From assembly GCF_006363815.1 (NCBI RefSeq), contig NZ_RRYT01000004.1, forward strand, positions 1 through 64,000: a DNA stretch of 64,000 nt. The letters run 5' to 3'. Under the pieces are notes generated by a model, which saw nothing but the letters and a program-made list of their open reading frames with translations, ran no database searches and was not told the origin of the DNA. Of the stretch, positions 1 to 64,000 are shown piece by piece. Every line of letters starts with the position of its first letter. Position 1 is the first letter of the stretch. This DNA is from Thermomonospora catenispora. GTDB taxonomy: Bacteria; Actinomycetota; Actinomycetes; Streptosporangiales; Streptosporangiaceae. The translations under genes and the position numbers were made by a program.

Positions 1-1
1 G

Positions 2-382
2 GCGCCGCCGACCGGGGCGTGGCCCGCGGCGCCGGGGGCGGGCGCGCCCACCGGGACCCCGCCGAGCGCCCCGCCGCACGCCTCCACCGACGCCCCGCCC
101 GGAGCGGCGCCGGGGGAGGTGCCGCTGCCCCCGCTCACCCCGCCGTCGGCGCCCACCCCCTCGGTGGCCCCGTCCCCGTCGCGCACGGTGCTGCCGCCCT
201 ACCTGGCCGAGGAGGGGGTGGAGATCACCACGCCCGTGCAGCGGGCCAGCGGGGACCGTCCCTGGGTGGCGGTGCCGGCGGTGATGCTGGCCGTGCAGGT
301 CGCCGTGCTGTGGCTGCTGGTCTGCCTGGGGCTGTGGCGCCACCGGCGGGCGACGCGCCGCGGCTCCCGGAGCGCCGGCTGA
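2..382 (+). CDS. C-terminal part of a Pro/Ala-rich single-pass membrane protein (5' truncated)
   Basis: The frame is open from the left edge, so only the C-terminal 126 residues are visible. The first 75 residues are a disordered Pro/Ala/Gly/Ser/Thr stretch. They are followed by a short conserved-looking segment (PPYLAEEGVEITTPVQRA), one hydrophobic helix (VPAVMLAVQVAVLWLLVCLGL) and a basic tail (WRHRRATRRGSR). A single C-terminal helix with Arg-rich flank suggests a wall-spanning protein anchored in the membrane with its tail inside. The function is not recognisable from this fragment. It ends 13 bases before the palindrome that precedes the FAAL gene. Confidence 0.6.
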   Translation, partial: APPTGAWPAAPGAGAPTGTPPSAPPHASTDAPPGAAPGEVPLPPLTPPSAPTPSVAPSPSRTVLPPYLAEEGVEITTPVQRASGDRPWVAVPAVMLAVQVAVLWLLVCLGLWRHRRATRRGSRSAG

Positions 383-395
383 TCTCGGCTGATCG

Positions 396-413
396 TTGTC
401 ATGGCGGTGACAA
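396..413. promoter_or_regulatory. Palindromic operator-like site upstream of the FAAL gene
   Basis: TTGTCATGGCGGTGACAA is an inverted repeat (TTGTCA...TGACAA) differing at only two positions from the 9195-9214 palindrome before the PKS gene. It sits about 180 bases upstream of the FAAL start. A TetR- or GntR-size dimer would fit such a site. The regulator is unknown. Confidence 0.55.
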
Positions 414-591
414 AGGTCCCCGGGGCGAATGTGCATCGGGGACAATGGCGGCCCGCGGGGCGGCTCGGTAGGTTTGCGGCACGTTGATCGCCTGTGCCGG
501 CCGGGCCGCCCGCCTCGTGCCGGTGTTCAGGCCGGCCTGCCGGCGGTGTGTCCCACCGGCGCCCTCCGGCCCGCACCGGGAGTTCCTCACC

Positions 592-2382
592 ATGGCACTG
601 GGTTCCCTGCTCACCGAGTTGTCCCCTGACGGCGAAGGCCGCCGGCCGCTCATCGAGCTGGTCGGGCGCTGGGCCGCGGAGAAGCCGGACGCTCCGGCGT
701 TCACGTTCGTCGACTACAGCGTCGACCCCTCCGGCGAGCGCACCACGCTGAGCTGGGCGGAGACCGACCGCCGGGCGAAGGCGACGGCGGCCGCGCTGCG
801 GGAGATCGCCGAGCCCGGGGAGAGGGCGGCGCTGCTGCTGCCCCAGCGGCACGAGTACATGATGACGATGATGGGCGCGATGTACGCCCGGGTGATCGCC
901 GTCCCGCTGTTCTCGCCCGACCTCCCGGGCCACGCCGAACGGCTGGTCGGGGCGTACACCGACTCCGAGCCCGCGGTGATCGTCACCACCCGGTCGGCGC
1001 AGCCGCATGTGGAGAAGTTCCTCGCCGACCACGACGTGACGCCGCCCCGGGAGATCCTGTACGCCGACGAGATCGACCTCTCCTCGGCCGAGGGCTGGCG
1101 GCCCGAGCCGATCGACCCCGACGAGGTGGCGTACCTGCAGTACACCTCGGGCTCGACCCGCCGGCCGGCGGGCGTGCGGATCACCCACGCCAACGTGGCG
1201 GCCAACGCCCGGCAGCTGTGGGCGGGCTGGGCGCCCCGGCACCCGCATCCGGAGCTGGTGAGCTGGCTGCCGCTGTTCCACGACATGGGCCTGATCGCCG
1301 CGATGGCGCTGCCCATGGTGAAGGGCGACCACGTCATCTACACCGACCCGGTCGCGTTCCTGATGAACCCGATGCGCTGGCTGGAGCTGATCTCCGGGCG
1401 CGAGTGGGTCTACACCGCCGGGCCGAACTTCGCCTACGAGTACGCGGCGACCCAGGCCGAGCCCGACAAGGTCGCGGAGCTGGACCTCAGCGGCCTGGTC
1501 ACCTGCCTGAACGGGGCCGAGCCCATCCGCCCCTCCACCCTGGAGACCTTCTATGCGGCGTTCGAGAAGGCCGGGCTGCGGCGCACCGCCCTCTCGCCGG
1601 GATACGGGCTGGCCGAGGCGACCGTGTTCGTGTCCGCCGCCGCCGACGCCGTGCCCCCCAAGGTCATCACCGTGGAGCGCGACCGGCTGGAGGCCGGGGA
1701 GGTCGTCGCCGCGCCCGCCGACGCCGAACGCACCGTCACGCTGGTGGCGTGCGGCCGTCCGGTCGGCCAGTACGTGGCGATCGTGGACCCCGACACCTGC
1801 GTGGAACGGCCCGACGGGCGCGTCGGCGAGATCTGGGTGCACGGCCCCAACGTCGCCCCCGGCTACTGGCGCGACGAGGAGCGCACCCGGGAGACCTTCG
1901 GCGCCCGCCTGCGCGACCCCGGAGACCTGCCGGAGGGCCCGTGGCTGCGCACCGGCGACTACGGCGTGGTGCACGAGGGCGAGCTGTACGTCACCGGCCG
2001 GATCAAGGACCTGATCATCGTCGACGGCCGCAACCATTACCCGCAGGACATCGAGCTGACCGTCCAGGAGGCGCACCCGGCGATCCGCCCCGACCACGTC
2101 GCCGCGTTCGCCGTGGAGGGCGAGGGCACCGAACGCCTGGTGGTCGTCGCCGAGCGCAACCGCCGCGTCCCCCTGCGCCGGCTCGACCTGGACGCGGTGG
2201 CCGCCGCCGTCCGCAGCGCCATCGCCGTCGAGCACGAGATGGCCCTGCACGACTTCGTCCTCGTCGAACCCGGCGCGGTGTCCCGTACCACCAGCGGGAA
2301 GGTGGCGCGGTCGGCGACCCGACGGCGGTATCTGGAGGGCGCGCTGCAGACCACGGCGGGGCGGCTGGCGGACCAGGGTTAG
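592..2382 (+). CDS. Fatty acyl-AMP ligase (FAAL), FadD32-like
   Basis: A 596-residue adenylating enzyme of the FAAL type, which activates a fatty acid as acyl-adenylate and passes it to a carrier protein instead of CoA. Visible signatures are the P-loop-like YTSGSTRRPAGV (about residue 184), WLPLFHDMGL (about 230), SPGYGLAEATVF, and a C-terminal SGKVARSATRRRYL with the catalytic Lys near residue 570. The form of these motifs is FAAL rather than acyl-CoA ligase, and the VDYSVDPSG start resembles mycobacterial FadD32. ATG 592 is chosen because upstream codons lack an RBS and GGGAG lies just before it. The natural partner is the N-terminal ACP of the PKS at 9325. The MmpL gene follows 50 bases downstream, so the two are probably co-transcribed. 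The acyl chain length it selects cannot be read from sequence. Confidence 0.9.
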   Translation: MALGSLLTELSPDGEGRRPLIELVGRWAAEKPDAPAFTFVDYSVDPSGERTTLSWAETDRRAKATAAALREIAEPGERAALLLPQRHEYMMTMMGAMYARVIAVPLFSPDLPGHAERLVGAYTDSEPAVIVTTRSAQPHVEKFLADHDVTPPREILYADEIDLSSAEGWRPEPIDPDEVAYLQYTSGSTRRPAGVRITHANVAANARQLWAGWAPRHPHPELVSWLPLFHDMGLIAAMALPMVKGDHVIYTDPVAFLMNPMRWLELISGREWVYTAGPNFAYEYAATQAEPDKVAELDLSGLVTCLNGAEPIRPSTLETFYAAFEKAGLRRTALSPGYGLAEATVFVSAAADAVPPKVITVERDRLEAGEVVAAPADAERTVTLVACGRPVGQYVAIVDPDTCVERPDGRVGEIWVHGPNVAPGYWRDEERTRETFGARLRDPGDLPEGPWLRTGDYGVVHEGELYVTGRIKDLIIVDGRNHYPQDIELTVQEAHPAIRPDHVAAFAVEGEGTERLVVVAERNRRVPLRRLDLDAVAAAVRSAIAVEHEMALHDFVLVEPGAVSRTTSGKVARSATRRRYLEGALQTTAGRLADQG

Positions 2383-2432
2383 CCGTCCCGGCCCGGCCCC
2401 CGCCGGGTCGTGCGGCACGTCTGAGGAGGAGC

Positions 2433-4922
2433 ATGCTCGCCGGTCTCGGCCGCCTCGTCCACCGGCGCCGGTGGACGAGCCTGCTGCTGATCGTGCTGCT
2501 CACGATCGGGGCAGGGGTGTGGGGAGCGGGGGTCCTCGACCGGTTCAAGCTGGGCGGGTTCGAGGACCCCGACGCCGACTCCACGCTGGTCGCCAAGCTC
2601 AGCGCGACCTACTTCGGCAACAGCAACCCCGATGTGCTGGTGCTGTACCGCAGCGACGCCATGACCGTGGACGACCCCCGGTACATGGCCGCGGTGCTCA
2701 CCACGGTGTCGCGGCTGCCGAAGCGGCACGTCTCCCAGATCCACTCCTACTGGTCGTTCGACGGCGACGGCGCCGCCGCGTTCGTCTCCCACGACCGGCA
2801 CGCCACCTTCGTGGCGATCGAGCTCAACGCCCGCGGCGACGAGGCCCTGCTGCAGGCGTATCAGCAGATCCGGGACCGGCTGCGGGCGCCGGGACTGGAC
2901 AGTCGGGTGGGCGGGTCGGTGGCGTTCGGGGTCGAGTTCAGCGACCTGGCGGTGCGCGACATCGTGCGCGCCGAGGTCATCTCGATGCCGGTGCTGCTGA
3001 TCCTGCTGGTGATCGTGTTCGGCGCGGTGGCGGCGTCGACGCTGCCGCTGGTGGTGGCGGTGTTCTCGATCGTCACCGGGCTGGCGGTGCTGCACGCCGT
3101 CACCTACGTCACCGACGTCTCCGCCATGGCGCTCGAGGTCGTCACCATGATGGGCGTCGGGCTGGCGATCGACTACTCGCTGTTCATCGTCAACCGGTTC
3201 CGGGAGGAGCTGGCCCGCGACGGCGACCGGGAACGGGCGCTGGTCGTCACCATGGTCACCGCCGGGCGCACCATCGCCGTCTCCGGGATCACGGTGAGCG
3301 CCGCCCTGTCCGGGCTGCTGCTGTTCCCGCAGATGTTCCTGCGCACCCTCGGCATGGCCGGGATCGCCACGGTGCTGATGGCGATGTTCGGCGCGGTGGT
3401 GCTGCTGCCGACGCTGCTGGCGATCCTCGGGCCGCGCGTGGAGTGGGGCGCCGTCCGGCGGCGCAGGAACGTGCGGAACGCCGACCGCGGGTTCTGGTAC
3501 CGGCTCGGGCGCAGCGTGATGAAGCGCCCGCTGCCGTACTTCGCCCTGACCCTGGCGATCCTGGCGGTGTTGTTCGGACCGTTCCGGAACGTGCAGTTCA
3601 CCTCGGTGGACGCGCGGGTGCTGCCGGAGGGCAGCCAGCCCCGCCAGGTGGTGGAGACGATCAAGCGGGACTTCCCCGGCGGGGGCGCCGAGCCGATCGA
3701 CGTGGTGGTCTCCGGCGACCTGATCCCGCGCAACTGGCGCCCGGCGGGCGACGGCGACGCCGTCCCGCCGTACCTGGAGGAGTTCCGCAAGCGCCTGCAG
3801 GACCTGCCGCATGTGACGAAGGCCGAGTTCACCGGCTACTCCGAGGACTACGGCGCGGTGCGGATCTCGGTCACCCACGACCGGGACCCGATGTCCCGGG
3901 CGGCGCAGTCGCTGGTGCGGACGATCCGGCAGATGGAGCTGTCCAAGGACGGGTTCCCCCTGCACATCGACGTCGGCGGGAGCACCGCCGCCCAGATGGA
4001 CCTGATGGACAGCCTGAAGCGGACGCTGCCGTGGATGGTGCTGCTGGTCGGCGCGCTGACGTTCGTGCTGCTGTTCATGTTCTTCGGGTCGGTGGTGCTG
4101 CCGCTGAAGGCGATCGCCATGAACGTGCTGTCGATCGGGGCGTCGTTCGGGGTGATCGTCTGGGGCTTCCAGTACGGGCATCTGGCGGGCCTGCTGGACT
4201 TCACCCCCACCGGCGGCGTCGAGGGCACCAGCATGATCCTGATCCTGGCGGTGGTCTTCGGCCTGTCGATGGACTACGAGGTGTTCCTGCTCAGCCGGAT
4301 CCGCGAGGAGTGGGACCGCACCGGGGACAACACCGCCGCCGTCGCCGTCGGCATGCAGCGCACCGGCGGCATCATCACCAGCGCCGCCCTGCTGTTCCTG
4401 GTGGTCATCGGAGCGTTCGGGCTGGCCGGCATCACGGTGGTCAAGCTGATCGGCGTCGGCATGTTCGTCGCCGTGGTCGTCGACGCCGTCCTGGTCCGCT
4501 CGCTGCTGGTCCCGTCGACGATGCGCTTCATGGGCGCCGCCAACTGGTGGCTGCCCCGGCCGCTGGCCGCCTTGCACGCCAAGGTCGACCTGCGCGAGCA
4601 CGACCCGCTGTATGAGGACGACGACCCCGTGCCCCCCGCCCCGCCGCCGCTGCCCCCGCACCTGCGCCGCCGGATGGCGCAGACCATGCCCGGGGCGGCC
4701 GGGGCCGTCCCGCCTCCCCGGTCCGATGGGCCCGTCCCCTCCGCGGGCGGCGCGGGGCCGCGGCGCGTTCCGCCCGGTCCGCCCGCCGCCTCCGCGCCGA
4801 ACGATGCGCCGGCGCCGCGACCGGAGGGTCCGCCGCCGTCCCGTCCCGTCCCCGGCTCCAAGCGCCGCATCGTTCCCAACCCCGACGGCCCCGGCTGGCG
4901 TTGGGCCGATGAGGACTCCTGA
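2433..4922 (+). CDS. MmpL3-like RND lipid transporter
   Basis: An 829-residue MMPL-family transporter with the usual plan: one N-terminal helix, a periplasmic domain, five helices, then the same again, and a cytoplasmic tail. The proton-relay Asp-Tyr pairs are both present: GVGLAIDYSLF (D247-Y248) and VFGLSMDYEVF (D614-Y615), equivalent to the two DY pairs of M. tuberculosis MmpL3. The last 110 residues are Pro/Arg-rich and disordered, also as in MmpL3/MmpL11. A strong RBS (GAGGAGGAG) precedes ATG 2433. Placed directly after the FAAL, it most likely moves the lipid product or a glycosylated form across the membrane, driven by the proton gradient. The substrate is inferred from context only. 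Confidence 0.9.
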   Translation: MLAGLGRLVHRRRWTSLLLIVLLTIGAGVWGAGVLDRFKLGGFEDPDADSTLVAKLSATYFGNSNPDVLVLYRSDAMTVDDPRYMAAVLTTVSRLPKRHVSQIHSYWSFDGDGAAAFVSHDRHATFVAIELNARGDEALLQAYQQIRDRLRAPGLDSRVGGSVAFGVEFSDLAVRDIVRAEVISMPVLLILLVIVFGAVAASTLPLVVAVFSIVTGLAVLHAVTYVTDVSAMALEVVTMMGVGLAIDYSLFIVNRFREELARDGDRERALVVTMVTAGRTIAVSGITVSAALSGLLLFPQMFLRTLGMAGIATVLMAMFGAVVLLPTLLAILGPRVEWGAVRRRRNVRNADRGFWYRLGRSVMKRPLPYFALTLAILAVLFGPFRNVQFTSVDARVLPEGSQPRQVVETIKRDFPGGGAEPIDVVVSGDLIPRNWRPAGDGDAVPPYLEEFRKRLQDLPHVTKAEFTGYSEDYGAVRISVTHDRDPMSRAAQSLVRTIRQMELSKDGFPLHIDVGGSTAAQMDLMDSLKRTLPWMVLLVGALTFVLLFMFFGSVVLPLKAIAMNVLSIGASFGVIVWGFQYGHLAGLLDFTPTGGVEGTSMILILAVVFGLSMDYEVFLLSRIREEWDRTGDNTAAVAVGMQRTGGIITSAALLFLVVIGAFGLAGITVVKLIGVGMFVAVVVDAVLVRSLLVPSTMRFMGAANWWLPRPLAALHAKVDLREHDPLYEDDDPVPPAPPPLPPHLRRRMAQTMPGAAGAVPPPRSDGPVPSAGGAGPRRVPPGPPAASAPNDAPAPRPEGPPPSRPVPGSKRRIVPNPDGPGWRWADEDS

Positions 4923-5031
4923 GCGTCGTACCCGTCATGGACGATGGGGCGGGAGCGCCCCCGCCCGCCGAGGCCGCGACCCGGCGGGGAGGGGACGCGG
5001 GGGCCGGCCGGTCCGCGAGACGAGGAGAGCG

Positions 5032-5979
5032 ATGGCGCGCGTGGTGGAGCTGGTGTACTACCTCGACGACGACTGGGTGCCGGCGTTCCTGGCCGACGTC
5101 GACGACAGCGGCATGGAGGCGTGGGCCTACGACGGCGAGACCGGCGGGTTCCGCTTCAGCCCGCAGCACGTGCGGGACCCCTACGGCCGGATCTGCCGCA
5201 TGACGCGCGAGGAGTTCATCCAGCAGGTCGAGGAGCGCCGCGCCAGGGACGTGACGGAGGGCCGGCTGGGCTGGGAGGGGCCGGTCGTCCCGCTGTACGA
5301 GACGATGGCGGCGCTGCTGGACCGGGGGCCCCTGGGTCCCCGGGAGCGGGCGCTCGTGCGCTCCCTCGCCCTGCGCACCCATCCGTTGTTCGAGGCCGAG
5401 CTGAACAGGCGCGGCGGGGCCGGGCTGCCGCGCGAGGGCGACCCGGTGCCGGTCGACCCCCGCTTCAGCGGGGTCGCCCCCGCCGACTGGCGGGCGCTCC
5501 CCGACGAGTCGGTGCGGGAGTTCGCCCGTCGCCTGACGAGGCTGGGCGCCGCGTTGCGCGACGGCGACGCGGCGGCGGTCGCGGCGGGACTGGACCTGCC
5601 CGTCGCCGAGGAGTTCCCGGGCCGGCTGCGGCTCGACTCCGGGCTTTTGCTGAGCAGGGGGAGCGTCTGGATCGAGAGGCGCCACGACGGGCACGCGTCG
5701 GTGGACGTCCCGCTCACCGACGACCTCGCCGAGTCCCATCCGGAGTTCCACCGGTTCCTGTCCCGGCGGCGCCGGCGGTTCGAGAAGGTCCTCCAGGATG
5801 TCTACGGCCGGCCCCGGTGGCGGACCGGGGGACGCTGGCCCGAACGCGGCTGGCAGGTGGACGACGTGGGGGTCTTCCTCCGCCTCGGCGCCTCCCGCGT
5901 GCACCTGCTCGCGATGCCGCGGGCGCAGGCCGCGGCCCGCTTCGAGTCGGTCGACTGGGAGGCGCGGGAGTGGGAGTGA
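5032..5979 (+). CDS. Hypothetical protein, 315 aa
   Basis: A soluble 315-residue protein with no signal peptide or membrane segment and no family I recognise. ATG 5032 follows GAGGAGAG at good spacing. It opens with MARVVELVYYLDDDWVPAFL, has an acidic N-terminal half, an Arg-rich segment near residues 255-265 (FLSRRRRRFEKVLQDVYGR) and a C-terminal strand-rich part (VDDVGVFLRLGASRVHLLAM). It lies 109 bases after the MmpL gene on the same strand, so it may be co-transcribed. Nothing ties it chemically to lipid synthesis, and it may simply be a neighbour. Confidence 0.75.
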   Translation: MARVVELVYYLDDDWVPAFLADVDDSGMEAWAYDGETGGFRFSPQHVRDPYGRICRMTREEFIQQVEERRARDVTEGRLGWEGPVVPLYETMAALLDRGPLGPRERALVRSLALRTHPLFEAELNRRGGAGLPREGDPVPVDPRFSGVAPADWRALPDESVREFARRLTRLGAALRDGDAAAVAAGLDLPVAEEFPGRLRLDSGLLLSRGSVWIERRHDGHASVDVPLTDDLAESHPEFHRFLSRRRRRFEKVLQDVYGRPRWRTGGRWPERGWQVDDVGVFLRLGASRVHLLAMPRAQAAARFESVDWEAREWE

Positions 5980-6004
5980 GCGGGCCGGCCGCGCCCGGCG
6001 TCCG

Positions 6005-7261
6005 TCAGGGCAGCAGGGACTCGACGATGTCGGCGGCCTTGGCGGCGCCCTTCTCCTGGATGAGACGGTCGCCCACCCGGTAGGCGCCGGTCTGGATGGC
6101 CGGGTCCTTGAGCGCCTGACGGATGGCGTCGGCCAGGGAGTCCGCGGTCAGCGACCGGAAGGGGAGGGGGGCGGGGCCCGCGCTCATGGCGGCCACGCGC
6201 TCCCCCCAGTACGGCTGGTCGCCGAAGAAGGGGCACACCACGGTGGGGACGCCGTGGCGCAGACCGGCGGCGGTGGTGCCCGCCCCGCCGTGATGGACCA
6301 CGGCGGCCATCCGCGGGAACAGCCATGAGTGCGGGACGTCGCCGACGACCAGGACGTCGTCGGCGCCGGGGAACCCGTGTCGGGGGTCGCCCTGCACCAC
6401 GCCCCGGACCCGCGCCGCGCGCAGGGCGGCCACCACCAGCTTGTGGGTCCGCGCCGGGTCGGAGGGCACCATGCTGCCGAAGCCCACGTACACCGGTTTC
6501 GGCCCGGCCTCCAGGAACGCCGCCAGCTCCTTCGGGGGCCGATAGTCCGGCTCGTCCACGAACCAGTAGCCCGTCACGTGCACGTTCTCGGGCCAGTCGG
6601 GAGGCCGGGGCACCAGGGTGGTGCTGAAGCAGCACAGCACGGGGCGGCCCTCGCGGCGCATCCGGTGCATCGGGCCGCGCAGGGGCTCGGGGGGAAGGCC
6701 CAGCGCGGAACGCCGCCAGTCGTTGAGGAACGTGCGGGCCAGCTGCCAGGCGATCTGGTCGACCAGACGGAAGCTCCACTCGTTGCCCCGGCGTCCCAGG
6801 AAGCGGGCCTGCGGCAGCAGCGGATGCGGGAACGCCCCGGTGGGGTGGCTGGGCTGGTAGTGGATCAGGGCCGAGGGGACGCCGAGGTGCTCGCCCAGAT
6901 GCTCGCCCAGGGCGCCCGCGGTGGGGGCGAGCACGACGTCGGCGCCCTTGGCGCCGTCCAGGATCTCCCCGAGGAGCCGTTCGGCCAGCGGACCGAGGAT
7001 GCGGCGGAAGTTCCGCAGGAAGCGCACCGGGTTGCGGCCGCCGGCCAGGAGCCGCTGGCCCTCCTCGGTGGCGAGCAGGTCACCGGGGTCGACGCTCAGC
7101 GGCGCCGACTCCAGGCCCGCGGCGTCGATCAGGGGCGCGTAGCGGGCGGCGGCGATCAGCCGGACCCGATGGCCGCGGGCGGTCAGTTCCCGTCCCAACG
7201 CCACGCAGGGCTGGATGTCGCCGCGCGAACCCAGCGCGAGCAGCACGACAGTCCGCTGCAC
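6005..7261 (-). CDS. UGT-type glycosyltransferase (GT1 family)
   Basis: A 418-residue GT-B fold glycosyltransferase. The N-terminal acceptor domain opens with LLALGSRGDIQPCVALGREL, the hallmark of the sterol-glucosyltransferase/macrolide branch of GT1. The C-terminal nucleotide-sugar site is VVHHGGAGTTAAGLRHGVP followed by PFFGDQPYWGERV. GTG 7261 is preceded by GGGAGG. It is transcribed away from the PKS, together with the MFS gene to its right. In this setting it probably transfers a sugar to the hydroxyl of the PKS-derived lipid; neither sugar nor acceptor can be told from the sequence. Members of this branch also glycosylate polyketides and act as antibiotic-inactivating enzymes. Confidence 0.85.
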   Translation of the reverse strand: MQRTVVLLALGSRGDIQPCVALGRELTARGHRVRLIAAARYAPLIDAAGLESAPLSVDPGDLLATEEGQRLLAGGRNPVRFLRNFRRILGPLAERLLGEILDGAKGADVVLAPTAGALGEHLGEHLGVPSALIHYQPSHPTGAFPHPLLPQARFLGRRGNEWSFRLVDQIAWQLARTFLNDWRRSALGLPPEPLRGPMHRMRREGRPVLCCFSTTLVPRPPDWPENVHVTGYWFVDEPDYRPPKELAAFLEAGPKPVYVGFGSMVPSDPARTHKLVVAALRAARVRGVVQGDPRHGFPGADDVLVVGDVPHSWLFPRMAAVVHHGGAGTTAAGLRHGVPTVVCPFFGDQPYWGERVAAMSAGPAPLPFRSLTADSLADAIRQALKDPAIQTGAYRVGDRLIQEKGAAKAADIVESLLP

Positions 7262-7343
7262 GAGACCTCCCGACGAGGGCTTCCGGGGATCAGGGACGGT
7301 AGTCGAAAGCCGTGATATCGGGCCACTTCGGTGAAGGGGGAAC

Positions 7344-8978
7344 TCATCCCCGGAATCCGTCGTCGTCGGAGAATCCCGGGCGATCCGGCGGCGCCTGGTC
7401 CGTCCAGGGCGTGGCGTATCGGGGGCGGCGCCGCGGCCCGCCCACGGTCCCCCCGGGGCCTCCGGCGGCGGGTTCGGCCCGGCGGGCGTCGGGGAGGGGC
7501 GGCGGGTCCGGCGGCGGGGGACCGTGGCGGACCCCCGCCGTCACCGGTTCGCGCGCCCGTTCCGGCCGGGGAGGGGGCTCGGCGGGTCCGGCCGAGGCCG
7601 CGCGCCGGGTCGGCAGGGTCAGCGCGCTGATCACCGCCCCGGTCAGCACCAGCGCCGCGCCCACCAGCAGCCCCACCGACGCCCCGTGCCGGAACGCCTC
7701 CGCGCCGCTTTGCCCGGACTGGGCGGCCTGGCGCTCCAGGGCGTCGACCACCACGCCCAGCACCGCGATGCCCAGCGCCGCCGACACCTCGCGGACCACG
7801 CCGATGACGCCTCCGGCCACCCCCGCCCGCTCGTCGGGGATCGCTTTCAGCGCGTACATCGCCAGCGGCATCGTCAGCGCCGACCCGATGCCGCACAGCG
7901 CGATCCCCGGCATCAGCTCGGCGAACCCGTCACCGGCCCGCAGCGTGGTGAAGGCCGCCATCCCGCCCGCCAGCAGCAGCATCCCGGCGGCGACCGTGGG
8001 CCGCGCCCCCGCCTTGGCCGCCAGCACGAACGACACCGGCGTCAGCACCAGCACCAGCAGCGCGGGAGGGATGTAGGCCAGCGCCGCCGTGGTGGGCCGG
8101 AACCCCAGCACCGTCTGCATGAACAGCGCCGAGTAGTACATCACCCCGTTGAACCCGATGCCCCACAGCATCGAGGAGGCCAGCCCGCCGGCGAACACCC
8201 GGTTCCGCAGGAAGCCCAGGTCGATCATCGGGTGCGGCGCCCAGTGCTCCACCAGCACGAACGACGCCGCCGCCACCGCCGCGATCCCCAGCATCGCCAG
8301 CACCGCCGGGTCGCCGTAGCCGATCTCGCCGCCCGCGTGCAGCGCGTACACCAGCGTGAACAGCATGGTCGCCGACAGGATCACGCCCGGCATGTCCAGC
8401 GGCGTCCGCACCTTGAGGGCGTGGGCGGGCAGCAGCGCCAGCCCCAGCGCGATCACCAGGACCCCCACCGGCACGTTGATCAGGAAGATCCAGCCCCAGT
8501 GCCAGCGCTCCACGATGAACCCGCCGACGCTGGGGCCGCCCGCCATCGCGCAGGCCAGCGAGCCCAGCCACACCACCTGCCCGAGGGCGCGCTGCCGGTC
8601 GTCGCGGCCCACCGTGATCGCCACCAGCAGGGCGGGCAGCGCCAGCGCCGCGCCCGAGCCCTGCACCACCCGGGCGCCGATCAGCACCGCGGCGGAGCCG
8701 GCGACCCCGGACATCGCGGAGGCGGCGGTGAACACCGCCATTCCCGTGATGAAGATCACGCGACAGCCGTAAAGGTCGGCCAGCCGTCCTCCCGCCACCA
8801 TCAGGCAGGAGAACATCACGATGTAACCGACCGTCACCCAGCGCAGTTCCGCGGCGCTCAGCCCCAAATCCTCACGGAGGGTCCGCTGCGCGATCGCGAC
8901 CACCGAGTTGTCCATGGTGATCATGAACGCGCTGACGGCGACCACCGCCAGGACCCATCCGTATCGGCCGCGGGTCAC
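7344..8978 (-). CDS. MFS exporter, DHA2 (EmrB/QacA) type
   Basis: A 544-residue drug:H+ antiporter of the 14-helix DHA2 family. Motif A is seen as GGRLADLYGCRVIF, motif C-like glycines as LACAMAGGPSVGGFI, and the N-terminal TM1 carries the family D1 motif (ITMDNSVVAIA). The last about 75 residues are a Pro/Arg-rich disordered tail after the final helix. It diverges from the PKS gene across a 346-base intergenic region that holds a perfect 20-bp palindrome, so both may be controlled from there. Likely role: export or self-protection linked to the PKS product, by location only. Confidence 0.88.
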   Translation of the reverse strand: MTRGRYGWVLAVVAVSAFMITMDNSVVAIAQRTLREDLGLSAAELRWVTVGYIVMFSCLMVAGGRLADLYGCRVIFITGMAVFTAASAMSGVAGSAAVLIGARVVQGSGAALALPALLVAITVGRDDRQRALGQVVWLGSLACAMAGGPSVGGFIVERWHWGWIFLINVPVGVLVIALGLALLPAHALKVRTPLDMPGVILSATMLFTLVYALHAGGEIGYGDPAVLAMLGIAAVAAASFVLVEHWAPHPMIDLGFLRNRVFAGGLASSMLWGIGFNGVMYYSALFMQTVLGFRPTTAALAYIPPALLVLVLTPVSFVLAAKAGARPTVAAGMLLLAGGMAAFTTLRAGDGFAELMPGIALCGIGSALTMPLAMYALKAIPDERAGVAGGVIGVVREVSAALGIAVLGVVVDALERQAAQSGQSGAEAFRHGASVGLLVGAALVLTGAVISALTLPTRRAASAGPAEPPPRPERAREPVTAGVRHGPPPPDPPPLPDARRAEPAAGGPGGTVGGPRRRPRYATPWTDQAPPDRPGFSDDDGFRG

Positions 8979-9324
8979 CCGGCAGAACCCTTTCTCTCCC
9001 TCACCTCACCCCGACACAGCAGCGGTGAGCTGCGAAAACGCCCATCCGCCCGGTGGTGCGGCGGGAAACGGCGCACCCGTCGGGCCGGCCGCCGCCGCGC
9101 CGCGGACGCGGCGTTCGGCACCGCCGGAATTCCGGCTCGGGTGCGGACACACCTCGGCGACCTATCCATCTGGCCACACCGGCCCCGACGGATTCTTGTC
9201 ACGGCCGTGACAAGGAAGCAGGGAGAAAAGTGGGCTGGATGCGCATCGAGAGATGGTCGTGCTGGGCCAAGGTGAAGCCCACGCTTCGAACGATCCGGGC
9301 CTCACCGATGGGGGAACCGTACCC
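8979..9324. promoter_or_regulatory. Divergent intergenic region between MFS and PKS genes
   Basis: This gene-free stretch of 346 bases carries the promoters of the MFS gene (leftward) and the PKS gene (rightward). Its outstanding element is the palindrome at 9195-9214. The PKS RBS GGGGGA lies at 9310-9315. No other structure stands out. Confidence 0.6.
9195..9214. promoter_or_regulatory. Perfect 20-bp palindrome, putative operator of the PKS/MFS pair
   Basis: CTTGTCACGGCCGTGACAAG is a perfect palindrome 110 bases upstream of the PKS start. Its core TTGTCACGGCCGTGACAA matches the site at 396-413 in 16 of 18 positions. The shared site links the two transcription units of the locus. Size and symmetry suit a TetR-family dimer, but no TetR gene lies in the window. 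Confidence 0.65.
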
Positions 9325-15795
<6,471 letters not shown>

Positions 15796-15826
15796 GACCC
15801 TCCGCTCCCTCTCGGAAAGGTGAACG

Positions 15827-17146
15827 ATGTCCGAACTGCTCGACGCCGTGCGCCAGGGCGCATCCCCGGCCGAGCTGCTGGAATGCGAGCTGCCCACCCG
15901 TTTCCGGGCCGCCTACACCCTCCGTGACGAGGTGGGCGTCTTCCAGGGCGAGGCCGACAAGGACGTCCGCCGCTCCATCCACATCGGCGAGGTGGAGATG
16001 CCCGAGCTCGCCCCCGACGAGGTCGTGGTGGCGGTGATGGCGGCGGCGGTCAACTTCAACAGCGTGTGGACGGCGATCTTCGAGCCGGTGCCCACCTTCG
16101 TGTTCCTGGAGAGGCTGGCCCGCACCGGCAGGTGGGGCGCCCGGCACGACCTGCCGTACCACATCCTCGGCTCGGACGCCGCCGGCGTGGTGGTGCGGGT
16201 CGGCGAGTCCGTCCGCCGCTTCAAGGTCGGCGACAAGGTGGTCGTCTCCGCCTGCGCCGTCGACGAGCAGGACCCGGCGGTGCACGACGACGGCCTGCTC
16301 GGCGAGGACGCCCTGGCCTGGGGGTTCGAGACCAACTTCGGGGCGTTCGGTCAGTTCGCCGTCGTCAAGGCCAGCCAGCTGATCAAAAAGCCCGCGCACC
16401 TGTCGTGGGAGGAGGCCGCCGCCAACACGCTGTGCGCGGCGACCGCGTACCGGATGCTGATCGGCCGGCACGGCGCCCGCATGAAGCTGGGCGACATCGT
16501 GCTGATCTGGGGGGCCGCCGGCGGGCTGGGCTCGTACGCGGTGCAGCTGGTCAAGAACGCCGGCGGGATCCCGGTCGCGGTGGTCTCCTCCGAGGAGAAG
16601 GCCGAGCTGGTGCGCCGGCAGGGCTGCGAGCACGTGCTCAACCGGTCCGAGATCGACTTCGGGGAGCACGGCCTGTCGCACCCCAAGGGCTGGCGCCGGC
16701 TCGGGGAGGAGATCCGCCGGCTGGTCGGCGAGGACCCCCACATCGTGTTCGAGTACCTGGGCCGGGAGACCTTCGGCGCCTCGGTCTATGTGGCCCGCCG
16801 CGGCGGACGCATCGTGACCTGCGGCTCCAGCACCGGTTACCGGCACGAGTACGACAACCGGTACCTGTGGATGAACGTCAAGAGCATCGTCGGCAGCCAC
16901 GGCTTCAACTACACCGAGGCCGTCGAGGTCAACCGGCTGTTCAGCCTGGGGCTGCTGCACCCGACCCTGTCGCGGGTCTACCCGATGGAGCAGACCGGCG
17001 AGGCCGTCCGCTCCGTCCAGACCAACCGTCACGTCGGCAAGGTCGGCATCCTGATCGGCGCCACCGCCGAGCACCAGGGCATCGACGACCCCGCCCTGCG
17101 GGAGCGCTTCGGCGAGGAGAAGATCACCCTCTACCGGGGCCGCTGA
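15827..17146 (+). CDS. ccr: Crotonyl-CoA carboxylase/reductase (CCR)
   Basis: A 439-residue MDR-fold enzyme that reduces a 2-enoyl-CoA with NADPH while fixing CO2, making an alkylmalonyl-CoA extender unit. The four residues that bind CO2 in the Kitasatospora enzyme (Asn81, Phe170, Glu171, His365) have clear counterparts: Asn78, Phe167-Glu168 in GFETNFG, and His358 in IVGSHGFNY. The nucleotide-binding glycines are WGAAGGLGSYAVQ. Just after His358 the usual FANY reads GFNY, a change close to the acyl pocket. ATG 15827 follows AAAGG and lies 31 bases after the PKS stop, so the two form an operon. CCRs inside PKS clusters often make long or branched alkylmalonyl-CoAs; here it probably supplies the unit chosen by the unusual AT. 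Confidence 0.92.
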   Translation: MSELLDAVRQGASPAELLECELPTRFRAAYTLRDEVGVFQGEADKDVRRSIHIGEVEMPELAPDEVVVAVMAAAVNFNSVWTAIFEPVPTFVFLERLARTGRWGARHDLPYHILGSDAAGVVVRVGESVRRFKVGDKVVVSACAVDEQDPAVHDDGLLGEDALAWGFETNFGAFGQFAVVKASQLIKKPAHLSWEEAAANTLCAATAYRMLIGRHGARMKLGDIVLIWGAAGGLGSYAVQLVKNAGGIPVAVVSSEEKAELVRRQGCEHVLNRSEIDFGEHGLSHPKGWRRLGEEIRRLVGEDPHIVFEYLGRETFGASVYVARRGGRIVTCGSSTGYRHEYDNRYLWMNVKSIVGSHGFNYTEAVEVNRLFSLGLLHPTLSRVYPMEQTGEAVRSVQTNRHVGKVGILIGATAEHQGIDDPALRERFGEEKITLYRGR

Positions 17147-17164
17147 ACGCCCCGCGGCCCGGTA
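17132..17164 (+). terminator. Hairpin at the end of the PKS-CCR operon
   Basis: TACCGGGGCCGC (17132-17143) pairs with GCGGCCCGGTA (17154-17164) with one bulged G, giving an 11-bp GC-rich stem and a 10-base loop that contains the CCR stop codon. There is no U-tract, which is common for actinomycete terminators. Confidence 0.5.
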
Positions 17165-17351
17165 CCCGCCGCTCCTCACGCCGGCCGTGCGGCGGCCGGC
17201 GCACCGGCCCGGCCGCGCAGATCCCCGCCGGGACGGAGAACGCCGCCGGCCCGACGCGGCGTCGGCACCGGTTGGCGCCGGTCGGCATCGGTCGGCATCG
17301 AGTGGCGCCGCCCTGTCCGTGCGGCCCCTCGGTCCGGCGCGTGCCCGCCCG

Positions 17352-18812
17352 CTACGACGTCCCCGCCGGCGGGGACAGCGGCACGGGCGCGTGGACGCCG
17401 AACTCGCGGCGCAGCGCGGACAGGGCGGCGAGATGGCCGCACATGCCGTGCACCCCCGGCCCGGGCGGGGTGGACGCCGAGCACAGGTAGACCCCGGGGA
17501 GCGGGGTGCGGTACGGGTCGAGCCCGGGGACGGGACGCCAGAACGCCTGGCGCAGCGACATGGCCCCCGCCGCGATGTCCCCGCCCACGTAGTTGGGGTT
17601 GTGGTCCTCCATCCGCGCCGCCGGCACCCCGCGCGCCGCGATGATCGTGTCGGTGAAGCCGGGGGCGTGCTCCTCGATGCGGCGGCGGACGATGTCCACC
17701 GGGTCGCGCGGGTCGCCGTGGGGCACGTGCGCGTACGCCCACACCGGGCGTTTGCCGGGGAGCGCGCGGGAGGGGTCGACGGCGGCCGGGTCGACCACCA
17801 GGACGAACGGATCCTCCACCCGGCGCCCCCGCGCGGTGGCCGTCTCGGCGCGGAAGACCTCCTCCCGGGTGCCGCCCAGGTGCACGGTGCCGGCCGCGCC
17901 GACGCCGGGGGCCGCCCACGGGATGGGGTCGGAGACCAGGAAGTCGACCTTGGCCGCGCCCGGCCCGTACCGGAAGCGCTCCAGGGCGCGGCGGTAGCGG
18001 CGGGGCAGCCGGTCCCCCGCGAGGGCGAGCAGGCCCTTGGGGGCCACGTCCAGCAGCACCGCCTTCGCCCGGGGCAGCTCGCCCAGGTCCGTGATCCGCC
18101 GGCCGGTGTGGAAGACGCCGCCGTGCGCGCGGATGTCGGCGGCGAGGGCGTCGGCGATCCGCCCGCTGCCGCCGCGCGGCAGCGGCCACCCGGTGCCGTG
18201 CGCCAGATGGCCGAGCAGCAGCGCCACGCCCGCGCCCGCCGTCGAGGGCAGCGGCCCGATCAGGTGCGCGGCCACTCCCGCCAGCAGCGCCTGCGCCTCC
18301 CGCCCGCGAAGCGGTGCCGGTCCGGCGGTGAGCCGCAGCACGCGCAGGGCGAACCGCGCCGCCGCCACCGGGTCGCGGGGCCGGGGCCGCGGTCCGGACA
18401 TGATCAGGTCCACCACTCCGTGGCCGCGGGCGAGCAGCGGGGCCATGAGCCATCGCCACCGCTCCCCGTCGGCCCCCAGGCCCGCGCAGGTGCGGTCCAG
18501 GTCCGTGGCGGCGAGCGCCGCCCGGCCGCCGGGCAGCGGATGGGCGTAGGCGATCTCGGGCCGGAGCAGTTCCACGCCCCTCTCCCGCAGCCCGAACCGG
18601 CGGAAGAAGGGCGAGGCGGCGGCCATCGGGTGCACCGCCGAGCACACGTCGTGCAGCACGCCGGAGTCGAACAGGGGGACGGTGCGCAGTCCGCCGCCGA
18701 TCGTCTCGTGCTGCTCGTGCAGCTCCACGGAGAGCCCGGCGCGGGCCAGGGTCACCGCCGCGGCGAGCCCGTTGGGCCCGGTCCCGACGATCACCGCGTC
18801 GACGCTTGCCAT
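17352..18812 (-). CDS. FAD-dependent oxidoreductase, phytoene desaturase/PYROXD2-like
   Basis: A 486-residue flavoprotein. The dinucleotide-binding motif is at the N terminus (VDAVIVGTGPNGLAAAVTLA, then a Glu-ending strand ELHEQHETIGG). The C-terminal FAD-contact region reads PLPGVYLCSASTPPGPGVHGMCG, as in the carotenoid desaturase/retinol saturase-like NAD(P)/FAD family. It converges with ccr across a 205-base gap that holds short GTCGGCATCG-type repeats. The family covers desaturases and saturases of lipids and isoprenoids, so a role in modifying the lipid product is possible. There is no phytoene synthase or other carotenoid gene nearby. Confidence 0.8.
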   Translation of the reverse strand: MASVDAVIVGTGPNGLAAAVTLARAGLSVELHEQHETIGGGLRTVPLFDSGVLHDVCSAVHPMAAASPFFRRFGLRERGVELLRPEIAYAHPLPGGRAALAATDLDRTCAGLGADGERWRWLMAPLLARGHGVVDLIMSGPRPRPRDPVAAARFALRVLRLTAGPAPLRGREAQALLAGVAAHLIGPLPSTAGAGVALLLGHLAHGTGWPLPRGGSGRIADALAADIRAHGGVFHTGRRITDLGELPRAKAVLLDVAPKGLLALAGDRLPRRYRRALERFRYGPGAAKVDFLVSDPIPWAAPGVGAAGTVHLGGTREEVFRAETATARGRRVEDPFVLVVDPAAVDPSRALPGKRPVWAYAHVPHGDPRDPVDIVRRRIEEHAPGFTDTIIAARGVPAARMEDHNPNYVGGDIAAGAMSLRQAFWRPVPGLDPYRTPLPGVYLCSASTPPGPGVHGMCGHLAALSALRREFGVHAPVPLSPPAGTS

Positions 18813-19166
18813 CGGCAGCCTCCCGGGGACGTTCGCGCCCGCTCGCCGGCCTGCGGTCGACCCCGGGCCGGCGCGTCCGCCCGAGCGGAGCCCGGGTCGT
18901 CCGGATGCGCGGGGCCGGCGGGGCGATCGGTGATCACCGTGAGTGATCCTCCATGGCGTGCGGTGGGCGCTGAAGGGCGTGTGGAGTGAATATCCGGATG
19001 ATCAATTTTCTGGTGTATAGATTGTCCTAAATGCTGTTCAATGCCTGTCTACACTGATCTTTCACTGTTCTTACGCGCCGTTGTACGGCACACTTGCTGT
19101 GCAAGTGACCAATTACCTCATGCGTCGCAAAGCGCTGACGGGGCGTGAACACGGAAGGGGGGCGAC
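18813..19166. promoter_or_regulatory. Low-GC divergent promoter region before the PucR regulator
   Basis: The stretch 18985-19130 is markedly AT-richer than its surroundings, as expected of promoters in such a genome. It separates the leftward FAD oxidoreductase from the rightward regulator. A palindrome at 19091-19107 lies 60 bases before the regulator start. Confidence 0.55.
19091..19107. promoter_or_regulatory. Perfect inverted repeat upstream of the PucR-type regulator
   Basis: CACTTGC-TGT-GCAAGTG has 7-bp arms and a 3-base spacer. Its position just ahead of a regulator gene suggests autoregulation. The motif is unrelated to the TTGTCA palindromes of the PKS locus. Confidence 0.5.
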
Positions 19167-20426
19167 ATGACGGCGCGCGGCTCGGCCGGCTCGGAACGGC
19201 CTTGGACGGAGATACCCCGGGAACTGGCCGAGCACATGCGGCCGCACCTCGACGAGGTCGCCGACGACATGATCAGTGAGATCCAGGCCCGGGTCCGCGA
19301 ATACGACCGGCCGCCGGACGCCCCCTACTCCGGCACCCTGCGGACGGCCGTCGAGCGGGTGCTGCACTACTTCGTGGAACGCGTCGCCGACCCCGACGGG
19401 GAGCACGAGTCGGTCACCGATTTCTTCCACGCCATCGGGCGCGGCGAGGCCGGCGAGGGGCGCAGCCTGGACGCCATGCAGTCGGCGCTGCGGGTCGGGC
19501 TGATGGTGGCCTGGCGGCGCATCTGCGAGGGCGCGGTGCATCTGAACGTCTCGCCCGCCGTGCTCGGCATGGTCGGCGAGGCCCTGCTGGCCTACCAGGA
19601 CGAGCTGGCCGCCGCGGCCGCCGCCGGATACGCGCAGGCGCAGGCCGCCGTCGCCGGGGAGATGCAGCGCCGCCGGCAGCGGTTGCTGGGCCTGCTGCTG
19701 GCGGACCCTCCCGCCTCCCAGGAGGCGATCAACGACCAGGCCGCCGCCGCCCAGTGGCCGATGCCGCGGACGGTGGCCGCCGTGGCCCTCGGCAAGCACC
19801 CCTACGACCCCGGCCACCCGGCGTTCCCGCCCGACATCCTGGCCGACCTCACCCGGCCGGTGCCCAGCCTGATCGTGCCCGACCCGGACGGCCCCGGCCG
19901 GGCCAAGCTGATCGACCGGACGCTGGGCGGCTGCATGGCGGTGGTCGGCCCCACCGTGCCGGTCGCCGAGGCGGGCCGTTCGATGGAGTGGGCGCGCCGG
20001 GCGCTGGTGCTGGCCGAACGCGGCGTGATCGAGCAGCGCACCGGGGTGATCCGGGCCGTGGAGCACCTGTCCACGCTGATCCTGTTCCAGGACGAGGAGC
20101 TGCTGGAGGGCCTGTCCCGCATCCGGCTGGCCCCGCTGGCGCACCTGCGGCCCAGCCAGCAGGACCGGCTCGCCGAGACCCTGCTGGCCTGGCTGCAGTC
20201 CGGACGGAACGCCAACGAGGTCGCGATGCGGCTGCACGTCCACCCGCAGACCGTCCGCTACCGGCTGCGGCAGCTGGAGGAGCTGTTCGGCGACCAGCTG
20301 CTGGACCCCGACGTGCGTTTTGAGCTGGAGATCGTGCTGCGCGCCCGTTTCCTGACCGCGCAGGAGCGTCGCGTCTCCCGCCCCCGGCAGACCGCCTCCG
20401 GCGAGGTCGTGGCGCTGCGGAGATAG
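19167..20426 (+). CDS. PucR/CdaR-type transcriptional regulator
   Basis: A 419-residue regulator. The C-terminal HTH_30 domain is clear (about 330-390): ALLAWLQSGRN-type helix, NEVAMRLHVHPQTVRYRLRQLEELFG, ending in FELEIVLRARFL. The middle is a GGDEF-like/CdaR non-catalytic region and the N-terminal 150 residues are helical (EIPRELAEHMRPHLDEVADDMISE). FasR of Streptomyces, which controls fatty acid synthesis, is of this class, so lipid-linked control is conceivable. ATG 19167 follows GGAAGGGGGG. It stands alone; the ligase to its right converges. Confidence 0.85.
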   Translation: MTARGSAGSERPWTEIPRELAEHMRPHLDEVADDMISEIQARVREYDRPPDAPYSGTLRTAVERVLHYFVERVADPDGEHESVTDFFHAIGRGEAGEGRSLDAMQSALRVGLMVAWRRICEGAVHLNVSPAVLGMVGEALLAYQDELAAAAAAGYAQAQAAVAGEMQRRRQRLLGLLLADPPASQEAINDQAAAAQWPMPRTVAAVALGKHPYDPGHPAFPPDILADLTRPVPSLIVPDPDGPGRAKLIDRTLGGCMAVVGPTVPVAEAGRSMEWARRALVLAERGVIEQRTGVIRAVEHLSTLILFQDEELLEGLSRIRLAPLAHLRPSQQDRLAETLLAWLQSGRNANEVAMRLHVHPQTVRYRLRQLEELFGDQLLDPDVRFELEIVLRARFLTAQERRVSRPRQTASGEVVALRR

Positions 20427-20548
20427 GCTCCGGGGCCGGGCGGGGCGGCCCCGGAGGCGCGGTCACGGCGTCACGGCCCGATCGGCCGGCGGCGCGGCCG
20501 GCGTCGCGGTCCGATCGGCCGGCGTCGCGGCCCGGGACGCGGCCCGGG

Positions 20549-22030
20549 TCACGGTTCGACCGGCCAGGTGTGCACCGGCTCGTTGGTGTTCATCAGCTCG
20601 ATGTAGCGGTTGGTCATCCGGCGCAGCGCCTCGTGCCGGGAGACGTTCTCGTTCTCCTCGATCAGCTTGACCATGTCGATCTGCCACTGCGCGCCGGTGC
20701 GGCCGGTCAGGCAGCGCTGCTCGACGATGCCCAGCAGCCGGTCCCGCTTGGCCGGGTCCACCCCCCAGCGGTCCAGGCCCTCGTGCGCCAGCGGCAGCAG
20801 CCGGCGCAGCGCCAGCTCGGCCGCCGGGACCTCCCCGTACCCGGGCCAGTACAGCAGCGCGTCCATGCCGTGGCGCGCGGCGCGGTGCAGGTTGTCCTCG
20901 GCGGCGGCGAACGACATCCGCGTCCACAGCGGCCGCTCCTCCTCCGCCAGCATCCGCACCACGCCGTAGTAGAACGCGCCATTGGCCACCATGTCGGCGA
21001 CGGTGGGCCCGGCGGGCAGCACCCGGTTCTCCACCCGCAGATGGGGCTTGCCGTTGACGACCGCGTAGATCGGCCGGTTCCACCGGTAGATCGTGCCGTT
21101 GTGCAGGCTCAGCTCGGCGAGCTGGGGGATCTCGCCGCGTTCCAAGGTGGCGACCGGGTCCTCCTCCTCGCACAGCGGCAGCAGCGCCGGGAAGTACCGG
21201 GTGTTCTCCTCGAACAGGTCGAACACCGAGGTGATCCAGCGCTCCCCGAACCACACCCGGGGCCGCACGCCCTGCGACTTCAGCTCCTCCGGGCGGGTGT
21301 CGGTGGCCTGTTCGAACAGCGTGATCCGGGTCTCGTGCCACAGCCGCCGCCCGAACAGGAACGGCGAGTTGGCCGCCAGCGCCACCTGCACCCCGCTGAT
21401 GCACTGGGCGGCGTTCCAGTAGGCGGCGAAGTCGTCCGGGCTCACCTGCAGATGGAACTGCGCGCTGGTGCAGGCGGCCTCGGGCAGCACGGTGTCGGCG
21501 TGCAGGGCCAGCCGCTCGGGCCCCTCGATCCGGATGTACAGGTCCTCGCCTCGGGCCGCGAAAATCTGCTCGTTCAGCAGTTTGTAGCGCTCATTGGCCG
21601 ACAGCGCCTCCTCGCCGATGTCGGACTGTCGCAGCGTCGGCAGGATGCCCACCATCACCAGCGCGCCGCCCAGCTCCCGGGCCCGCTCGTCGGCGTGCCG
21701 GATATAGGCCAGGATCTCCTTCTCAAGCTCCCCGGTGCCGCCGCCGCCCAGCTCCCGCGGCGGGATGTTGACCTCCACGTTGAACTGGCCGAGCTCGGTG
21801 GCCCATGCCGGGTCGGCGATGGCCTTGAGCACGTCGGCGTTGCGCATCAGCGGCTCGCCCCGCTCGTCGACCAGGTTGAGCTCGATCTCCAGTCCGATGT
21901 GCGGCCGGTGGAACTCGAACTGCGACTCGCGCAGCATGCGGGCCAGTACGTCCAGGTTGCGGCGCACCTTGTCGCGATACCGCCGCCGGTCCTCTCTGCT
22001 GATGACGAACCGGGGCACGTCCTTGCCCAT
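20549..22030 (-). CDS. Glutamate-cysteine ligase family (GCS2-like) protein
   Basis: A 493-residue ATP-dependent carboxylate-amine ligase of the GCS2 superfamily. Typical segments are HIGLEIELNLVDERG (metal/substrate-binding Glu pair), GQFNVEVNIPPREL, ASTSAQFHLQVS-like TSAQFHLQV, and RVENRVLPAGPT. A start at 22030 is preferred because GAAAGG stands 7 bases upstream; a longer form from 22057 would add nine residues. Actinomycete homologues are annotated as glutamate-cysteine ligases, but their substrates are largely untested. The amino acid acceptor is therefore uncertain. A GC-rich imperfect repeat (CGATCGGCCGGCG) lies just past its stop, between 20463 and 20530. Confidence 0.7.
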   Translation of the reverse strand: MGKDVPRFVISREDRRRYRDKVRRNLDVLARMLRESQFEFHRPHIGLEIELNLVDERGEPLMRNADVLKAIADPAWATELGQFNVEVNIPPRELGGGGTGELEKEILAYIRHADERARELGGALVMVGILPTLRQSDIGEEALSANERYKLLNEQIFAARGEDLYIRIEGPERLALHADTVLPEAACTSAQFHLQVSPDDFAAYWNAAQCISGVQVALAANSPFLFGRRLWHETRITLFEQATDTRPEELKSQGVRPRVWFGERWITSVFDLFEENTRYFPALLPLCEEEDPVATLERGEIPQLAELSLHNGTIYRWNRPIYAVVNGKPHLRVENRVLPAGPTVADMVANGAFYYGVVRMLAEEERPLWTRMSFAAAEDNLHRAARHGMDALLYWPGYGEVPAAELALRRLLPLAHEGLDRWGVDPAKRDRLLGIVEQRCLTGRTGAQWQIDMVKLIEENENVSRHEALRRMTNRYIELMNTNEPVHTWPVEP

Positions 22031-22191
22031 GCGAAGCCTTTCAATCCGGACGAACAACTACAAAACGCTTCTCCCTTCACGGCGCACGTCAAACCCAGGA
22101 GGACATACCCGTATCGGAGTGACTACCCTCACTCCACGCACGGGTTGAAGATGCTCTTCCGAACGCCACATTCCCGTCGACCAGGAGCCAC

Positions 22192-22284
22192 GTGATCTCC
22201 GCGGACACCACGACCGGCCCTCCCCTCCTCCGATCTCCCCTCAAACCGCTCATGCTCCTTTCGCGACGGCGATGCGCCCGATGA
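22192..22284 (+). CDS. Possible 30-aa ORF coupled to the histidine kinase
   Basis: GTG 22192 follows an AGGAG at 6 bases. The frame runs 30 codons and its TGA overlaps the ATG at 22281 (ATGA), the second in-frame start of the kinase. The kinase itself lacks an RBS at either start, so coupled translation from this ORF would explain its expression. The peptide (rich in Pro, Leu and Arg) resembles nothing known. Confidence 0.35.
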   Translation: MISADTTTGPPLLRSPLKPLMLLSRRRCAR

Positions 22285-23618
22285 CCCTGAGCACGATCAG
22301 GGCCCGGGACACGGTCATCGCGGCGATCGTGTCGGTGCTGGTGCTGGGGGCGCTGGCGGCGGCGGCGGATCTGATCGTCCGCGACGTCGCCACCTCGCAG
22401 ACGCTCACCCGGACCCAGCTCGCCGGCCGGCGGGTGAGCGGGGCGGTGCGCGACGGGACGCTGCCGACGCCGATCCCGCCCGCCGAGGGCGTCGTGCTCC
22501 AGGTGGTCGGGCCGGACGGACGGGTGCGCAACGCCGATCGGGCCTCCTGGGGGCGCCCGCCGGTCAGCGACCTGCGGCCCACCGTCGAGCGGCGCATCCG
22601 CGACTATGTGGAGTGCGGGCGGCCCGGCTATCGGCGCTGCATGCTGGTGGAGGCCATCCGGGCGACCACCGCCCCGGACTCGGTGGTGGTCTACGCGGCC
22701 GCGCCGATGCCCGTGCTGCTGACCTCCGGGCTGCTGGAGGTCCTGCTCGGAGCGGCCGTCCTGGCGCTGTCCGCCGCGATCGCCTGCCTCACATGGCGGA
22801 TGGTCGGCCGCACCCTGCGTCCGGTCGAGGAGATCCGCGCCCAGCTGTCGGAGATCACCGCCAGCGATCTGAGCCGCCGGGTGCCCGAGCCGCCCGGGGA
22901 GGATGAGATCGCCCAGCTCGCGCGGACCGCCAACGAGACGCTGCGCCGACTGGAGCAGGCCGTGGACCGCCAGCGCCAGTTCGCCTCCGACGCCTCCCAT
23001 GAGCTGCGCACCCCGATCGCGGCGCTGCGCGCCAACCTGGAGGACGCCGTGATGCACCCCGACGACACCGACCTCCGGGCGGTCGTCGAGGCGGCGCTGC
23101 GCGACACCGACCGGCTGGAGTCGATCATCACCGATCTGCTCCTGCTGGCCCGCATCGGCACCGGCGGCCCCGCCGCCCGGGAACGGATCGACTTCACCGA
23201 GCTGGTGACGGCCGAGCTGGCCCGCCGTGACCCGCCGGTCTCCCTGTGCGCCGACCTGCGCCCCGGGATCACGGTCCACGGCGTCCGCATGCAGCTCGTC
23301 CGCCTGCTGCACAACCTGCTGGACAACGCCGAGCGCTATGCCGAGACCCGCATCGAGGTCCGGCTGACCCGCGACCCCGAGGCCGACTCCCGGCTGCTGC
23401 TCACCGTCGCCGACGACGGCATCGGCATCCCCGAGCCGGACCGGGAACGCGTCTTCGAGCGCTTCACCCGGCTGGACACCGCCCGCAGCCGCTCCTCCGG
23501 CGGCACCGGCCTCGGCCTGGCCATCGCCCGCGACATCGCCACCGCCCACAACGGCACCCTCACCGTCGAGGACAGTCCCAAGGGCGCCTGCTTCGCCCTC
23601 CGCCTCCCGCTGCCGTAG
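22272..23618 (+). CDS. Orphan sensor histidine kinase (HAMP, HisKA, HATPase)
   Basis: A 448-residue membrane kinase. TM1 is near residues 14-36, an extracytoplasmic domain of about 115 residues follows with two Cys (ECGRPGYRRCM), then TM2 (about 150-175), HAMP (WRMVGRTLRPVEEIRAQL), an H-box ASDASHELRTPIAALR, an N-box LHNLLDNAERYA, G1 VADDGIGIPEPDRE, F-box and G2 SSGGTGLGLAIA. All catalytic parts look intact. No response regulator gene adjoins it, so the partner must lie elsewhere. The start is either 22272 or 22281. The paired Cys in the sensor domain could form a disulfide. Confidence 0.88.
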   Translation: MRPMTLSTIRARDTVIAAIVSVLVLGALAAAADLIVRDVATSQTLTRTQLAGRRVSGAVRDGTLPTPIPPAEGVVLQVVGPDGRVRNADRASWGRPPVSDLRPTVERRIRDYVECGRPGYRRCMLVEAIRATTAPDSVVVYAAAPMPVLLTSGLLEVLLGAAVLALSAAIACLTWRMVGRTLRPVEEIRAQLSEITASDLSRRVPEPPGEDEIAQLARTANETLRRLEQAVDRQRQFASDASHELRTPIAALRANLEDAVMHPDDTDLRAVVEAALRDTDRLESIITDLLLLARIGTGGPAARERIDFTELVTAELARRDPPVSLCADLRPGITVHGVRMQLVRLLHNLLDNAERYAETRIEVRLTRDPEADSRLLLTVADDGIGIPEPDRERVFERFTRLDTARSRSSGGTGLGLAIARDIATAHNGTLTVEDSPKGACFALRLPLP

Positions 23619-23865
23619 AGCGGGCCGCGTGCGGGCCGGCCCGATCCGGCGCCTCCCGGCCGACGTTCCCGCATGTCCGCGCGGCCCGCCCGGCGGCGCC
23701 TTCCGCTCCGCCCCGGGCGTTCTCTCGGCTCCTCCCCCCGTCCCTCCCGGCCGGGACCCCCGTGAACGATCGACGGGTCGCCCACCGGACGGCGGGCGAC
23801 CCGGAGCCCCGGCGCGCGGGTCGGGCGGACCCGCGCCGCGAGCGGAGGGAAGGTCGCGGCGGCGC

Positions 23866-24414
23866 TCAGGCGCGCACGGCCTGGACCTCCAGCTGGATGT
23901 CGACCTTGTCGCTCAGCAGGACCTTCTCGCCCTGGAGCGGGATGTTGAACTCGACGCCCCAGTCCTTGCGGTTGATCGTGGTCCTGGCGGAGAAGCCGAC
24001 GCGGGTGCCGCCCCAGGGGTCCTCGCCGACGCCGTTGTACTCGACCTCGAGGGCGACCGGGCGGGTGACGCCCTTGATGGTCAGCTCCCCGTCCAGGTAG
24101 TGCGTGTCGCCCTCCGAGCGCAGCCCGGTGGAGCGGAACGTCATCACCGGGTGGTTCTCCACGTCGAGGATCTCCGAGGAGCGCACGTGGGCGTCGCGCT
24201 CGGCGTTGCGGGTGTCGATGGAGGCCATCTTGATCTCGGCGGTCGCCGACGACTCGGCCGGGTCCTCGGCGATCTCGATGGTGCCGGAGAAGTCGGTGAA
24301 CGTGCCGCGCACCTTGCTCATCAGGTGGCGGATGACGAAGGTGACCTCCGAGTGCGCGGGGTCGATGTTCCAGGTGCCGGCGGTGAGTCCGGGGGCGACG
24401 GTCTCCAAGCTCAT
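23866..24414 (-). CDS. YceI family lipid-binding protein
   Basis: A 182-residue YceI-like lipocalin-type protein (GTWNIDPAHSEVTFVIRHL...KVRGTFTDFSGTI... ending in IKGVTRPVALEVEYNG... FSARTTINRKDWGV). The family binds isoprenoid or amphiphilic molecules in a beta-barrel. There is no signal peptide, so it should be cytoplasmic. ATG 24414 has GGAGGG at 9 bases. Two inverted-repeat sites sit directly upstream (24434-24447 and 24464-24476). Actinomycete yceI genes are often under MarR-type control, which fits the symmetry of these sites. Confidence 0.9.
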   Translation of the reverse strand: MSLETVAPGLTAGTWNIDPAHSEVTFVIRHLMSKVRGTFTDFSGTIEIAEDPAESSATAEIKMASIDTRNAERDAHVRSSEILDVENHPVMTFRSTGLRSEGDTHYLDGELTIKGVTRPVALEVEYNGVGEDPWGGTRVGFSARTTINRKDWGVEFNIPLQGEKVLLSDKVDIQLEVQAVRA

Positions 24415-24433
24415 CAGGGCAGCCCTCCAAATT

Positions 24434-24447
24434 GTTGAAGCTTCAAC
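24434..24447. promoter_or_regulatory. 14-bp palindromic operator of yceI
   Basis: GTTGAAGCTTCAAC is a perfect palindrome 20 bases upstream of the yceI start codon. TTGAAG/CTTCAA half-sites are typical of MarR-family binding sites. A regulator bound here would block translation start or early transcription. Confidence 0.6.
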
Positions 24448-24463
24448 TAAAGACCCAGAGTAG

Positions 24464-24476
24464 TTTAACCTTCAAT
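24464..24476. promoter_or_regulatory. Second, imperfect copy of the yceI operator
   Basis: TTTAACCTTCAAT reads on the minus strand as ATTGAAGGTTAAA and shares the TTGAAG half-site with the palindrome 17 bases away. Two sites at this spacing would allow cooperative binding. Confidence 0.4.
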
Positions 24477-24600
24477 GAGAGTCAATTCTCTCCGAACTCG
24501 GCCTCACCGGCGTTCCCGACGCCCCTCGACGCCCTCCCGGGCCCGGCCATGAGCACGGCCGGGCCCGGGGGCGGAGATCGGGGGCGGAGGCCCGTCCGGC

Positions 24601-25443
24601 TCAGGAGGCCCGCTCGACGCCTTCGGAGGCCGTGCCGGCCGCGTCGCCCGCGGGCTCCCGCAACGGAACGGAGCTCCCCTCCAGCAGCACTTCGGCCACC
24701 AGCTCGGGGTCGTCGCCCATCGGGACGTGTCCGCAGTCCCGCAGCCACACGAACCGGGCCTTGGGCAGCCGCTGCTGCGCCCGCATCGCCTGGATGGGCA
24801 GCAGCAGCCGGTCCCGCGTGCCCCACGCGATCGTCACCGGCACCTCCTCGCACGTCCCGGTGAACCGCACCGCGGTCCCGGCCCGGATGACCGGCGCGAA
24901 CCCCGTGCAGTCCCGCAGCGCCCGGCCGTCGGCCAGCAGCTCTTCCGGATCCAGCCGCTCCGGACGCCCGTAGATCAGCCCGTACGCGAGCCGGCGCCGC
25001 CGGGGGTCGCGGGTCAGCCTGCGCAGCCACTGCTCCGGAAGGCGCGCCCCCAGCCGCGACACCGACAACACGGTCGCCGCCCACAGCATCTCCGGCGTGG
25101 TGAAGAAACCGGCGGGCGAGAGCGCCGTCGCAGAGCTCACCAGTCCGCGGTCCGCGGCCTCCAGCGCCAGCAGCCCGCCCAGGGAGTTCCCCGCGATGTG
25201 CGGCCGGCCCAGGCCGAGCCGGTCGAAGAAGCCGGCCAGCACGTCCAGCACCGTGTCCAGCGTGTACGGCCGCCCCGGCGGCAGCGGCGGCGAGGCCCCG
25301 AACCCCGGCAGGTCCAGGGCGATGACGTCCCGTTCGGAGGCCAGCCGGTCCAGCACCGGCAGCCATCCCTGCCACCGATGCCCGACCCCGTGCAGCAGAA
25401 CCAGCGGAGGCCCTTCGCCTCGGCGCTCGTACACGATGTCCAC
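24601..25443 (-). CDS. Alpha/beta hydrolase
   Basis: A 280-residue alpha/beta hydrolase with an oxyanion segment LLHGVGHRWQGWLPVLD, strand-turn DLPGFGASP, nucleophile elbow AGNSLGGLLAL (Ser), acid Asp in WGTRDRLLL and His in DCGHVPMGDDPE. All triad members are present. GTG 25443 lacks a clear RBS, so the exact start is tentative. Substrate unknown; esters or lactones are typical. It lies on the same strand as yceI and the sigma factor but is spaced 186 and 176 bases from them, so an operon is not obvious. Confidence 0.85.
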   Translation of the reverse strand: MDIVYERRGEGPPLVLLHGVGHRWQGWLPVLDRLASERDVIALDLPGFGASPPLPPGRPYTLDTVLDVLAGFFDRLGLGRPHIAGNSLGGLLALEAADRGLVSSATALSPAGFFTTPEMLWAATVLSVSRLGARLPEQWLRRLTRDPRRRRLAYGLIYGRPERLDPEELLADGRALRDCTGFAPVIRAGTAVRFTGTCEEVPVTIAWGTRDRLLLPIQAMRAQQRLPKARFVWLRDCGHVPMGDDPELVAEVLLEGSSVPLREPAGDAAGTASEGVERAS

Positions 25444-25619
25444 GGCACGAGGTTAGAGCGAAGTTACTCACGGGTCACCTGTGATCCGGGACACACGACC
25501 CCGGATCCGCCCGCCGCGGCCCTGCCGTGCCGCTCGTCGCGGGAGCCGGCGTCTCCGGCGCCGCGATCGGGTGCGCGGAGGGCCTCCCGGCCGTCCGGCG
25601 GAGGCGGGCGCCGGCGCGC

Positions 25620-26144
25620 TCACCCGGTGCGGGCGGGGGCGCGATCGCCGAGGGCCTCGCGCAGCCGGGCCCGGCCGCGGTGGATGCGGCTGCGGACGGT
25701 GCCGAGGTTGACGCCCAGCGTGGCGGCGATCTCCTCGTACGACAGCCCTTCGATGTCGCACAGGACGACGGCGGCGCGGTACTCGGGCGGCAGCGCGGTG
25801 AGCGCGGCCTGGACGTCGCCGTCCAAGTGCCGCTCCTCATAGATCTGGGCGGGGCCGGGCTCCCGGCCGTGCAGGCGGTCGGCGGCGTCCTCGGGCAGGG
25901 CGTCCATGCGGATGCGCTGCCTGCGGCGGGCCCGATCCAGGAAGAGGTTGGTGGTGATGCGGTGCAGCCAGCCCTCGAAGGTGCCGGGGGTATAGCTCGA
26001 CAGCGAGCGGAAGACCCGGACGAAGACGTCCTGAGTCAGATCCTCGGCGTCGTATCTGTTCCCGGTCAGGCGGTACGCCAGCCGGAACACCCGGGCGGAG
26101 TGCTCACGGACGATCTCCTCCCAGGACGGCGGTGTCCACGCCAT
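25620..26144 (-). CDS. sigE: ECF sigma factor, SigE-like
   Basis: An ECF sigma-70 factor of 174 residues from ATG 26144 (in-frame starts at 26162 or 26198 would lengthen it). Region 2 reads [33 protein letters not shown] with the core-binding and -10 helices; region 4 reads [41 protein letters not shown]. Identity to mycobacterial SigE is obvious over both regions ([17 protein letters not shown]). SigE directs the cell-envelope stress response. In mycobacteria it is followed by rseA, htrA and tatB; here the next gene is a hydrolase and no anti-sigma gene is seen. Confidence 0.88.
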
Positions 26145-26382
26145 CGAACCTGCGCTCACCGACACCCCCCGCTGCTGATGCGAAATCGTTACTCCCACTG
26201 TGCCGGTACCCGGATAAGAGCGCCGTAAGGAGGGATCGGAGGGTGATGAGCGTCGCAGTTCTCCGGCGGGGGAGGGGCCGTGTCCCCGCCGACCGCCCTG
26301 CCCATAATTGGGTACTTATCCACGGTTGGTGCAAATGACGACGCCGTCCGGTGCGCACCCGGGCCCGACAGCGAGGAAGCAC

Positions 26383-27963
26383 ATGGCACGCAGCTACAAC
26401 CTTGCCGACCTCCTGGAGATCCTGGCCGAGGCGGGTCCGGACCGCCCCGCACTGGTGGCGGGGGGCGAGCGGCGCACCTACCGGGAGCTGGACGAGCGCG
26501 CCACCCGGGTCGCCCACCATCTGGCCGCCGCGGGGGTGCGCCCCGGCGAGCATGTGGCGATCCTGTCGTGGAACCGGGCCGAGTGGCTGGAGAGCATGTT
26601 CGGGATCTTCAAGATCCGCGCCGTGCCCATCCCGGTGAACTACCGCTACGTGGCCGCGGAGCTGCACCATGTGCTGGCCGACTCGGACTCGGTGGCGCTG
26701 ATCGGCGAGCGCTCCCTGCTGCCCAGGGTGCTGGAGATCCGCGACCGGCTGCCGAAGCTGCGCCACATCGTGGTGCTGGAGGACGGCGGCGACCAGGAGA
26801 TCCCCGGGGCGGTGCGGTACGAGGACGCCCTCAAGGAGGCGCCCGCGACCGCCGACTTCCCCGCCCGCTCCAACGACGATCACTACATCATGTACACCGG
26901 CGGCACCACCGGCCACCCCAAGGGCGTGGTGTGGCGCTGTGAGGACATCTTCTTCGGCGCCCTCGGCGGCGGGAACGTGCTGGGCGAGCCGGTCGCCAGC
27001 CCCGAGGCCCTCGCCGAGAACGCCGGCAAGCCCCCCATGGCCGTGCTGGACTGCGCCCCGGTGATGCACGGGGCGGGCCAGTGGGTCGCGCTGATGGGGC
27101 TGTTCGGCGGCGCCAAGGTCGTCCTCTACACCGAGCACACCTTCGACGCGGGGAACGCGCTGAGGCTGGCGGCCGCCGAACGGGCCAATGTGATCATGCT
27201 GGTCGGCGACGTGATGGGCCGGCCGATCGCCCGGGAGCTGGCCGCCGGCGACCACGACACCTCCGCGCTGCTGGCCGTCGCCTCCGGGGGCGCGCCGCTC
27301 AGCGAGGCGGTCAAGGAGGAGATCCGGGCCGCGCTGCCGAACGTGATGTTCCTCGACACCTACGGCGCCTCCGAGACCGGCGCGTGCGGTCCGGCGGTCG
27401 GCGGCAAGGAGGGCACCGCCCGCTTCCGGATGGGGCCGGGCATCGCCGTCCTCGACGACGACCTGCGGCCCGTGCGGCCCGGCGAGATCGGCCGGCTGGC
27501 GCGCAGCGGCCACATCCCGCTCGGCTACTACAACGACCCGGAGAAGACGGCGAAGACGTTCTTCACCGACGCCGAGGGCACCCGCTGGTCGATCCCCGGC
27601 GACTTCGCCACCGTGGCCGAGGACGGCACGGTGGTGCTGCTGGGCCGGGGCTCCCTGGTCATCAACACCGGCGGCGAGAAGGTCTATCCCGAGGAGGTCG
27701 AGGTCGCGCTGAAGGAGCACCCCGACGTCTACGACTGCATCGTGGTGGGGGTGCCGGACGAGCGGTTCGGCCAGTGCGTCTCGGCGGTCGTCGAGCCCCG
27801 GCCCGGCGCCGAGCCCACCCTGGAGGAGCTGACGGAGTTCCTCCGCGGCCGGCTCGCCGGCTACAAGCTGCCGCGCCGGCTCAGGCTGGTGCCGCAGGTG
27901 CGGCGCACGGCGGTCGGCAAGTCCGACTACGCGTGGGCGCGCACGGTCCTCACCGCAAGGTGA
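26383..27963 (+). CDS. Acyl-CoA synthetase (FadD-like)
   Basis: A 526-residue ANL-family ligase that makes acyl-CoA by way of acyl-adenylate. Motifs: YIMYTGGTTGHPKGVVW (P-loop), YGASETGA, GDFATVAEDG, the hinge GRGSLVINTGGEKVYPEEVE, and a C-terminal RTAVGKSDYAWA with the catalytic Lys. ATG 26383 is fixed by GAGGAAG. Compared with the FAAL at 592 this enzyme has canonical CoA-ligase hinge features. It diverges from sigE and precedes a Ser/Thr kinase by 69 bases. It resembles mycobacterial FadD proteins of fatty acid or sterol side-chain breakdown, but no such genes lie beside it. Confidence 0.88.
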   Translation: MARSYNLADLLEILAEAGPDRPALVAGGERRTYRELDERATRVAHHLAAAGVRPGEHVAILSWNRAEWLESMFGIFKIRAVPIPVNYRYVAAELHHVLADSDSVALIGERSLLPRVLEIRDRLPKLRHIVVLEDGGDQEIPGAVRYEDALKEAPATADFPARSNDDHYIMYTGGTTGHPKGVVWRCEDIFFGALGGGNVLGEPVASPEALAENAGKPPMAVLDCAPVMHGAGQWVALMGLFGGAKVVLYTEHTFDAGNALRLAAAERANVIMLVGDVMGRPIARELAAGDHDTSALLAVASGGAPLSEAVKEEIRAALPNVMFLDTYGASETGACGPAVGGKEGTARFRMGPGIAVLDDDLRPVRPGEIGRLARSGHIPLGYYNDPEKTAKTFFTDAEGTRWSIPGDFATVAEDGTVVLLGRGSLVINTGGEKVYPEEVEVALKEHPDVYDCIVVGVPDERFGQCVSAVVEPRPGAEPTLEELTEFLRGRLAGYKLPRRLRLVPQVRRTAVGKSDYAWARTVLTAR

Positions 27964-28032
27964 GCTCTCGGTCAAGCATTCGTGACGCGTTGCGGAGGAT
28001 GACTTGGCCCCCTCCGCGAGAGAAACCACCAC

Positions 28033-29451
28033 ATGAGGGTCGAAGCGGGAGAACCGCTCGCGGGCCGGTATCGGCTGCTCTCCGTCATCGGAAAAGGCGG
28101 CATGGGAACGGTATGGCGGGCCTATGACGAGCTTCTCGACCGCGATGTGGCCATCAAGGAGACCGTTCTCCCCGACCAGCTGACCCGCAGCGAACGGCAC
28201 GCCGTCTGCCGGCGCATCCTCGCCGAGGCGCGCGCCACCGCGGCGTTGCGCCACCCCGGGGTCGTCACCGTCCACGACGTGCTCCACGAGGGCGGCCGCC
28301 CCTGGATCGTCATGGAGCTGCTGCGCGCCCGCAGCCTGCAGCAGATACTGGCCCGCGACGGCCCGTTGCCGACATGGCGCGCCGCCGAGATCGGCCGGGC
28401 GGTGCTGGGGGTGCTGCGCGCCGCGCACGCCAAGGGCATCCTGCACCGGGACGTCAAGCCCGGCAATGTGATGATCGCCGACGACGGCCGGGTCCTGCTG
28501 ACCGACTTCGGGCTGGCCGTGCACATGCTCAACGGCCGCACGGTCGTCGACACCATGGTGGCCGGGATCGAGGGCTCCCCGGCCTACCTGGCCCCCGAGC
28601 AGGTGCTGGGCGAGCCCGGCAGCGCGGCCTCGGACCTGTGGTCGCTGGGCGTCACGCTGTACGCGGCCGTGGAGGGCGGCTCGCCCTTCCACCGGACGCA
28701 CACGCTGGCCACGATGGTCGCGGTGCTGCTGGGGGAGTACCCGCCCCCGTGGAACGCCGATCCGGCGCTGCGGTCCGTCATCGACGGGCTGCTCCGGCGA
28801 AGGCCCGAGGACCGGCTGACCGCCGAGGAGACGGACCGGCTGCTGGAGGAGGCCGCCGAACGCCCCGACGACACCTGGCGCCCGGAGCGCTCCCGGTGGG
28901 GCGGCCTCCGCTCGCCGCTGTCCCGGCGCCCGCGGGCGACCGCGCTGGTCGCGGCGACGGGCCTGGTCGCGGCGATCATGGTGGTGGGGGCGACGACCCG
29001 GCGGCACACCGACGCCGGGTCGGCGGTGCTGTCCGCGCAGGGGAGCTCGCACACCGTCGCGCACCGCGGGCCGAGCGGCTCCACGGTGGAGGTGCCGGCG
29101 AGCTGGCGGCGCACCGAGAGCGACGGCGGCGTGCGGTGGACCGACGCCGCGACCGACCGTCAGCTGCAGATCCGGCCCGTGCACGGCGACGCGCTGGCCG
29201 GGCTGCGTCAGGCCGAGCGGGAGGCGCTGGCCGCCGGCCTATATCCGGGATATCGCAGAATCCGCCTGGAGGCCGTGCCGGAACTGGCCGAGGGGGCCGC
29301 GGAATGGGAGTTCGTCACCGGGGACCGGCGCATTCTGCGGTGTCGGATGGCGGGGTATGAATTCCTCTTCGCCGCCCCCGAGAAAGGGTGGACGCCGGCA
29401 CAGCGCGTCTTCGATGCGGCGCTGCGCACGTTTCGCGCCGGGACTCCCTGA
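28033..29451 (+). CDS. Membrane Ser/Thr protein kinase (PknB-type) with a C-terminal extracytoplasmic domain
   Basis: A 472-residue receptor-like kinase. The N-terminal kinase domain (10-275) has the Gly loop IGKGGMGTVW, Lys in VAIKE, the HRDVKPGNVMI catalytic loop, TDFGLAVH and LAPEQ. A basic juxtamembrane segment leads to one TM helix (about 303-322, ATALVAATGLVAAIMVVGA). The outer domain of about 130 residues (TVEVPASWRRTES... FLFAAPEKGWTPAQRVFDAALRTF) resembles small lipoprotein-like domains found on other actinomycete kinases. There is no PASTA repeat. It converges on rho with 12 bases between the stops. Confidence 0.9.
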   Translation: MRVEAGEPLAGRYRLLSVIGKGGMGTVWRAYDELLDRDVAIKETVLPDQLTRSERHAVCRRILAEARATAALRHPGVVTVHDVLHEGGRPWIVMELLRARSLQQILARDGPLPTWRAAEIGRAVLGVLRAAHAKGILHRDVKPGNVMIADDGRVLLTDFGLAVHMLNGRTVVDTMVAGIEGSPAYLAPEQVLGEPGSAASDLWSLGVTLYAAVEGGSPFHRTHTLATMVAVLLGEYPPPWNADPALRSVIDGLLRRRPEDRLTAEETDRLLEEAAERPDDTWRPERSRWGGLRSPLSRRPRATALVAATGLVAAIMVVGATTRRHTDAGSAVLSAQGSSHTVAHRGPSGSTVEVPASWRRTESDGGVRWTDAATDRQLQIRPVHGDALAGLRQAEREALAAGLYPGYRRIRLEAVPELAEGAAEWEFVTGDRRILRCRMAGYEFLFAAPEKGWTPAQRVFDAALRTFRAGTP

Positions 29452-29463
29452 GAAAACAGATTC

Positions 29464-30642
29464 TCAGCCGCTCTGCTGGAGCCGCAGCAGGATTTCGGCA
29501 TTGGAGGAGGTCTCCTTCACCTTCTCCAGCAGCAGTTCCATGGCCTGCTGGCCGTCGAGGGAGTGCAGCAGCCGGATCAGCCGCCAGTGCAGGGCCAGCT
29601 CCTCGGGGGTCATGAGCAGTTCCTCGCGGCGGGTGCCGGAGGCCACGATGTCCACCGCCGGGAAGATCCGCTTGTCGGCCAGGCCCCGGTCGAGCTTGAG
29701 CTCCATGGTGCCGGTGCCCTTGAACTCCTCGAAGAACACCTCGTCCATCCGGGAGCCGGTCTCCACCAGCGCGGTGGCGAGGATGGTCAGCGAGCCGCCG
29801 TTCTCGATGTTGCGGGCGGCCCCGAAGAACTTCTTCGGCGGGTACAGCGCGGTGGTGGCCACCCCGCCGGCCAGGATGCGGGCGTTGGAGGGGGCGGCCA
29901 GGTTGTAGGCGCGGCCCAGCCGGGTGATGGAGTCCAGCAGCATCACCACGTCGTGGCCCAGCTCCACCAGCCGCTTGGCCCGCTCCACGGCCAGCTCGGC
30001 GACCTCGGTGTGCTCGGCGGCGGGCCGGTCGAACGTGGAGTAGATGACCTCGCCCTGCACCGACCGCTGCATGTCGGTGACCTCTTCGGGCCGCTCGTCG
30101 ATGAGCACCACCATCAGGTGGACCTCGGGGTTGTTCTTGGTGATCGCGTTGGCCAGCGCCTGCAGCACCATGGTCTTGCCGGTGCGCGGCGGAGCCACGA
30201 TCAGGCCGCGCTGGCCCTTGCCGATCGGGGAGATCAGGTCGATCACCCGGGTCGCCGCCGCCCCGGTGTCCAGCCGCAGCCGCTCCTGCGGGAACAGCGG
30301 CGTGAGCTCGCCGAACGCGGGCCGCTCGGTGCCGGGCGGCAGCCCGTTCACGGTCTGCGCCTGCACCATCGCCGGCCATTTCGCGCGGGAGGAGCGGGAC
30401 GACCGGGCGGTTCCGGTGACGATGTCGCCGGGGCGCAGCCCCAGCGAACGGACCTGGGCCTGGGAGACGTACACGTCCTGCGGGCCGGGCAGGTAACCGG
30501 TGGTCCGCACGAACGCGTGCTTGTCCTGGACGGCCAGGACGCCGGAGAACGGAATGGTCAGGGCCTTGTCATCGCCGTGATCGCGACGCGGGGGAACGGT
30601 GTGCTGGGGCGCCGCTTCGCGCGGCGGCGCGGTCATGGTCAA
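29464..30642 (-). CDS. rho: Transcription termination factor Rho, short paralogue
   Basis: A 392-residue Rho hexamer subunit. It has the cold-shock RNA-binding domain (about 27-100: GVLAVQDKHAFVRTTGYLPGPQDVYVS), then the RecA-type motor with P-loop APPRTGKT (150-157), VVLIDERPEEVTDMQ, LLDSITRLGRAYN (Walker B), Q-loop/R-loop region and GTGTMELKLDR. Housekeeping actinobacterial Rho is 600-700 residues with a long N-terminal insertion and usually sits by thrB, rpmE and prfA; this one lacks both features, so it is probably a second Rho. The P-loop has Arg153 where E. coli has Lys181 and Thr154 where it has Ala182. A promoter and about 160-base leader lie upstream. Confidence 0.88.
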   Translation of the reverse strand: MTMTAPPREAAPQHTVPPRRDHGDDKALTIPFSGVLAVQDKHAFVRTTGYLPGPQDVYVSQAQVRSLGLRPGDIVTGTARSSRSSRAKWPAMVQAQTVNGLPPGTERPAFGELTPLFPQERLRLDTGAAATRVIDLISPIGKGQRGLIVAPPRTGKTMVLQALANAITKNNPEVHLMVVLIDERPEEVTDMQRSVQGEVIYSTFDRPAAEHTEVAELAVERAKRLVELGHDVVMLLDSITRLGRAYNLAAPSNARILAGGVATTALYPPKKFFGAARNIENGGSLTILATALVETGSRMDEVFFEEFKGTGTMELKLDRGLADKRIFPAVDIVASGTRREELLMTPEELALHWRLIRLLHSLDGQQAMELLLEKVKETSSNAEILLRLQQSG

Positions 30643-31022
30643 TGCACAGTCCTTCGGTAGGGGTTGTTTCGCATACGCGGTACCGCCGCTCGCCGAATGG
30701 TCGCGGACCAGGAAGGGGACTCGATCGCCGGGCGCTCAGATCGGCCCGAGAGCAGAGAAAGGACACCCTCACCGCCCTGGGGAGCGGGGATGAATCGGTG
30801 GTACCCCGAGACTACAGCACACAAACCCACCGGCCGCAAGATGCGATCGGCGGCAAAACCGCTGGATGCGGGCGCGCGCGGTCCCCGGCAATGTCCGGGA
30901 CGGCTCCCGGGAGGGGCGGAGCGGAGCGGAAATGCGGTCTTCGGCCGTCCGCTCTTACAGATCCGTACTGTTGGAAACAATGTCGATGATCCGGCCATTC
31001 CCGGCGTAGGGCGATGCGTCCG
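30643..31022. other. Gene-free leader region of the rho paralogue
   Basis: This 380-base region holds the presumed rho promoter (30811-30839) and a transcribed leader of roughly 160 bases that is C-rich in places on the minus strand. E. coli rho is autoregulated in its leader, so this one could be as well. No coding signal is seen in it. Confidence 0.5.
30811..30839 (-). promoter_or_regulatory. Sigma-70-type promoter of rho
   Basis: On the minus strand TTGCGG (30839-30834) and TGTAGT (30816-30811) are separated by 17 bases, a good match to principal sigma factor promoters. It would start transcription near 30804. Confidence 0.45.
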
Positions 31023-31487
31023 TCAGCGGTGGTGCCGATGCACCGCCGCGTGCCCGCGGCCGCGCGCGATCATCCACCGGTTGATCGGCCAGGTCACCGC
31101 GAACGCCGCCGCCAGCGCGACCGCCAGCGCCGCCCACAGCAGCGGGCTGCCCGGACCGGCGTCCATCGCTCCCGGGATCGCCACGACGATCGCGTTGTCG
31201 ACCGCCTCCATCACCGCGATGGAGACGGTGTCGGCCGCCAGCGCGATCCTCAGCGCCCGCCGGAACGCCATCCCGGTGCGCAGCACCCCGCGCATGGTCA
31301 GCGCGTACCCGAAGACGAACGCCAGCGCGATCGCCAGCACCACGGTGGCCGCGTCGGGCAGTCCCAGCGCGGTGCCGATCGCCATCCCCAGCACTTCGCC
31401 GATGGCGCAGCCGGTGAGGCAGTGCAGCGTCGCCTGCGCGGCCGTCCGCCATGTCGTCCCGCCATGGGCGTCCCCGGTGTGCGCCAT
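31023..31487 (-). CDS. DUF4396 family membrane protein
   Basis: A 154-residue integral membrane protein with about four helices (CLTGCAIGEVLGMAIGTALG; ATVVLAIALAFVFGYALTM; LRIALAADTVSIAVMEAVDN; LLWAALAVALAAAFAVTW). The segment HCLTGCAIGE with a conserved His-Cys and the ADTVSIAVMEAVDN helix are typical of the DUF4396 family. Start ATG 31487 is preceded by GAGGAGGA. The His-rich ends (MAHTGDAHGG, HAAVHRHHR) hint at metal contact, but the function of the family is unknown. It is transcribed away from the crotonase. Confidence 0.8.
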   Translation of the reverse strand: MAHTGDAHGGTTWRTAAQATLHCLTGCAIGEVLGMAIGTALGLPDAATVVLAIALAFVFGYALTMRGVLRTGMAFRRALRIALAADTVSIAVMEAVDNAIVVAIPGAMDAGPGSPLLWAALAVALAAAFAVTWPINRWMIARGRGHAAVHRHHR

Positions 31488-31652
31488 CGGGGTCCTCCTC
31501 GGTCCGTTCGGTCCGCGTCCGGTCACGTCCGGAACGCATATACCCCCTGGTGGTATTCCCCGCCGGCGCGTTCCCCGACCGGGACGCCCGGCGGTCGGCG
31601 GGCCGACGGCGGGCCGTACGATGACGCGGCAGGGCGGTGCAAGGAGGTTGGG

Positions 31653-32432
31653 ATGTCCGGTGAAGCCCGGTTGCGATGCGAGGTCGCCGAGGGCGTCGCG
31701 ACGATCACCATCGACCGGCCGGACAAGCGCAACGCGATGACCGCCGCGATGTGGCGGGAGCTGCCGGTGCTGCTGGACCGGCTGGAGGCCGACCCCACGG
31801 TGCGCGTGCTGGTGCTGACCGGGGCGGGCGGCGACTTCTGCTCCGGCGCCGACATCGCCGAACTGGGCGACATCACCTCCGGGGACCTGTCGACGACCGC
31901 CGAGGAGGCGCTGGCGGCGTTCCCCAAGCCCACCGTGGCGGCGATACGGGGGTTCTGCGTGGGCGGCGGATGCCAGCTCGCCGTGGCCTGCGATCTGCGG
32001 CTGGCGGCCGACGACGCGCGGCTGGGGATCACCCCGGCCAAGATCGGGATCGTCTACCCGGCGGCGGCCACCGCCCGGCTGGTCCGGCTGATCGGCCCCG
32101 CCTCGGCCAAGTACCTGCTGTTCTCCGCCGAGCTGGTGGACGCGGCGCACGCGCTGCGGATCGGACTGGTGGACGAGACGGTGCCGGCCGCAGGCTTCGA
32201 CGACCGGCTCGCGGCGTTCACCGCCACGCTGGCCTCCCGGTCGCTGCTCACCCAGCAGGCCGCCAAGGACATCGTCGACTCGGCCGCCGCCAGCAGGCTC
32301 ACCCGGGCCACGGTCGACGCCTGGGTCGCCGAGTCACGGCGGGGCGGCGACGCCGCGGAAGGGGTCACGGCCTTCCTGGAACGCCGTCCGCCCGCCTTCA
32401 CGTGGACCGGGCCAGCCGCCCATAGGCGATGA
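31653..32432 (+). CDS. Crotonase-superfamily protein (enoyl-CoA hydratase/isomerase-like)
   Basis: A 259-residue crotonase. The fold motifs are clear: DRPDKRNAMTAAMW, the oxyanion-hole segments CSGADIAEL and FCVGGGCQLAVACD, then GITPAKIGIVYP. The first Glu of classical hydratase (Glu144 in rat) is Gln108, and no acidic residue occupies the second position (126-133). It is therefore unlikely to be a standard hydratase and may act as isomerase, hydrolase or lyase on an acyl-CoA. ATG 31653 has a perfect AAGGAGG. Its last 35 bases overlap the convergent sortase homologue. Confidence 0.85.
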   Translation: MSGEARLRCEVAEGVATITIDRPDKRNAMTAAMWRELPVLLDRLEADPTVRVLVLTGAGGDFCSGADIAELGDITSGDLSTTAEEALAAFPKPTVAAIRGFCVGGGCQLAVACDLRLAADDARLGITPAKIGIVYPAAATARLVRLIGPASAKYLLFSAELVDAAHALRIGLVDETVPAAGFDDRLAAFTATLASRSLLTQQAAKDIVDSAAASRLTRATVDAWVAESRRGGDAAEGVTAFLERRPPAFTWTGPAAHRR

Positions 32433-33033
32433 CCTGCCCGGCCCCGCCGTGGGCGACCAGCCGGATCCCCGGATAGGGGACCTGTGCGCGCACCCGGCGC
32501 GCAGAAGGCCGGTCCTCGCCCACCCGCTCCACCCGTTCGACGGTGAAGACCGCCTCGCGGCCGTCCCGGCGCAGCACCACGACCTCGTCGCCGGGGCGCA
32601 GCTCGCCCAGCCGGGCGAAGACCCCGGGGCCGGTCGCCAGGTCCGCGTACCCGGTGATCACCGCCTCGCCGGTCGAGCCGGGCGCCGCGCCGTACCGGTA
32701 CCAGCCCGCGCGGTTCGCCCGGGAGGCCGGCGGCGTCTGCGGCGAGCCGTCCACATCCCGGCCGAGCGGCACCAGCCCGGCCCGCACCCCGATCCGGGGG
32801 ATCTCCAGCCGGACCGGACGAGAGCGCGACATCGCCTGCGTGACCCGCGGCGTGACGGTGGGCGACGGCGCGGGCGCGGCGACGGCCGGAGATCCGGTCG
32901 CCATCGACGGTATGCGCACCGCGGTCGTCACGGCGAGAACCGCCAAAGCCGTGATGCCGAGGAAACAGAGCGCAGCCATGCAACGGTGCCGGGCGGCCCC
33001 GGCTCGTGCCGATCTCCCCACGAAGGCCATCAT
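32398..33033 (-). CDS. Class F sortase homologue lacking catalytic residues (pseudo-sortase)
   Basis: A 211-residue protein with one N-terminal membrane helix (about 18-40) and a class F sortase domain (75-210: RPVRLEIPRIGVRAGLVPLG... NRAGWYRYGAAPGSTGEAVITG...FARLGELRPGDEVVVLRRDGREAVFTVERVE). In active sortases the domain carries GHVD and LITCGG. Here the His is Tyr129 (GYAD), the Cys is His195 (LVAHGG), and the loop after it that should bring the Arg is about a dozen residues shorter. All three catalytic residues are thus missing while the fold is well kept. It probably binds rather than cleaves sorting signals, or serves another surface role. No LPXTG-type substrate is visible nearby. Confidence 0.8.
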   Translation of the reverse strand: MMAFVGRSARAGAARHRCMAALCFLGITALAVLAVTTAVRIPSMATGSPAVAAPAPSPTVTPRVTQAMSRSRPVRLEIPRIGVRAGLVPLGRDVDGSPQTPPASRANRAGWYRYGAAPGSTGEAVITGYADLATGPGVFARLGELRPGDEVVVLRRDGREAVFTVERVERVGEDRPSARRVRAQVPYPGIRLVAHGGAGQVIAYGRLARST

Positions 33034-33090
33034 TCCGTAGCGGAGCCTGCACGGGGGCGGATATGCGGTTATGCGCCGAACCTTCGGCGT

Positions 33091-33993
33091 TCACCCGTCG
33101 GAAGGCCGCGGGCGCCACCGCGACAGATCGCACCATCGGGTCTGCGGCAGCGCGCGCAACCGATCCGCCAGCGCCCGCGGATCCCCCACCACGGCGGCGG
33201 GCCGCCGGCGGCGCAGCAGGTCCGCCAGCGGCGGCACCCCGCACAGCAGGACCTGCGGCAGCCGCACCACGTGCAGCGGCCCGATCTGCGCCACGCCCTC
33301 CGGCACCCCGTGCAGCCCGGTCAGCAGCGCCCGCACCGCCCGCCGCGGCTCGCCCTCCCGCAGCTCCCGCAGCAGGCCGAGGAAGTCGCGCTCCAGCTCG
33401 CGCGGCCCGACCCCGGACAGGAAGTAGCGGGCGTGCCAGCGCTTGTCCCCGCCCGGCTCGGCCAGCTCCACCTGGAGCCCGAACGCGGCGGCGCACCCCT
33501 CGTAGGCGTCGGCGAGCGCGCCCCGGCGCTCCGCCGGGACCGCACCGCCGACCAGGCCGGGCACCACGTCCACCCGGTCCCCGCCCAGGGACGCGATGAC
33601 CGCCTCCTCCAGCCGCCGCCGCACCTGCCGGCGCAGCCGGGCCACGTCGGCGGCCAGCCGGTCGGTCAGATCGCGCTGCTCGGCCAGCCGGTGGTTCACC
33701 TCGGGCACCAGCCGCTCGTTGACCTGCTCCAGCAGCGCGGCGATCCGGGCGTCGGCGTCGCGCAGCGCCGCCTCGGCCTCCGCCAGCCGCCGCTCCACCG
33801 GTTCGACGTCCGCCGGGACCGGGGCGGGGGCGGGCCGCCGCACGGCGGCCTCCAGCTCGGCGACCCGGTCGCGCAGCGCGGCGATCTCGGCGGCGGCGGC
33901 CGGGTCCGGCGCCGGTCGCTTGCGATCGAACGCCAGATACAGCTCCCGCCCGGCGATCGCCAGGCACAGCAGGATCAGCGTGACGGTCGTCAT
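33091..33993 (-). CDS. Hypothetical membrane-anchored coiled-coil protein
   Basis: A 300-residue protein starting at ATG 33993 (GGGAGGG upstream). One N-terminal helix (MTTVTLILLCLAIAGRELYLAF) is followed by a long Ala/Glu/Arg heptad region (about 33-130: EIAALRDRVAELEAAV... RLAADVARLRRQVRRRLEEAV), a strong coiled coil. A C-terminal globular part of about 165 residues is alpha/beta in character (VIASLGGDRVDVVPGLVGG... KRWHARYFLSGVGPRELERDF). No family was recognised. It diverges from the large STAND gene across 233 bases, so the two could share regulation. Confidence 0.75.
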   Translation of the reverse strand: MTTVTLILLCLAIAGRELYLAFDRKRPAPDPAAAAEIAALRDRVAELEAAVRRPAPAPVPADVEPVERRLAEAEAALRDADARIAALLEQVNERLVPEVNHRLAEQRDLTDRLAADVARLRRQVRRRLEEAVIASLGGDRVDVVPGLVGGAVPAERRGALADAYEGCAAAFGLQVELAEPGGDKRWHARYFLSGVGPRELERDFLGLLRELREGEPRRAVRALLTGLHGVPEGVAQIGPLHVVRLPQVLLCGVPPLADLLRRRRPAAVVGDPRALADRLRALPQTRWCDLSRWRPRPSDG

Positions 33994-34226
33994 GGGCCCT
34001 CCCAGGGCGTGCCGTGCCGAGCACGTGCCGAGCACGATAGGCCACCGGGTGACGGCCTCGACAGCCCCGGGACCGGCCGTGACCGGGACGGGACTGCTCC
34101 GAGGAAGGGCATTTGTGGGCATATACGGTCTAGGGGTACTGCCCTCGTCCGGCGGCGGCGGGCTCGTGACCGCCACAGCCCGAGGCGGATCTCCCGACGA
34201 TCCCCCCGACAACGGAGCCGGTACTC

Positions 34227-37200
34227 GTGACGAACCACCGCGTCGACCCCGCCCGATCCCGCCTGCCCCTGCCCGGCGGCACGGTGGAGATCGGGGAGCC
34301 GGGCGCGGTCTACCTGGGCGACACCCAGTTCGAAGGCGACGCGGTCGCCGGCAACAAGATCGTCTACATGTCGGCCGAACAGCGCCGCCCGCCCGCTCAG
34401 CTGCCCGCCGACGTGCAGGACTTCACCGGCCGGCGGGCCAGCCTCGCCCGGCTGAACGAGCTGGCCGCCGCGGACGGGCCGCGCACCGCCGTGCTCACCG
34501 CGATCCACGGCATGGCCGGAGTGGGCAAGACCGCGCTGGCGGTGCACTGGGCGCACCAGGTGGCCGACCGGTTCCCCGACGGCCAGCTCTATGTCGACCT
34601 GCGCGGATACTCCGACGACGTGGCGCTGACCCCCCTGGAGGCGCTGGGCCGGTTCCTGCGGGCGCTCGGCGTGCCGGACGCGGCCGTGCCCGACGACCTG
34701 GACGAACGGGCCGCGCTGTACCGGTCGATGCTGGCCGGGCGGCGGATGCTGGTCATCTTGGACAACGCCGCCGACGCCCGCCAGGTGATGCCGCTGCTGC
34801 CGGGCAGCTCCACCTGCCTGACGCTGGTGACCAGCCGGTCGCAGCTGTCGTCGCTGCGGGTGCGGGGCGGGGCGCACACCCTCGCCATCGACGTGCTCAC
34901 GCCCGAGGAGTCGGTCGACCTGATCGCCAGCATCGTCGGCCCCGAGCGGACGGCCGCCGAGCCGGGGGCCGCCGCACAGCTCGCGCTGCAGTGCGCCTAT
35001 CTGCCGCTGGCGCTGCGGATCGCCGCCGTGCACGTGGCGATGGGCACCTACTCCTCCATCGCCGAGCTGGTGGAGGAGCTGTCGGCCGGGGACCGGCTGG
35101 ACGCGCTGGAGTGCGACGACGACCCCAACCTGGCGGTGCGGGCGGCGTTCGGGCTGTCGTACCGGCACCTGGCGGAGCCGGTGCAGCGGGCGTTCCGGCG
35201 GATCGGGCTGCTGGAGGGCCCCGACTTCACCCCGCAGATCCTCGCGGTGCTGCTGGAGACCACCGTCGAGCAGGTCCGCCCCCTGCTGCGGGTGCTGGTG
35301 AACGCCAACCTGGTGCAGCCCCGCGAAGGCCGCTACCGGCTGCACGACCTGCTCCGCGAGTACGCCTGGGAGCGCGTCGAGGAGGAGGAGACCGCCGCGG
35401 AGCGCAACGCCGCGCTCGGCCGGCTCATCGCCTGGTACGTCGACAACGCCCACAGGTACGGCAGCCGGATCAACCCCTACCGCACCCGCCTGACCCGCGC
35501 CGCGACACCGGACCGGAGCCCGGACGACTACCGGGGCGCGCTGGAGTGGTTCGAGGCCGAGCGCATGGGACTGGTGGCCGTCACCCGCCAGGCGGCCCGG
35601 CTCGGCCTGGGGCGCCCGGTGTGGGAACTGGCCGACGCCGCCTACGACTTCCTGCGGCTCAGCCGCTACAACCGTGACAACACTCGGTTGCAGCACCTGG
35701 CGCTCGAGGCCGCCACCGCCGCCGGGGCCGCCAAGCCCAGGGCGTACGCGCTGCACCATCTGGCCGCCCTGCACCGGGACATCGGCGGCTACCCCGAGGC
35801 GCTGCACTTCGCCCAGCGCGCCCTCCGGGCCTGCCGGGAGGCCGGGCAGCGGGAGACCCACGCCCTGCACACGCTCCGGCTGATCGGCGACATCCACTGG
35901 CGGATGGCCAAGTACGCCCAGGCCCTGGAGTGCTTCGCCGAGGACCTGAGGCTGTGCCAGGAGGCCGGGGACCCCTCCGGCGAGGCCACCACGCTCACGT
36001 TCATCGGCCTGGTGCACGGCAACCTCGGGCGCTACACCGAGGCGGTGGAGCACCTGCGCCGCGCCGTCGACATCGAACGCGGGCTCGGCAGCCGCCGCGG
36101 CGAGGGCCAGGCCCTGCACTGGCTCGCCTTCGTCCACCATTCGCTGGGGCAGTGGCGCAAGGCGGCCGAGTACGCCCGGCTCGCCCTGGAGGCGCAGCGC
36201 GACGCCGGCTACGAGCCGGGCCAGGCGCGCACCCTCAACCTGCTCACCCAGGTCACCCACTCCCTCGGCGACCACCGGCGGGCCGTCCGCTACGGCGAGC
36301 AGGCCCTGGAGCTGTGCCGGGCCATCGGCGACCGGCTCGGCGAGGGCCGCGCCTACGACACCCTGTCCATGCTGCAGCGCCGGCTCGGCGCCTACCGCAA
36401 GGCCGAGGAGCTGGCCAAGAAGGCCCTGAAGGTGCGCCGCGAGATCGGCGACCGGCCCGGTGAGGCGTTCTCCCTGGAGGCCCTGGCCGGGGCGCTCAGC
36501 CACATGAGCCGCTCGCACGAGGCGTTCGAGATGCAGCACGAGGCCCTGCGCATCCGGCGGGAGATCGGGGATCGCACCGGAGAGGCCCGCACCCTCGCGC
36601 TGCTCGCCCACTGCTCGGTCTATGTGGACCGGCTGCCGGAGGGGCTCCGCTACGCCCAGGAGTCCCTCGCCATCCGGCGGGAGGTCGGAGACCGCCACGG
36701 CGAGGCCGACGCGCTGGCGCAGATAGCCCGGCTCTACCGCAAGATGGACCGCACGGCGGAGGCCCTCGCGCACGCCCGGCAGGCCCTCGCCATCCGCCGC
36801 GAGATCGGCGACCGGCGCGGCGAGGCCGAGGCGCTGGACAACATCTCCCGCATCCATCTCAAGGCCGGCCGGGTGACGGCGGCGCTCGACTGCGCCCAGC
36901 GGGCCCTGCAGGTGGAACAGGAGATCGACGACCTCATCGGGCAGGGGTGGACGTTGGACCACCTGGCCGACGTCCACACCGCCATGGGGCGGCACGAACA
37001 CGCCGTCCGGCTGTGCGAGCAGGCGCTGCGGGTCCGCGAGCAGATCCACGACCGTCACGGCCAGCGCCGCACCCTCGACCACCTCACCGCGCTGCACCTG
37101 GCCATGAACCGCCCCGACAAGGCCCTGCACACGGCCCGCCGGGCGCTGAGCATCCTCAGCGAGTACACCGACCCCCAGCGGCTCGCCTCGCGCCTGCGGG

Positions 37201-37271
37201 AGCTGGAGGAGCTCGCCGAGAGGGCCCGGACGCCGCAGGAGCGGGCCGAGGACGGGCCGGACCCGCGGTGA
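34227..37271 (+). CDS. NB-ARC/TPR STAND NTPase (AfsR-like, without DNA-binding domain)
   Basis: A 1014-residue signal-transduction ATPase. A short N-terminal segment of about 60 residues (YLGDTQFEGDAVAGNKIVYM) precedes the NB-ARC module: Walker A HGMAGVGKTALAVHWA (about 96-111), Walker B MLVILDNAAD (about 173), sensor-like TLVTSRSQL, the CAYLPLALRIA motif and a winged-helix segment ending LHDLLREYAWERVEEEE. From about residue 500 to 985 there are some twelve 40-residue TPR units of the form (A)LAIRREIGDRRGEAEALxxLA. GTG 34227 is used. Such proteins act as oligomerising switches in regulation or in defence. No separate effector domain (TIR, nuclease, protease) is fused, so the output is unknown. 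Confidence 0.88.
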   Translation: MTNHRVDPARSRLPLPGGTVEIGEPGAVYLGDTQFEGDAVAGNKIVYMSAEQRRPPAQLPADVQDFTGRRASLARLNELAAADGPRTAVLTAIHGMAGVGKTALAVHWAHQVADRFPDGQLYVDLRGYSDDVALTPLEALGRFLRALGVPDAAVPDDLDERAALYRSMLAGRRMLVILDNAADARQVMPLLPGSSTCLTLVTSRSQLSSLRVRGGAHTLAIDVLTPEESVDLIASIVGPERTAAEPGAAAQLALQCAYLPLALRIAAVHVAMGTYSSIAELVEELSAGDRLDALECDDDPNLAVRAAFGLSYRHLAEPVQRAFRRIGLLEGPDFTPQILAVLLETTVEQVRPLLRVLVNANLVQPREGRYRLHDLLREYAWERVEEEETAAERNAALGRLIAWYVDNAHRYGSRINPYRTRLTRAATPDRSPDDYRGALEWFEAERMGLVAVTRQAARLGLGRPVWELADAAYDFLRLSRYNRDNTRLQHLALEAATAAGAAKPRAYALHHLAALHRDIGGYPEALHFAQRALRACREAGQRETHALHTLRLIGDIHWRMAKYAQALECFAEDLRLCQEAGDPSGEATTLTFIGLVHGNLGRYTEAVEHLRRAVDIERGLGSRRGEGQALHWLAFVHHSLGQWRKAAEYARLALEAQRDAGYEPGQARTLNLLTQVTHSLGDHRRAVRYGEQALELCRAIGDRLGEGRAYDTLSMLQRRLGAYRKAEELAKKALKVRREIGDRPGEAFSLEALAGALSHMSRSHEAFEMQHEALRIRREIGDRTGEARTLALLAHCSVYVDRLPEGLRYAQESLAIRREVGDRHGEADALAQIARLYRKMDRTAEALAHARQALAIRREIGDRRGEAEALDNISRIHLKAGRVTAALDCAQRALQVEQEIDDLIGQGWTLDHLADVHTAMGRHEHAVRLCEQALRVREQIHDRHGQRRTLDHLTALHLAMNRPDKALHTARRALSILSEYTDPQRLASRLRELEELAERARTPQERAEDGPDPR
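36430..36850 (+). repeat. DNA-level repeats encoding near-identical TPR units
   Basis: Within the TPR array the 120-base unit is conserved at DNA level, with GGAGATCGG(G/C)GACCGG-type cores recurring at about 36448, 36568, 36688 and 36808. Recent expansion or gene conversion of the array is likely. Confidence 0.6.
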
Positions 37272-37286
37272 CGGACCGGCCGCCGC

Positions 37287-38615
37287 TCAGGCCGCCGGCG
37301 CCACCTGAGGGGACGAGCGCCGTGCGGCCGCGCGGCGGCGGGCCTTGCGGCGCGCGACCAGGATGCCGGTGAGCGTCGCCGCCCAGACCGGATACTGCAC
37401 GACCCAGGCGATGCGGAACGACTCGGGGGTGTACTCGCCGCTCCCCGAGTGGCCGATGAGCATCCCGACCGTCAGCGCCACCAACAGGGAGGCGTAGAAC
37501 CCGCCCTGGTTGACGATGCCGACCGCGGTGCCCTGCCGGTGGTCGGGGTTGAACGTGCGGGCGAAGTCGAAGCCGACCACCGAGCCCGGCCCGCCGATCG
37601 ACAGCACCACCGCCAGCGCCACCAGCAGCCAGTGCGGTGCGGGCGGAGGCACCAGCAGCACCGCCGTCCAGGCGACCGCGGTGGAGACGATCACGCCGAT
37701 CGCGATCCAGGACCGGCGCGTGGGGTGACGGGCGGTCAGCTCGCCCAGCACCGGCGCGGCGACGGCCCCGACGATGACGAGGAGGGTCAGCAGGCCGCTG
37801 GCCGCGCTCGCCGACCACCCGTGCCCGACCACCAGGTACGGCACGCCCCACAGCAGCGCGAACACCGTCCCGGAGAACTGCGTGCCCATGTGGGTGTAGA
37901 AGCCCAGCCGGGTCCCCGGCTCCAGCCACGCCGAGCGCAGCCCGTGCAGGATCTCCCGCGGCGGGGCGCCCCGGGCGGGAGGGGGCGCGCCGTCCGGACG
38001 GTCGCGCACCACGGCGACCACCGCGATCGCCACGGCCAGCCCGAGGGCGGCGGCCGACACGAACGCCGGGGTCCACCCGGGCCCGTACAGCAGCGCGGCC
38101 AGCGGCACCGCCGACAGGATCTGCCCGAACTGCCCCAGCAGCCCGGTGAGCTGGGTCAACAGCGGGATGCGGCGGGCGGGGAACCAGGCGCCGATGACCG
38201 ACAGCACGCTGATGAAGGTCAGCGCGTCGCCCGCGCCGACCAGCACCCGGGCGGCGATCGCGACCGGCAGCTCGGTGGCCAGCGCCATGACCAGCTGCCC
38301 GGTCGCCATGGTCAGCGCGCCCGCGGTGATCAGCCGTCGGGCCCCGAACCGGTCCAGCATCATCCCGACCGGCACCTGCAGCAGCGCGTACACCAGCAGC
38401 TGCAGCACCACGAATCCGGACAGCGCGGTGGGGGAGGCGTCGAACCGCTCGGCCGCCTGGAGCCCGGCGACCCCGAACGACGAGCGATGCATCACGCCGA
38501 CCAGATAGGCCGACAGCCCGACCGCCCAAACAACCCAGGCGCGCCCAGACCTTGCCACAAAGGGACATTCTTTCAGTCCGTGCGCCGGGTCGGATCTGTC
38601 TGCGAGCAACCTCAC
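37287..38615 (-). CDS. MFS transporter
   Basis: A 12-helix MFS protein of up to 442 residues. Motif A is VPVGMMLDRFGARRLI, and other helices are plainly amphipathic-free hydrophobic blocks. The first about 20 residues before VARSGRAWVV are hydrophilic, and GTG 38558 with GAAAGA upstream may be the real start (423 residues). The pattern (nitrate/sialic-acid-like D-x-R-G helix, FDFARTFNPDHRQGTAVGIVNQGGF) is like general anion or sugar-acid MFS carriers in actinomycetes. Substrate unknown. It converges with the STAND gene, with 15 bases between stops. Confidence 0.85.
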   Translation of the reverse strand: MRLLADRSDPAHGLKECPFVARSGRAWVVWAVGLSAYLVGVMHRSSFGVAGLQAAERFDASPTALSGFVVLQLLVYALLQVPVGMMLDRFGARRLITAGALTMATGQLVMALATELPVAIAARVLVGAGDALTFISVLSVIGAWFPARRIPLLTQLTGLLGQFGQILSAVPLAALLYGPGWTPAFVSAAALGLAVAIAVVAVVRDRPDGAPPPARGAPPREILHGLRSAWLEPGTRLGFYTHMGTQFSGTVFALLWGVPYLVVGHGWSASAASGLLTLLVIVGAVAAPVLGELTARHPTRRSWIAIGVIVSTAVAWTAVLLVPPPAPHWLLVALAVVLSIGGPGSVVGFDFARTFNPDHRQGTAVGIVNQGGFYASLLVALTVGMLIGHSGSGEYTPESFRIAWVVQYPVWAATLTGILVARRKARRRAAARRSSPQVAPAA

Positions 38616-38667
38616 AGCGCCCGGCCGCCGCCGCGACGGCGGCCCGCACCGGCGGCGTTCCGGACGT

Positions 38668-39423
38668 CTATCCCGTCCGGCCGATCAGGCGACGCTCCTC
38701 GGGGTCGTGCAGATACATGGTGAACGCGGTGGTGAAGAGACCGAAACGGCAGCGCAGCGCATCGGCCGCCAGGTAGATGTCGCCCCCGAGCTCGTTGTCG
38801 AGACGGACGCGGTCGGGGAAACAGAGCAGCGGACTCCGCGACATCTTCGCCCGGGCCCGTTCGTGCAGCCGGAGGACCGCGAACGGTATCCCCTCCACGG
38901 TCCGCACGTCGAACTCGGCGATGTCCTCCCACCGCAGGTCGGCCCGGGCGGAGGGGACGCGGAACCGCACCAGGTCGGGCGTCAGCGCCACCCGCTGCGC
39001 CCACCGCAGCCGCCACGCCGTCGCCGACGTCAGCACACCGAAGACCACGATGAGCACCGCTCCGATGAGCGTCGAGAGCGTGCTCGGGGCGGTCAGGCCG
39101 CGCGCCACGTGCCAGACCCCCGTCAGGACGAGCAGCGCCGACGCCGCCGTGCCCCAGGCCAGTGGGCGCCGACGGAGCAGGAAGATCACCGCCGGGACCT
39201 CCGTCCCGTCCACCGATTCGGTGCCGTGCACCGGATCGCGGTCGAAACGCCACGGCAGCGCCGCCGCCATGAACGCGACGAAGGCCGGCCCGAGCGTGAT
39301 GGAGGCCAGGGCGTCCCACGGATCGCCGTCGATGGCGAGATCCCGCACCACGCCGGAGACGAGGCAGAACGCCCCGACGGCTCCGAGCCCCGCCGGCAGT
39401 CCGTATCCGCGCCGCCGGCTCAT
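38668..39423 (-). CDS. Hypothetical membrane protein with PH-like domain
   Basis: A 251-residue protein with about four helices (LPAGLGAVGAFCLVSGVV; ITLGPAFVAFMAAALPW; LAWGTAASALLVLTGVW; LIGAVLIVVFGVLTSAT) followed by a cytoplasmic strand-rich domain (VALTPDLVRFRVPSARADLRWEDIAEFDVRTV...) like the bacterial PH domains found in small actinomycete membrane proteins. ATG 39423 is chosen for GGAGG upstream; it overlaps the stop of a 46-codon ORF as ATGA. A stable hairpin stands just before the RBS. No function assigned. Confidence 0.75.
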   Translation of the reverse strand: MSRRRGYGLPAGLGAVGAFCLVSGVVRDLAIDGDPWDALASITLGPAFVAFMAAALPWRFDRDPVHGTESVDGTEVPAVIFLLRRRPLAWGTAASALLVLTGVWHVARGLTAPSTLSTLIGAVLIVVFGVLTSATAWRLRWAQRVALTPDLVRFRVPSARADLRWEDIAEFDVRTVEGIPFAVLRLHERARAKMSRSPLLCFPDRVRLDNELGGDIYLAADALRCRFGLFTTAFTMYLHDPEERRLIGRTG

Positions 39424-39560
39424 CGGGGACCTCCGAGGGGATCCCCGCCTTCGGGCGGGGGAGGGGAGGAGGGAGGAAGGCGGCGCACCGCCTCGGCGCC
39501 GGGGTGCGCGACGGACGGTCCACCGCCGCATCGGCCCCCGGGACCTCTCATCGGATTCAT
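39420..39560 (-). CDS. Possible 46-aa ORF translationally coupled to the membrane protein
   Basis: ATG 39560 has its own GGAGG and the same hairpin leader as the following gene. The ORF is 46 codons (Gly/Pro/Arg-rich) and its TGA overlaps ATG 39423. The coding potential is weak, but start signals and the ATGA junction are good. It may exist mainly to couple translation. Confidence 0.35.
   Translation of the reverse strand: MNPMRGPGGRCGGGPSVAHPGAEAVRRLPPSSPPPPEGGDPLGGPR
39421..39464 (-). repeat. Hairpin-SD-start block, copy 1
   Basis: On the minus strand this 44-base block has a 7-bp CCCCGCC/GGCGGGG hairpin with a 4-base loop, then a GGAGG ribosome binding site and ATG. It is nearly identical to the block at 39558-39601 (about four differences). 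Confidence 0.8.
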
Positions 39561-39601
39561 CGGGAACCTCCGAGGGGGTCCCCGCCTTCCGGCGGGGGAG
39601 G
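39558..39601 (-). repeat. Hairpin-SD-start block, copy 2
   Basis: Second copy, 137 bases from the first, with the same hairpin, RBS and ATG(A) arrangement. In both copies the frame running into the ATG ends with PPPPEGGDPLGG-Pro/Ser-Arg before a TGA that overlaps the ATG. Confidence 0.8.
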
Positions 39602-39666
39602 ACATCGACTCGGCGTCTTGCGAACGCGTCGGGGAGGGACCACGGCCGCGATGCGACCGCGTGCGG

Positions 39667-40203
39667 TCAGGCGGCCCGGAGGGCGGCCGCGCCGAAGGAG
39701 ACGTGGAAGCGCTTGCACCAGATGGTGACGCTGGTGAGCCGGCTCAGGTCGGCGTCGGCGGGGATCCGGTAGTTCTGGCTGCCCTTGTTGCCCTTGAGCC
39801 TGCCCAGCTCCACGTACGCGCCGTCGTCGAACACGAACCACCCGCCGGGCCCCTCCTTGACCGGCTGGTCCGACAGCCGCACCCACAGGTCCGGACCGTT
39901 GGAGGTGTCCAGATCCTCGATCCGCAGGATCCGTGCGCCGTCCGCCAGCCGGAGCACCTTCACGGTGCCGGAGGTGCGGTGCTCGTGGGAGATGAACGAC
40001 CCGCCGGCCAGCACCTGCGGCCCCTGCGGCGACCGCCCTCCGTCCCCGGGGGTCGCCGGCGCCGCCGCGGCCGGGTCGCCGTCGTTCACCGTCTCGTCCA
40101 CGAAGAGCAGCCAGGGCTGGAACACCGCCAGGGCCACGGCCGCGACGACCGCGAGCCCCGCCAGTCCGGCCCACACCACGGGCCTCCGCAGCAGCGCGAC
40201 CAT
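39667..40203 (-). CDS. DM13 domain membrane-anchored protein
   Basis: A 178-residue protein starting at ATG 40203 (GGGAG upstream). One N-terminal helix (VVWAGLAGLAVVAAVALAVF) acts as anchor, with a short linker and an extracytoplasmic DM13 domain (about 70-175: GSFISHEHRTSGTVKVLRLADG... LRIEDLDTSNGPDLWVRLS...ELGRLKGNKGSQNYRIPADADLSRLTSVTIWCKRFHVSFGAA). The single conserved Cys in IWCKRF, proposed for electron transfer in DM13 domains, is present. Role on the cell surface unknown. Confidence 0.88.
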   Translation of the reverse strand: MVALLRRPVVWAGLAGLAVVAAVALAVFQPWLLFVDETVNDGDPAAAAPATPGDGGRSPQGPQVLAGGSFISHEHRTSGTVKVLRLADGARILRIEDLDTSNGPDLWVRLSDQPVKEGPGGWFVFDDGAYVELGRLKGNKGSQNYRIPADADLSRLTSVTIWCKRFHVSFGAAALRAA

Positions 40204-40647
40204 GACATCTCCCGTCCTGGTTCCCGTCCCGGGCGACCGTGCCCCTATCGGGTTGGATGCCGTCCACGCACCGGAAGATGTCGCCGAAGACCTGACCGAA
40301 CGGTGACATTCGTGCTCGCGTTCGTGCTCGCGCCGGGCGGCGGAGGGGAGGCGCGGCGCCGGCCACGGCGTGCTCAACGTCCATGCCGCGTCCCATGTCA
40401 CGGGCGTCCGAGCGGCGGGCGGCGACGGCGCCGCCGGCCCATGTCCGGGGCATCGCGGAATCCGCCCGGAGGCCGTGCCGGACACCGAATGCCGATCATG
40501 GTCTCCCGGGATCGGTCCGCCGCCTCGGGTCCGGACGGCGCTCGTCCACCGGACGCGGGCCGACGGTTCCGGCCGTCCGCCCGCCGGTCGGCCGAGCCGG
40601 GACGGAAGCGGTGGCCGCCCGTGCCTCGGCCCGGTAGGGTGGGCGGT
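40204..40647. other. Non-coding stretch between DM13 gene and Mn riboswitch
   Basis: No credible gene. It contains a 12-bp tandem pair (TTCGTGCTCGCG at 40309-40320 and 40321-40332) and a 31-base segment (40452-40482) that matches the kinase gene at 29252-29282 with two differences. Promoters for both flanking genes must lie here. Confidence 0.5.
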
Positions 40648-40763
40648 GGCGAAGGGGAGTAGTCCCGATGCGCTGAGTGGTCGACATGCTGGCGGTCTCG
40701 CCCGAGGCGGGACGGCCCGGCCCTCAGGCCGCGGCCCGTGTCGCGGTGGACGAGACCTTCGGC
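40648..40763 (+). ncRNA. yybP-ykoY manganese riboswitch
   Basis: Two invariant loops of this aptamer are present: GGGGAGTAG (40654-40662) and GACGAGACC (40749-40757). They are closed by a P1 helix, CGAAGG (40650-40655) with CCTTCG (40756-40761). The class binds Mn2+ and switches on Mn exporters. It stands 130 bases before a UPF0016 transporter gene, a known target of the class. A strong hairpin follows. Confidence 0.85.
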
Positions 40764-40773
40764 CTGGTCACAG

Positions 40774-40792
40774 GCGCCCTCGATGAGGGCGC
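40774..40792 (+). promoter_or_regulatory. Hairpin downstream of the Mn riboswitch
   Basis: GCGCCCTC-GAT-GAGGGCGC is an 8-bp perfect stem with a 3-base loop, 12 bases after P1 of the aptamer. It may be part of the expression platform. No U-tract follows. Confidence 0.5.
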
Positions 40793-40890
40793 GCACGTCC
40801 GACCGGGCCGAGTCGGTCTCCCCGCGCCCGCCCCCGGCGCGTTCGCAGGCCGGAGCGGTCCGGTCCCGAGGGGAAAGGCCGCCGCTGCGA

Positions 40891-41475
40891 ATGACCGCCA
40901 CCCTGGTCACGTTCTGCACGACGTTCGCCGTCATCTTCCTGGCCGAGCTGCCGGACAAGAGCATGTTCGCCTCCCTGGCCATGGGCACCCGGATGCGCCC
41001 GCTGTGGGTGTGGCTCGGCACGACCAGCGCGTTCGCGATCCATGTGGGCATCGCCGTCGCCGCCGGCAGCGCGCTGTCGCTGCTGCCCCGCCCGCTGGTC
41101 GGGACGGTGGCCGCGGCGCTGTTCGCGTTCGGCGGCTATGCGCTGCTGCGCGGCGGCGAGGAGGACGACGACGATGTGGCCGTCCGCGCGCCCGTGCTGG
41201 GCGCATGGGCGACCTACGCCACGGCGTTCACCGTGGTGTTCGTCGGCGAGTGGGGCGACCTGACACAGATCGCCACCGCGAATCTGGCGGCCACCCGGGA
41301 GCCGCTGCCGGTGGCGGCGGGCGCGCTGCTGGCGCTGATGACCGTCTCGGCGCTCGCGCTGCGGGCCGGCCGGTTCCTCGCCGACCGGGTTCCGCTCCGG
41401 GTCGTGCGACGGATCGGCGGCCTCGTCATGCTCGTCCTGGCCGTCTGGACGCTGGCCGAGGCGGTGCTGGGATGA
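40891..41475 (+). CDS. UPF0016/TMEM165-GDT1 family Mn2+ (Ca2+) exporter
   Basis: A 194-residue membrane protein of the GDT1 family with the duplicated signature in both halves: FLAELPDKSMFAS and VFVGEWGDLTQIATANL. About six helices are seen, with an acidic cytosolic loop EEDDDDVAV in the middle. Family members export Mn2+ (or exchange Ca2+/H+). The yybP-ykoY riboswitch in its leader supports Mn2+ as substrate. ATG 40891 is preceded by AGGGGAAAGG with long spacing. YibE/F follows after 57 bases and is probably co-transcribed. Confidence 0.9.
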   Translation: MTATLVTFCTTFAVIFLAELPDKSMFASLAMGTRMRPLWVWLGTTSAFAIHVGIAVAAGSALSLLPRPLVGTVAAALFAFGGYALLRGGEEDDDDVAVRAPVLGAWATYATAFTVVFVGEWGDLTQIATANLAATREPLPVAAGALLALMTVSALALRAGRFLADRVPLRVVRRIGGLVMLVLAVWTLAEAVLG

Positions 41476-41532
41476 CCGGCCGCTCCGGGGCGCCGGGCCC
41501 CGGACTCCCCCCAGTGGACCGAGGAGGTGCTC

Positions 41533-43101
41533 GTGGGCGCTGACCACTCCCACTCCCATCACCACCGGACGGCGCCGGCCCCGCCGGGCGCGGTGCGGGC
41601 CATGCTGGCGGTCATCGTTCCGCTGGCGGTGGCGACGCTGGCCGCGTTGATCTGGATGTGGCCGGACGGGAACGCCCCCGCCTCCGCCGAACAGGCCCCG
41701 GAGCCGGTGAAGATGACCCGGGTCACCGGCACGGTCACCGCGATCGCCTACAAGGACTGCGCGCAGGCCGGGGAGTTCGAGGGCGACTGGCTGACCCCGA
41801 CCCCCGCGCCCGGCCGCCGCTGCGGGGACGCCACCGTGCGGCTGACCTCCGGCCCCCAGGAGGGCGGCACGGTGAAGGTCGCGCTGCCCACCGGCCCCGG
41901 CTCGCTGGAGTACTCCGTCGGCGACAAGGTGGTGCTGCTGCACATGCCCTCCGGAGCCGACGGCGGCGGCGGGCAGTACCAGCTCACCGACCACGACCGG
42001 ACGAACGGGATGTGGCTGGTCGGGGCGGCGTTCGCGCTGGCGGTGATCGCGTTCGGCCGCTGGCGCGGGGTGACCGCCCTGGTGGGGCTGACGATCACGT
42101 TCGTGCTGCTGGTGAAATTCCTGATCCCGGCGATCCTGGAGGGGCGGCCGCCGCTGCTGGTCGCCATCGTCGGCTCCGCGGCGATCATGCTGGCGGTGCT
42201 GTACCTGACCCACGGCGTGACGATGGCGACGTCGATCGCGGTGGTCGGGACGCTGGCCAGCCTGGCGCTCACCGGGGTGCTGGCGTCGGCGGCGATCGGG
42301 TTGACGCATCTGTCCGGCCTGGCCGACGAGAGCTCCCTGAACCTGGGCCTCAGCTACGACCTCAACCTGCAGGGCCTGCTGCTGGCCGGGATCATCATCG
42401 GGTCGCTGGGCGTCCTGGACGACATCACCATCACCCAGGCCGCCACGGTCGGAGAGCTGGCGCGCGCCAACCCCGCCTACGGGTTCGGGCGGCTGTACCG
42501 GGCGGCCGCCCGGGTCGGCCGGGCGCACATCGCCTCGGTGATCAACACGATCATCCTGGCGTACGCGGGCTCCTCGCTCCCGCTGCTGATCCTGATCAGC
42601 GTCGGTGAGCAGCCGCTGGGGCAGGTGCTGACCGGTCAGGTGCTCGCCGAGGAGATCGTCCGCAGCGTGGCCGGCACCCTGGGCCTGATCGCCGCCGTCC
42701 CCGTCACCACCGCCCTGGCGGCCGTGATCAGCTCCCGCAGCGTCCCCGCCTCCCACGAAGAACACGAGGGGCCGCACGAGGAGACGTCCACCGGGCCGCA
42801 CGACCGGACGGCCGGCGGACCGCAGGGGGACCGGCGCGATCGGCCGCACGACGGGCCGCCTGAGGAGCCGCCCAGAGGACGGCACGCCCGACGGCACGGC
42901 GAAGAGCACGACGGGCGACACGAGGGGCCCTACGACGTGCCCTATGAGAGGCCGGGCCGGTACGACCGGCGGGACGACGGGCGGCACGAGAGGCATGAGA
43001 GGAACGAGAGGTACGCACCCTTCCCGCCCCGTCCCCGTCCGCCGGTCGAGGACGCGGAGCTGCCGCCGCCCGGCTGGCCGTACACCGACCGGCGCGAGTG
43101 A
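41533..43101 (+). CDS. YibE/F family membrane protein with His-rich ends
   Basis: A 522-residue protein. The N terminus starts GADHSHSHHHR, then TM1, an extracytoplasmic OB-like region (VTGTVTAIAYKDCAQAG...GRRCGDATVRL with two Cys), and about seven helices typical of YibE/F (LGVLDDITITQAATVGELARANP). From about residue 405 the tail is disordered and full of His, Asp, Glu, Arg and Gly (for example RGRHARRHGEEHDGRHEGP). GTG 41533 fits GAGGAGG. Function of YibE/F is unproven; the His-rich ends and the neighbouring Mn exporter suggest metal handling. Confidence 0.85.
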   Translation: MGADHSHSHHHRTAPAPPGAVRAMLAVIVPLAVATLAALIWMWPDGNAPASAEQAPEPVKMTRVTGTVTAIAYKDCAQAGEFEGDWLTPTPAPGRRCGDATVRLTSGPQEGGTVKVALPTGPGSLEYSVGDKVVLLHMPSGADGGGGQYQLTDHDRTNGMWLVGAAFALAVIAFGRWRGVTALVGLTITFVLLVKFLIPAILEGRPPLLVAIVGSAAIMLAVLYLTHGVTMATSIAVVGTLASLALTGVLASAAIGLTHLSGLADESSLNLGLSYDLNLQGLLLAGIIIGSLGVLDDITITQAATVGELARANPAYGFGRLYRAAARVGRAHIASVINTIILAYAGSSLPLLILISVGEQPLGQVLTGQVLAEEIVRSVAGTLGLIAAVPVTTALAAVISSRSVPASHEEHEGPHEETSTGPHDRTAGGPQGDRRDRPHDGPPEEPPRGRHARRHGEEHDGRHEGPYDVPYERPGRYDRRDDGRHERHERNERYAPFPPRPRPPVEDAELPPPGWPYTDRRE

Positions 43102-43142
43102 GCCGAGTACGGGCGAGCCCGCGGATCGTCCGTGCGGCGCGC

Positions 43143-43598
43143 CTATGCGGTGGACCGCTCCCGGCGGCGGGCGGACCCGCTCCGCCGCCACAGCAGCGCG
43201 TCCAGGCCGAACCGCCCGCTGCCGGTGGCGGCCAGCAGCAGGGCGGTCGCCCCGATGAGGAGGACCAGCTCGAAGCCCCCTTCGTTGACGAAGACCCCGT
43301 TGTCGCGGTGCACGAACCAGTACGCCCCCGCCATGTCGAGGACGATCAGCACCCCGAAGACCGGGACCAACAGCCCGAGGATCAGGGCGAGACCGCCCAG
43401 GATCTCCACCCAGGTGGAGTAGTGGGCGGCCAGGGAGGGGAACGGGATGCCCATGTCCGCGAACCCCCGGGTCACGCTGTCGAGTCCGATGTCGGTGAGT
43501 TTCTGCAGCCCGTGGGCGAGGAGGATCGTCCCGAGGGCCAGTCGGCCCAGCAGGAGTCCGAAGTCGCGCAGCACGGGGAAGCGATCGGCGAAGTTCAT
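43143..43598 (-). CDS. DoxX family membrane protein
   Basis: A 151-residue four-helix protein of the DoxX family (LLLGRLALGTILLAHGLQKL; HYSTWVEILGGLALILGLLVPVFG; GGFELVLLIGATALLLAATG). The GLQKL and VEILGG motifs are characteristic. ATG 43598 is fixed by GGAGAGGA. It converges with the YibE/F gene. DoxX homologues occur in thiosulfate:quinone oxidoreductase and in the mycobacterial membrane-associated oxidoreductase complex; the role here is open. Confidence 0.85.
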   Translation of the reverse strand: MNFADRFPVLRDFGLLLGRLALGTILLAHGLQKLTDIGLDSVTRGFADMGIPFPSLAAHYSTWVEILGGLALILGLLVPVFGVLIVLDMAGAYWFVHRDNGVFVNEGGFELVLLIGATALLLAATGSGRFGLDALLWRRSGSARRRERSTA

Positions 43599-43773
43599 CG
43601 AGAGTCCTCTCCGGCGAGGCGAGCGGCCGTGAAGCGGGGAGGGCCGGCCGGCGACGGCCGGGGTCCCCTCCGGGCGGCGGAGGAGGCCGGGGCGCAACGG
43701 CGACGGACACGGTCGGGCGGGCGCCGTGGTCGATCGCCGACGGTCCGGGCCGGCCTGACGGCAAGGACGGTCC

Positions 43774-44622
43774 CTACCCGGATCGTCCCTGCTCACGCAC
43801 CGGGGACGAGGGCAGGTCGGCGGGGGTGCGCGGATCGGGGGCCCCGGGCGGCAGGACGCCGTGGCGGCGCAGCACCCGCCCGACCGCCGGTCCCCAGGCC
43901 GGGCGGAGCCGGGCCGAGCGCAGCAGGGCCTCGTCGGCGAGCAGGTCGGCGGCCCTCCCGGCGTGCAGGCGGCCGTCGGCGAGGACCGCGACCTCATCGG
44001 CCCAGCGGTGCGCCAGGTCCACGTCGTGGGTGGACGCCACGATCGTGGTGCCCGCCGCCCGCAGCTCCTCCAGCGTCGTCAGCAGCGCCTCCACCCCGGC
44101 CGGATCCAGCCCCGCGGTCGGCTCGTCCAGCACCAGCACCGCCGGGCGCAGCGCCAGCGCCCCCGCGATCGCCACGCGTTTGCGCTGGCCGAACGACAGC
44201 AGATGGGCGGGCCGGTCGGCCAGCTCGGTGATCTGCATGGCCGCCAGCGCCTGGGCGACCCGCGCCCGCACCTGCTCGACCGGCAGCCCCAGGTTCAGCG
44301 GACCGAACGACACGTCCTGCCGGACGCTCGCCGAGAACAGCTGGTCGTCGGGGTCCTGCAGCACCAGCTGGACGCGGGTCCGCAGCTCGGTGAGCCCGCG
44401 CCGGGTGTAGGACACCGGCGACCCCCGCCACAGGATCCGTCCGCGGGCGGGGCGCAGCCCTCCGGTCAGCAGCCGCAGCAGCGTCGTCTTGCCCGCGCCG
44501 TTCGGCCCCAGCAGCGCCAGCGTCCGCTCCGCCGGCACGTCCAGCGACAGCCCGGTGAAGACCGGCCGTTCGCCCTCGTAGGCGAACGAGACCTCCCGGG
44601 CGCTGAGGATCGGCGCGGTCAC
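43774..44622 (-). CDS. cbiO: Cobalt ECF transporter ATPase CbiO
   Basis: A 282-residue ABC ATPase: Walker A LLGPNGAGKTTLLRLL, Q-loop VLQDPDDQLFSASVRQDVSFGP (the DDQLF form typical of ECF-type ATPases), signature LSFGQRKRVAIAGALA, Walker B VLVLDEPTAGLDP, H-loop STHDVDL. It is the last gene of cbiMNQO, with GTG 44622 22 bases after cbiQ. As in other Co systems a single CbiO probably forms a homodimer. It acts at the inner membrane face to energise Co2+ uptake for cobalamin. Confidence 0.92.
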   Translation of the reverse strand: MTAPILSAREVSFAYEGERPVFTGLSLDVPAERTLALLGPNGAGKTTLLRLLTGGLRPARGRILWRGSPVSYTRRGLTELRTRVQLVLQDPDDQLFSASVRQDVSFGPLNLGLPVEQVRARVAQALAAMQITELADRPAHLLSFGQRKRVAIAGALALRPAVLVLDEPTAGLDPAGVEALLTTLEELRAAGTTIVASTHDVDLAHRWADEVAVLADGRLHAGRAADLLADEALLRSARLRPAWGPAVGRVLRRHGVLPPGAPDPRTPADLPSSPVREQGRSG

Positions 44623-44644
44623 GGGCTCCTCCGGGCGGGGCGCG

Positions 44645-45385
44645 TCACGGCAGACGCTCCACGGCCAGCGCGAGACCGGCCGCCAGCGCGGCCGGCATCG
44701 GCGCGGCCAGCAGGAACGGCGTGCGCAGCGGGATCGGCTCGACCAGGACCGTCAGCGCGCCGGCGTGGCCGCGTCCGGCCAGGCCGGCCTCCAGCCGGCG
44801 GGCGCGGTCGAACGAGCGCACGAACACCGCCGAGCCCAGGCCGCCCAGGGAGCGCCAGGTCGCCCGGAGCGACCGGGTGCCCAACCGTCCGGCCTGGGCG
44901 TCGCGGATCCGCCGGGCGGTGTCCAGCACCACGAACAGCATCCGGTAGATCAGCGCCGCCACCTCCACCAGCGCCGGAGGCACCCCGATCCGCACCAGCC
45001 GCGGCAGCGTGTCGGCCAGCGGGGTCGTCCCGGCGAACAGCAGCTGGCACAGCACCGCGGCCGTGCACCGGGCCAGCACCTCCCCGGCCCGGCGCGGCCC
45101 GTCGTCGGCCCAGGCGATCCCGTCCGCGCCCACCGTGATCAGGAACGCTGGCGATCCGGTCAGCGCGAACCCCAGCGGCGTCCGGGCGGCCCGCACCAGC
45201 GTGCGCACCGGGATCCGCGCCCAGCACACCGCCACCGCCGCGGTGACCAGCGCCGTCACCACGGCGCCCGGCCAGGGCGGCAGCGTCAGCGCGCACCCCA
45301 GCAGCCCGCCGGCCAGCAGCGCCTTGGCGGCGGGGTGGTGCCGCCGCCACGGGCTGCGGTAGGCGGCGGCGTCGATGGCGAGCAC
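44645..45385 (-). CDS. cbiQ: Cobalt ECF transporter transmembrane protein CbiQ
   Basis: A 246-residue T-component with four to five helices and the two ATPase-coupling Ala-Arg-Gly type motifs: RRIRDAQAGRLG and RRLEAGLAGRGH. Begins DAAAYRSPWRRHHPAAKALLAGGLLGCAL, a classic CbiQ N terminus. GTG 45385 abuts the cbiN stop, so translation is coupled. Confidence 0.9.
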   Translation of the reverse strand: MLAIDAAAYRSPWRRHHPAAKALLAGGLLGCALTLPPWPGAVVTALVTAAVAVCWARIPVRTLVRAARTPLGFALTGSPAFLITVGADGIAWADDGPRRAGEVLARCTAAVLCQLLFAGTTPLADTLPRLVRIGVPPALVEVAALIYRMLFVVLDTARRIRDAQAGRLGTRSLRATWRSLGGLGSAVFVRSFDRARRLEAGLAGRGHAGALTVLVEPIPLRTPFLLAAPMPAALAAGLALAVERLP

Positions 45386-45700
45386 TCAGCCGTCGCCCCG
45401 GGGGGCGGCCGCCCGCCCGCGCCGGGTGCGGACCACCCCCAGGCAGTAGCCGAGCACTCCCGCGCCCAGCGCCGCCTGCAGCGCGAACAGCCCCGACTCG
45501 ACCTCCCCCGACGGGGGCTCGTACAGCGGGCCGAACCAGGGCTCATAGCCGGGATCGTTCTCGGCGATCGCCGCCTCCGCCCGCCCGTCGGCCCCGGCGA
45601 ACGGCTCTTCCCCGCCGTCTCCCGCGCCGATCGCCAGCGGCGTCACCGCGAGCGCCGCCACCGCCAGCATGAGCAGCGCAGTGACCATACGGCCCTTCAT
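45386..45700 (-). CDS. cbiN: Cobalt transporter auxiliary subunit CbiN
   Basis: A 104-residue two-helix protein: N-terminal helix (MVTALLMLAVAALAVTPLAIG), an acidic loop (GADGRAEAAIAENDPGYEPWFGPLYEPPSGEVES) and a C-terminal helix (LFALQAALGAGVLGYCLGVV). The AAIAENDPGYEPWF segment is the CbiN hallmark; its loop helps load Co2+ into CbiM. ATG 45700 follows GAGGAGG. Confidence 0.9.
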   Translation of the reverse strand: MKGRMVTALLMLAVAALAVTPLAIGAGDGGEEPFAGADGRAEAAIAENDPGYEPWFGPLYEPPSGEVESGLFALQAALGAGVLGYCLGVVRTRRGRAAAPRGDG

Positions 45701-45782
45701 TCCGTCGCCTCCTCGCGATCGCGCGATGCGTCCGGTCCGATCACGGCGGCCGATCCCCGCGGCGCGCTCCTCACACGCCCGG

Positions 45783-46460
45783 TCACGCCGCCGCCTCCGT
45801 GCGGGCGGGGCGCAGCACGCCCAGTCGGATCAGGTCGGCGGCGGCGGAGGTGCGCAGGAGCCGGACGAGGAGGACGGTCAGCAGACCTTCGCTGACCGCC
45901 AGCGGGATCTGGGTGACCGCGAAGATCCCGCCGAACTTGGCCAGCGCCCCCGCCACGCCGGACTCGGCGTCGGGAAAGGCCAGCGCGAGCTGGACCGAGG
46001 TGACGCAGTAGGTGGTCAGGTCGGCGACGAACGCCCCGGCGAACACCGCCGGCAGCAGGCCGAACCGCCGCATCGACAGGTAGGCCGCGAAACCCGCCCA
46101 CGGGCCGGCGATCGCCATGGAGAACACGTTGGCGCCCAGCGTGGTCAGCCCGCCGTGCGCCAGCAGCAGTGCCTGGAACAGCAACGTGACGGTGCCCAGC
46201 ACCGCCATCGCCGGCGGGCGGAACAGGACCGCGCCGAGCCCGGTGCCGGTGGGATGCGAGCTGCTTCCGGTGACCGACGGGATCTTCAGCGCGGACAGCA
46301 CGAAGCAGAACGCCCCGGACGCGCCCAGCAGCAGCCGATCCTCGGGGGAGTCCTTGAGCCGGCGGTTGAGCGTCACCGCGCCGTGGACGAGGAACGGGGC
46401 CGCGGCCACGGACCAGGCGACGGCATGGGAGAGGGGGAGATGGCCCTCGGCGATGTGCAC
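45783..46460 (-). CDS. cbiM: Cobalt ECF transporter substrate-binding subunit CbiM
   Basis: A 225-residue S-component starting GTG 46460 with (M)[15 protein letters not shown]; the His at position 2 is the metal ligand of CbiM/NikM proteins, which fixes the start. Later conserved parts: [18 protein letters not shown] (second ligand region) and [14 protein letters not shown]. The upstream leader is a cobalamin riboswitch, which identifies cobalt as the metal. First gene of cbiMNQO. Confidence 0.92.
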
Positions 46461-46507
46461 GGGCGGACACCAGACCTTTCCAGCACCTCGTGGACGGTGG
46501 TCGAGCG

Positions 46508-46670
46508 CCGTGGCCGGTCTCCTGGCTGACGGGTTCGCCCCGCCGCTCCACCTTCCCAGGCGTGATCGCCCAGTGGCCTCCGTGCGGAGCGAGCGACGGG
46601 AAATCCCGATCACAGTGGCGAGGGCCGCTCCGGTCTTGCACCGGATTCCCGAACACCACGGCCCGACCAG
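46508..46670 (-). ncRNA. Cobalamin riboswitch controlling cbiMNQO
   Basis: On the minus strand the conserved order is GGTGCAAGACC (46642-46632), CGCCACTGT (46620-46612), and the B12 box AGCCAGGAGACCGGCC (ending near 46512). The start codon follows about 50 bases after the B12 box. The class represses when adenosylcobalamin is bound. Confidence 0.9.
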
Positions 46671-46884
46671 CTTAGCCATACCTGCACAGATGTACAGATA
46701 TGGGGATACGGATCTCTGGCACGGCGGACAGATGCCCTCCGGCCCTCGCCCGCATCGATCGTCCGCCCGACGAGAACGCCCTGTCGCTCATTTCATGAAC
46801 TAATCGGCACGTCGTGGCATCTCCCCCATAGGGTGATCATGACCGTCGTTCACTCTCATGCGGCGTCGGGCGCCGAGGAGGAAG
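46671..46884. promoter_or_regulatory. Divergent promoter region of cbiMNQO and the second kinase
   Basis: An AT-richer stretch (46675-46720, 46790-46850) carrying both promoters. It includes a 16-bp imperfect palindrome CTGCACAGATGTACAG (46682-46697) just upstream of the riboswitch, a candidate operator. The GAGGAGGAAG RBS of the kinase ends it. Confidence 0.45.
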
Positions 46885-48579
46885 ATGACCACCGAGCACG
46901 GTCCCCAGAGGATCGGCCGGTACCGGCTGATCGAACGGCTGGGTGAGGGCGGACAGGGCGTGGTCCACCTGGCCGAGGCGCCGGACGGAACCCGGGTGGC
47001 GGTCAAGGTGCTGCACCGCCACGCCGACGCCAGGGCCCGCGAACGCTTCCGCAAGGAGGTCGCCACCGCCCGGCGGGTGGCGCCCTTCTGCACCGCCCGC
47101 ATCCTGGACGTGGGGGAGGACGACGGCGTCCCGTTCGTCGTCACCGAGTACGTCGACGGCCCCTCGCTGCGGGACCTGGTGCAGCGGGAAGGCCCCCGGT
47201 CCGGGCCGGAGCTGTACCGGCTGGCGGTCGGCACCGCCACCGCGCTGGCGGCCATCCACCAGGCGGGCGTGGTGCACCGGGACTTCAAACCCGGCAACGT
47301 GCTGCTGGGCCCGGACGGCCCCCGCGTCATCGACTTCGGGATCGCCCGTTCCCTGGATCTGACCGCCACCGCCACCGGATCGATCGTCGGCACCCCCGCC
47401 TACATGGCGCCCGAGCAGTTCTCCGGACGGGACGTCGGGCCGGCTGCCGACGTGTTCGCCTGGGGCGCCACCATCGCCTACGCCGCCAACGGCCGGCCGC
47501 CGCACGGCCAGGACTCGGTGCCGGCCGTGATGGCCCGCCTCAGCCGGGGCGAGTCCGACCTGGGGCGCCTGGACGGCCCGCTGTACCGGCTGGTGCGGGA
47601 CTGCCTGCACCGCGACCCGGCCCGCCGTCCCACCAGCGGCCAGGTGCTGATGCGGCTGCTGGAGCGCGACACCCCCATCGCCGCCGACCAGGCCCTCGCC
47701 CAGGGCAGGGAGCTGGCGGCCTCCGCGCCGGCCGACGACCGCACCGCCCGCTGGACGGCGCTGCGCGCCACCGACCGCCCGGTCCGTGCGCACGGGCGCC
47801 TGCGCGGCACGGTCGTGCCCGTCGCGGCGGTGGCCGTCGCGGTGGCGGCGATCATCACCGCGATCGTGATCGTCGTCGACTCCGGCAACCGGGGCCGGGC
47901 CGGCACCGGCACCGCGGCCCCCACGGCCGCCCCGCAGCCCACCGCCCCCGCCCAGGTCGCCGCGGCGCTCCAGCAGGCCGCCGCCGCCCGCAAGACCGTC
48001 GCCTTCACCGTCAAGGGCGACTTCGATCAGGGGGTGGGCGGGACGGACGCCGACGGCAGGTGCCAGGTCGACGCCGAGCTGAACACCGACTGCGACATGA
48101 ACGTCGCCGACGTGGAGAGCCAGGGGGAGAAGACCAGGGTCGTGCTGATCGGGGACTCCGGATACTTCGGCGACGGCACCGTCGCCACGGTGTTCCGAGT
48201 GGGCCAGGAGACCGAGGTCACCAACGCGCACATGTACCTGGGGCGGAGCATGCGATGGCTGGTGAGCCCCCGGCACCCGGTCGAGCTGGTCCGGCGCGCC
48301 GGGCGGCTGGACATCAGCCGGGACAGCGCCTCCATCACCTACGGCGGCAGGCTCTCGGTGGGCGCCATGCAGAAGGCCCCGGTCGTCGGCGCCTTCTACC
48401 GGGACTACACCGAGGAGGCCGAGCTCAGTTTCCTGCTGACCACCTCCACGGACCATCTGCCGCAACGGCTGGAGGTGAACATGGTGCTGAGGGACGAGTC
48501 GGGCGACGGCATCCGCGCCAACTACGTCATCGACTACCGGGACTGGGGCCGGGCGGGCACCGTCCGCAAGCCGTTCTGA
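46885..48579 (+). CDS. Membrane Ser/Thr protein kinase with lipoprotein-like outer domain
   Basis: A 564-residue kinase. Kinase domain about 10-265: LGEGGQGVVHLAE, VAVKVLHRH, HRDFKPGNVLL, DFGIARSLD, MAPEQF. One TM helix about 305-330 (VVPVAAVAVAVAAIITAIVIVV). Outside is a Thr/Ala/Pro linker and a 200-residue beta-rich domain (TVAFTVKGDFDQGVGG... RCQVDAELNTDCDMNVADVES... PQRLEVNMVLRDESGDG) with a Cys pair (CQVDAELNTDC), similar to the LppX/LprG-like folds often fused to actinomycete kinases. ATG 46885 has an excellent RBS. It may sense lipid or envelope ligands. Confidence 0.9.
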   Translation: MTTEHGPQRIGRYRLIERLGEGGQGVVHLAEAPDGTRVAVKVLHRHADARARERFRKEVATARRVAPFCTARILDVGEDDGVPFVVTEYVDGPSLRDLVQREGPRSGPELYRLAVGTATALAAIHQAGVVHRDFKPGNVLLGPDGPRVIDFGIARSLDLTATATGSIVGTPAYMAPEQFSGRDVGPAADVFAWGATIAYAANGRPPHGQDSVPAVMARLSRGESDLGRLDGPLYRLVRDCLHRDPARRPTSGQVLMRLLERDTPIAADQALAQGRELAASAPADDRTARWTALRATDRPVRAHGRLRGTVVPVAAVAVAVAAIITAIVIVVDSGNRGRAGTGTAAPTAAPQPTAPAQVAAALQQAAAARKTVAFTVKGDFDQGVGGTDADGRCQVDAELNTDCDMNVADVESQGEKTRVVLIGDSGYFGDGTVATVFRVGQETEVTNAHMYLGRSMRWLVSPRHPVELVRRAGRLDISRDSASITYGGRLSVGAMQKAPVVGAFYRDYTEEAELSFLLTTSTDHLPQRLEVNMVLRDESGDGIRANYVIDYRDWGRAGTVRKPF

Positions 48580-48606
48580 GCGCGCGCCCGGCAGGTGTTC
48601 GACGCG

Positions 48607-48650
48607 TCCGACGGGTGTCCGACGGGTGATCGACGGGTGATCGACGGGTG
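48607..48650 (+). repeat. Four tandem 11-bp repeats
   Basis: TCCGACGGGTG twice, then ATCGACGGGTG twice, head to tail, 28 bases after the kinase stop and before the convergent HxlR gene. They are not coding. Confidence 0.9.
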
Positions 48651-48723
48651 ATCGCGCGGCCCGGTGAGGACCGCGGGCGAGGGGACGCCCCGGCGGTCCT
48701 CGCCGCCGTCCGCGGCCCGACGG

Positions 48724-49167
48724 TCAGGAGGCGCGGGCGTCGTAGCGTTCGCGGTTGGCGAGCACCTCGCCCATGTGCTCCTCGGCCCACTCCTTGATGC
48801 CGCGCACCACCCGGTAGAGAGAAAGGCCCAGGTCGGTCAGCTCATAGGTGACGGTGACCGGCACGGTCGCCGTCACGGTGCGGGTGACCAGGCCGTCGCG
48901 TTCGAGAGAGCGCAGCGTCTGGGTGAGCATCTTCTGGCTGACACCGGCCAGAGTGCGGGACAGTTCGGAATACCGCATCGGCCGCGGTTCGTCGGGGCAG
49001 TCGACCCCGGAAGGGTGCGGGCCGCCGCCGCCGAGCGCGGCCAGGATCAGCGCGACCCACTTGTTGGAGATCCGCTCGAGCAGCTGCCGGCTGGGGCATG
49101 CGGCCAGGAACGCGTCGTAGTCCGCCTTGGCCTGTGCCCGCCGCTGGGCCGCCGTCTTCGTCGCCAT
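48724..49167 (-). CDS. HxlR-family transcriptional regulator
   Basis: A 147-residue winged-helix regulator: CPSRQLLERISNKWVALILAAL, then RYSELSRTLAGVSQKMLTQTLRSLERDGLVTR and VTYELTDLGLSL. The Cys at the start of the first helix (AACPSRQ) is the usual redox or electrophile sensor in the HxlR family. It diverges from an NADPH:quinone oxidoreductase-like gene, the classic arrangement for quinone or aldehyde response. A 7-bp inverted repeat lies between them. Confidence 0.9.
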   Translation of the reverse strand: MATKTAAQRRAQAKADYDAFLAACPSRQLLERISNKWVALILAALGGGGPHPSGVDCPDEPRPMRYSELSRTLAGVSQKMLTQTLRSLERDGLVTRTVTATVPVTVTYELTDLGLSLYRVVRGIKEWAEEHMGEVLANRERYDARAS

Positions 49168-49189
49168 CGACCGCTTCTTCTTACCTCAG

Positions 49190-49214
49190 GGCACCTTACG
49201 CACTTTGAGGTGCC
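49190..49214. promoter_or_regulatory. HxlR operator candidate
   Basis: GGCACCT (49190-49196) and AGGTGCC (49208-49214) are perfect 7-bp arms with an 11-base spacer, centrally placed in the divergent intergenic region. Confidence 0.55.
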
Positions 49215-49288
49215 TACTTCCTATGAGAGAGCAGCTCATCCAGTGTGGTGCGGGACAGTTGCAGGACACAACCCTGGAGAGCCGACAG

Positions 49289-50206
49289 ATGAGCACCTCC
49301 ACCTTCCGCGCCGCCGTCGTCCGCACCCCGGGCGGGCCCGACTCGATCGAGATCATCGACGTCCCCCTCGCCGAGCCCGGACCGGGCGAGGTCCGCATCG
49401 AGATCGCCGCCGCCTCCGTCAATCCCGTCGATCTCGCGGTCGCCGACGGTTTCTTCCACGCCCTGGGGGTGATCGATCAGCCGGAGCGCACCGGCCTGGG
49501 CTGGGACTTCGCCGGCACCGTCGTGGCGCGCGGCCACGGCGTCGACCTGCCCGTCGGCACCCGGGTCGCCGGTCTGGTGCCCGGCTTCGACCGCGACTTC
49601 GGCACCTACGCCGAGCAGCTCCTCGTGCCGGCCGCCGACCTGGCGGTCGTTCCCGACGGGCTGGATCTGATCGCGGCGTCGACGGTGCCGCTCAACGGGC
49701 TGACCGCCGCCCAGATCGTCGATCTGCTCGGCGACGCGCCCGCCGGCGGCGACCGGTTGCTGGTGACCGGAGCGGCCGGTGCGGTCGGGGGCTACGTCGT
49801 CTCGCTGGCGCAGGACCGCGGCTGGCGGGTGACCGGCCTGGCCCGTGCCGCGGACGAGGAGTTCGTCCGCGGCCTCGGCGCCGACTTCACCACGGGGGCC
49901 GAGCCGGGCTGGGACGCGGTCGTCGACGCCGCGGTGCTGCAGGAGCAGGCCCTCGGCCTGGTCCGCGACGGCGGGAGGTTCGTCGGCGTGCGGCCGAACG
50001 CCGCACCGGCCGCCGAACGGGGGATCTCCGTGGCCGTCGTGGAGGTCCGGCCCGACGGCCGGCGGTTGAGCGACCTGCTCGCCCGCACCGCCTCCGGCGG
50101 GCTTCCGGCCCGAGTGCATGCGGTCATGCCGCTGGAGCGGGCCGCCGACGCCCACCGGGCCATGGCCAAGGGCGGAGTGCGCGGCCGCTATGTGCTCCGG
50201 CCCTGA
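49289..50206 (+). CDS. Zinc-free NADP-dependent quinone oxidoreductase-like (MDR) protein
   Basis: A 305-residue MDR-family reductase: PGPGEVRIEIAAASVNPVDLAVADG, WDFAGTVVARG, the NADPH motif LLVTGAAGAVGGYVVSLAQ, and a C-terminal LERAADAHRAMAKGGVRGRYVLRP. No zinc-binding Cys cluster. Acts on quinones or enones. ATG 49289 follows GGAGAG. Probably repressed by the divergent HxlR protein. Confidence 0.88.
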   Translation: MSTSTFRAAVVRTPGGPDSIEIIDVPLAEPGPGEVRIEIAAASVNPVDLAVADGFFHALGVIDQPERTGLGWDFAGTVVARGHGVDLPVGTRVAGLVPGFDRDFGTYAEQLLVPAADLAVVPDGLDLIAASTVPLNGLTAAQIVDLLGDAPAGGDRLLVTGAAGAVGGYVVSLAQDRGWRVTGLARAADEEFVRGLGADFTTGAEPGWDAVVDAAVLQEQALGLVRDGGRFVGVRPNAAPAAERGISVAVVEVRPDGRRLSDLLARTASGGLPARVHAVMPLERAADAHRAMAKGGVRGRYVLRP

Positions 50207-50259
50207 CGGCGAGGACCGCCGCCGGGGCGCGTTCGACAGGTGATCGTTCCGAGCGCCGG

Positions 50260-50571
50260 ATGCGCGTTCCCGAGGCGGCGGGAACGCCGGGCGGGGCGGT
50301 GGCGGGTCCGGCCGTGATGCGCACCACCGTGCGGGCCGGCCGGCCCGCCCTCCTGCCGGTCGTCGACTCCGCCGGCCCGATCGGCGTGACCGACCCGGCC
50401 ACCGCCTCGGGCGTGCCCGACACCGGCGTCTCCCGCGCCCTGCGGCCGCTGCGCACCGCCGGTCCGGCAGAACCCGAACGCGACGGCCGGATCGGCCGCC
50501 GCCGAGGACCGTCTCCTCCTGCTCCGTCCGTCCCGCCTCCCGGCCGGGTCAGCCGCGCGGCGCGTACATGA
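50260..50571 (+). pseudogene. Relic of an ArsR-type winged-helix gene
   Basis: The frame shows strictly G/C third positions, unlike a random spacer. Its centre, ASGVPDTGVSRALRPLRTAG then PAEPERDGRI, resembles the recognition helix and wing start of ArsR regulators, but with Pro in place of the usual Leu at several helix positions and no trace of the C-terminal wing. It is best read as a decayed regulator or a much-altered small gene. It fills the otherwise empty 50207-50548 interval and overlaps the end of ynfA. Confidence 0.3.
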
Positions 50572-50881
50572 TCACGGCCACGCCGAGCAGGCAGATCGCC
50601 GCGCCCACCAGATCCCACCGATCCGGCCGGAACCCGTCCACGGCCATGCCCCACGCCAGCGACCCGGCCACGAACACGCCCCCGTACGCCGCCAGGATCC
50701 GCCCGAAGTGCGGGTCGGGCTGGAAGGTCGCCACGAACCCGTACGCCCCCAGCGCCAGCACCCCGGCCGCGATCCACGGCAGGCCGCGGTGCTCCCGCCA
50801 TCCCTGCCAGACCAGCCACGCCCCGCCGATCTCGGCCAGTGCGGCCAATCCGAACAGCACCAGTGAACGCAGCACGGTCAT
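50549..50881 (-). CDS. YnfA family (UPF0060) small membrane protein
   Basis: A 110-residue four-helix protein: [71 protein letters not shown], and a last helix ending IMYAPRG. The [12 protein letters not shown] and GFRPDRWD motifs are diagnostic. Resembles small multidrug resistance transporters, but the substrate is unproven. Confidence 0.93.
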
Positions 50882-50925
50882 GGCCGCACCCTAGCCGCCC
50901 CTGCGGTCGGCCCCGCCCGCCGCGA

Positions 50926-51750
50926 TCACAGCGGGACGAAGGTCAGGCCGCGCCGCTTGAGCCGGGGCAGGACCTGGCGGAGGGCGGCGACGGTCTGGGA
51001 GCGGTTCCCGCCGCCGTCGTGGCAGAGCATGATCGCGCCCTCCTGGGACTCCAGCAGGGCGCGCTTGATCCGGCCGACCCCCGGGCGCCGCCAGTCCTGC
51101 GGGTCGACCTCCCAGCCGATCGGGATCATCCCGAACTCGGCGGTCGTCTCGAACACCTGCTTGGACCAGGCTCCTCCCGGCGCCCGGAAGAATTTGGGGA
51201 CGACCCCGGTGGCCTGGGCGATCCGCTCGTGCGCCTCGACGATCTCGCGGCGGATCCGCCGGGAGCCGATCCGGTCGAACGGCGAGGGGTGGTGCATGGT
51301 GTGGTTGCAGATCTGGTGACCCGCCTCCACGATCCGCCGGGTGAGCAGCGGGTACTCCTTGACCATCTCGCCCACCACGAAGAAGGTCGCCGTGATCTGG
51401 TGCTCGGCCAGCAGGTCGAGGATCTGCGGCGTGTACTTGGGGTGGGGGCCGTCGTCGATGGTCAGCGAGATCGCCCCCGTCGCCCGTTGCGGGTCGAGGT
51501 CCTTGAGGTTGTTCACCGCCGCGGTGCGACGCTGCACCGGGGTCGGCTTCCAGGCCGGATGACCGGGCAGGATCGGGGTGGGCGTCGGGCGCGGCCTCGA
51601 GGGAGCCGGAGTGGGCGTCGGCCGGGCGGCGGATTCGCGTCCGCCCGTCCCGCTGGTGCCGCGCACGCTGTCGGACGAGGTCGCCACGGCGAAACCGATC
51701 GCCCCCAACGTCCACAACAACCGGCGCCGCGTCGGCTCCTTCATGTCCAT
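50926..51750 (-). CDS. Tat-exported polysaccharide deacetylase (NodB domain)
   Basis: A 274-residue secreted enzyme. The N terminus holds a Tat signal, TRRRLLWTLGAIGFAVA, followed by a Thr/Pro linker (residues about 45-70). The NodB domain has motif 1 TIDDGPHPKYT, motif 2 HTMHH (metal His), motif 3 FRAPGGAWS, and motif 5 IMLCHDGGG. All catalytic residues are present. It probably removes acetyl groups from peptidoglycan or another wall glycan. ATG 51750 is taken; an upstream GTG (51798) is possible. The upstream AT-rich promoter lies so close that the leader would be very short. Confidence 0.9.
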   Translation of the reverse strand: MDMKEPTRRRLLWTLGAIGFAVATSSDSVRGTSGTGGRESAARPTPTPAPSRPRPTPTPILPGHPAWKPTPVQRRTAAVNNLKDLDPQRATGAISLTIDDGPHPKYTPQILDLLAEHQITATFFVVGEMVKEYPLLTRRIVEAGHQICNHTMHHPSPFDRIGSRRIRREIVEAHERIAQATGVVPKFFRAPGGAWSKQVFETTAEFGMIPIGWEVDPQDWRRPGVGRIKRALLESQEGAIMLCHDGGGNRSQTVAALRQVLPRLKRRGLTFVPL

Positions 51751-51862
51751 GGTCAACAAAGGTATAGGGCGTTTTACCGTGACACCGGGGTGTTTCACAC
51801 AGAACGGGCGGCGGCGTCAGGCAACAGTCACCGATGTCCCGACGGTCGGGTGAGGGAGGGTG

Positions 51863-52636
51863 ATGGCGACGCCTGCGGTGGGGGCGCCGCTGGCGGTCGT
51901 GCTGCTGGCGTTGACCGCTGCGGCCGCTCTGCTGGTCCGCCTCGGCGGGGTCGGCAGGGCCCGGGAGGTGGTGGCGGCGGCCGGACGCGCCGCCGGGCAG
52001 CTGGCGGCGGTGTCGTTGTTGATCGCCGCGGTGCTGCGGAGCGCGGGCGCCACGGCCGCGTTCGTGGCGTTGATGCTGGCGATCGCCGCGGTCACCGCCG
52101 CCGGCCGGATCGTCGGGCGGCGTTCGGCGCGGGCGGCCGGCTGGTGCGGGCTGGCCATCGCCGCCGGGGTGGGGCCGGTGCTGGCGTTGACGGTGCTGTC
52201 GGGGGCGGTGCCGGCCCGGCCGGTGGCGGTGCTGCCGATCGCCGGGATCCTGATCGGCGGGGCGATGACGGTGACCGCGTTGACCGGCCGGCGCACCCTG
52301 GAGGAGCTGCGCACCCGGCACGGCGAGTACGAGGCGGCGCTGGCGCTGGGGCTGTCGTCCCGGGACGCGGCCTTGGAGGTGTGCCGCCCGGCCGCGGCGC
52401 TGGCGCTCGTTCCGGTGCTGGATCAAACCCGCACGGTGGGGCTGGTGACGCTGCCGGGGGCGTTCGTGGGGGTGCTGCTGGGCGGGGCGAGTCCGTCGGC
52501 GGCGGGCGCGACCCAGCTGCTGGTGCTGCTCGGGCTGCTGGCGGCGGAGGCGGTCTGCATGCTGGTGATCCTCGAGCTGGTCGCCGTCGGCCGGCTGCGC
52601 GCGTCCGAGGGCGCGCAGGATCGGAGGGGTCCATGA
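51863..52636 (+). CDS. FetB/UPF0014-type ABC permease
   Basis: A 257-residue membrane protein with about seven helices and the UPF0014 core (MTVTALTGRRTLEELRTRHGEYEAALALGLSSRDAALEVCRPAAALALVPVLDQTRTVGLVTLPGAFVGVLLGGASP). The family includes E. coli FetB, which works with the ATPase FetA in iron export. No FetA-like gene adjoins it. The start is 51860 (GTG) or 51863 (ATG). Confidence 0.85.
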   Translation: MATPAVGAPLAVVLLALTAAAALLVRLGGVGRAREVVAAAGRAAGQLAAVSLLIAAVLRSAGATAAFVALMLAIAAVTAAGRIVGRRSARAAGWCGLAIAAGVGPVLALTVLSGAVPARPVAVLPIAGILIGGAMTVTALTGRRTLEELRTRHGEYEAALALGLSSRDAALEVCRPAAALALVPVLDQTRTVGLVTLPGAFVGVLLGGASPSAAGATQLLVLLGLLAAEAVCMLVILELVAVGRLRASEGAQDRRGP

Positions 52637-53209
52637 GCGGGCGGTCGGAGGTGCGAGTGTCGCCGGCGCGTGGGGTGAGGAACGGGAGAACGCCTGCTCC
52701 GGCCGCCCGCCGTCGGGAGCCCCTTGCCGTCCCGGTGTCCGGGGGCGAGTCGGTCGCGGGCCGGCAAGGGGTTTGACGATAACTCGCGGTATGAGACGCG
52801 TGAAGTGACACGCCCTCTACGGTTGTTCACAACTTCTGTCAGCGTCGGGTGGTCGGTTGTTGACGCATTCTCCCGATGCTCCGCCCGGATATTTCTCCGC
52901 CGTGCCGCACTCGTCGACCGTGCGTCGATCACGTCTCGGTCATGCCGTGCGACGGTGCGGCGCTGTGCCGGGCGAACGTTTCGGGACGGGAAGACGCCGC
53001 CCCGTCCCCCTCCGCCGGAGCATGGGCGCGGTGATCGCGAGGCGGTCTTTCCCGCCGACTTTCCCCGCCGGCTTTCCCTGCCGTGCGGTGCGCTTTCCGC
53101 ACGCCGCACGGCGCCGTTCGCCCGCCGCACCGGATGCGCCGGTCATGTCCCTCGAACGAACGGGTAGAGGCCGGGGAGCGCATTCGCCGAATTCCCGGGA
53201 GAGGACACC
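52637..53209. other. Gene-free region after the FetB-like gene
   Basis: Contains an inverted repeat with 10-bp arms (52720-52729 with 52762-52771), a run of three TTTCCC(C)GCCG-type short repeats at about 53050-53085, and the promoter of the small gene at 53210. No credible ORF was found. Confidence 0.5.
52720..52771 (+). terminator. Possible terminator of the FetB-like gene
   Basis: CCCCTTGCCG and CGGCAAGGGG form a perfect 10-bp stem with a 32-base loop, followed by TTT. The long loop makes it only a fair candidate. Confidence 0.35.
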
Positions 53210-53356
53210 ATGGCGTCGATCGTCACGAAGATCAGGCGGCTGCTGCACACCCCGCAGGGCCGCCGGGTCCGCGCCCGCGCCGAACGGCTGGCCCGTGACC
53301 CGCGCACCCGCGCCGGACTGCGCGGTCTGATGAGCGGGCGCGGCAAACGCCCCTGA
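53210..53356 (+). CDS. Small basic protein, 48 aa
   Basis: ATG 53210 is preceded by GGGAGAGGAC, an excellent RBS. The 48-residue product (MASIVTKIRRLLHTPQGRRV... ending LRGLMSGRGKRP) has about 15 Arg/Lys, one amphipathic N-terminal helix, and no acidic patch beyond one Glu and one Asp. Third positions are G/C-rich as in true genes. It may bind nucleic acid or be a Golvesin-like phosphoprotein; nothing firm. It precedes a kinase gene by 194 bases. Confidence 0.65.
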   Translation: MASIVTKIRRLLHTPQGRRVRARAERLARDPRTRAGLRGLMSGRGKRP

Positions 53357-53550
53357 ACCGTCGATGGGCGGCCGCCGTGCGGCGCACGGGCCGCGCGACG
53401 GATCGGCGGCGGATCGGCGAAGCGTCTCGACCCGGCTCCCGCAGGGTGGCCTGCACCTCCGATCCCTGATAGGGAACTCTCCATCCCCACACGGGGTCAA
53501 AATGGTGCAGGGCGCCGGTATGGTCCGAGGACCCGGGGAAAGGCGGGGCT

Positions 53551-55233
53551 GTGGAGCCTGGAGCGGTACTGGACGGCAAATACCGGTTGGTGCGTCGGCT
53601 GGGCCAGGGCGGCATGGGCGAGGTGTGGGCCGCCGATGACCTGGCGCTCGGCCGGCAGGTCGCGGTCAAGATCGTGCTGTCCAACCTGGGCACCAACCAG
53701 GACGTGATCGCGCGGCTGCGGCGTGAGGCGCAGGCGGCGGCCTCCCTGCAGCATCCGGGGATCACCGTGGTGCACGCGATGGGCGACCACGAGGGGCACC
53801 CGTTCTTCGTGATGGAGCTGCTGGAGGGCCGCGACTTCGGGGCGGTCCTGGAGGCGCACCCCAACGGGCTGCCGGTGCCGCGCGCGGTGGCGATGGTCAG
53901 GCAGGTCGCCGAGGCGTTGTCGTACGCGCACCGCAAGGGCGTGGTGCACCGCGACATCAAGCCCGCCAACCTGATGGAGCTCACCGAGGGCGGCGTCAAG
54001 ATCTGCGACTTCGGCATCGCCCGGTTCGCCGACGCCGCCTCCGACCTGACCCCGATGGGCAGCGTCGTGGGCACGCCCCCCTACACCGCCCCCGAGCAGT
54101 GGCGGGGCGAGCGGGGGGACGAGCGCTCGGACCTGTACTCGCTGGGCTGCACCTTCTATGCGCTGCTGGCCGGACGTCCGCCGTTCACCGGGCCGTCGCT
54201 GGCGGCGTACATGAACCAGCATCTGAGCGAGCTCCCGCCGCGGATCACCGAGCTCCGGCCGGACGTTCCCCCCGAGATCGAGGCGCTGGTCATGCGGATG
54301 CTGGCCAAGGACCCCGCCGACCGGCCCACCATGGCCGAGGTGGTGGACCGGCTGAGCGCGCCGGCCGCCGCGACGGCGCCGGGTTCGCCCGCCCCCACGC
54401 GCCCGTTCGCCGCGCCGCCCGGCCCCCCGCCGGGCCCGCCGCCCGGTCCTCCGCCCGGCCCTCCGCCGGGTCCGCCGTTCGGTCCGCAGCCGGGCCCGCC
54501 GCCCGGTCCCCCGGCCGGCCCGGGGGCCGAGGCGCCTCCGCCGGCGGTGCAGGCGATCAACGAGGCCGTCGCCCGCCTGCAGGGCCGTCCGGCCCGCACC
54601 GTGACCCGGGCGTGGAACGCCGTCGCGTCGGCCCTGGGCTGGCTGGTGCGGGCGCCCGGCGGCGCCGCCCGGGACGTCGACCCCGCGCAGCGCCGCGACG
54701 GCGTCGGCCTGACCCTGGTCATCGCCGCGGTCACGCTGGGCGGTCTGCTGTGGGCGCAGACGGAGACCGAGTTCACCACGGCGGTGGCGGAGCTGCTGCG
54801 CGGCGCGTTCGGGCTGTGCGCCTATCTGCTGCCCATCGCGGTCGCGCTCTTGGCCGTACGGGTCTTCCGGCACCCTGAGCGCCGCACCGGGACCGTCCGC
54901 ATCCTGGCCGGCTCCGCCATCATCGGGATCGGGCTGCTCGGCGTCGTCCACGCCGCCGCCAACAGCCCCGACCCGTTCACCGACATGGGTCAGGTGCGCG
55001 GCGCGGGCGGCGTCCTGGGATGGCTCGTCGGCGCCCCGCTGGAGTCGGCCCTGACCGCGTGGGGGGCGATCCCCCTGCTGCTGGCGGTCGGCGTGCTGGG
55101 CCTGCTGGTCGCCACCGCCACGCCGCTGCAGAGCGTCCCCGACCACCTCGGCCGCGTGCTCGGGTTCCTCCTCGGGGACGGCGGCCGCGAGGGGGAGGAG
55201 CAGAACGCGCAGCAGCCCTCCGAACGCTCCTGA
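53551..55233 (+). CDS. Ser/Thr protein kinase fused to FtsK-type N-terminal membrane domain
   Basis: A 560-residue fusion. Residues 10-270 form a complete kinase (LGQGGMGEVW, VAVKIV, HRDIKPANLM, DFGIARF, TAPEQW). Residues 288-324 are a (GPPP)n repeat. From about 332 the sequence (AVARLQGRPARTVTRAWNAV... GLTLVIAAVTLGGLLWAQ... FGLCAYLLPIAVALLAVRVFRHPERR... GVLGWLVGAPLESALTAWGAIPLLLAVGVLGLLVATATPL) matches the four-helix membrane anchor of actinobacterial FtsK DNA translocase, without any of the translocase motor. GTG 53551 is the start. It could be targeted to the division septum by this anchor. Confidence 0.85.
   Translation: MEPGAVLDGKYRLVRRLGQGGMGEVWAADDLALGRQVAVKIVLSNLGTNQDVIARLRREAQAAASLQHPGITVVHAMGDHEGHPFFVMELLEGRDFGAVLEAHPNGLPVPRAVAMVRQVAEALSYAHRKGVVHRDIKPANLMELTEGGVKICDFGIARFADAASDLTPMGSVVGTPPYTAPEQWRGERGDERSDLYSLGCTFYALLAGRPPFTGPSLAAYMNQHLSELPPRITELRPDVPPEIEALVMRMLAKDPADRPTMAEVVDRLSAPAAATAPGSPAPTRPFAAPPGPPPGPPPGPPPGPPPGPPFGPQPGPPPGPPAGPGAEAPPPAVQAINEAVARLQGRPARTVTRAWNAVASALGWLVRAPGGAARDVDPAQRRDGVGLTLVIAAVTLGGLLWAQTETEFTTAVAELLRGAFGLCAYLLPIAVALLAVRVFRHPERRTGTVRILAGSAIIGIGLLGVVHAAANSPDPFTDMGQVRGAGGVLGWLVGAPLESALTAWGAIPLLLAVGVLGLLVATATPLQSVPDHLGRVLGFLLGDGGREGEEQNAQQPSERS
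54412..54520 (+). repeat. Pro-Gly-Pro-Pro coding repeat
   Basis: A run of CCGCCGGGTCCGC-like units coding GPPPGPPPGPPP between the kinase and membrane domains. Such tracts vary in length by slippage and probably form an extended spacer. Confidence 0.8.
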
Positions 55234-55393
55234 GGGCGGCGTCCGTCCCGGCCTCCGGGGCCGGTCGAGGGAACCGGCCGCCGCGCGCCGGCCGGGCGTT
55301 CACGCGCGTTCCCCGGCCGTCTCTTCGCCCGCCCCCGCGGCGGTCCGGCGGCCTGCGCCGCGGATGCCGGGCCGCCGCCGGATCACCGCGGGA

Positions 55394-56677
55394 TCACAGC
55401 GACGTGTAGCAGGGCGCGGTGAAGACGTGCGAGGAGGCGGTGGGGCCCGCGGAGAACTCCTTGACGACCGTGATGCCGGTGTAGGCGTCGGGGTCCGGAC
55501 GGCCCAGCACCGTCTGTCGGAAGGCGTTGGTGTTGGGGTCGCCGGAGAAGTTGCCGGCCTCGGCGGGCAGGATGCCCTCGTAGTCGATCCTGGTGGTCTG
55601 CTTGAGCGCCCTGAACACGCCCTCCCGGGTCAGATCGCCGTTCTCGGCGGCCTTCTGCAGCACCGCCTTGAGCGGGTAGGACAGCACCCAGCCCGCGGTC
55701 ATCGCGTCGCTGGGGGCGACCCGGCCGACCGCCTGCCGCATCGCGGCGTGGCCGGGGGAGTCGACGGCGAACGGCTTCCAGGGGGAGGACTGCAGGTAGC
55801 GCTGCCGCAGCGCCGGGCCGGTCGGGCCGTTCAGCATGTCCCGCTGCCAGGTGGGGAGGGAGCCGATGAACCGGCCCGGGTAGCCGCGCCGGACCGTCTC
55901 CCCGACGATGGCGGAGGTCTCCTGCGGGCCGACCGCCAGCACGACCAGATCCGGGGACTGCTTGACGATGGCGTCGATCACCGGTTTCTGCGCCTGCCGG
56001 CCCTGCCCGGTCCTCCGGTGGGTGAAGCCGATCTTGTGCCGGGCCGCCGCGATCTTCGCGCCTGCGGCGACGTCGTCGCCGTAGTCCCCCGGGAAGTGCA
56101 CGACCATGACGCTCTTGGCGGAGTACTCCTCGACCGCGTAGTCGACGGAGTTCATCGCCTCCGCGCAGTAGCTGGCCCCCGACTCCAGGATCACGTCCTC
56201 GAACTCCCAGGCCGAGGTCCAGGAGATCGGGACGGCCACGATCTTGTTCTTGCGCAGGTCCGGCAGGATGGCCGCGGTGGTGGACGAGCCCAGGGTGTGG
56301 GCCAGCGCCAGCACCTTGCCCTTCATCCGCTCGTACATGGCCTTGTGGGCGGCCGGGTCGTAGGCGGAGTCGCGGGTGTAGGTGGTGACGTCGATGTCGT
56401 AGCCGCCGATGCCGCCCTGCCGGTTGACCCGGTCCCAGAACGCCTTCTGCGCGTGCGTGACCGGCTTGCCCAGGTCGCGGAACGGGCCTTTGCTCAGGTC
56501 GGAGATGATCCCCAGGTAGATGCAGCCGTTGTCGGGGTTCACCGCCTTCGGGCACGGCTTGCTCGTCACGCCGGGGCCGTGGCGGATCGCGTCCGAGCCC
56601 GCGCCGCCCCCGCAGGCCGTCGCCCCCAGGAGCAGCGCCGCCAGTGCACTGACGATTCCGTACCCGCGTCGCTTCAC
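55394..56677 (-). CDS. Extracellular substrate-binding lipoprotein, branched-chain amino acid type
   Basis: A 427-residue periplasmic-binding-like protein (type I fold, LivJ/amide-binding). The lipobox is LLLGATAC with Cys22. The first lobe begins IYLGIISDLSKGPFRDLGKP and continues through AAILPDLRKNKIVAVPISW; the later SPDLVVLAVGPQETSAIVG and GRFIGSLPTW segments are typical. Several Cys (PCPKAVNPDNGCIYLG; SGASYCAE; TAPCYTSL) suggest disulfides. No permease or ATPase genes are adjacent, so it is an orphan. GTG 56677 has GGAGGG. A 31-bp inverted repeat lies 113-143 bases upstream. Confidence 0.88.
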   Translation of the reverse strand: MKRRGYGIVSALAALLLGATACGGGAGSDAIRHGPGVTSKPCPKAVNPDNGCIYLGIISDLSKGPFRDLGKPVTHAQKAFWDRVNRQGGIGGYDIDVTTYTRDSAYDPAAHKAMYERMKGKVLALAHTLGSSTTAAILPDLRKNKIVAVPISWTSAWEFEDVILESGASYCAEAMNSVDYAVEEYSAKSVMVVHFPGDYGDDVAAGAKIAAARHKIGFTHRRTGQGRQAQKPVIDAIVKQSPDLVVLAVGPQETSAIVGETVRRGYPGRFIGSLPTWQRDMLNGPTGPALRQRYLQSSPWKPFAVDSPGHAAMRQAVGRVAPSDAMTAGWVLSYPLKAVLQKAAENGDLTREGVFRALKQTTRIDYEGILPAEAGNFSGDPNTNAFRQTVLGRPDPDAYTGITVVKEFSAGPTASSHVFTAPCYTSL

Positions 56678-57046
56678 CGACCCTCCATCCGCCCGTCCGA
56701 CCGACGTTCAACCCCGAGCGAGCACCGGGCACGGAACGCGGCACCGGCGAACCGAAAGTGTGGCCCGGTGTGCAACGGATCACAACGTCTATGCCGCACT
56801 TTATGATCATGTGCGACATAAATCCTTTTTGTCCGCGGTTCGCCCCGCATCGGCGCCGCGACGCCCGACCCGATGAAGACCGGCGGCCTGGAGCCGCTCC
56901 GCACCGCCGAGGGCCGGCCGGGCGGCGGACGTCCCCCGGGGGTCCCACCTGAGGCGCGGTCCCCTGCCGCCGGTGCTCGACGCCTCGGCCCGCCGATCGC
57001 CGTCGCCCCCTCGGCGAGCGTCCCGAGCGCGCCGGCCGCCGGGACC
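56678..57046. promoter_or_regulatory. Regulatory region of the binding-lipoprotein gene
   Basis: A gene-free 369-base interval with an AT-rich core (56780-56835) containing the inverted repeat at 56790-56820. The remainder up to the hycE stop codon is GC-rich and shows no features. Confidence 0.55.
56790..56820. promoter_or_regulatory. 31-bp inverted repeat operator candidate
   Basis: TATGCCGCAC (56790-56799) and GTGCGACATA (56811-56820) pair in 9 of 10 positions around an 11-base spacer that itself contains the palindrome ATGATCAT. Strong symmetry in an AT-rich promoter points to a dimeric repressor or activator. Confidence 0.55.
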
Positions 57047-58507
57047 TCACAGGTCGTTGCCGGCATACGAGAGGTTGAAGCTCTTGTTGACCAGGGGGAA
57101 GTCCGGGACGATCGCGCCGCTGAGGGCCACGGGCAGGGCCGGCCAGTTGAAGAAGGACGGGTCGACCACCTTGACCCGGGCCAAGGCGCCCTCGGCGTCC
57201 AGCTGCACGCGGTGGACGATGGTGCCGCGCCATCCCTCGGCGATGCCCACCCCCGCCGCCGGGCCGAAGGCGCCGGACGGCGACGGGGTCACGTGGTCGA
57301 GGTCGCCCGCGTCCAGGTCGCCGACCAGACCGGCGATGATCTCGATGGAGGCGGCGATCTCCTCGGCGCGGACCTGGAAGCGGGCCAGCACGTCCCCGCC
57401 GGTGCGGACGACGGGCGCAAAACCCTCGAGGGTGTCGCGCCGGGCGTCCACGTCCAGCCCGCTGGCGCGCGCCACATAGCCGAGGGTGCCCAGGTCGCGG
57501 GCGGCCTGGGCGGACAGCACGGCGGTGCCGGCGAAGCGGTCCAGCACCACGCTGTGCCCCAGGGCCAGCGCGACGATCTCGGCCACGTCCTCCCCGATGG
57601 CGCGCAGGGCGTCCACATCCGGCAGGGCGCGCAGCCGAGCGCCGCCCACGACGACCCCGCCGCGCAGCAGGCGATGGCCGGTGACCCGGTCGTTGATGCG
57701 CAGCAGCGACTCGCGGACGCGCCCGGCGTGGGCGTTGAGGATGCCGTGCGCCACGTCGTTGCACAGTGCGCCCAGGTCGGTGACGTGGTTGTAGATCCGT
57801 TCCAGCTCCAGCAGCAGCGCCCGGATCCGCACGGCCTGCGGCGGCACGGCCACCTTCAACGCCGACTCCACCGCCTGGCAGTAGGCCAGCGCATGCCCCA
57901 CGGAGGTGTCACCGCTGATCCGCTCGGCCAGCTCCAGCCCGGCCTCGGGAGGACGCCCCTCGAACAGCTTCTCGATCCCCTTGTGGACGAACCACAGCCG
58001 GGCCTTGAGCTTGAGGATGCTCTCCCCGACCACCGAGAACCGGAAGTGACCGGGCTCGATCAACCCGGCGTGCACCGGCCCGACCGGGATCTCATAGACC
58101 CCCGGCCCCTCCACGGTGACGAACGGGAAGGGCCCCTCCGGGTCGCCGAAGGCGGGCGGCGGCCCGGCGTCGTCCCGCATCGGGTACCAGCCGCGCGGCC
58201 AGTGGTGGTGCCGCACCAGCCGGCGGGGCAGCGGATGGTTCTCCGGGACGATCCCGTACAGGTCGCGCATCTCCCGTTCGAACCGCCCGGCCGGGAACGA
58301 CAGCGAGGCGATCGACGGCAGGCGGGGATCGTCCCCGGGCACCGGCAGGTGCAGTTCCACCAGGTCGGCGCCGTGGCTGAACAGGTACACCACATCGAAG
58401 CCGGACGGGGCGGGGACCGCGGCCACCAGCGCCAGCCGGTGCCCGCTCCCCAGCAGCTCGGCGACGTGGGCGGCCAGCGACTCAGAGGTCACATCGATGA
58501 TCTTCAC
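57047..58507 (-). CDS. hycE: HycE-like large subunit (NuoCD-type) without NiFe cysteines
   Basis: A 486-residue fusion of a NuoC-like part (1-130: REMRDLYGIVPENHP) and a NuoD/hydrogenase-large-subunit part. In NiFe hydrogenases the first metal motif is ERxCGxC; here it is ERISGDTSVGH (195-205) with Ser198 and Thr201. The C-terminal DPCxxC motif is replaced by NKSFNLSYAGNDL. The protein therefore cannot hold a NiFe centre. It is last in a coupled operon (GTGA overlap with hycQ) matching M. tuberculosis Rv0087. Complexes of this kind are termed energy-converting hydrogenase related (Ehr). The electron donor is unknown. Confidence 0.88.
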   Translation of the reverse strand: MKIIDVTSESLAAHVAELLGSGHRLALVAAVPAPSGFDVVYLFSHGADLVELHLPVPGDDPRLPSIASLSFPAGRFEREMRDLYGIVPENHPLPRRLVRHHHWPRGWYPMRDDAGPPPAFGDPEGPFPFVTVEGPGVYEIPVGPVHAGLIEPGHFRFSVVGESILKLKARLWFVHKGIEKLFEGRPPEAGLELAERISGDTSVGHALAYCQAVESALKVAVPPQAVRIRALLLELERIYNHVTDLGALCNDVAHGILNAHAGRVRESLLRINDRVTGHRLLRGGVVVGGARLRALPDVDALRAIGEDVAEIVALALGHSVVLDRFAGTAVLSAQAARDLGTLGYVARASGLDVDARRDTLEGFAPVVRTGGDVLARFQVRAEEIAASIEIIAGLVGDLDAGDLDHVTPSPSGAFGPAAGVGIAEGWRGTIVHRVQLDAEGALARVKVVDPSFFNWPALPVALSGAIVPDFPLVNKSFNLSYAGNDL

Positions 58508-60240
58508 GGGGCGACCACCTGCGCGGCGTTGTCAAGGATCGACTGCAGAGGGCCGGCGGTGACGCCGAGCAGCCCGCAGGCCGCCAGCCCGGCGACCATC
58601 GCGACGGCGACCCCGGCCGGCACGCCCGCCGGCTCCGCACCGCCACCCGCCTCCGCGGACGCGCCGACCTCCGCCGCTTCGCCGGGCCCGTCGTCGGGCG
58701 CCTGCGCGAGCGCCGCTTCGGCGGCCTGACCCTCGCCCGCTCCCGTGCCGGTTGCGACGGAGCGCGCGGCGGTGGCGGCCACGGCGGCGAGCGCCGGCTC
58801 CGCCGGGGCGGCCTTCGATGCTCCGCTCGCCTCGGCGGCTCGGCCGTCGCCTGATCCTCCGGCGGCTTCGACGGGCTGTGCGGCTCCGGCGGCCACGGCG
58901 GCGAGCGCCGGCTCTGCGGTACCGGCCGCGGTCTCGGCGTCCGGCGGCTGGGCGGAGGGCGGGGAGCCGAGGATCATGTGGCCGCCGATGCGGCTCACGG
59001 CGGCGACGATGATGAGCATCAGCGCCAGGGCGACGACGACCGCCCATCCGATGCCCTCCTGGAAACCGGCGCGGACGATGCCCAGCTCGGAGGCGAACAG
59101 GCTGAACGGGGGCAGGCCCAGCAGGGCCAGCAGGGCCAGGCCGAACGCGCCGCCCAGCAGCGGAGAGCGGGCCAGCAGGCCGCGCACCGCGGCGACCCGG
59201 CTGCTGCCGGTGGCGCGCAGGACGGCGCCGGACCCGATGAACAGCACCGACTTGCCCAGGCCGTGGCCGAGGACGTGCAGCAGCACGGCGGTCAGCGCCA
59301 ACCGACCGCCGGCCGCCGCGCCCAGGGCCAGCAGGCCCATGTGCTCGATGCTGGAGTAGGCCAGCATCCGCTTGTAGTCCCGCTGGGCGATCAGCAGCAA
59401 TGCCGCCACCAGCAGCGACAGCAGTGCCAGGACCAGCAGCAGGTTCCGGGTGAAGGCCGGGCCCAGCGCCGGGTCGGCGATCACCTTGACTCGCAGCATC
59501 GCGTAGAAGGCCACCGACAGCAGCACGCCCGACATCAGCGCCGACACCGGGGCGGGGGCCTGGCTGTGGGCGTCCGGCAGCCAGGCGTGCATGGGCGCCA
59601 GCCCCGCCTTGGTGCCGAAGCCCAGCAGCAGCAGCGCGACGGCGATCCGGGCCACCCCCGGGTCGAGCTCGGCGGCGCGGGCGGCCAGCACGTCCAGCTC
59701 CAGCGACTCCACCCCCGCCCGGGCGGCGGCGAAGTGCAGCAGTACCGCCCCGAGCAGGGCCAGCGCGATCCCGGCCGAGCAGACCACCACGTACTTCCAG
59801 GCGGCCTCGACGGCGGCCCGGGTGCGCCGGTGTCCGACCAGGAACGCGGTCACGATCGTGGTGGCCTCGACCGCCGCCCACAGCACGCCCAGGTTCGCCG
59901 CCAGCACCGCCAGCGCCATGGCCGCGATGAACCCCTGCGTCAGCACCCCGTACCGCCGCGCCGCCCGTGCATCGGCCTCGGCGGCCAGGTAGGACGGACC
60001 GGCGAGCATGGCGAGCGTGGCGACCGCGCCGATGACGATGAGCATGAACGAGCTCAGCGCGTCCGCCCGCAGCCCCGGCGCGCTCGGCGGGGCCTGTTGC
60101 AGCGACAGCGCGATCCCGCAGGCCAGCACCCCGGCCGACGACAGCGCGCCCAGCCACCGCACCGGCCCGCGCCAGCCGGCCAGCGCATAGAGCGCCGCCG
60201 CCAGGCACGGCAGCAGGATCGGAAGAACGACCAGCAGCAT
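58504..60240 (-). CDS. hycQ: HycQ/HyfF-like antiporter-type membrane subunit with Ala-rich insertion
   Basis: A 578-residue NuoL/M/N-like subunit with some fourteen helices; key charged helix residues are seen in ATTIVTAFLVGHRRTRAAVEAAWKY, FGTKAGLAPMHAWLPDAHSQAPAPVSALMSGV and SSIEHMGLLALG. Between the penultimate and final helices is a 130-residue Ala/Glu/Gly-rich, low-complexity insert (about 410-545) with internal repeats. ATGA overlap joins it to hycP. Equivalent to Rv0086. It should conduct protons or sodium ions in the complex. Confidence 0.88.
   Translation of the reverse strand: MLLVVLPILLPCLAAALYALAGWRGPVRWLGALSSAGVLACGIALSLQQAPPSAPGLRADALSSFMLIVIGAVATLAMLAGPSYLAAEADARAARRYGVLTQGFIAAMALAVLAANLGVLWAAVEATTIVTAFLVGHRRTRAAVEAAWKYVVVCSAGIALALLGAVLLHFAAARAGVESLELDVLAARAAELDPGVARIAVALLLLGFGTKAGLAPMHAWLPDAHSQAPAPVSALMSGVLLSVAFYAMLRVKVIADPALGPAFTRNLLLVLALLSLLVAALLLIAQRDYKRMLAYSSIEHMGLLALGAAAGGRLALTAVLLHVLGHGLGKSVLFIGSGAVLRATGSSRVAAVRGLLARSPLLGGAFGLALLALLGLPPFSLFASELGIVRAGFQEGIGWAVVVALALMLIIVAAVSRIGGHMILGSPPSAQPPDAETAAGTAEPALAAVAAGAAQPVEAAGGSGDGRAAEASGASKAAPAEPALAAVAATAARSVATGTGAGEGQAAEAALAQAPDDGPGEAAEVGASAEAGGGAEPAGVPAGVAVAMVAGLAACGLLGVTAGPLQSILDNAAQVVAP
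58774..58914 (-). repeat. 27-bp direct repeats in the hycQ insertion
   Basis: Identical 27-base copies at 58774-58800 and 58888-58914 encode Glu-Pro-Ala-Leu-Ala-Ala-Val-Ala-Ala. They are 114 bases apart, a multiple of three, so the frame is kept. They show that the insert grew by duplication. Confidence 0.85.
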
Positions 60241-60896
60241 CAGTCCCGCAGCTCCCGCAGCTCATCGAGGTCGGTGCCGCCGAACGCGGCGCGCATCCGC
60301 GTGGTGAGCACCTGCAGCACCAGCACGGCCAGCAGCACGTCCAGCGAGACGCCGATCTCCACCACCGGCGACAGCCCGCCGGCGGTCAGGAAGGCCATCG
60401 CGGTGATCCCGTTGTCGATCAACAGGAACCCCACCACCTGCGACAGCGCCCGCCGCCGGGTGGCCAGCACGAAGAAGCCCAGGAAGATCACGGTCATGGC
60501 CGCCGGCGCCGCCTGGGTGGCCGGAGTGGGAGCCAGGCGGATCACCGGCTGGCACACCGCATAGGCCAGCAGCGCCAGCACCGCCGCCGCCACCAGCGAG
60601 GCGGCCACGTTCACGATCGGCTTGGTCTCCCGCCGCTCCCCGGAGGCCGCCAGCGCCCGCCGCAGCAGGGACGGCAGCACCCCGGCGCGCAGCGCCCCGA
60701 TGCCCGCCGCCACCGCCAGCAGTTCGGCCGAGCCCTCGTGCGCGCCGAGCACCGCGATCAGCGCGGCCAGCGCCACCCCCTGCAGGGCGAACAGCGTGAC
60801 GATCTTCGCCAGCTCGCTGCGCCACAGGATCAGCACGCCGGTCAGCAGGAACGCCCCGCAGGCCAGGTCGAGCAGCTGCACGTGGACGTCGCTCAT
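60240..60896 (-). CDS. hycP: HycP/HyfE-like membrane subunit
   Basis: A 218-residue protein with six to seven helices, similar to NuoK-like HyfE: LACGAFLLTGVLILWRSELAKIVTLFALQGVALAALIAVLGAHEGSAEL and VVGFLLIDNGITAMAFLTAGG. Conserved Glu in membrane helices (WRSEL, AHEG) fits proton transfer. Start ATG 60896 overlaps the stop of hycD (ATGA), and its own stop overlaps hycQ. Corresponds to Rv0085. Confidence 0.85.
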   Translation of the reverse strand: MSDVHVQLLDLACGAFLLTGVLILWRSELAKIVTLFALQGVALAALIAVLGAHEGSAELLAVAAGIGALRAGVLPSLLRRALAASGERRETKPIVNVAASLVAAAVLALLAYAVCQPVIRLAPTPATQAAPAAMTVIFLGFFVLATRRRALSQVVGFLLIDNGITAMAFLTAGGLSPVVEIGVSLDVLLAVLVLQVLTTRMRAAFGGTDLDELRELRD

Positions 60897-61816
60897 GCCC
60901 GCTCCAGGAAGAAGGACGCCGCCACGGCCAGCAGCGCCAGCAGGAACGATCCGGCCAGCAGCTCGGGCACCCGGAACAGCCGCAGCTTGGCCATGAACAC
61001 CTCGGCGGCGGCCAGCAGCGCGCCGAGCACGGCGACCTTGACCGCGAACACCGCCAGCGCCAGCGGCAGCGCCAGCGTGATCCCCCACGGGGTGAACAAT
61101 CCGGCGAACAGCCCCAGCAGGACGGTCAGCCGCATCGCCGAGGCCCACTCGATGAGGGCCAGGTCGGGCCCGGCGTACTCCAGCACCATCGCCTCGTGGA
61201 TCATCGTCAGCTCAAGGTGCGTGGAGGGGTTGTCCACCGGGATCCGCCCGGTCTCGGCCATCGTCACGATGATCAGCGCCACCGCGGCCAGCAGGCTCAC
61301 CGGCGAGATCACCGACAGCGGATCCTCGGCCACCGAGGCGGCGATCTGCCCCAGGTTGGTGGAGCCCACCCGGATCGACAGGGCGAACGCCGCCAGCAGG
61401 ATGGTCGGCTCCACCAGCGCCATCACCGTCATCTCGCGGCTGGCGCCCATGCCGCCGAACGCGGTGCCGGTGTCCAGCCCGCCCAGCGCCAGCGCCACCG
61501 TGCCGAGGGCCAGCAGCGCGGTGACCGCGAACAGGTCGGCGGCCGGGTCCAGCGGGGAGTCGGTGGTGGCGAACGGCCCCACCGCCGCCACCACCAGCGC
61601 GGTGGCGGCCAGCACCAGCGGCGCCGCCCGGAACGGCCATCCGGTCCCGTGCGGGGCGATCGGCTCCTTGCGCAGCAGCTTGCGCAGGTCCCGCATCGGC
61701 TGGGCGATCCCGGCCCCGGCGCGTCCCTCCAGGCGGGCCCGCACCTGCCGCATCAGCCCCACCAGGAACGGGGAGCCGACCCCGATGAGCACGACTTGCG
61801 CGGCGGCCCCGATCAC
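60893..61816 (-). CDS. hycD: HycD/HyfC-like subunit (NuoH type)
   Basis: A 307-residue eight-helix NuoH homologue: QPMRDLRKLLRKEPI (cytoplasmic loop), GSREMTVMALVEPTILLA-like ASREMTVMALVEPT, and ETGRIPVDNPSTHLELTMIHEAMVLEYAGPDLALIEWA, a very well-kept quinone/ion-channel loop of this family. GTG 61816 start. Forms the membrane arm base linking the hydrophilic module to the antiporter subunits. Corresponds to Rv0084. Confidence 0.9.
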   Translation of the reverse strand: MIGAAAQVVLIGVGSPFLVGLMRQVRARLEGRAGAGIAQPMRDLRKLLRKEPIAPHGTGWPFRAAPLVLAATALVVAAVGPFATTDSPLDPAADLFAVTALLALGTVALALGGLDTGTAFGGMGASREMTVMALVEPTILLAAFALSIRVGSTNLGQIAASVAEDPLSVISPVSLLAAVALIIVTMAETGRIPVDNPSTHLELTMIHEAMVLEYAGPDLALIEWASAMRLTVLLGLFAGLFTPWGITLALPLALAVFAVKVAVLGALLAAAEVFMAKLRLFRVPELLAGSFLLALLAVAASFFLERA

Positions 61817-61865
61817 CGCCTCACCCCTCCCTCACCGCCGGGGCGGTGCGCGCAGCGCCGGGCGC

Positions 61866-63854
61866 TCACCCGGTCACCGCCAACACGATCAAGGTGACGG
61901 CGAACGCGGCGAAGCCGTAGCCCACATAGCGGTGCACGCTGCCGTTCGCCAGGCCGCGGGAGGCGCGGCCGAGCCGGTCGGCCAGGGCGATGGCGGGGGC
62001 GTACAGCCGGTGCTCGATGCGGTCGGGCACGGCGGCCTGGAAGCGCACCCGGTCCACCAGGTACGCCGACTCCTTCACGTGTGTCACCTCCACGTCGCTC
62101 TCCGGGGCGAGCACGTCGTCGAAGACCCGCTGCAGCGGCTCGGCGAAGGAGGTGGCGGTGTACTCCATCCGCGCCGTCATCGGGCCGGCCCCGCAGTCCC
62201 ACAGGCGGGCCGCGCGCCGGGCCCGCCGCATCGCCAAGGCCCGCAGCACGGCCAGCAGCGCCGCCGCCGTCACCGCCAGCGCGGCGGCGATCAGCACCGG
62301 CGACAGGGAGCTGGCGGCGGCGCGCAGGTACGCCCCGTCCGTCGCCGGGCCGCGGCCGGGCAGCACCTGGCCGGTCACGTCGGCGACGCCGGGCAGCACC
62401 AGCGTCGGCCCGAGCGCCAGCGCCGCGCAGGCCGCGCCCGCCAGCGCCATCCCGGCCAGCATCGACGGCGGCGCCTCGTGCGCCCTCTCGGCCTCGGCGC
62501 TGCGCGGACGGGCCAGGAACCCGGTCCCCAGCGCCTTGACGAAGGTGGCCGCCGACAGCCCCGCGGTCAGCGCGACGGCCGCCACCGCCAGCGGCATCAC
62601 CACCGCCGCCGAGACCCCGCCGTCCGGCAGGGAGCGGATCAGGCTCTGCAGCATCAGCCATTCGCTGACGAAGGCGTTGCCCGGCGGCAGGGCCGAGGCG
62701 CACAGCGCGCCGAGGGCGAAGACGGCCGTGGTCACCGGCATCCGTTCGCGCAGCCCGCCCAGGGCGTCCAGGTCGCGGGTGCCGGTGCCGTGCAGCACCG
62801 ACCCGGCCGCCAGGAACAGCAGCGTCTTGAACGCCGAGTGATTGATCACGTGCAGCAGCGCGGCGGCCAGCGCCAGGGCGGCCAGGGCGCGCTCGCCGGA
62901 GGCCTCGAAGAACCCGGCGGCGCCCACGCCGATCAGCACCAGCCCCATGTTCTCGGTGGTGGAGTGGCCCAGCAGCCGCTTGAGGTCACTGGCCACGGCC
63001 GCCTGCAGGATGCCGTGCAGCGCCGAGAGCGCCCCGGCCGCCAGCACCACCAGCCACCACCAGCGCGGCCCGCCGCCCAGCAGGTCCAGCCCGACCCGGA
63101 CGATGCCGTAGATCCCCATGTTGACCATGGCGGCGCTCATCAGCGCCGACACATGGCTGGGGGCCTCGGGGTGGGCCCGCGGCAGCCACACGTGCAGCGG
63201 GACGATCCCGGCCTTGGAGGCGAACCCGGCGAAGGTGGCCAGGAAGACGCCGATGGCCGTCGCCTCGTTCACGTCGGCCCGCCGCAGCTCGGCGAAGCTC
63301 TCCCCGCCGGCCGCGGCCGCGAACGCCGCCAGCCCGCCCAGGATCGCCACCAGCCCCAGGTGGGTCAGCACCGCGTACCACACGCCCGCCGACCGCACCG
63401 CCGGGCGGGCCCGATGGTCGGCCAGCACCAGCAGCAGCGAGGCGATCGCCATCAGCTCCCACAGCAGCAGGAACGTGCTCACGCTCGCCGCCGCGGGCAC
63501 CAGCAGCAGCGCCGCCGCGAACAGCGGGACGAGGATCTGCGCGGTGCGGGGGGCGTGCCGGGCGTAACCGATCGAGTAGATCGCGGCGGCCGCGGTGACC
63601 CCGCCGGTCACCGCGGTGAACAGCCCGCCCAGGGCGTCCAGTTCCAGCCGCACGCCCGCCAGCGGCAGCAGGTCCGGCAGCCAGGCGCTCCAGGTGCGGC
63701 CGGTCATGGCGGCGACTCCGGCGGCCAGCGCCGTCGCGCCCGCCCCGGCCAGCACCGTCCCGGCCAGGGCCGACCGCATCCGGGCCGGCGGGAGCGCGGC
63801 GAGCAGCGATGCGAGCGCGCACAACGCCAGCGCGCCGGGGAACAGCAGGTTCAT
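61866..63854 (-). CDS. HyfB-like antiporter-type membrane subunit (NuoL/M family)
   Basis: A 662-residue subunit with about sixteen helices. Motifs: FLLLWELMAIASLLLVLADHRA (Glu in TM5), AGIVPLHVWLPRAHPEAPSHVSALMSAAMVNMGIYGIVR (Lys/His broken-helix region), LLGHSTTENMGLVLIGVG, and SAFKTLLFLAAGSVLHGTGTRDLDALGGL. Typical for HyfB/Rv0083. The ATG at 63854 overlaps the upstream stop (ATGA). Confidence 0.9.
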   Translation of the reverse strand: MNLLFPGALALCALASLLAALPPARMRSALAGTVLAGAGATALAAGVAAMTGRTWSAWLPDLLPLAGVRLELDALGGLFTAVTGGVTAAAAIYSIGYARHAPRTAQILVPLFAAALLLVPAAASVSTFLLLWELMAIASLLLVLADHRARPAVRSAGVWYAVLTHLGLVAILGGLAAFAAAAGGESFAELRRADVNEATAIGVFLATFAGFASKAGIVPLHVWLPRAHPEAPSHVSALMSAAMVNMGIYGIVRVGLDLLGGGPRWWWLVVLAAGALSALHGILQAAVASDLKRLLGHSTTENMGLVLIGVGAAGFFEASGERALAALALAAALLHVINHSAFKTLLFLAAGSVLHGTGTRDLDALGGLRERMPVTTAVFALGALCASALPPGNAFVSEWLMLQSLIRSLPDGGVSAAVVMPLAVAAVALTAGLSAATFVKALGTGFLARPRSAEAERAHEAPPSMLAGMALAGAACAALALGPTLVLPGVADVTGQVLPGRGPATDGAYLRAAASSLSPVLIAAALAVTAAALLAVLRALAMRRARRAARLWDCGAGPMTARMEYTATSFAEPLQRVFDDVLAPESDVEVTHVKESAYLVDRVRFQAAVPDRIEHRLYAPAIALADRLGRASRGLANGSVHRYVGYGFAAFAVTLIVLAVTG

Positions 63855-64000
63855 CGTCCGGTCAGACCCCGCAACGCCTTGGTGATGTCCTCGGGCCGGG
63901 GCGGGCAGCCGGGCACCTCCACGTCCACCGGGACCACGTCGCCGACCGCGCCGGCCACGCCGTAGGCATCGGCGAACACCCCGCAGTTGCGGGCGCAGTC
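63851..64000 (-). CDS. HyfI/NuoB-like iron-sulfur subunit (C-terminal end only)
   Basis: The last 49 codons of a small-subunit homologue enter the window from the right. It shows DCARNCGVF and VDVEVPGCPPRPEDITKAL, the Cys-bearing motifs that in NuoB bind the terminal 4Fe-4S cluster; the cluster ligands visible here are kept. Its TGA overlaps the ATG of the HyfB gene. It equals Rv0082 in the mycobacterial layout. The upstream genes of the operon lie outside the window. Confidence 0.85.
   Translation of the reverse strand, partial: DCARNCGVFADAYGVAGAVGDVVPVDVEVPGCPPRPEDITKALRGLTGR

Follow-up and report, generated by a model that had tools for sequence, protein, structure and literature searches.

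The window, that is, the whole stretch of 64,000 nucleotides of Thermomonospora catenispora DNA that was analyzed (contig NZ_RRYT01000004.1), carries on its forward strand a riboswitch-type leader followed by a gene for a GDT1-type protein and a gene of the YibE/F family. The features are as follows.

40648..40763, + strand: yybP-ykoY-type (Mn2+) riboswitch aptamer (model R2, 54.6 bits, E 1.1e-9; model R1, 70.7 bits)
40758..40812, + strand: putative anti-P1 helix (expression platform), 12 bp in the window
40891..41475, + strand: GDT1/UPF0016-type cation/proton antiporter, variant subfamily (Pfam PF01169, 134.2 bits)
41533..43101, + strand: YibE/F protein of 522 aa (Pfam PF07907, 232.9 bits; start from the N termini of relatives)
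41533..41598, + strand: N-terminal His motif MGADHSHSHHH (residues 1-22 include 5 His)
42742..43098, + strand: low-complexity Pro/Arg/Glu/Asp/His tail of 119 residues (by composition; PPPGW near its end)

The leader was analyzed with R2, a covariance model whose input was 23 leaders preceding divergent GDT1 genes, all from other genera, and with R1, a riboswitch model that includes the window's own leader. The R2 match at exactly 40648-40763 was the sole one in the whole window at E ≤ 1, and the R1 search revealed no second copy of the leader in the same genome. The aptamer comprises P1 (GGCGAAGG/CCTTCGGC), a GGGGAGTAG loop, a GUCC/GGAC helix, and P3 with a CGACATGCTGG internal loop. Both the GGGGAGUAG and GAGACCUUC segments closing P1, which we take to be the hallmark of the yybP-ykoY class, are present in the window, and GGGGAGTAG-type and GAGACCTTC segments are presumably hallmarks of the Mn riboswitch. 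At 46 of 63 loci, the segment AGGGGAGTAG, with at most one mismatch, occurs no more than 450 nt ahead of the stretch matched as GDT1; one of these loci (L022) looks like a chance match. In an alignment of 38 leaders, 98.7% of the cells were paired and two-sided pair changes numbered 6, versus 2.4 in shuffles, all six being located outside P1 (helices 2 to 4); the invariance of the segments in these leaders is no evidence, because both segments had served to select them.

The R1 riboswitch was found in 57 of 296 sampled genomes of the phylum Actinomycetota; by position, none of the R1 matches except that of the window adjoined a listed YibE/F gene. Of 29 loci fetched for identification of the downstream gene, two without the motif were not read, and one open reading frame (L28) was probably wrongly chosen. 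Twenty-five of the 27 genes read encoded GDT1 (15), TerC (5), cation P-type ATPase (3), or Na_Ca_ex (2) proteins, a set of targets that fits Mn riboswitches. The leader could instead be another structured RNA, for example one with a different ligand, as the Rfam model RF00080 had no match at E ≤ 10 in positions 40450-41050 (601 nt), with nothing reaching its gathering cut-off of 45 bits, and none in the whole genome at E ≤ 0.001. At the gathering cut-off, it matched 0 of 12 related loci, and at E ≤ 10 a single one of 20 (18.4 bits, compared to the required 45), the other 19 behaving like the window. This reading is extremely unlikely, because the GGGGAGTAG-type and GAGACCTTC segments are present, the same segments as in the window also preceding four cyanobacterial GDT1 genes, because helices outside P1 covary, and because the target genes are of the Mn-riboswitch kind. 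The leader shares with RF00080 the GGGGAGUAG loop and the GAGACCUUC 3′ strand of P1, an internal loop in the second leg, and downstream genes of the Mn-exporter type, whereas the actinobacterial variant falls below Rfam detection. Judged by sequence, the leader is a yybP-ykoY-type aptamer, and a response to Mn2+ would follow from this class.

Positions 40758-40769 (TTCGGCCTGGTC), which share the 3′ strand of P1, and positions 40801-40812 (GACCGGGCCGAG) could form a helix. An alternative helix of at least 9 bp was found in 35 of the 38 leaders, compared to 17.6% of shuffled controls. Folding with and without P1, in a comparison that left out L003, gave a predicted accessibility of the Shine-Dalgarno sequence that rose with P1 from 0.18 to 0.43 in the window, decreased in L002, and hardly changed in L004, L005, and L035. 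Because this shift is inconsistent, we make no claim on transcriptional versus translational control. If the riboswitch acts on translation, its control would not necessarily extend to the second gene.

The open reading frame at 40891-41475 matched PF01169 in two stretches corresponding to two repeats (cut-off, 27 bits). PMC7380456 describes the GDT1/UPF0016 motif as E-x-G-D-(K/R)-(S/T), occurring once or twice. Unlike GDT1/UPF0016 proteins (TMEM165, Gdt1p, and cyanobacterial Mnx), with which it shares PF01169 in two repeats, the protein of the window contains ELPDKS and EWGDLT, and four relatives with the same operon deviate likewise (ELPDKT/EWGDLT). Since each copy of the motif deviates by one position, we refer to the protein as GDT1-type, variant subfamily. 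The riboswitch ahead of the gene is a further likeness, as yybP-ykoY control is reported in a passage of the same article for 328 of 333 screened bacterial strains having UPF0016 (PMC7380456). Matches of the GDT1 protein to enoyl-CoA hydratases among solved structures (E 0.004 to 0.006) were weak and were taken as chance.

The start of the YibE/F gene is assigned to GTG 41533, just downstream from a GAGGAGG sequence, GTG 41527 also being in frame; because the N termini of relatives support this start, the intergenic distance is 57 nt, as stated in the initial annotation, which had also correctly recognized a yybP-ykoY aptamer ahead of the exporter gene. The order riboswitch, GDT1, YibE/F on one strand is kept in five genomes (the window, L002, L004, L005, and L035), with gaps of 10, 15, 54, 56, and 57 nt between the two genes. 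Scanning of positions 40400-43300 for terminator-like and sigma-70-like sites, the two kinds of site covered, revealed neither. Because the gaps are tight, the genes lie on one strand, and the window lacks such sites, the two genes are probably cotranscribed. The complete arrangement was seen only in the genus of the window and in two Actinomadura species, and one Actinomadura genome (L003/G520) contains the GDT1 gene and the leader with no YibE/F match. YibE/F genes next to the riboswitch or to UPF0016 were counted, as had been proposed at the outset. In addition to the window, 3 of the 140 actinomycete loci fetched had a clear riboswitch match close to YibE/F, and of the 30 relatives of the GDT1 gene that were fetched, 3 adjoined a YibE/F gene. 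At locus L118, the riboswitch precedes an Na_Ca_ex gene divergent from YibE/F, the profile matches being 144 nt apart. A general pairing of riboswitch and YibE/F was rejected on the basis of these 3 of 140 loci, and the GDT1/riboswitch setting alone would provide weak guilt by association for YibE/F.

The YibE/F protein matched positions 2-240 of the 241 positions of PF07907 (cut-off, 27.2 bits). Its predicted layout consists of the N-terminal His motif, one transmembrane (TM) helix, a predicted beta-rich region, a TM domain, and the C-terminal tail. The His cluster noticed earlier at the N terminus is present, and 60 of the 125 YibE/F proteins aligned have at least 3 His within the 40 residues ahead of TM1. 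The tail, described earlier as a 115-residue His/Asp/Glu-rich element, is indeed long and is rich in Pro, Arg, and Glu rather than His (22 P, 21 R, 17 E, 13 G, 11 H, and 11 D; His, 9%). Two other open reading frames of the window also reach 10 His per 115 residues. PPPGW near the tail end is common to the window, L002, and L035; among the four other genomes with the operon, a long His-rich tail was found in Thermomonospora echinospora only (95 aa, 13 H), and shorter His-rich tails occur in some other YibE/F proteins (e.g., 9 His in 80 residues in L122). A role of the tail as a conserved metal-binding element was rejected, since it is variable and a single relative with the operon has a similar one. 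The tail is lineage specific, and the argument for metal binding is weak where it is based on the tail and better where it is based on the His motif at the N terminus. Residues H227 (95%), D297 (100%), H332 (96%), and E374 (99%) are conserved across 125 sequences; their placement in the membrane is predicted from sequence, the AlphaFold2 model obtained with four sequences (window, L002, L004, and L005) being useless (pLDDT 42, pTM 0.26). A search of solved structures gave no match to YibE/F at E ≤ 1, and a scan of viral contigs with six peptides taken from the protein of the window identified no relative. The passages on YibE/F found in the literature give no function, just a transporter-database number of class 9, under which a Streptomyces coelicolor member is listed (TC 9.B.141; PMC3924187). 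The protein of the window matches the domain of this family over its length and differs by its location in an Mn-riboswitch operon and by its unusually long C-terminal tail.

In other genomes, YibE/F genes are found beside or inside loci for zinc/manganese uptake by ZnuABC-type ABC transporters that also contain a Fur-family gene, whereas the operon of the window is devoid of any znu gene; a znuA match and a Fur match of the same genome are located on another contig (C23). ZnuA was encoded within 6 kb of YibE/F in 2 of 34 loci of the window's own family and 6 of 106 loci of the phylum sample, i.e., 8 of 140 Actinomycetota loci, and in 3 of the 30 loci taken from a second phylum; it was absent from this distance in 32 of 34, 100 of 106, and 27 of 30 loci, respectively, 40 of the 170 loci being shorter than 12 kb. 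The background, computed for one 12.7-kb interval per genome with rounded genome sizes, some genomes having two YibE/F genes, was 0.59 genomes expected among 109 for Actinomycetota (P[≥6] = 3.6e-5), a value that belongs to a hypothesis drawn from these very loci and that carries no correction for how many families were viewed. For the second phylum, whose test was set afterwards and whose three loci come from two lineages or more (identities of 77% and about 50%), 0.11 genomes were expected among 30 (P[≥3] = 2e-4). Fur-family genes were near YibE/F in 2 of 34, 5 of 106, and 4 of 30 loci; the phylum value compares to an expectation of 0.89 extrapolated from 46 genomes (P = 0.002). ZnuA and Fur were both present at 7 of the 11 ZnuA loci (L092, L162, L172, L182, L290, L291, and L293), including L291, in which Fur is divergent from znuA-znuC-znuB-YibE/F, these four genes being on one strand. 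A further genome (G151) has both near YibE/F by positions; this locus was not fetched and is counted only where stated.

Clusters of neighbors within 2.5 kb recurred in six families for ABC ATPase and ZnuA, in five for Peptidase_M23 and Fur, and in at most three for the rest, the recurrence of ZnuA and Fur coming with different gene orders. The Pfam scan of nearest neighbors identified sigma-70 (15), M23 (10), ZnuA (3), and FUR (3) among 145 phylum neighbors and no dominant metal family among the 109 of the own family (CorA, 2). ZnuA and FUR were absent from the 25 families listed for the 92 neighbors obtained from 26 of 30 second-phylum loci, the list of open reading frames having missed some such genes. 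Neighbors of the sigma-70, SerRS, and ThiC types (the last named by eye) were not considered further, as they reflect synteny within one or two families. In these analyses, a simple caller recognized YibE/F at 126 of the 140 loci, and a profile search did so at all 140 and all 30. The neighbor scans omit the 14 unrecognized loci and open reading frames that are shorter than 90 aa or have masked bases, the phylum list omits 11 Streptomyces-type loci, and proteins longer than 900 aa were dropped (one from the own-family list, 109/110; six from the phylum list, 145/151). YibE/F matches in G145 (below cut-off), G151, G297, G334, G383, and G512 and a second copy in G219 were not fetched, and G000 was not refetched.

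Because ZnuA and Fur recur near YibE/F, with both present at most of the ZnuA loci, YibE/F is probably a Zn- or Mn-handling membrane protein, in the window associated with Mn export, even though the majority of YibE/F loci contain no metal gene. The suggestion of the initial annotation that YibE/F handles Mn2+ or another metal therefore survives mainly through this recurrence, the riboswitch/GDT1 context on which it was based being weak, and the proximity to znuA and Fur implicates Zn no less than Mn. YibE/F could also be a passenger that became established downstream from GDT1 in a single small clade, devoid of any Mn role, with the proximity to znu genes reflecting unrelated clustering. The restriction of the GDT1 pairing to such a clade, the Actinomadura genome with GDT1 and leader but no YibE/F, and the origin of the most common neighbors in the synteny of one or two families fit this possibility, which we nonetheless consider unlikely, because ZnuA recurs in six families and Fur in five, also in a second phylum and with differing gene orders, and because the gaps between GDT1 and YibE/F are tight in five genomes.

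It is also conceivable, and quite improbable in our view, that YibE/F delivers Mn2+ or Zn2+ to exported metalloenzymes rather than serving the cell's own needs, as proposed for TerC. Such a role would explain the presence of YibE/F in both znu uptake and GDT1 export settings and beside M23 (zinc) peptidases, and would be in keeping with the single TM helix and predicted beta-rich region, taken as extracytoplasmic, that precede the TM domain according to the sequence and a low-confidence model. M23 genes are common, and 8 of 11 loci of the M23 cluster come from two families (f48 and f46), which weakens the argument drawn from this cluster (five families, 10 loci, labeled from one member's Pfam match) and from the M23 proteins among the phylum neighbors. 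Five of the 27 genes read behind this riboswitch encode TerC, and proteins of the TerC type are described in PMC10550928 as metalating exoenzymes.

The explanation that we favor, and regard as reasonably probable as a whole, is an Mn2+-responsive operon of GDT1 and YibE/F in which YibE/F moves or presents a divalent metal. High cytosolic Mn2+ would stabilize the P1 helix of the aptamer, as expected for this riboswitch class, thereby excluding the alternative helix made by the 3′ strand of P1. Expression of the GDT1-type antiporter would then rise and Mn2+ would be exported, as its family suggests, together with production of YibE/F from the presumed common transcript. YibE/F, a putative polytopic membrane protein, may move or present Mn2+ or Zn2+ at the membrane, its His-rich N terminus, if cytoplasmic, capturing the metal and the conserved membrane residues H227, D297, H332, and E374 possibly forming the metal path. 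The direction of transport is contradictory, because the company of YibE/F is that of uptake (znu) in some genomes and of export (GDT1) in others.

For the family, we lean towards the view that YibE/F (PF07907), which is found in several phyla, represents an unrecognized class of Zn2+/Mn2+ transporters or membrane metal-delivery proteins, which some actinomycetes would have recruited to export operons with an Mn riboswitch and others to Fur/znuABC-type loci. Since the Rfam Mn model misses an actinobacterial riboswitch class present in nearly one-fifth of the sampled genomes (57/296), Mn-controlled genes of actinomycetes are probably underannotated. The Mn-riboswitch operon and the znuA/Fur neighborhoods in two phyla make YibE/F a directly testable metal homeostasis family, which could matter for pathogens too, as a table in PMC13227979 that lists genes showing decreased fitness in human blood includes a Staphylococcus aureus YibE/F pair.

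The initial annotation had claimed a manganese aptamer followed by a GDT1 exporter gene and a YibE/F gene, and all three parts were present where it placed them:

40648 to 40763, forward strand, riboswitch leader
40891 to 41475, forward strand, GDT1 (UPF0016) gene, 134 bits by Pfam
41533 to 43101, forward strand, YibE/F membrane protein gene, YibE_F by Pfam (233 bits)

The aptamer start at 40648 was likewise the position given by two covariance models of the leader. The Rfam yybP-ykoY model (RF00080) returned no match at E ≤ 10 in the 601 nt around the window leader and none in the T. catenispora genome. At the gathering threshold, it matched 0 of 12 related loci, though the leader was present in all 12; among 20 further loci, one was matched (18.4 bits). 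Because the Rfam model was blank on the window leader, leaders were collected to build our own models. At 46 of 63 loci, the 450 nt preceding the matched GDT1 stretch contained AGGGGAGTAG with at most one mismatch. The two-segment pattern of P1, the aptamer helix closed by two conserved segments, yielded 48 leaders, all distinct: 47 belonged to loci with a GDT1 match, and one (L058) preceded a Na/Ca exchanger. In the alignment of 38 of these leaders, both P1 segments are invariant by selection; the remaining helices covary, with 98.7% of cells paired and six both-side pair changes (helices 2, 3, and 4 contributing two apiece) versus 2.4 in shuffles. Model R2, for which the input was restricted to 23 leaders preceding divergent GDT1 genes in other genera (protein identity of about 32 to 41%), matched positions 40648 to 40763 with an E value of 1.1e-9, its sole match in the window at E ≤ 1. 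In nearly all loci tried, the Rfam Mn2+ model was blind to this actinobacterial class, which model R1 (window leader included) detected in 57 of the 296 genomes of the phylum sample.

The 27 genes read downstream of leaders of this class comprised 15 GDT1, 5 TerC, 3 cation P-ATPase, and 2 Na/Ca exchanger genes; the remaining two were an M50 peptidase gene and another that is probably a wrongly chosen ORF. Like GDT1 and TerC, cation P-ATPases and Na/Ca exchangers are targets of the Mn riboswitch type. Excerpts of PMC7380456 and of PMC13274385 describe GDT1 and mneA plus terC, respectively, as such targets. Given these Mn-riboswitch-type targets, no ligand of the leader is nearly as likely as Mn2+. 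At locus L256, an M50-type peptidase gene (1612 to 2814, forward strand) apparently lies behind the same riboswitch class, which is unusual for a Mn riboswitch.

TTCGGCCTGGTC (40758 to 40769), which overlaps the 3′ strand of P1, is able to pair with GACCGGGCCGAG (40801 to 40812). In 35 of the 38 leaders, which are related, the P1 3′ region can form an alternative helix of 9 bp or longer, versus 17.6% of 3,800 shuffles. Such alternative pairing would be what a switch needs. Predicted folding revealed no consistent effect on the ribosome-binding site across leaders.

The two motif copies of the window GDT1, ELPDKS and EWGDLT, are each one residue off the UPF0016 consensus E-x-G-D-(K/R)-(S/T) given in the excerpted text of PMC7380456; the four relatives bearing the operon have ELPDKT and EWGDLT. 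Judged by these motifs, the window protein is a variant. The first motif, ELPDK(S/T), is common to window-type GDT1 and the GDT1 proteins of two other riboswitch loci, L236 and L244, delineating a variant GDT1 subfamily. The pairing of riboswitch and GDT1 is ordinary, since yybP-ykoY control of UPF0016 genes is already published (328 of 333 screened strains in the same excerpts).

The order leader-GDT1-YibE/F was found in five genomes, with the following gaps between the two genes:

T. catenispora (window), 57 nt
Thermomonospora echinospora (L002; apparently identical with genome G067, L040/L100), 54 nt
Actinomadura hibisca (L004), 15 nt
A. kijaniata (L005), 10 nt
Sampled genome G098 (L035/L095), 56 nt

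Actinomadura sp. J1-007 (L003) has the leader and GDT1, with no YibE/F match in its genome. In 120 sampled genomes of the same family, YibE/F was present in 35 and GDT1 in 112. YibE/F adjoined GDT1 in 3 of 30 fetched GDT1 relatives, and 3 of 140 fetched YibE/F loci (34 from the same family, 106 from the phylum) had a riboswitch match with E < 1e-9. These were L095 and L100, which are the operon again, and L118, from another genus of the family, in which the riboswitch (7369 to 7469, forward strand) is followed by a Na_Ca_ex gene divergent from YibE/F:

L118, 7347 to 8636, riboswitch and Na/Ca-exchanger region beside YibE/F

Weaker matches at YibE/F loci (best E value, 0.0023) were taken as chance. 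A second metal locus adjoins the operon in the window, separated from YibE/F by a DoxX gene:

43774 to 46679, reverse strand, cobalt ECF-type transporter genes cbiM, cbiN, and cbiQ plus an ABC ATPase gene, after a cobalamin riboswitch
46495 to 46675, reverse strand, cobalamin riboswitch, 89.2 bits

Neighbors within 2.5 kb of YibE/F were clustered without preselection, and the clusters were ordered by how many of the 29 families they occurred in. The recurrent clusters were ABC ATPases, a large superfamily (6 families), ZnuA (6), M23 peptidases (5), and Fur (5), the rest reaching at most 3. Profile searches placed ZnuA within 6 kb of YibE/F at 2 of 34 loci of the same family and 6 of 106 of the phylum, and Fur at 2 of 34 and 5 of 106; ten and more of these assignments were also checked with Pfam. 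ZnuA was near YibE/F in 6 of 109 genomes versus 0.59 expected from per-genome ZnuA counts (P = 3.6e-5), and adding G151 (not fetched) as a seventh genome gave P = 3e-6. A later test of 30 YibE/F loci from the phylum of a Chloroflexi MAG revealed ZnuA at 3 loci versus 0.11 expected (P = 2e-4), and Fur at 4; the best Mn riboswitch match there, with an E value of 0.017, was not a clear one. At L291, Fur is divergent from same-strand znuA-znuC-znuB-YibE/F. A single locus, L092 (173 to 8253), carries two YibE/F genes in tandem together with Fur, znuA, an ABC ATPase, a znuB-type permease, and a DUF1980 protein. The link of YibE/F to zinc-uptake and Fur genes is an enrichment, not a rule, because most YibE/F loci have no such gene nearby and the top places in plain nearest-neighbor counts go to sigma-70 and further local-synteny families. 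This wider context is the new part of the analysis.

Numbered from the GTG at 41533, residues R156, H227, D297, T299, Q302, H332, N338, T339, Y344, and E374 are conserved at 88 to 100% in 125 aligned YibE/F proteins. The predicted order is a His-rich start, one transmembrane helix (TM1), a region predicted to be beta-rich, and further transmembrane helices; by the positive-inside rule, the N terminus would be cytoplasmic. Of the two His-rich ends pointed out in the initial annotation, the N-terminal one recurs: in 60 of the 125 proteins, the 40 residues that precede TM1 include three or more His, some starts being perhaps set too far upstream. The long C-terminal tail (119 residues, 11 His) is matched in T. 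echinospora (95 residues, 13 His) but is short in L004, L005, and L035; the median tail length is 32 residues. Among the matches listed for open-access papers, no functional study of YibE/F was found; excerpts of PMC3924187 give a TC number and those of PMC13227979 an entry in a fitness table.

The main functional rival is that YibE/F may deliver metal to exported enzymes, by analogy with the proposal for TerC, a role that would suit the zinc-uptake and Mn-export settings alike, as well as the M23 neighbors. Our best reading is that the YibE/F family handles divalent metals at the membrane; its company is zinc uptake in some genomes and Mn export here, so that the proposed metal and direction may be either. 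The operon is best read as a Mn-controlled export unit that would have acquired YibE/F, a member of this putative metal-handling family.
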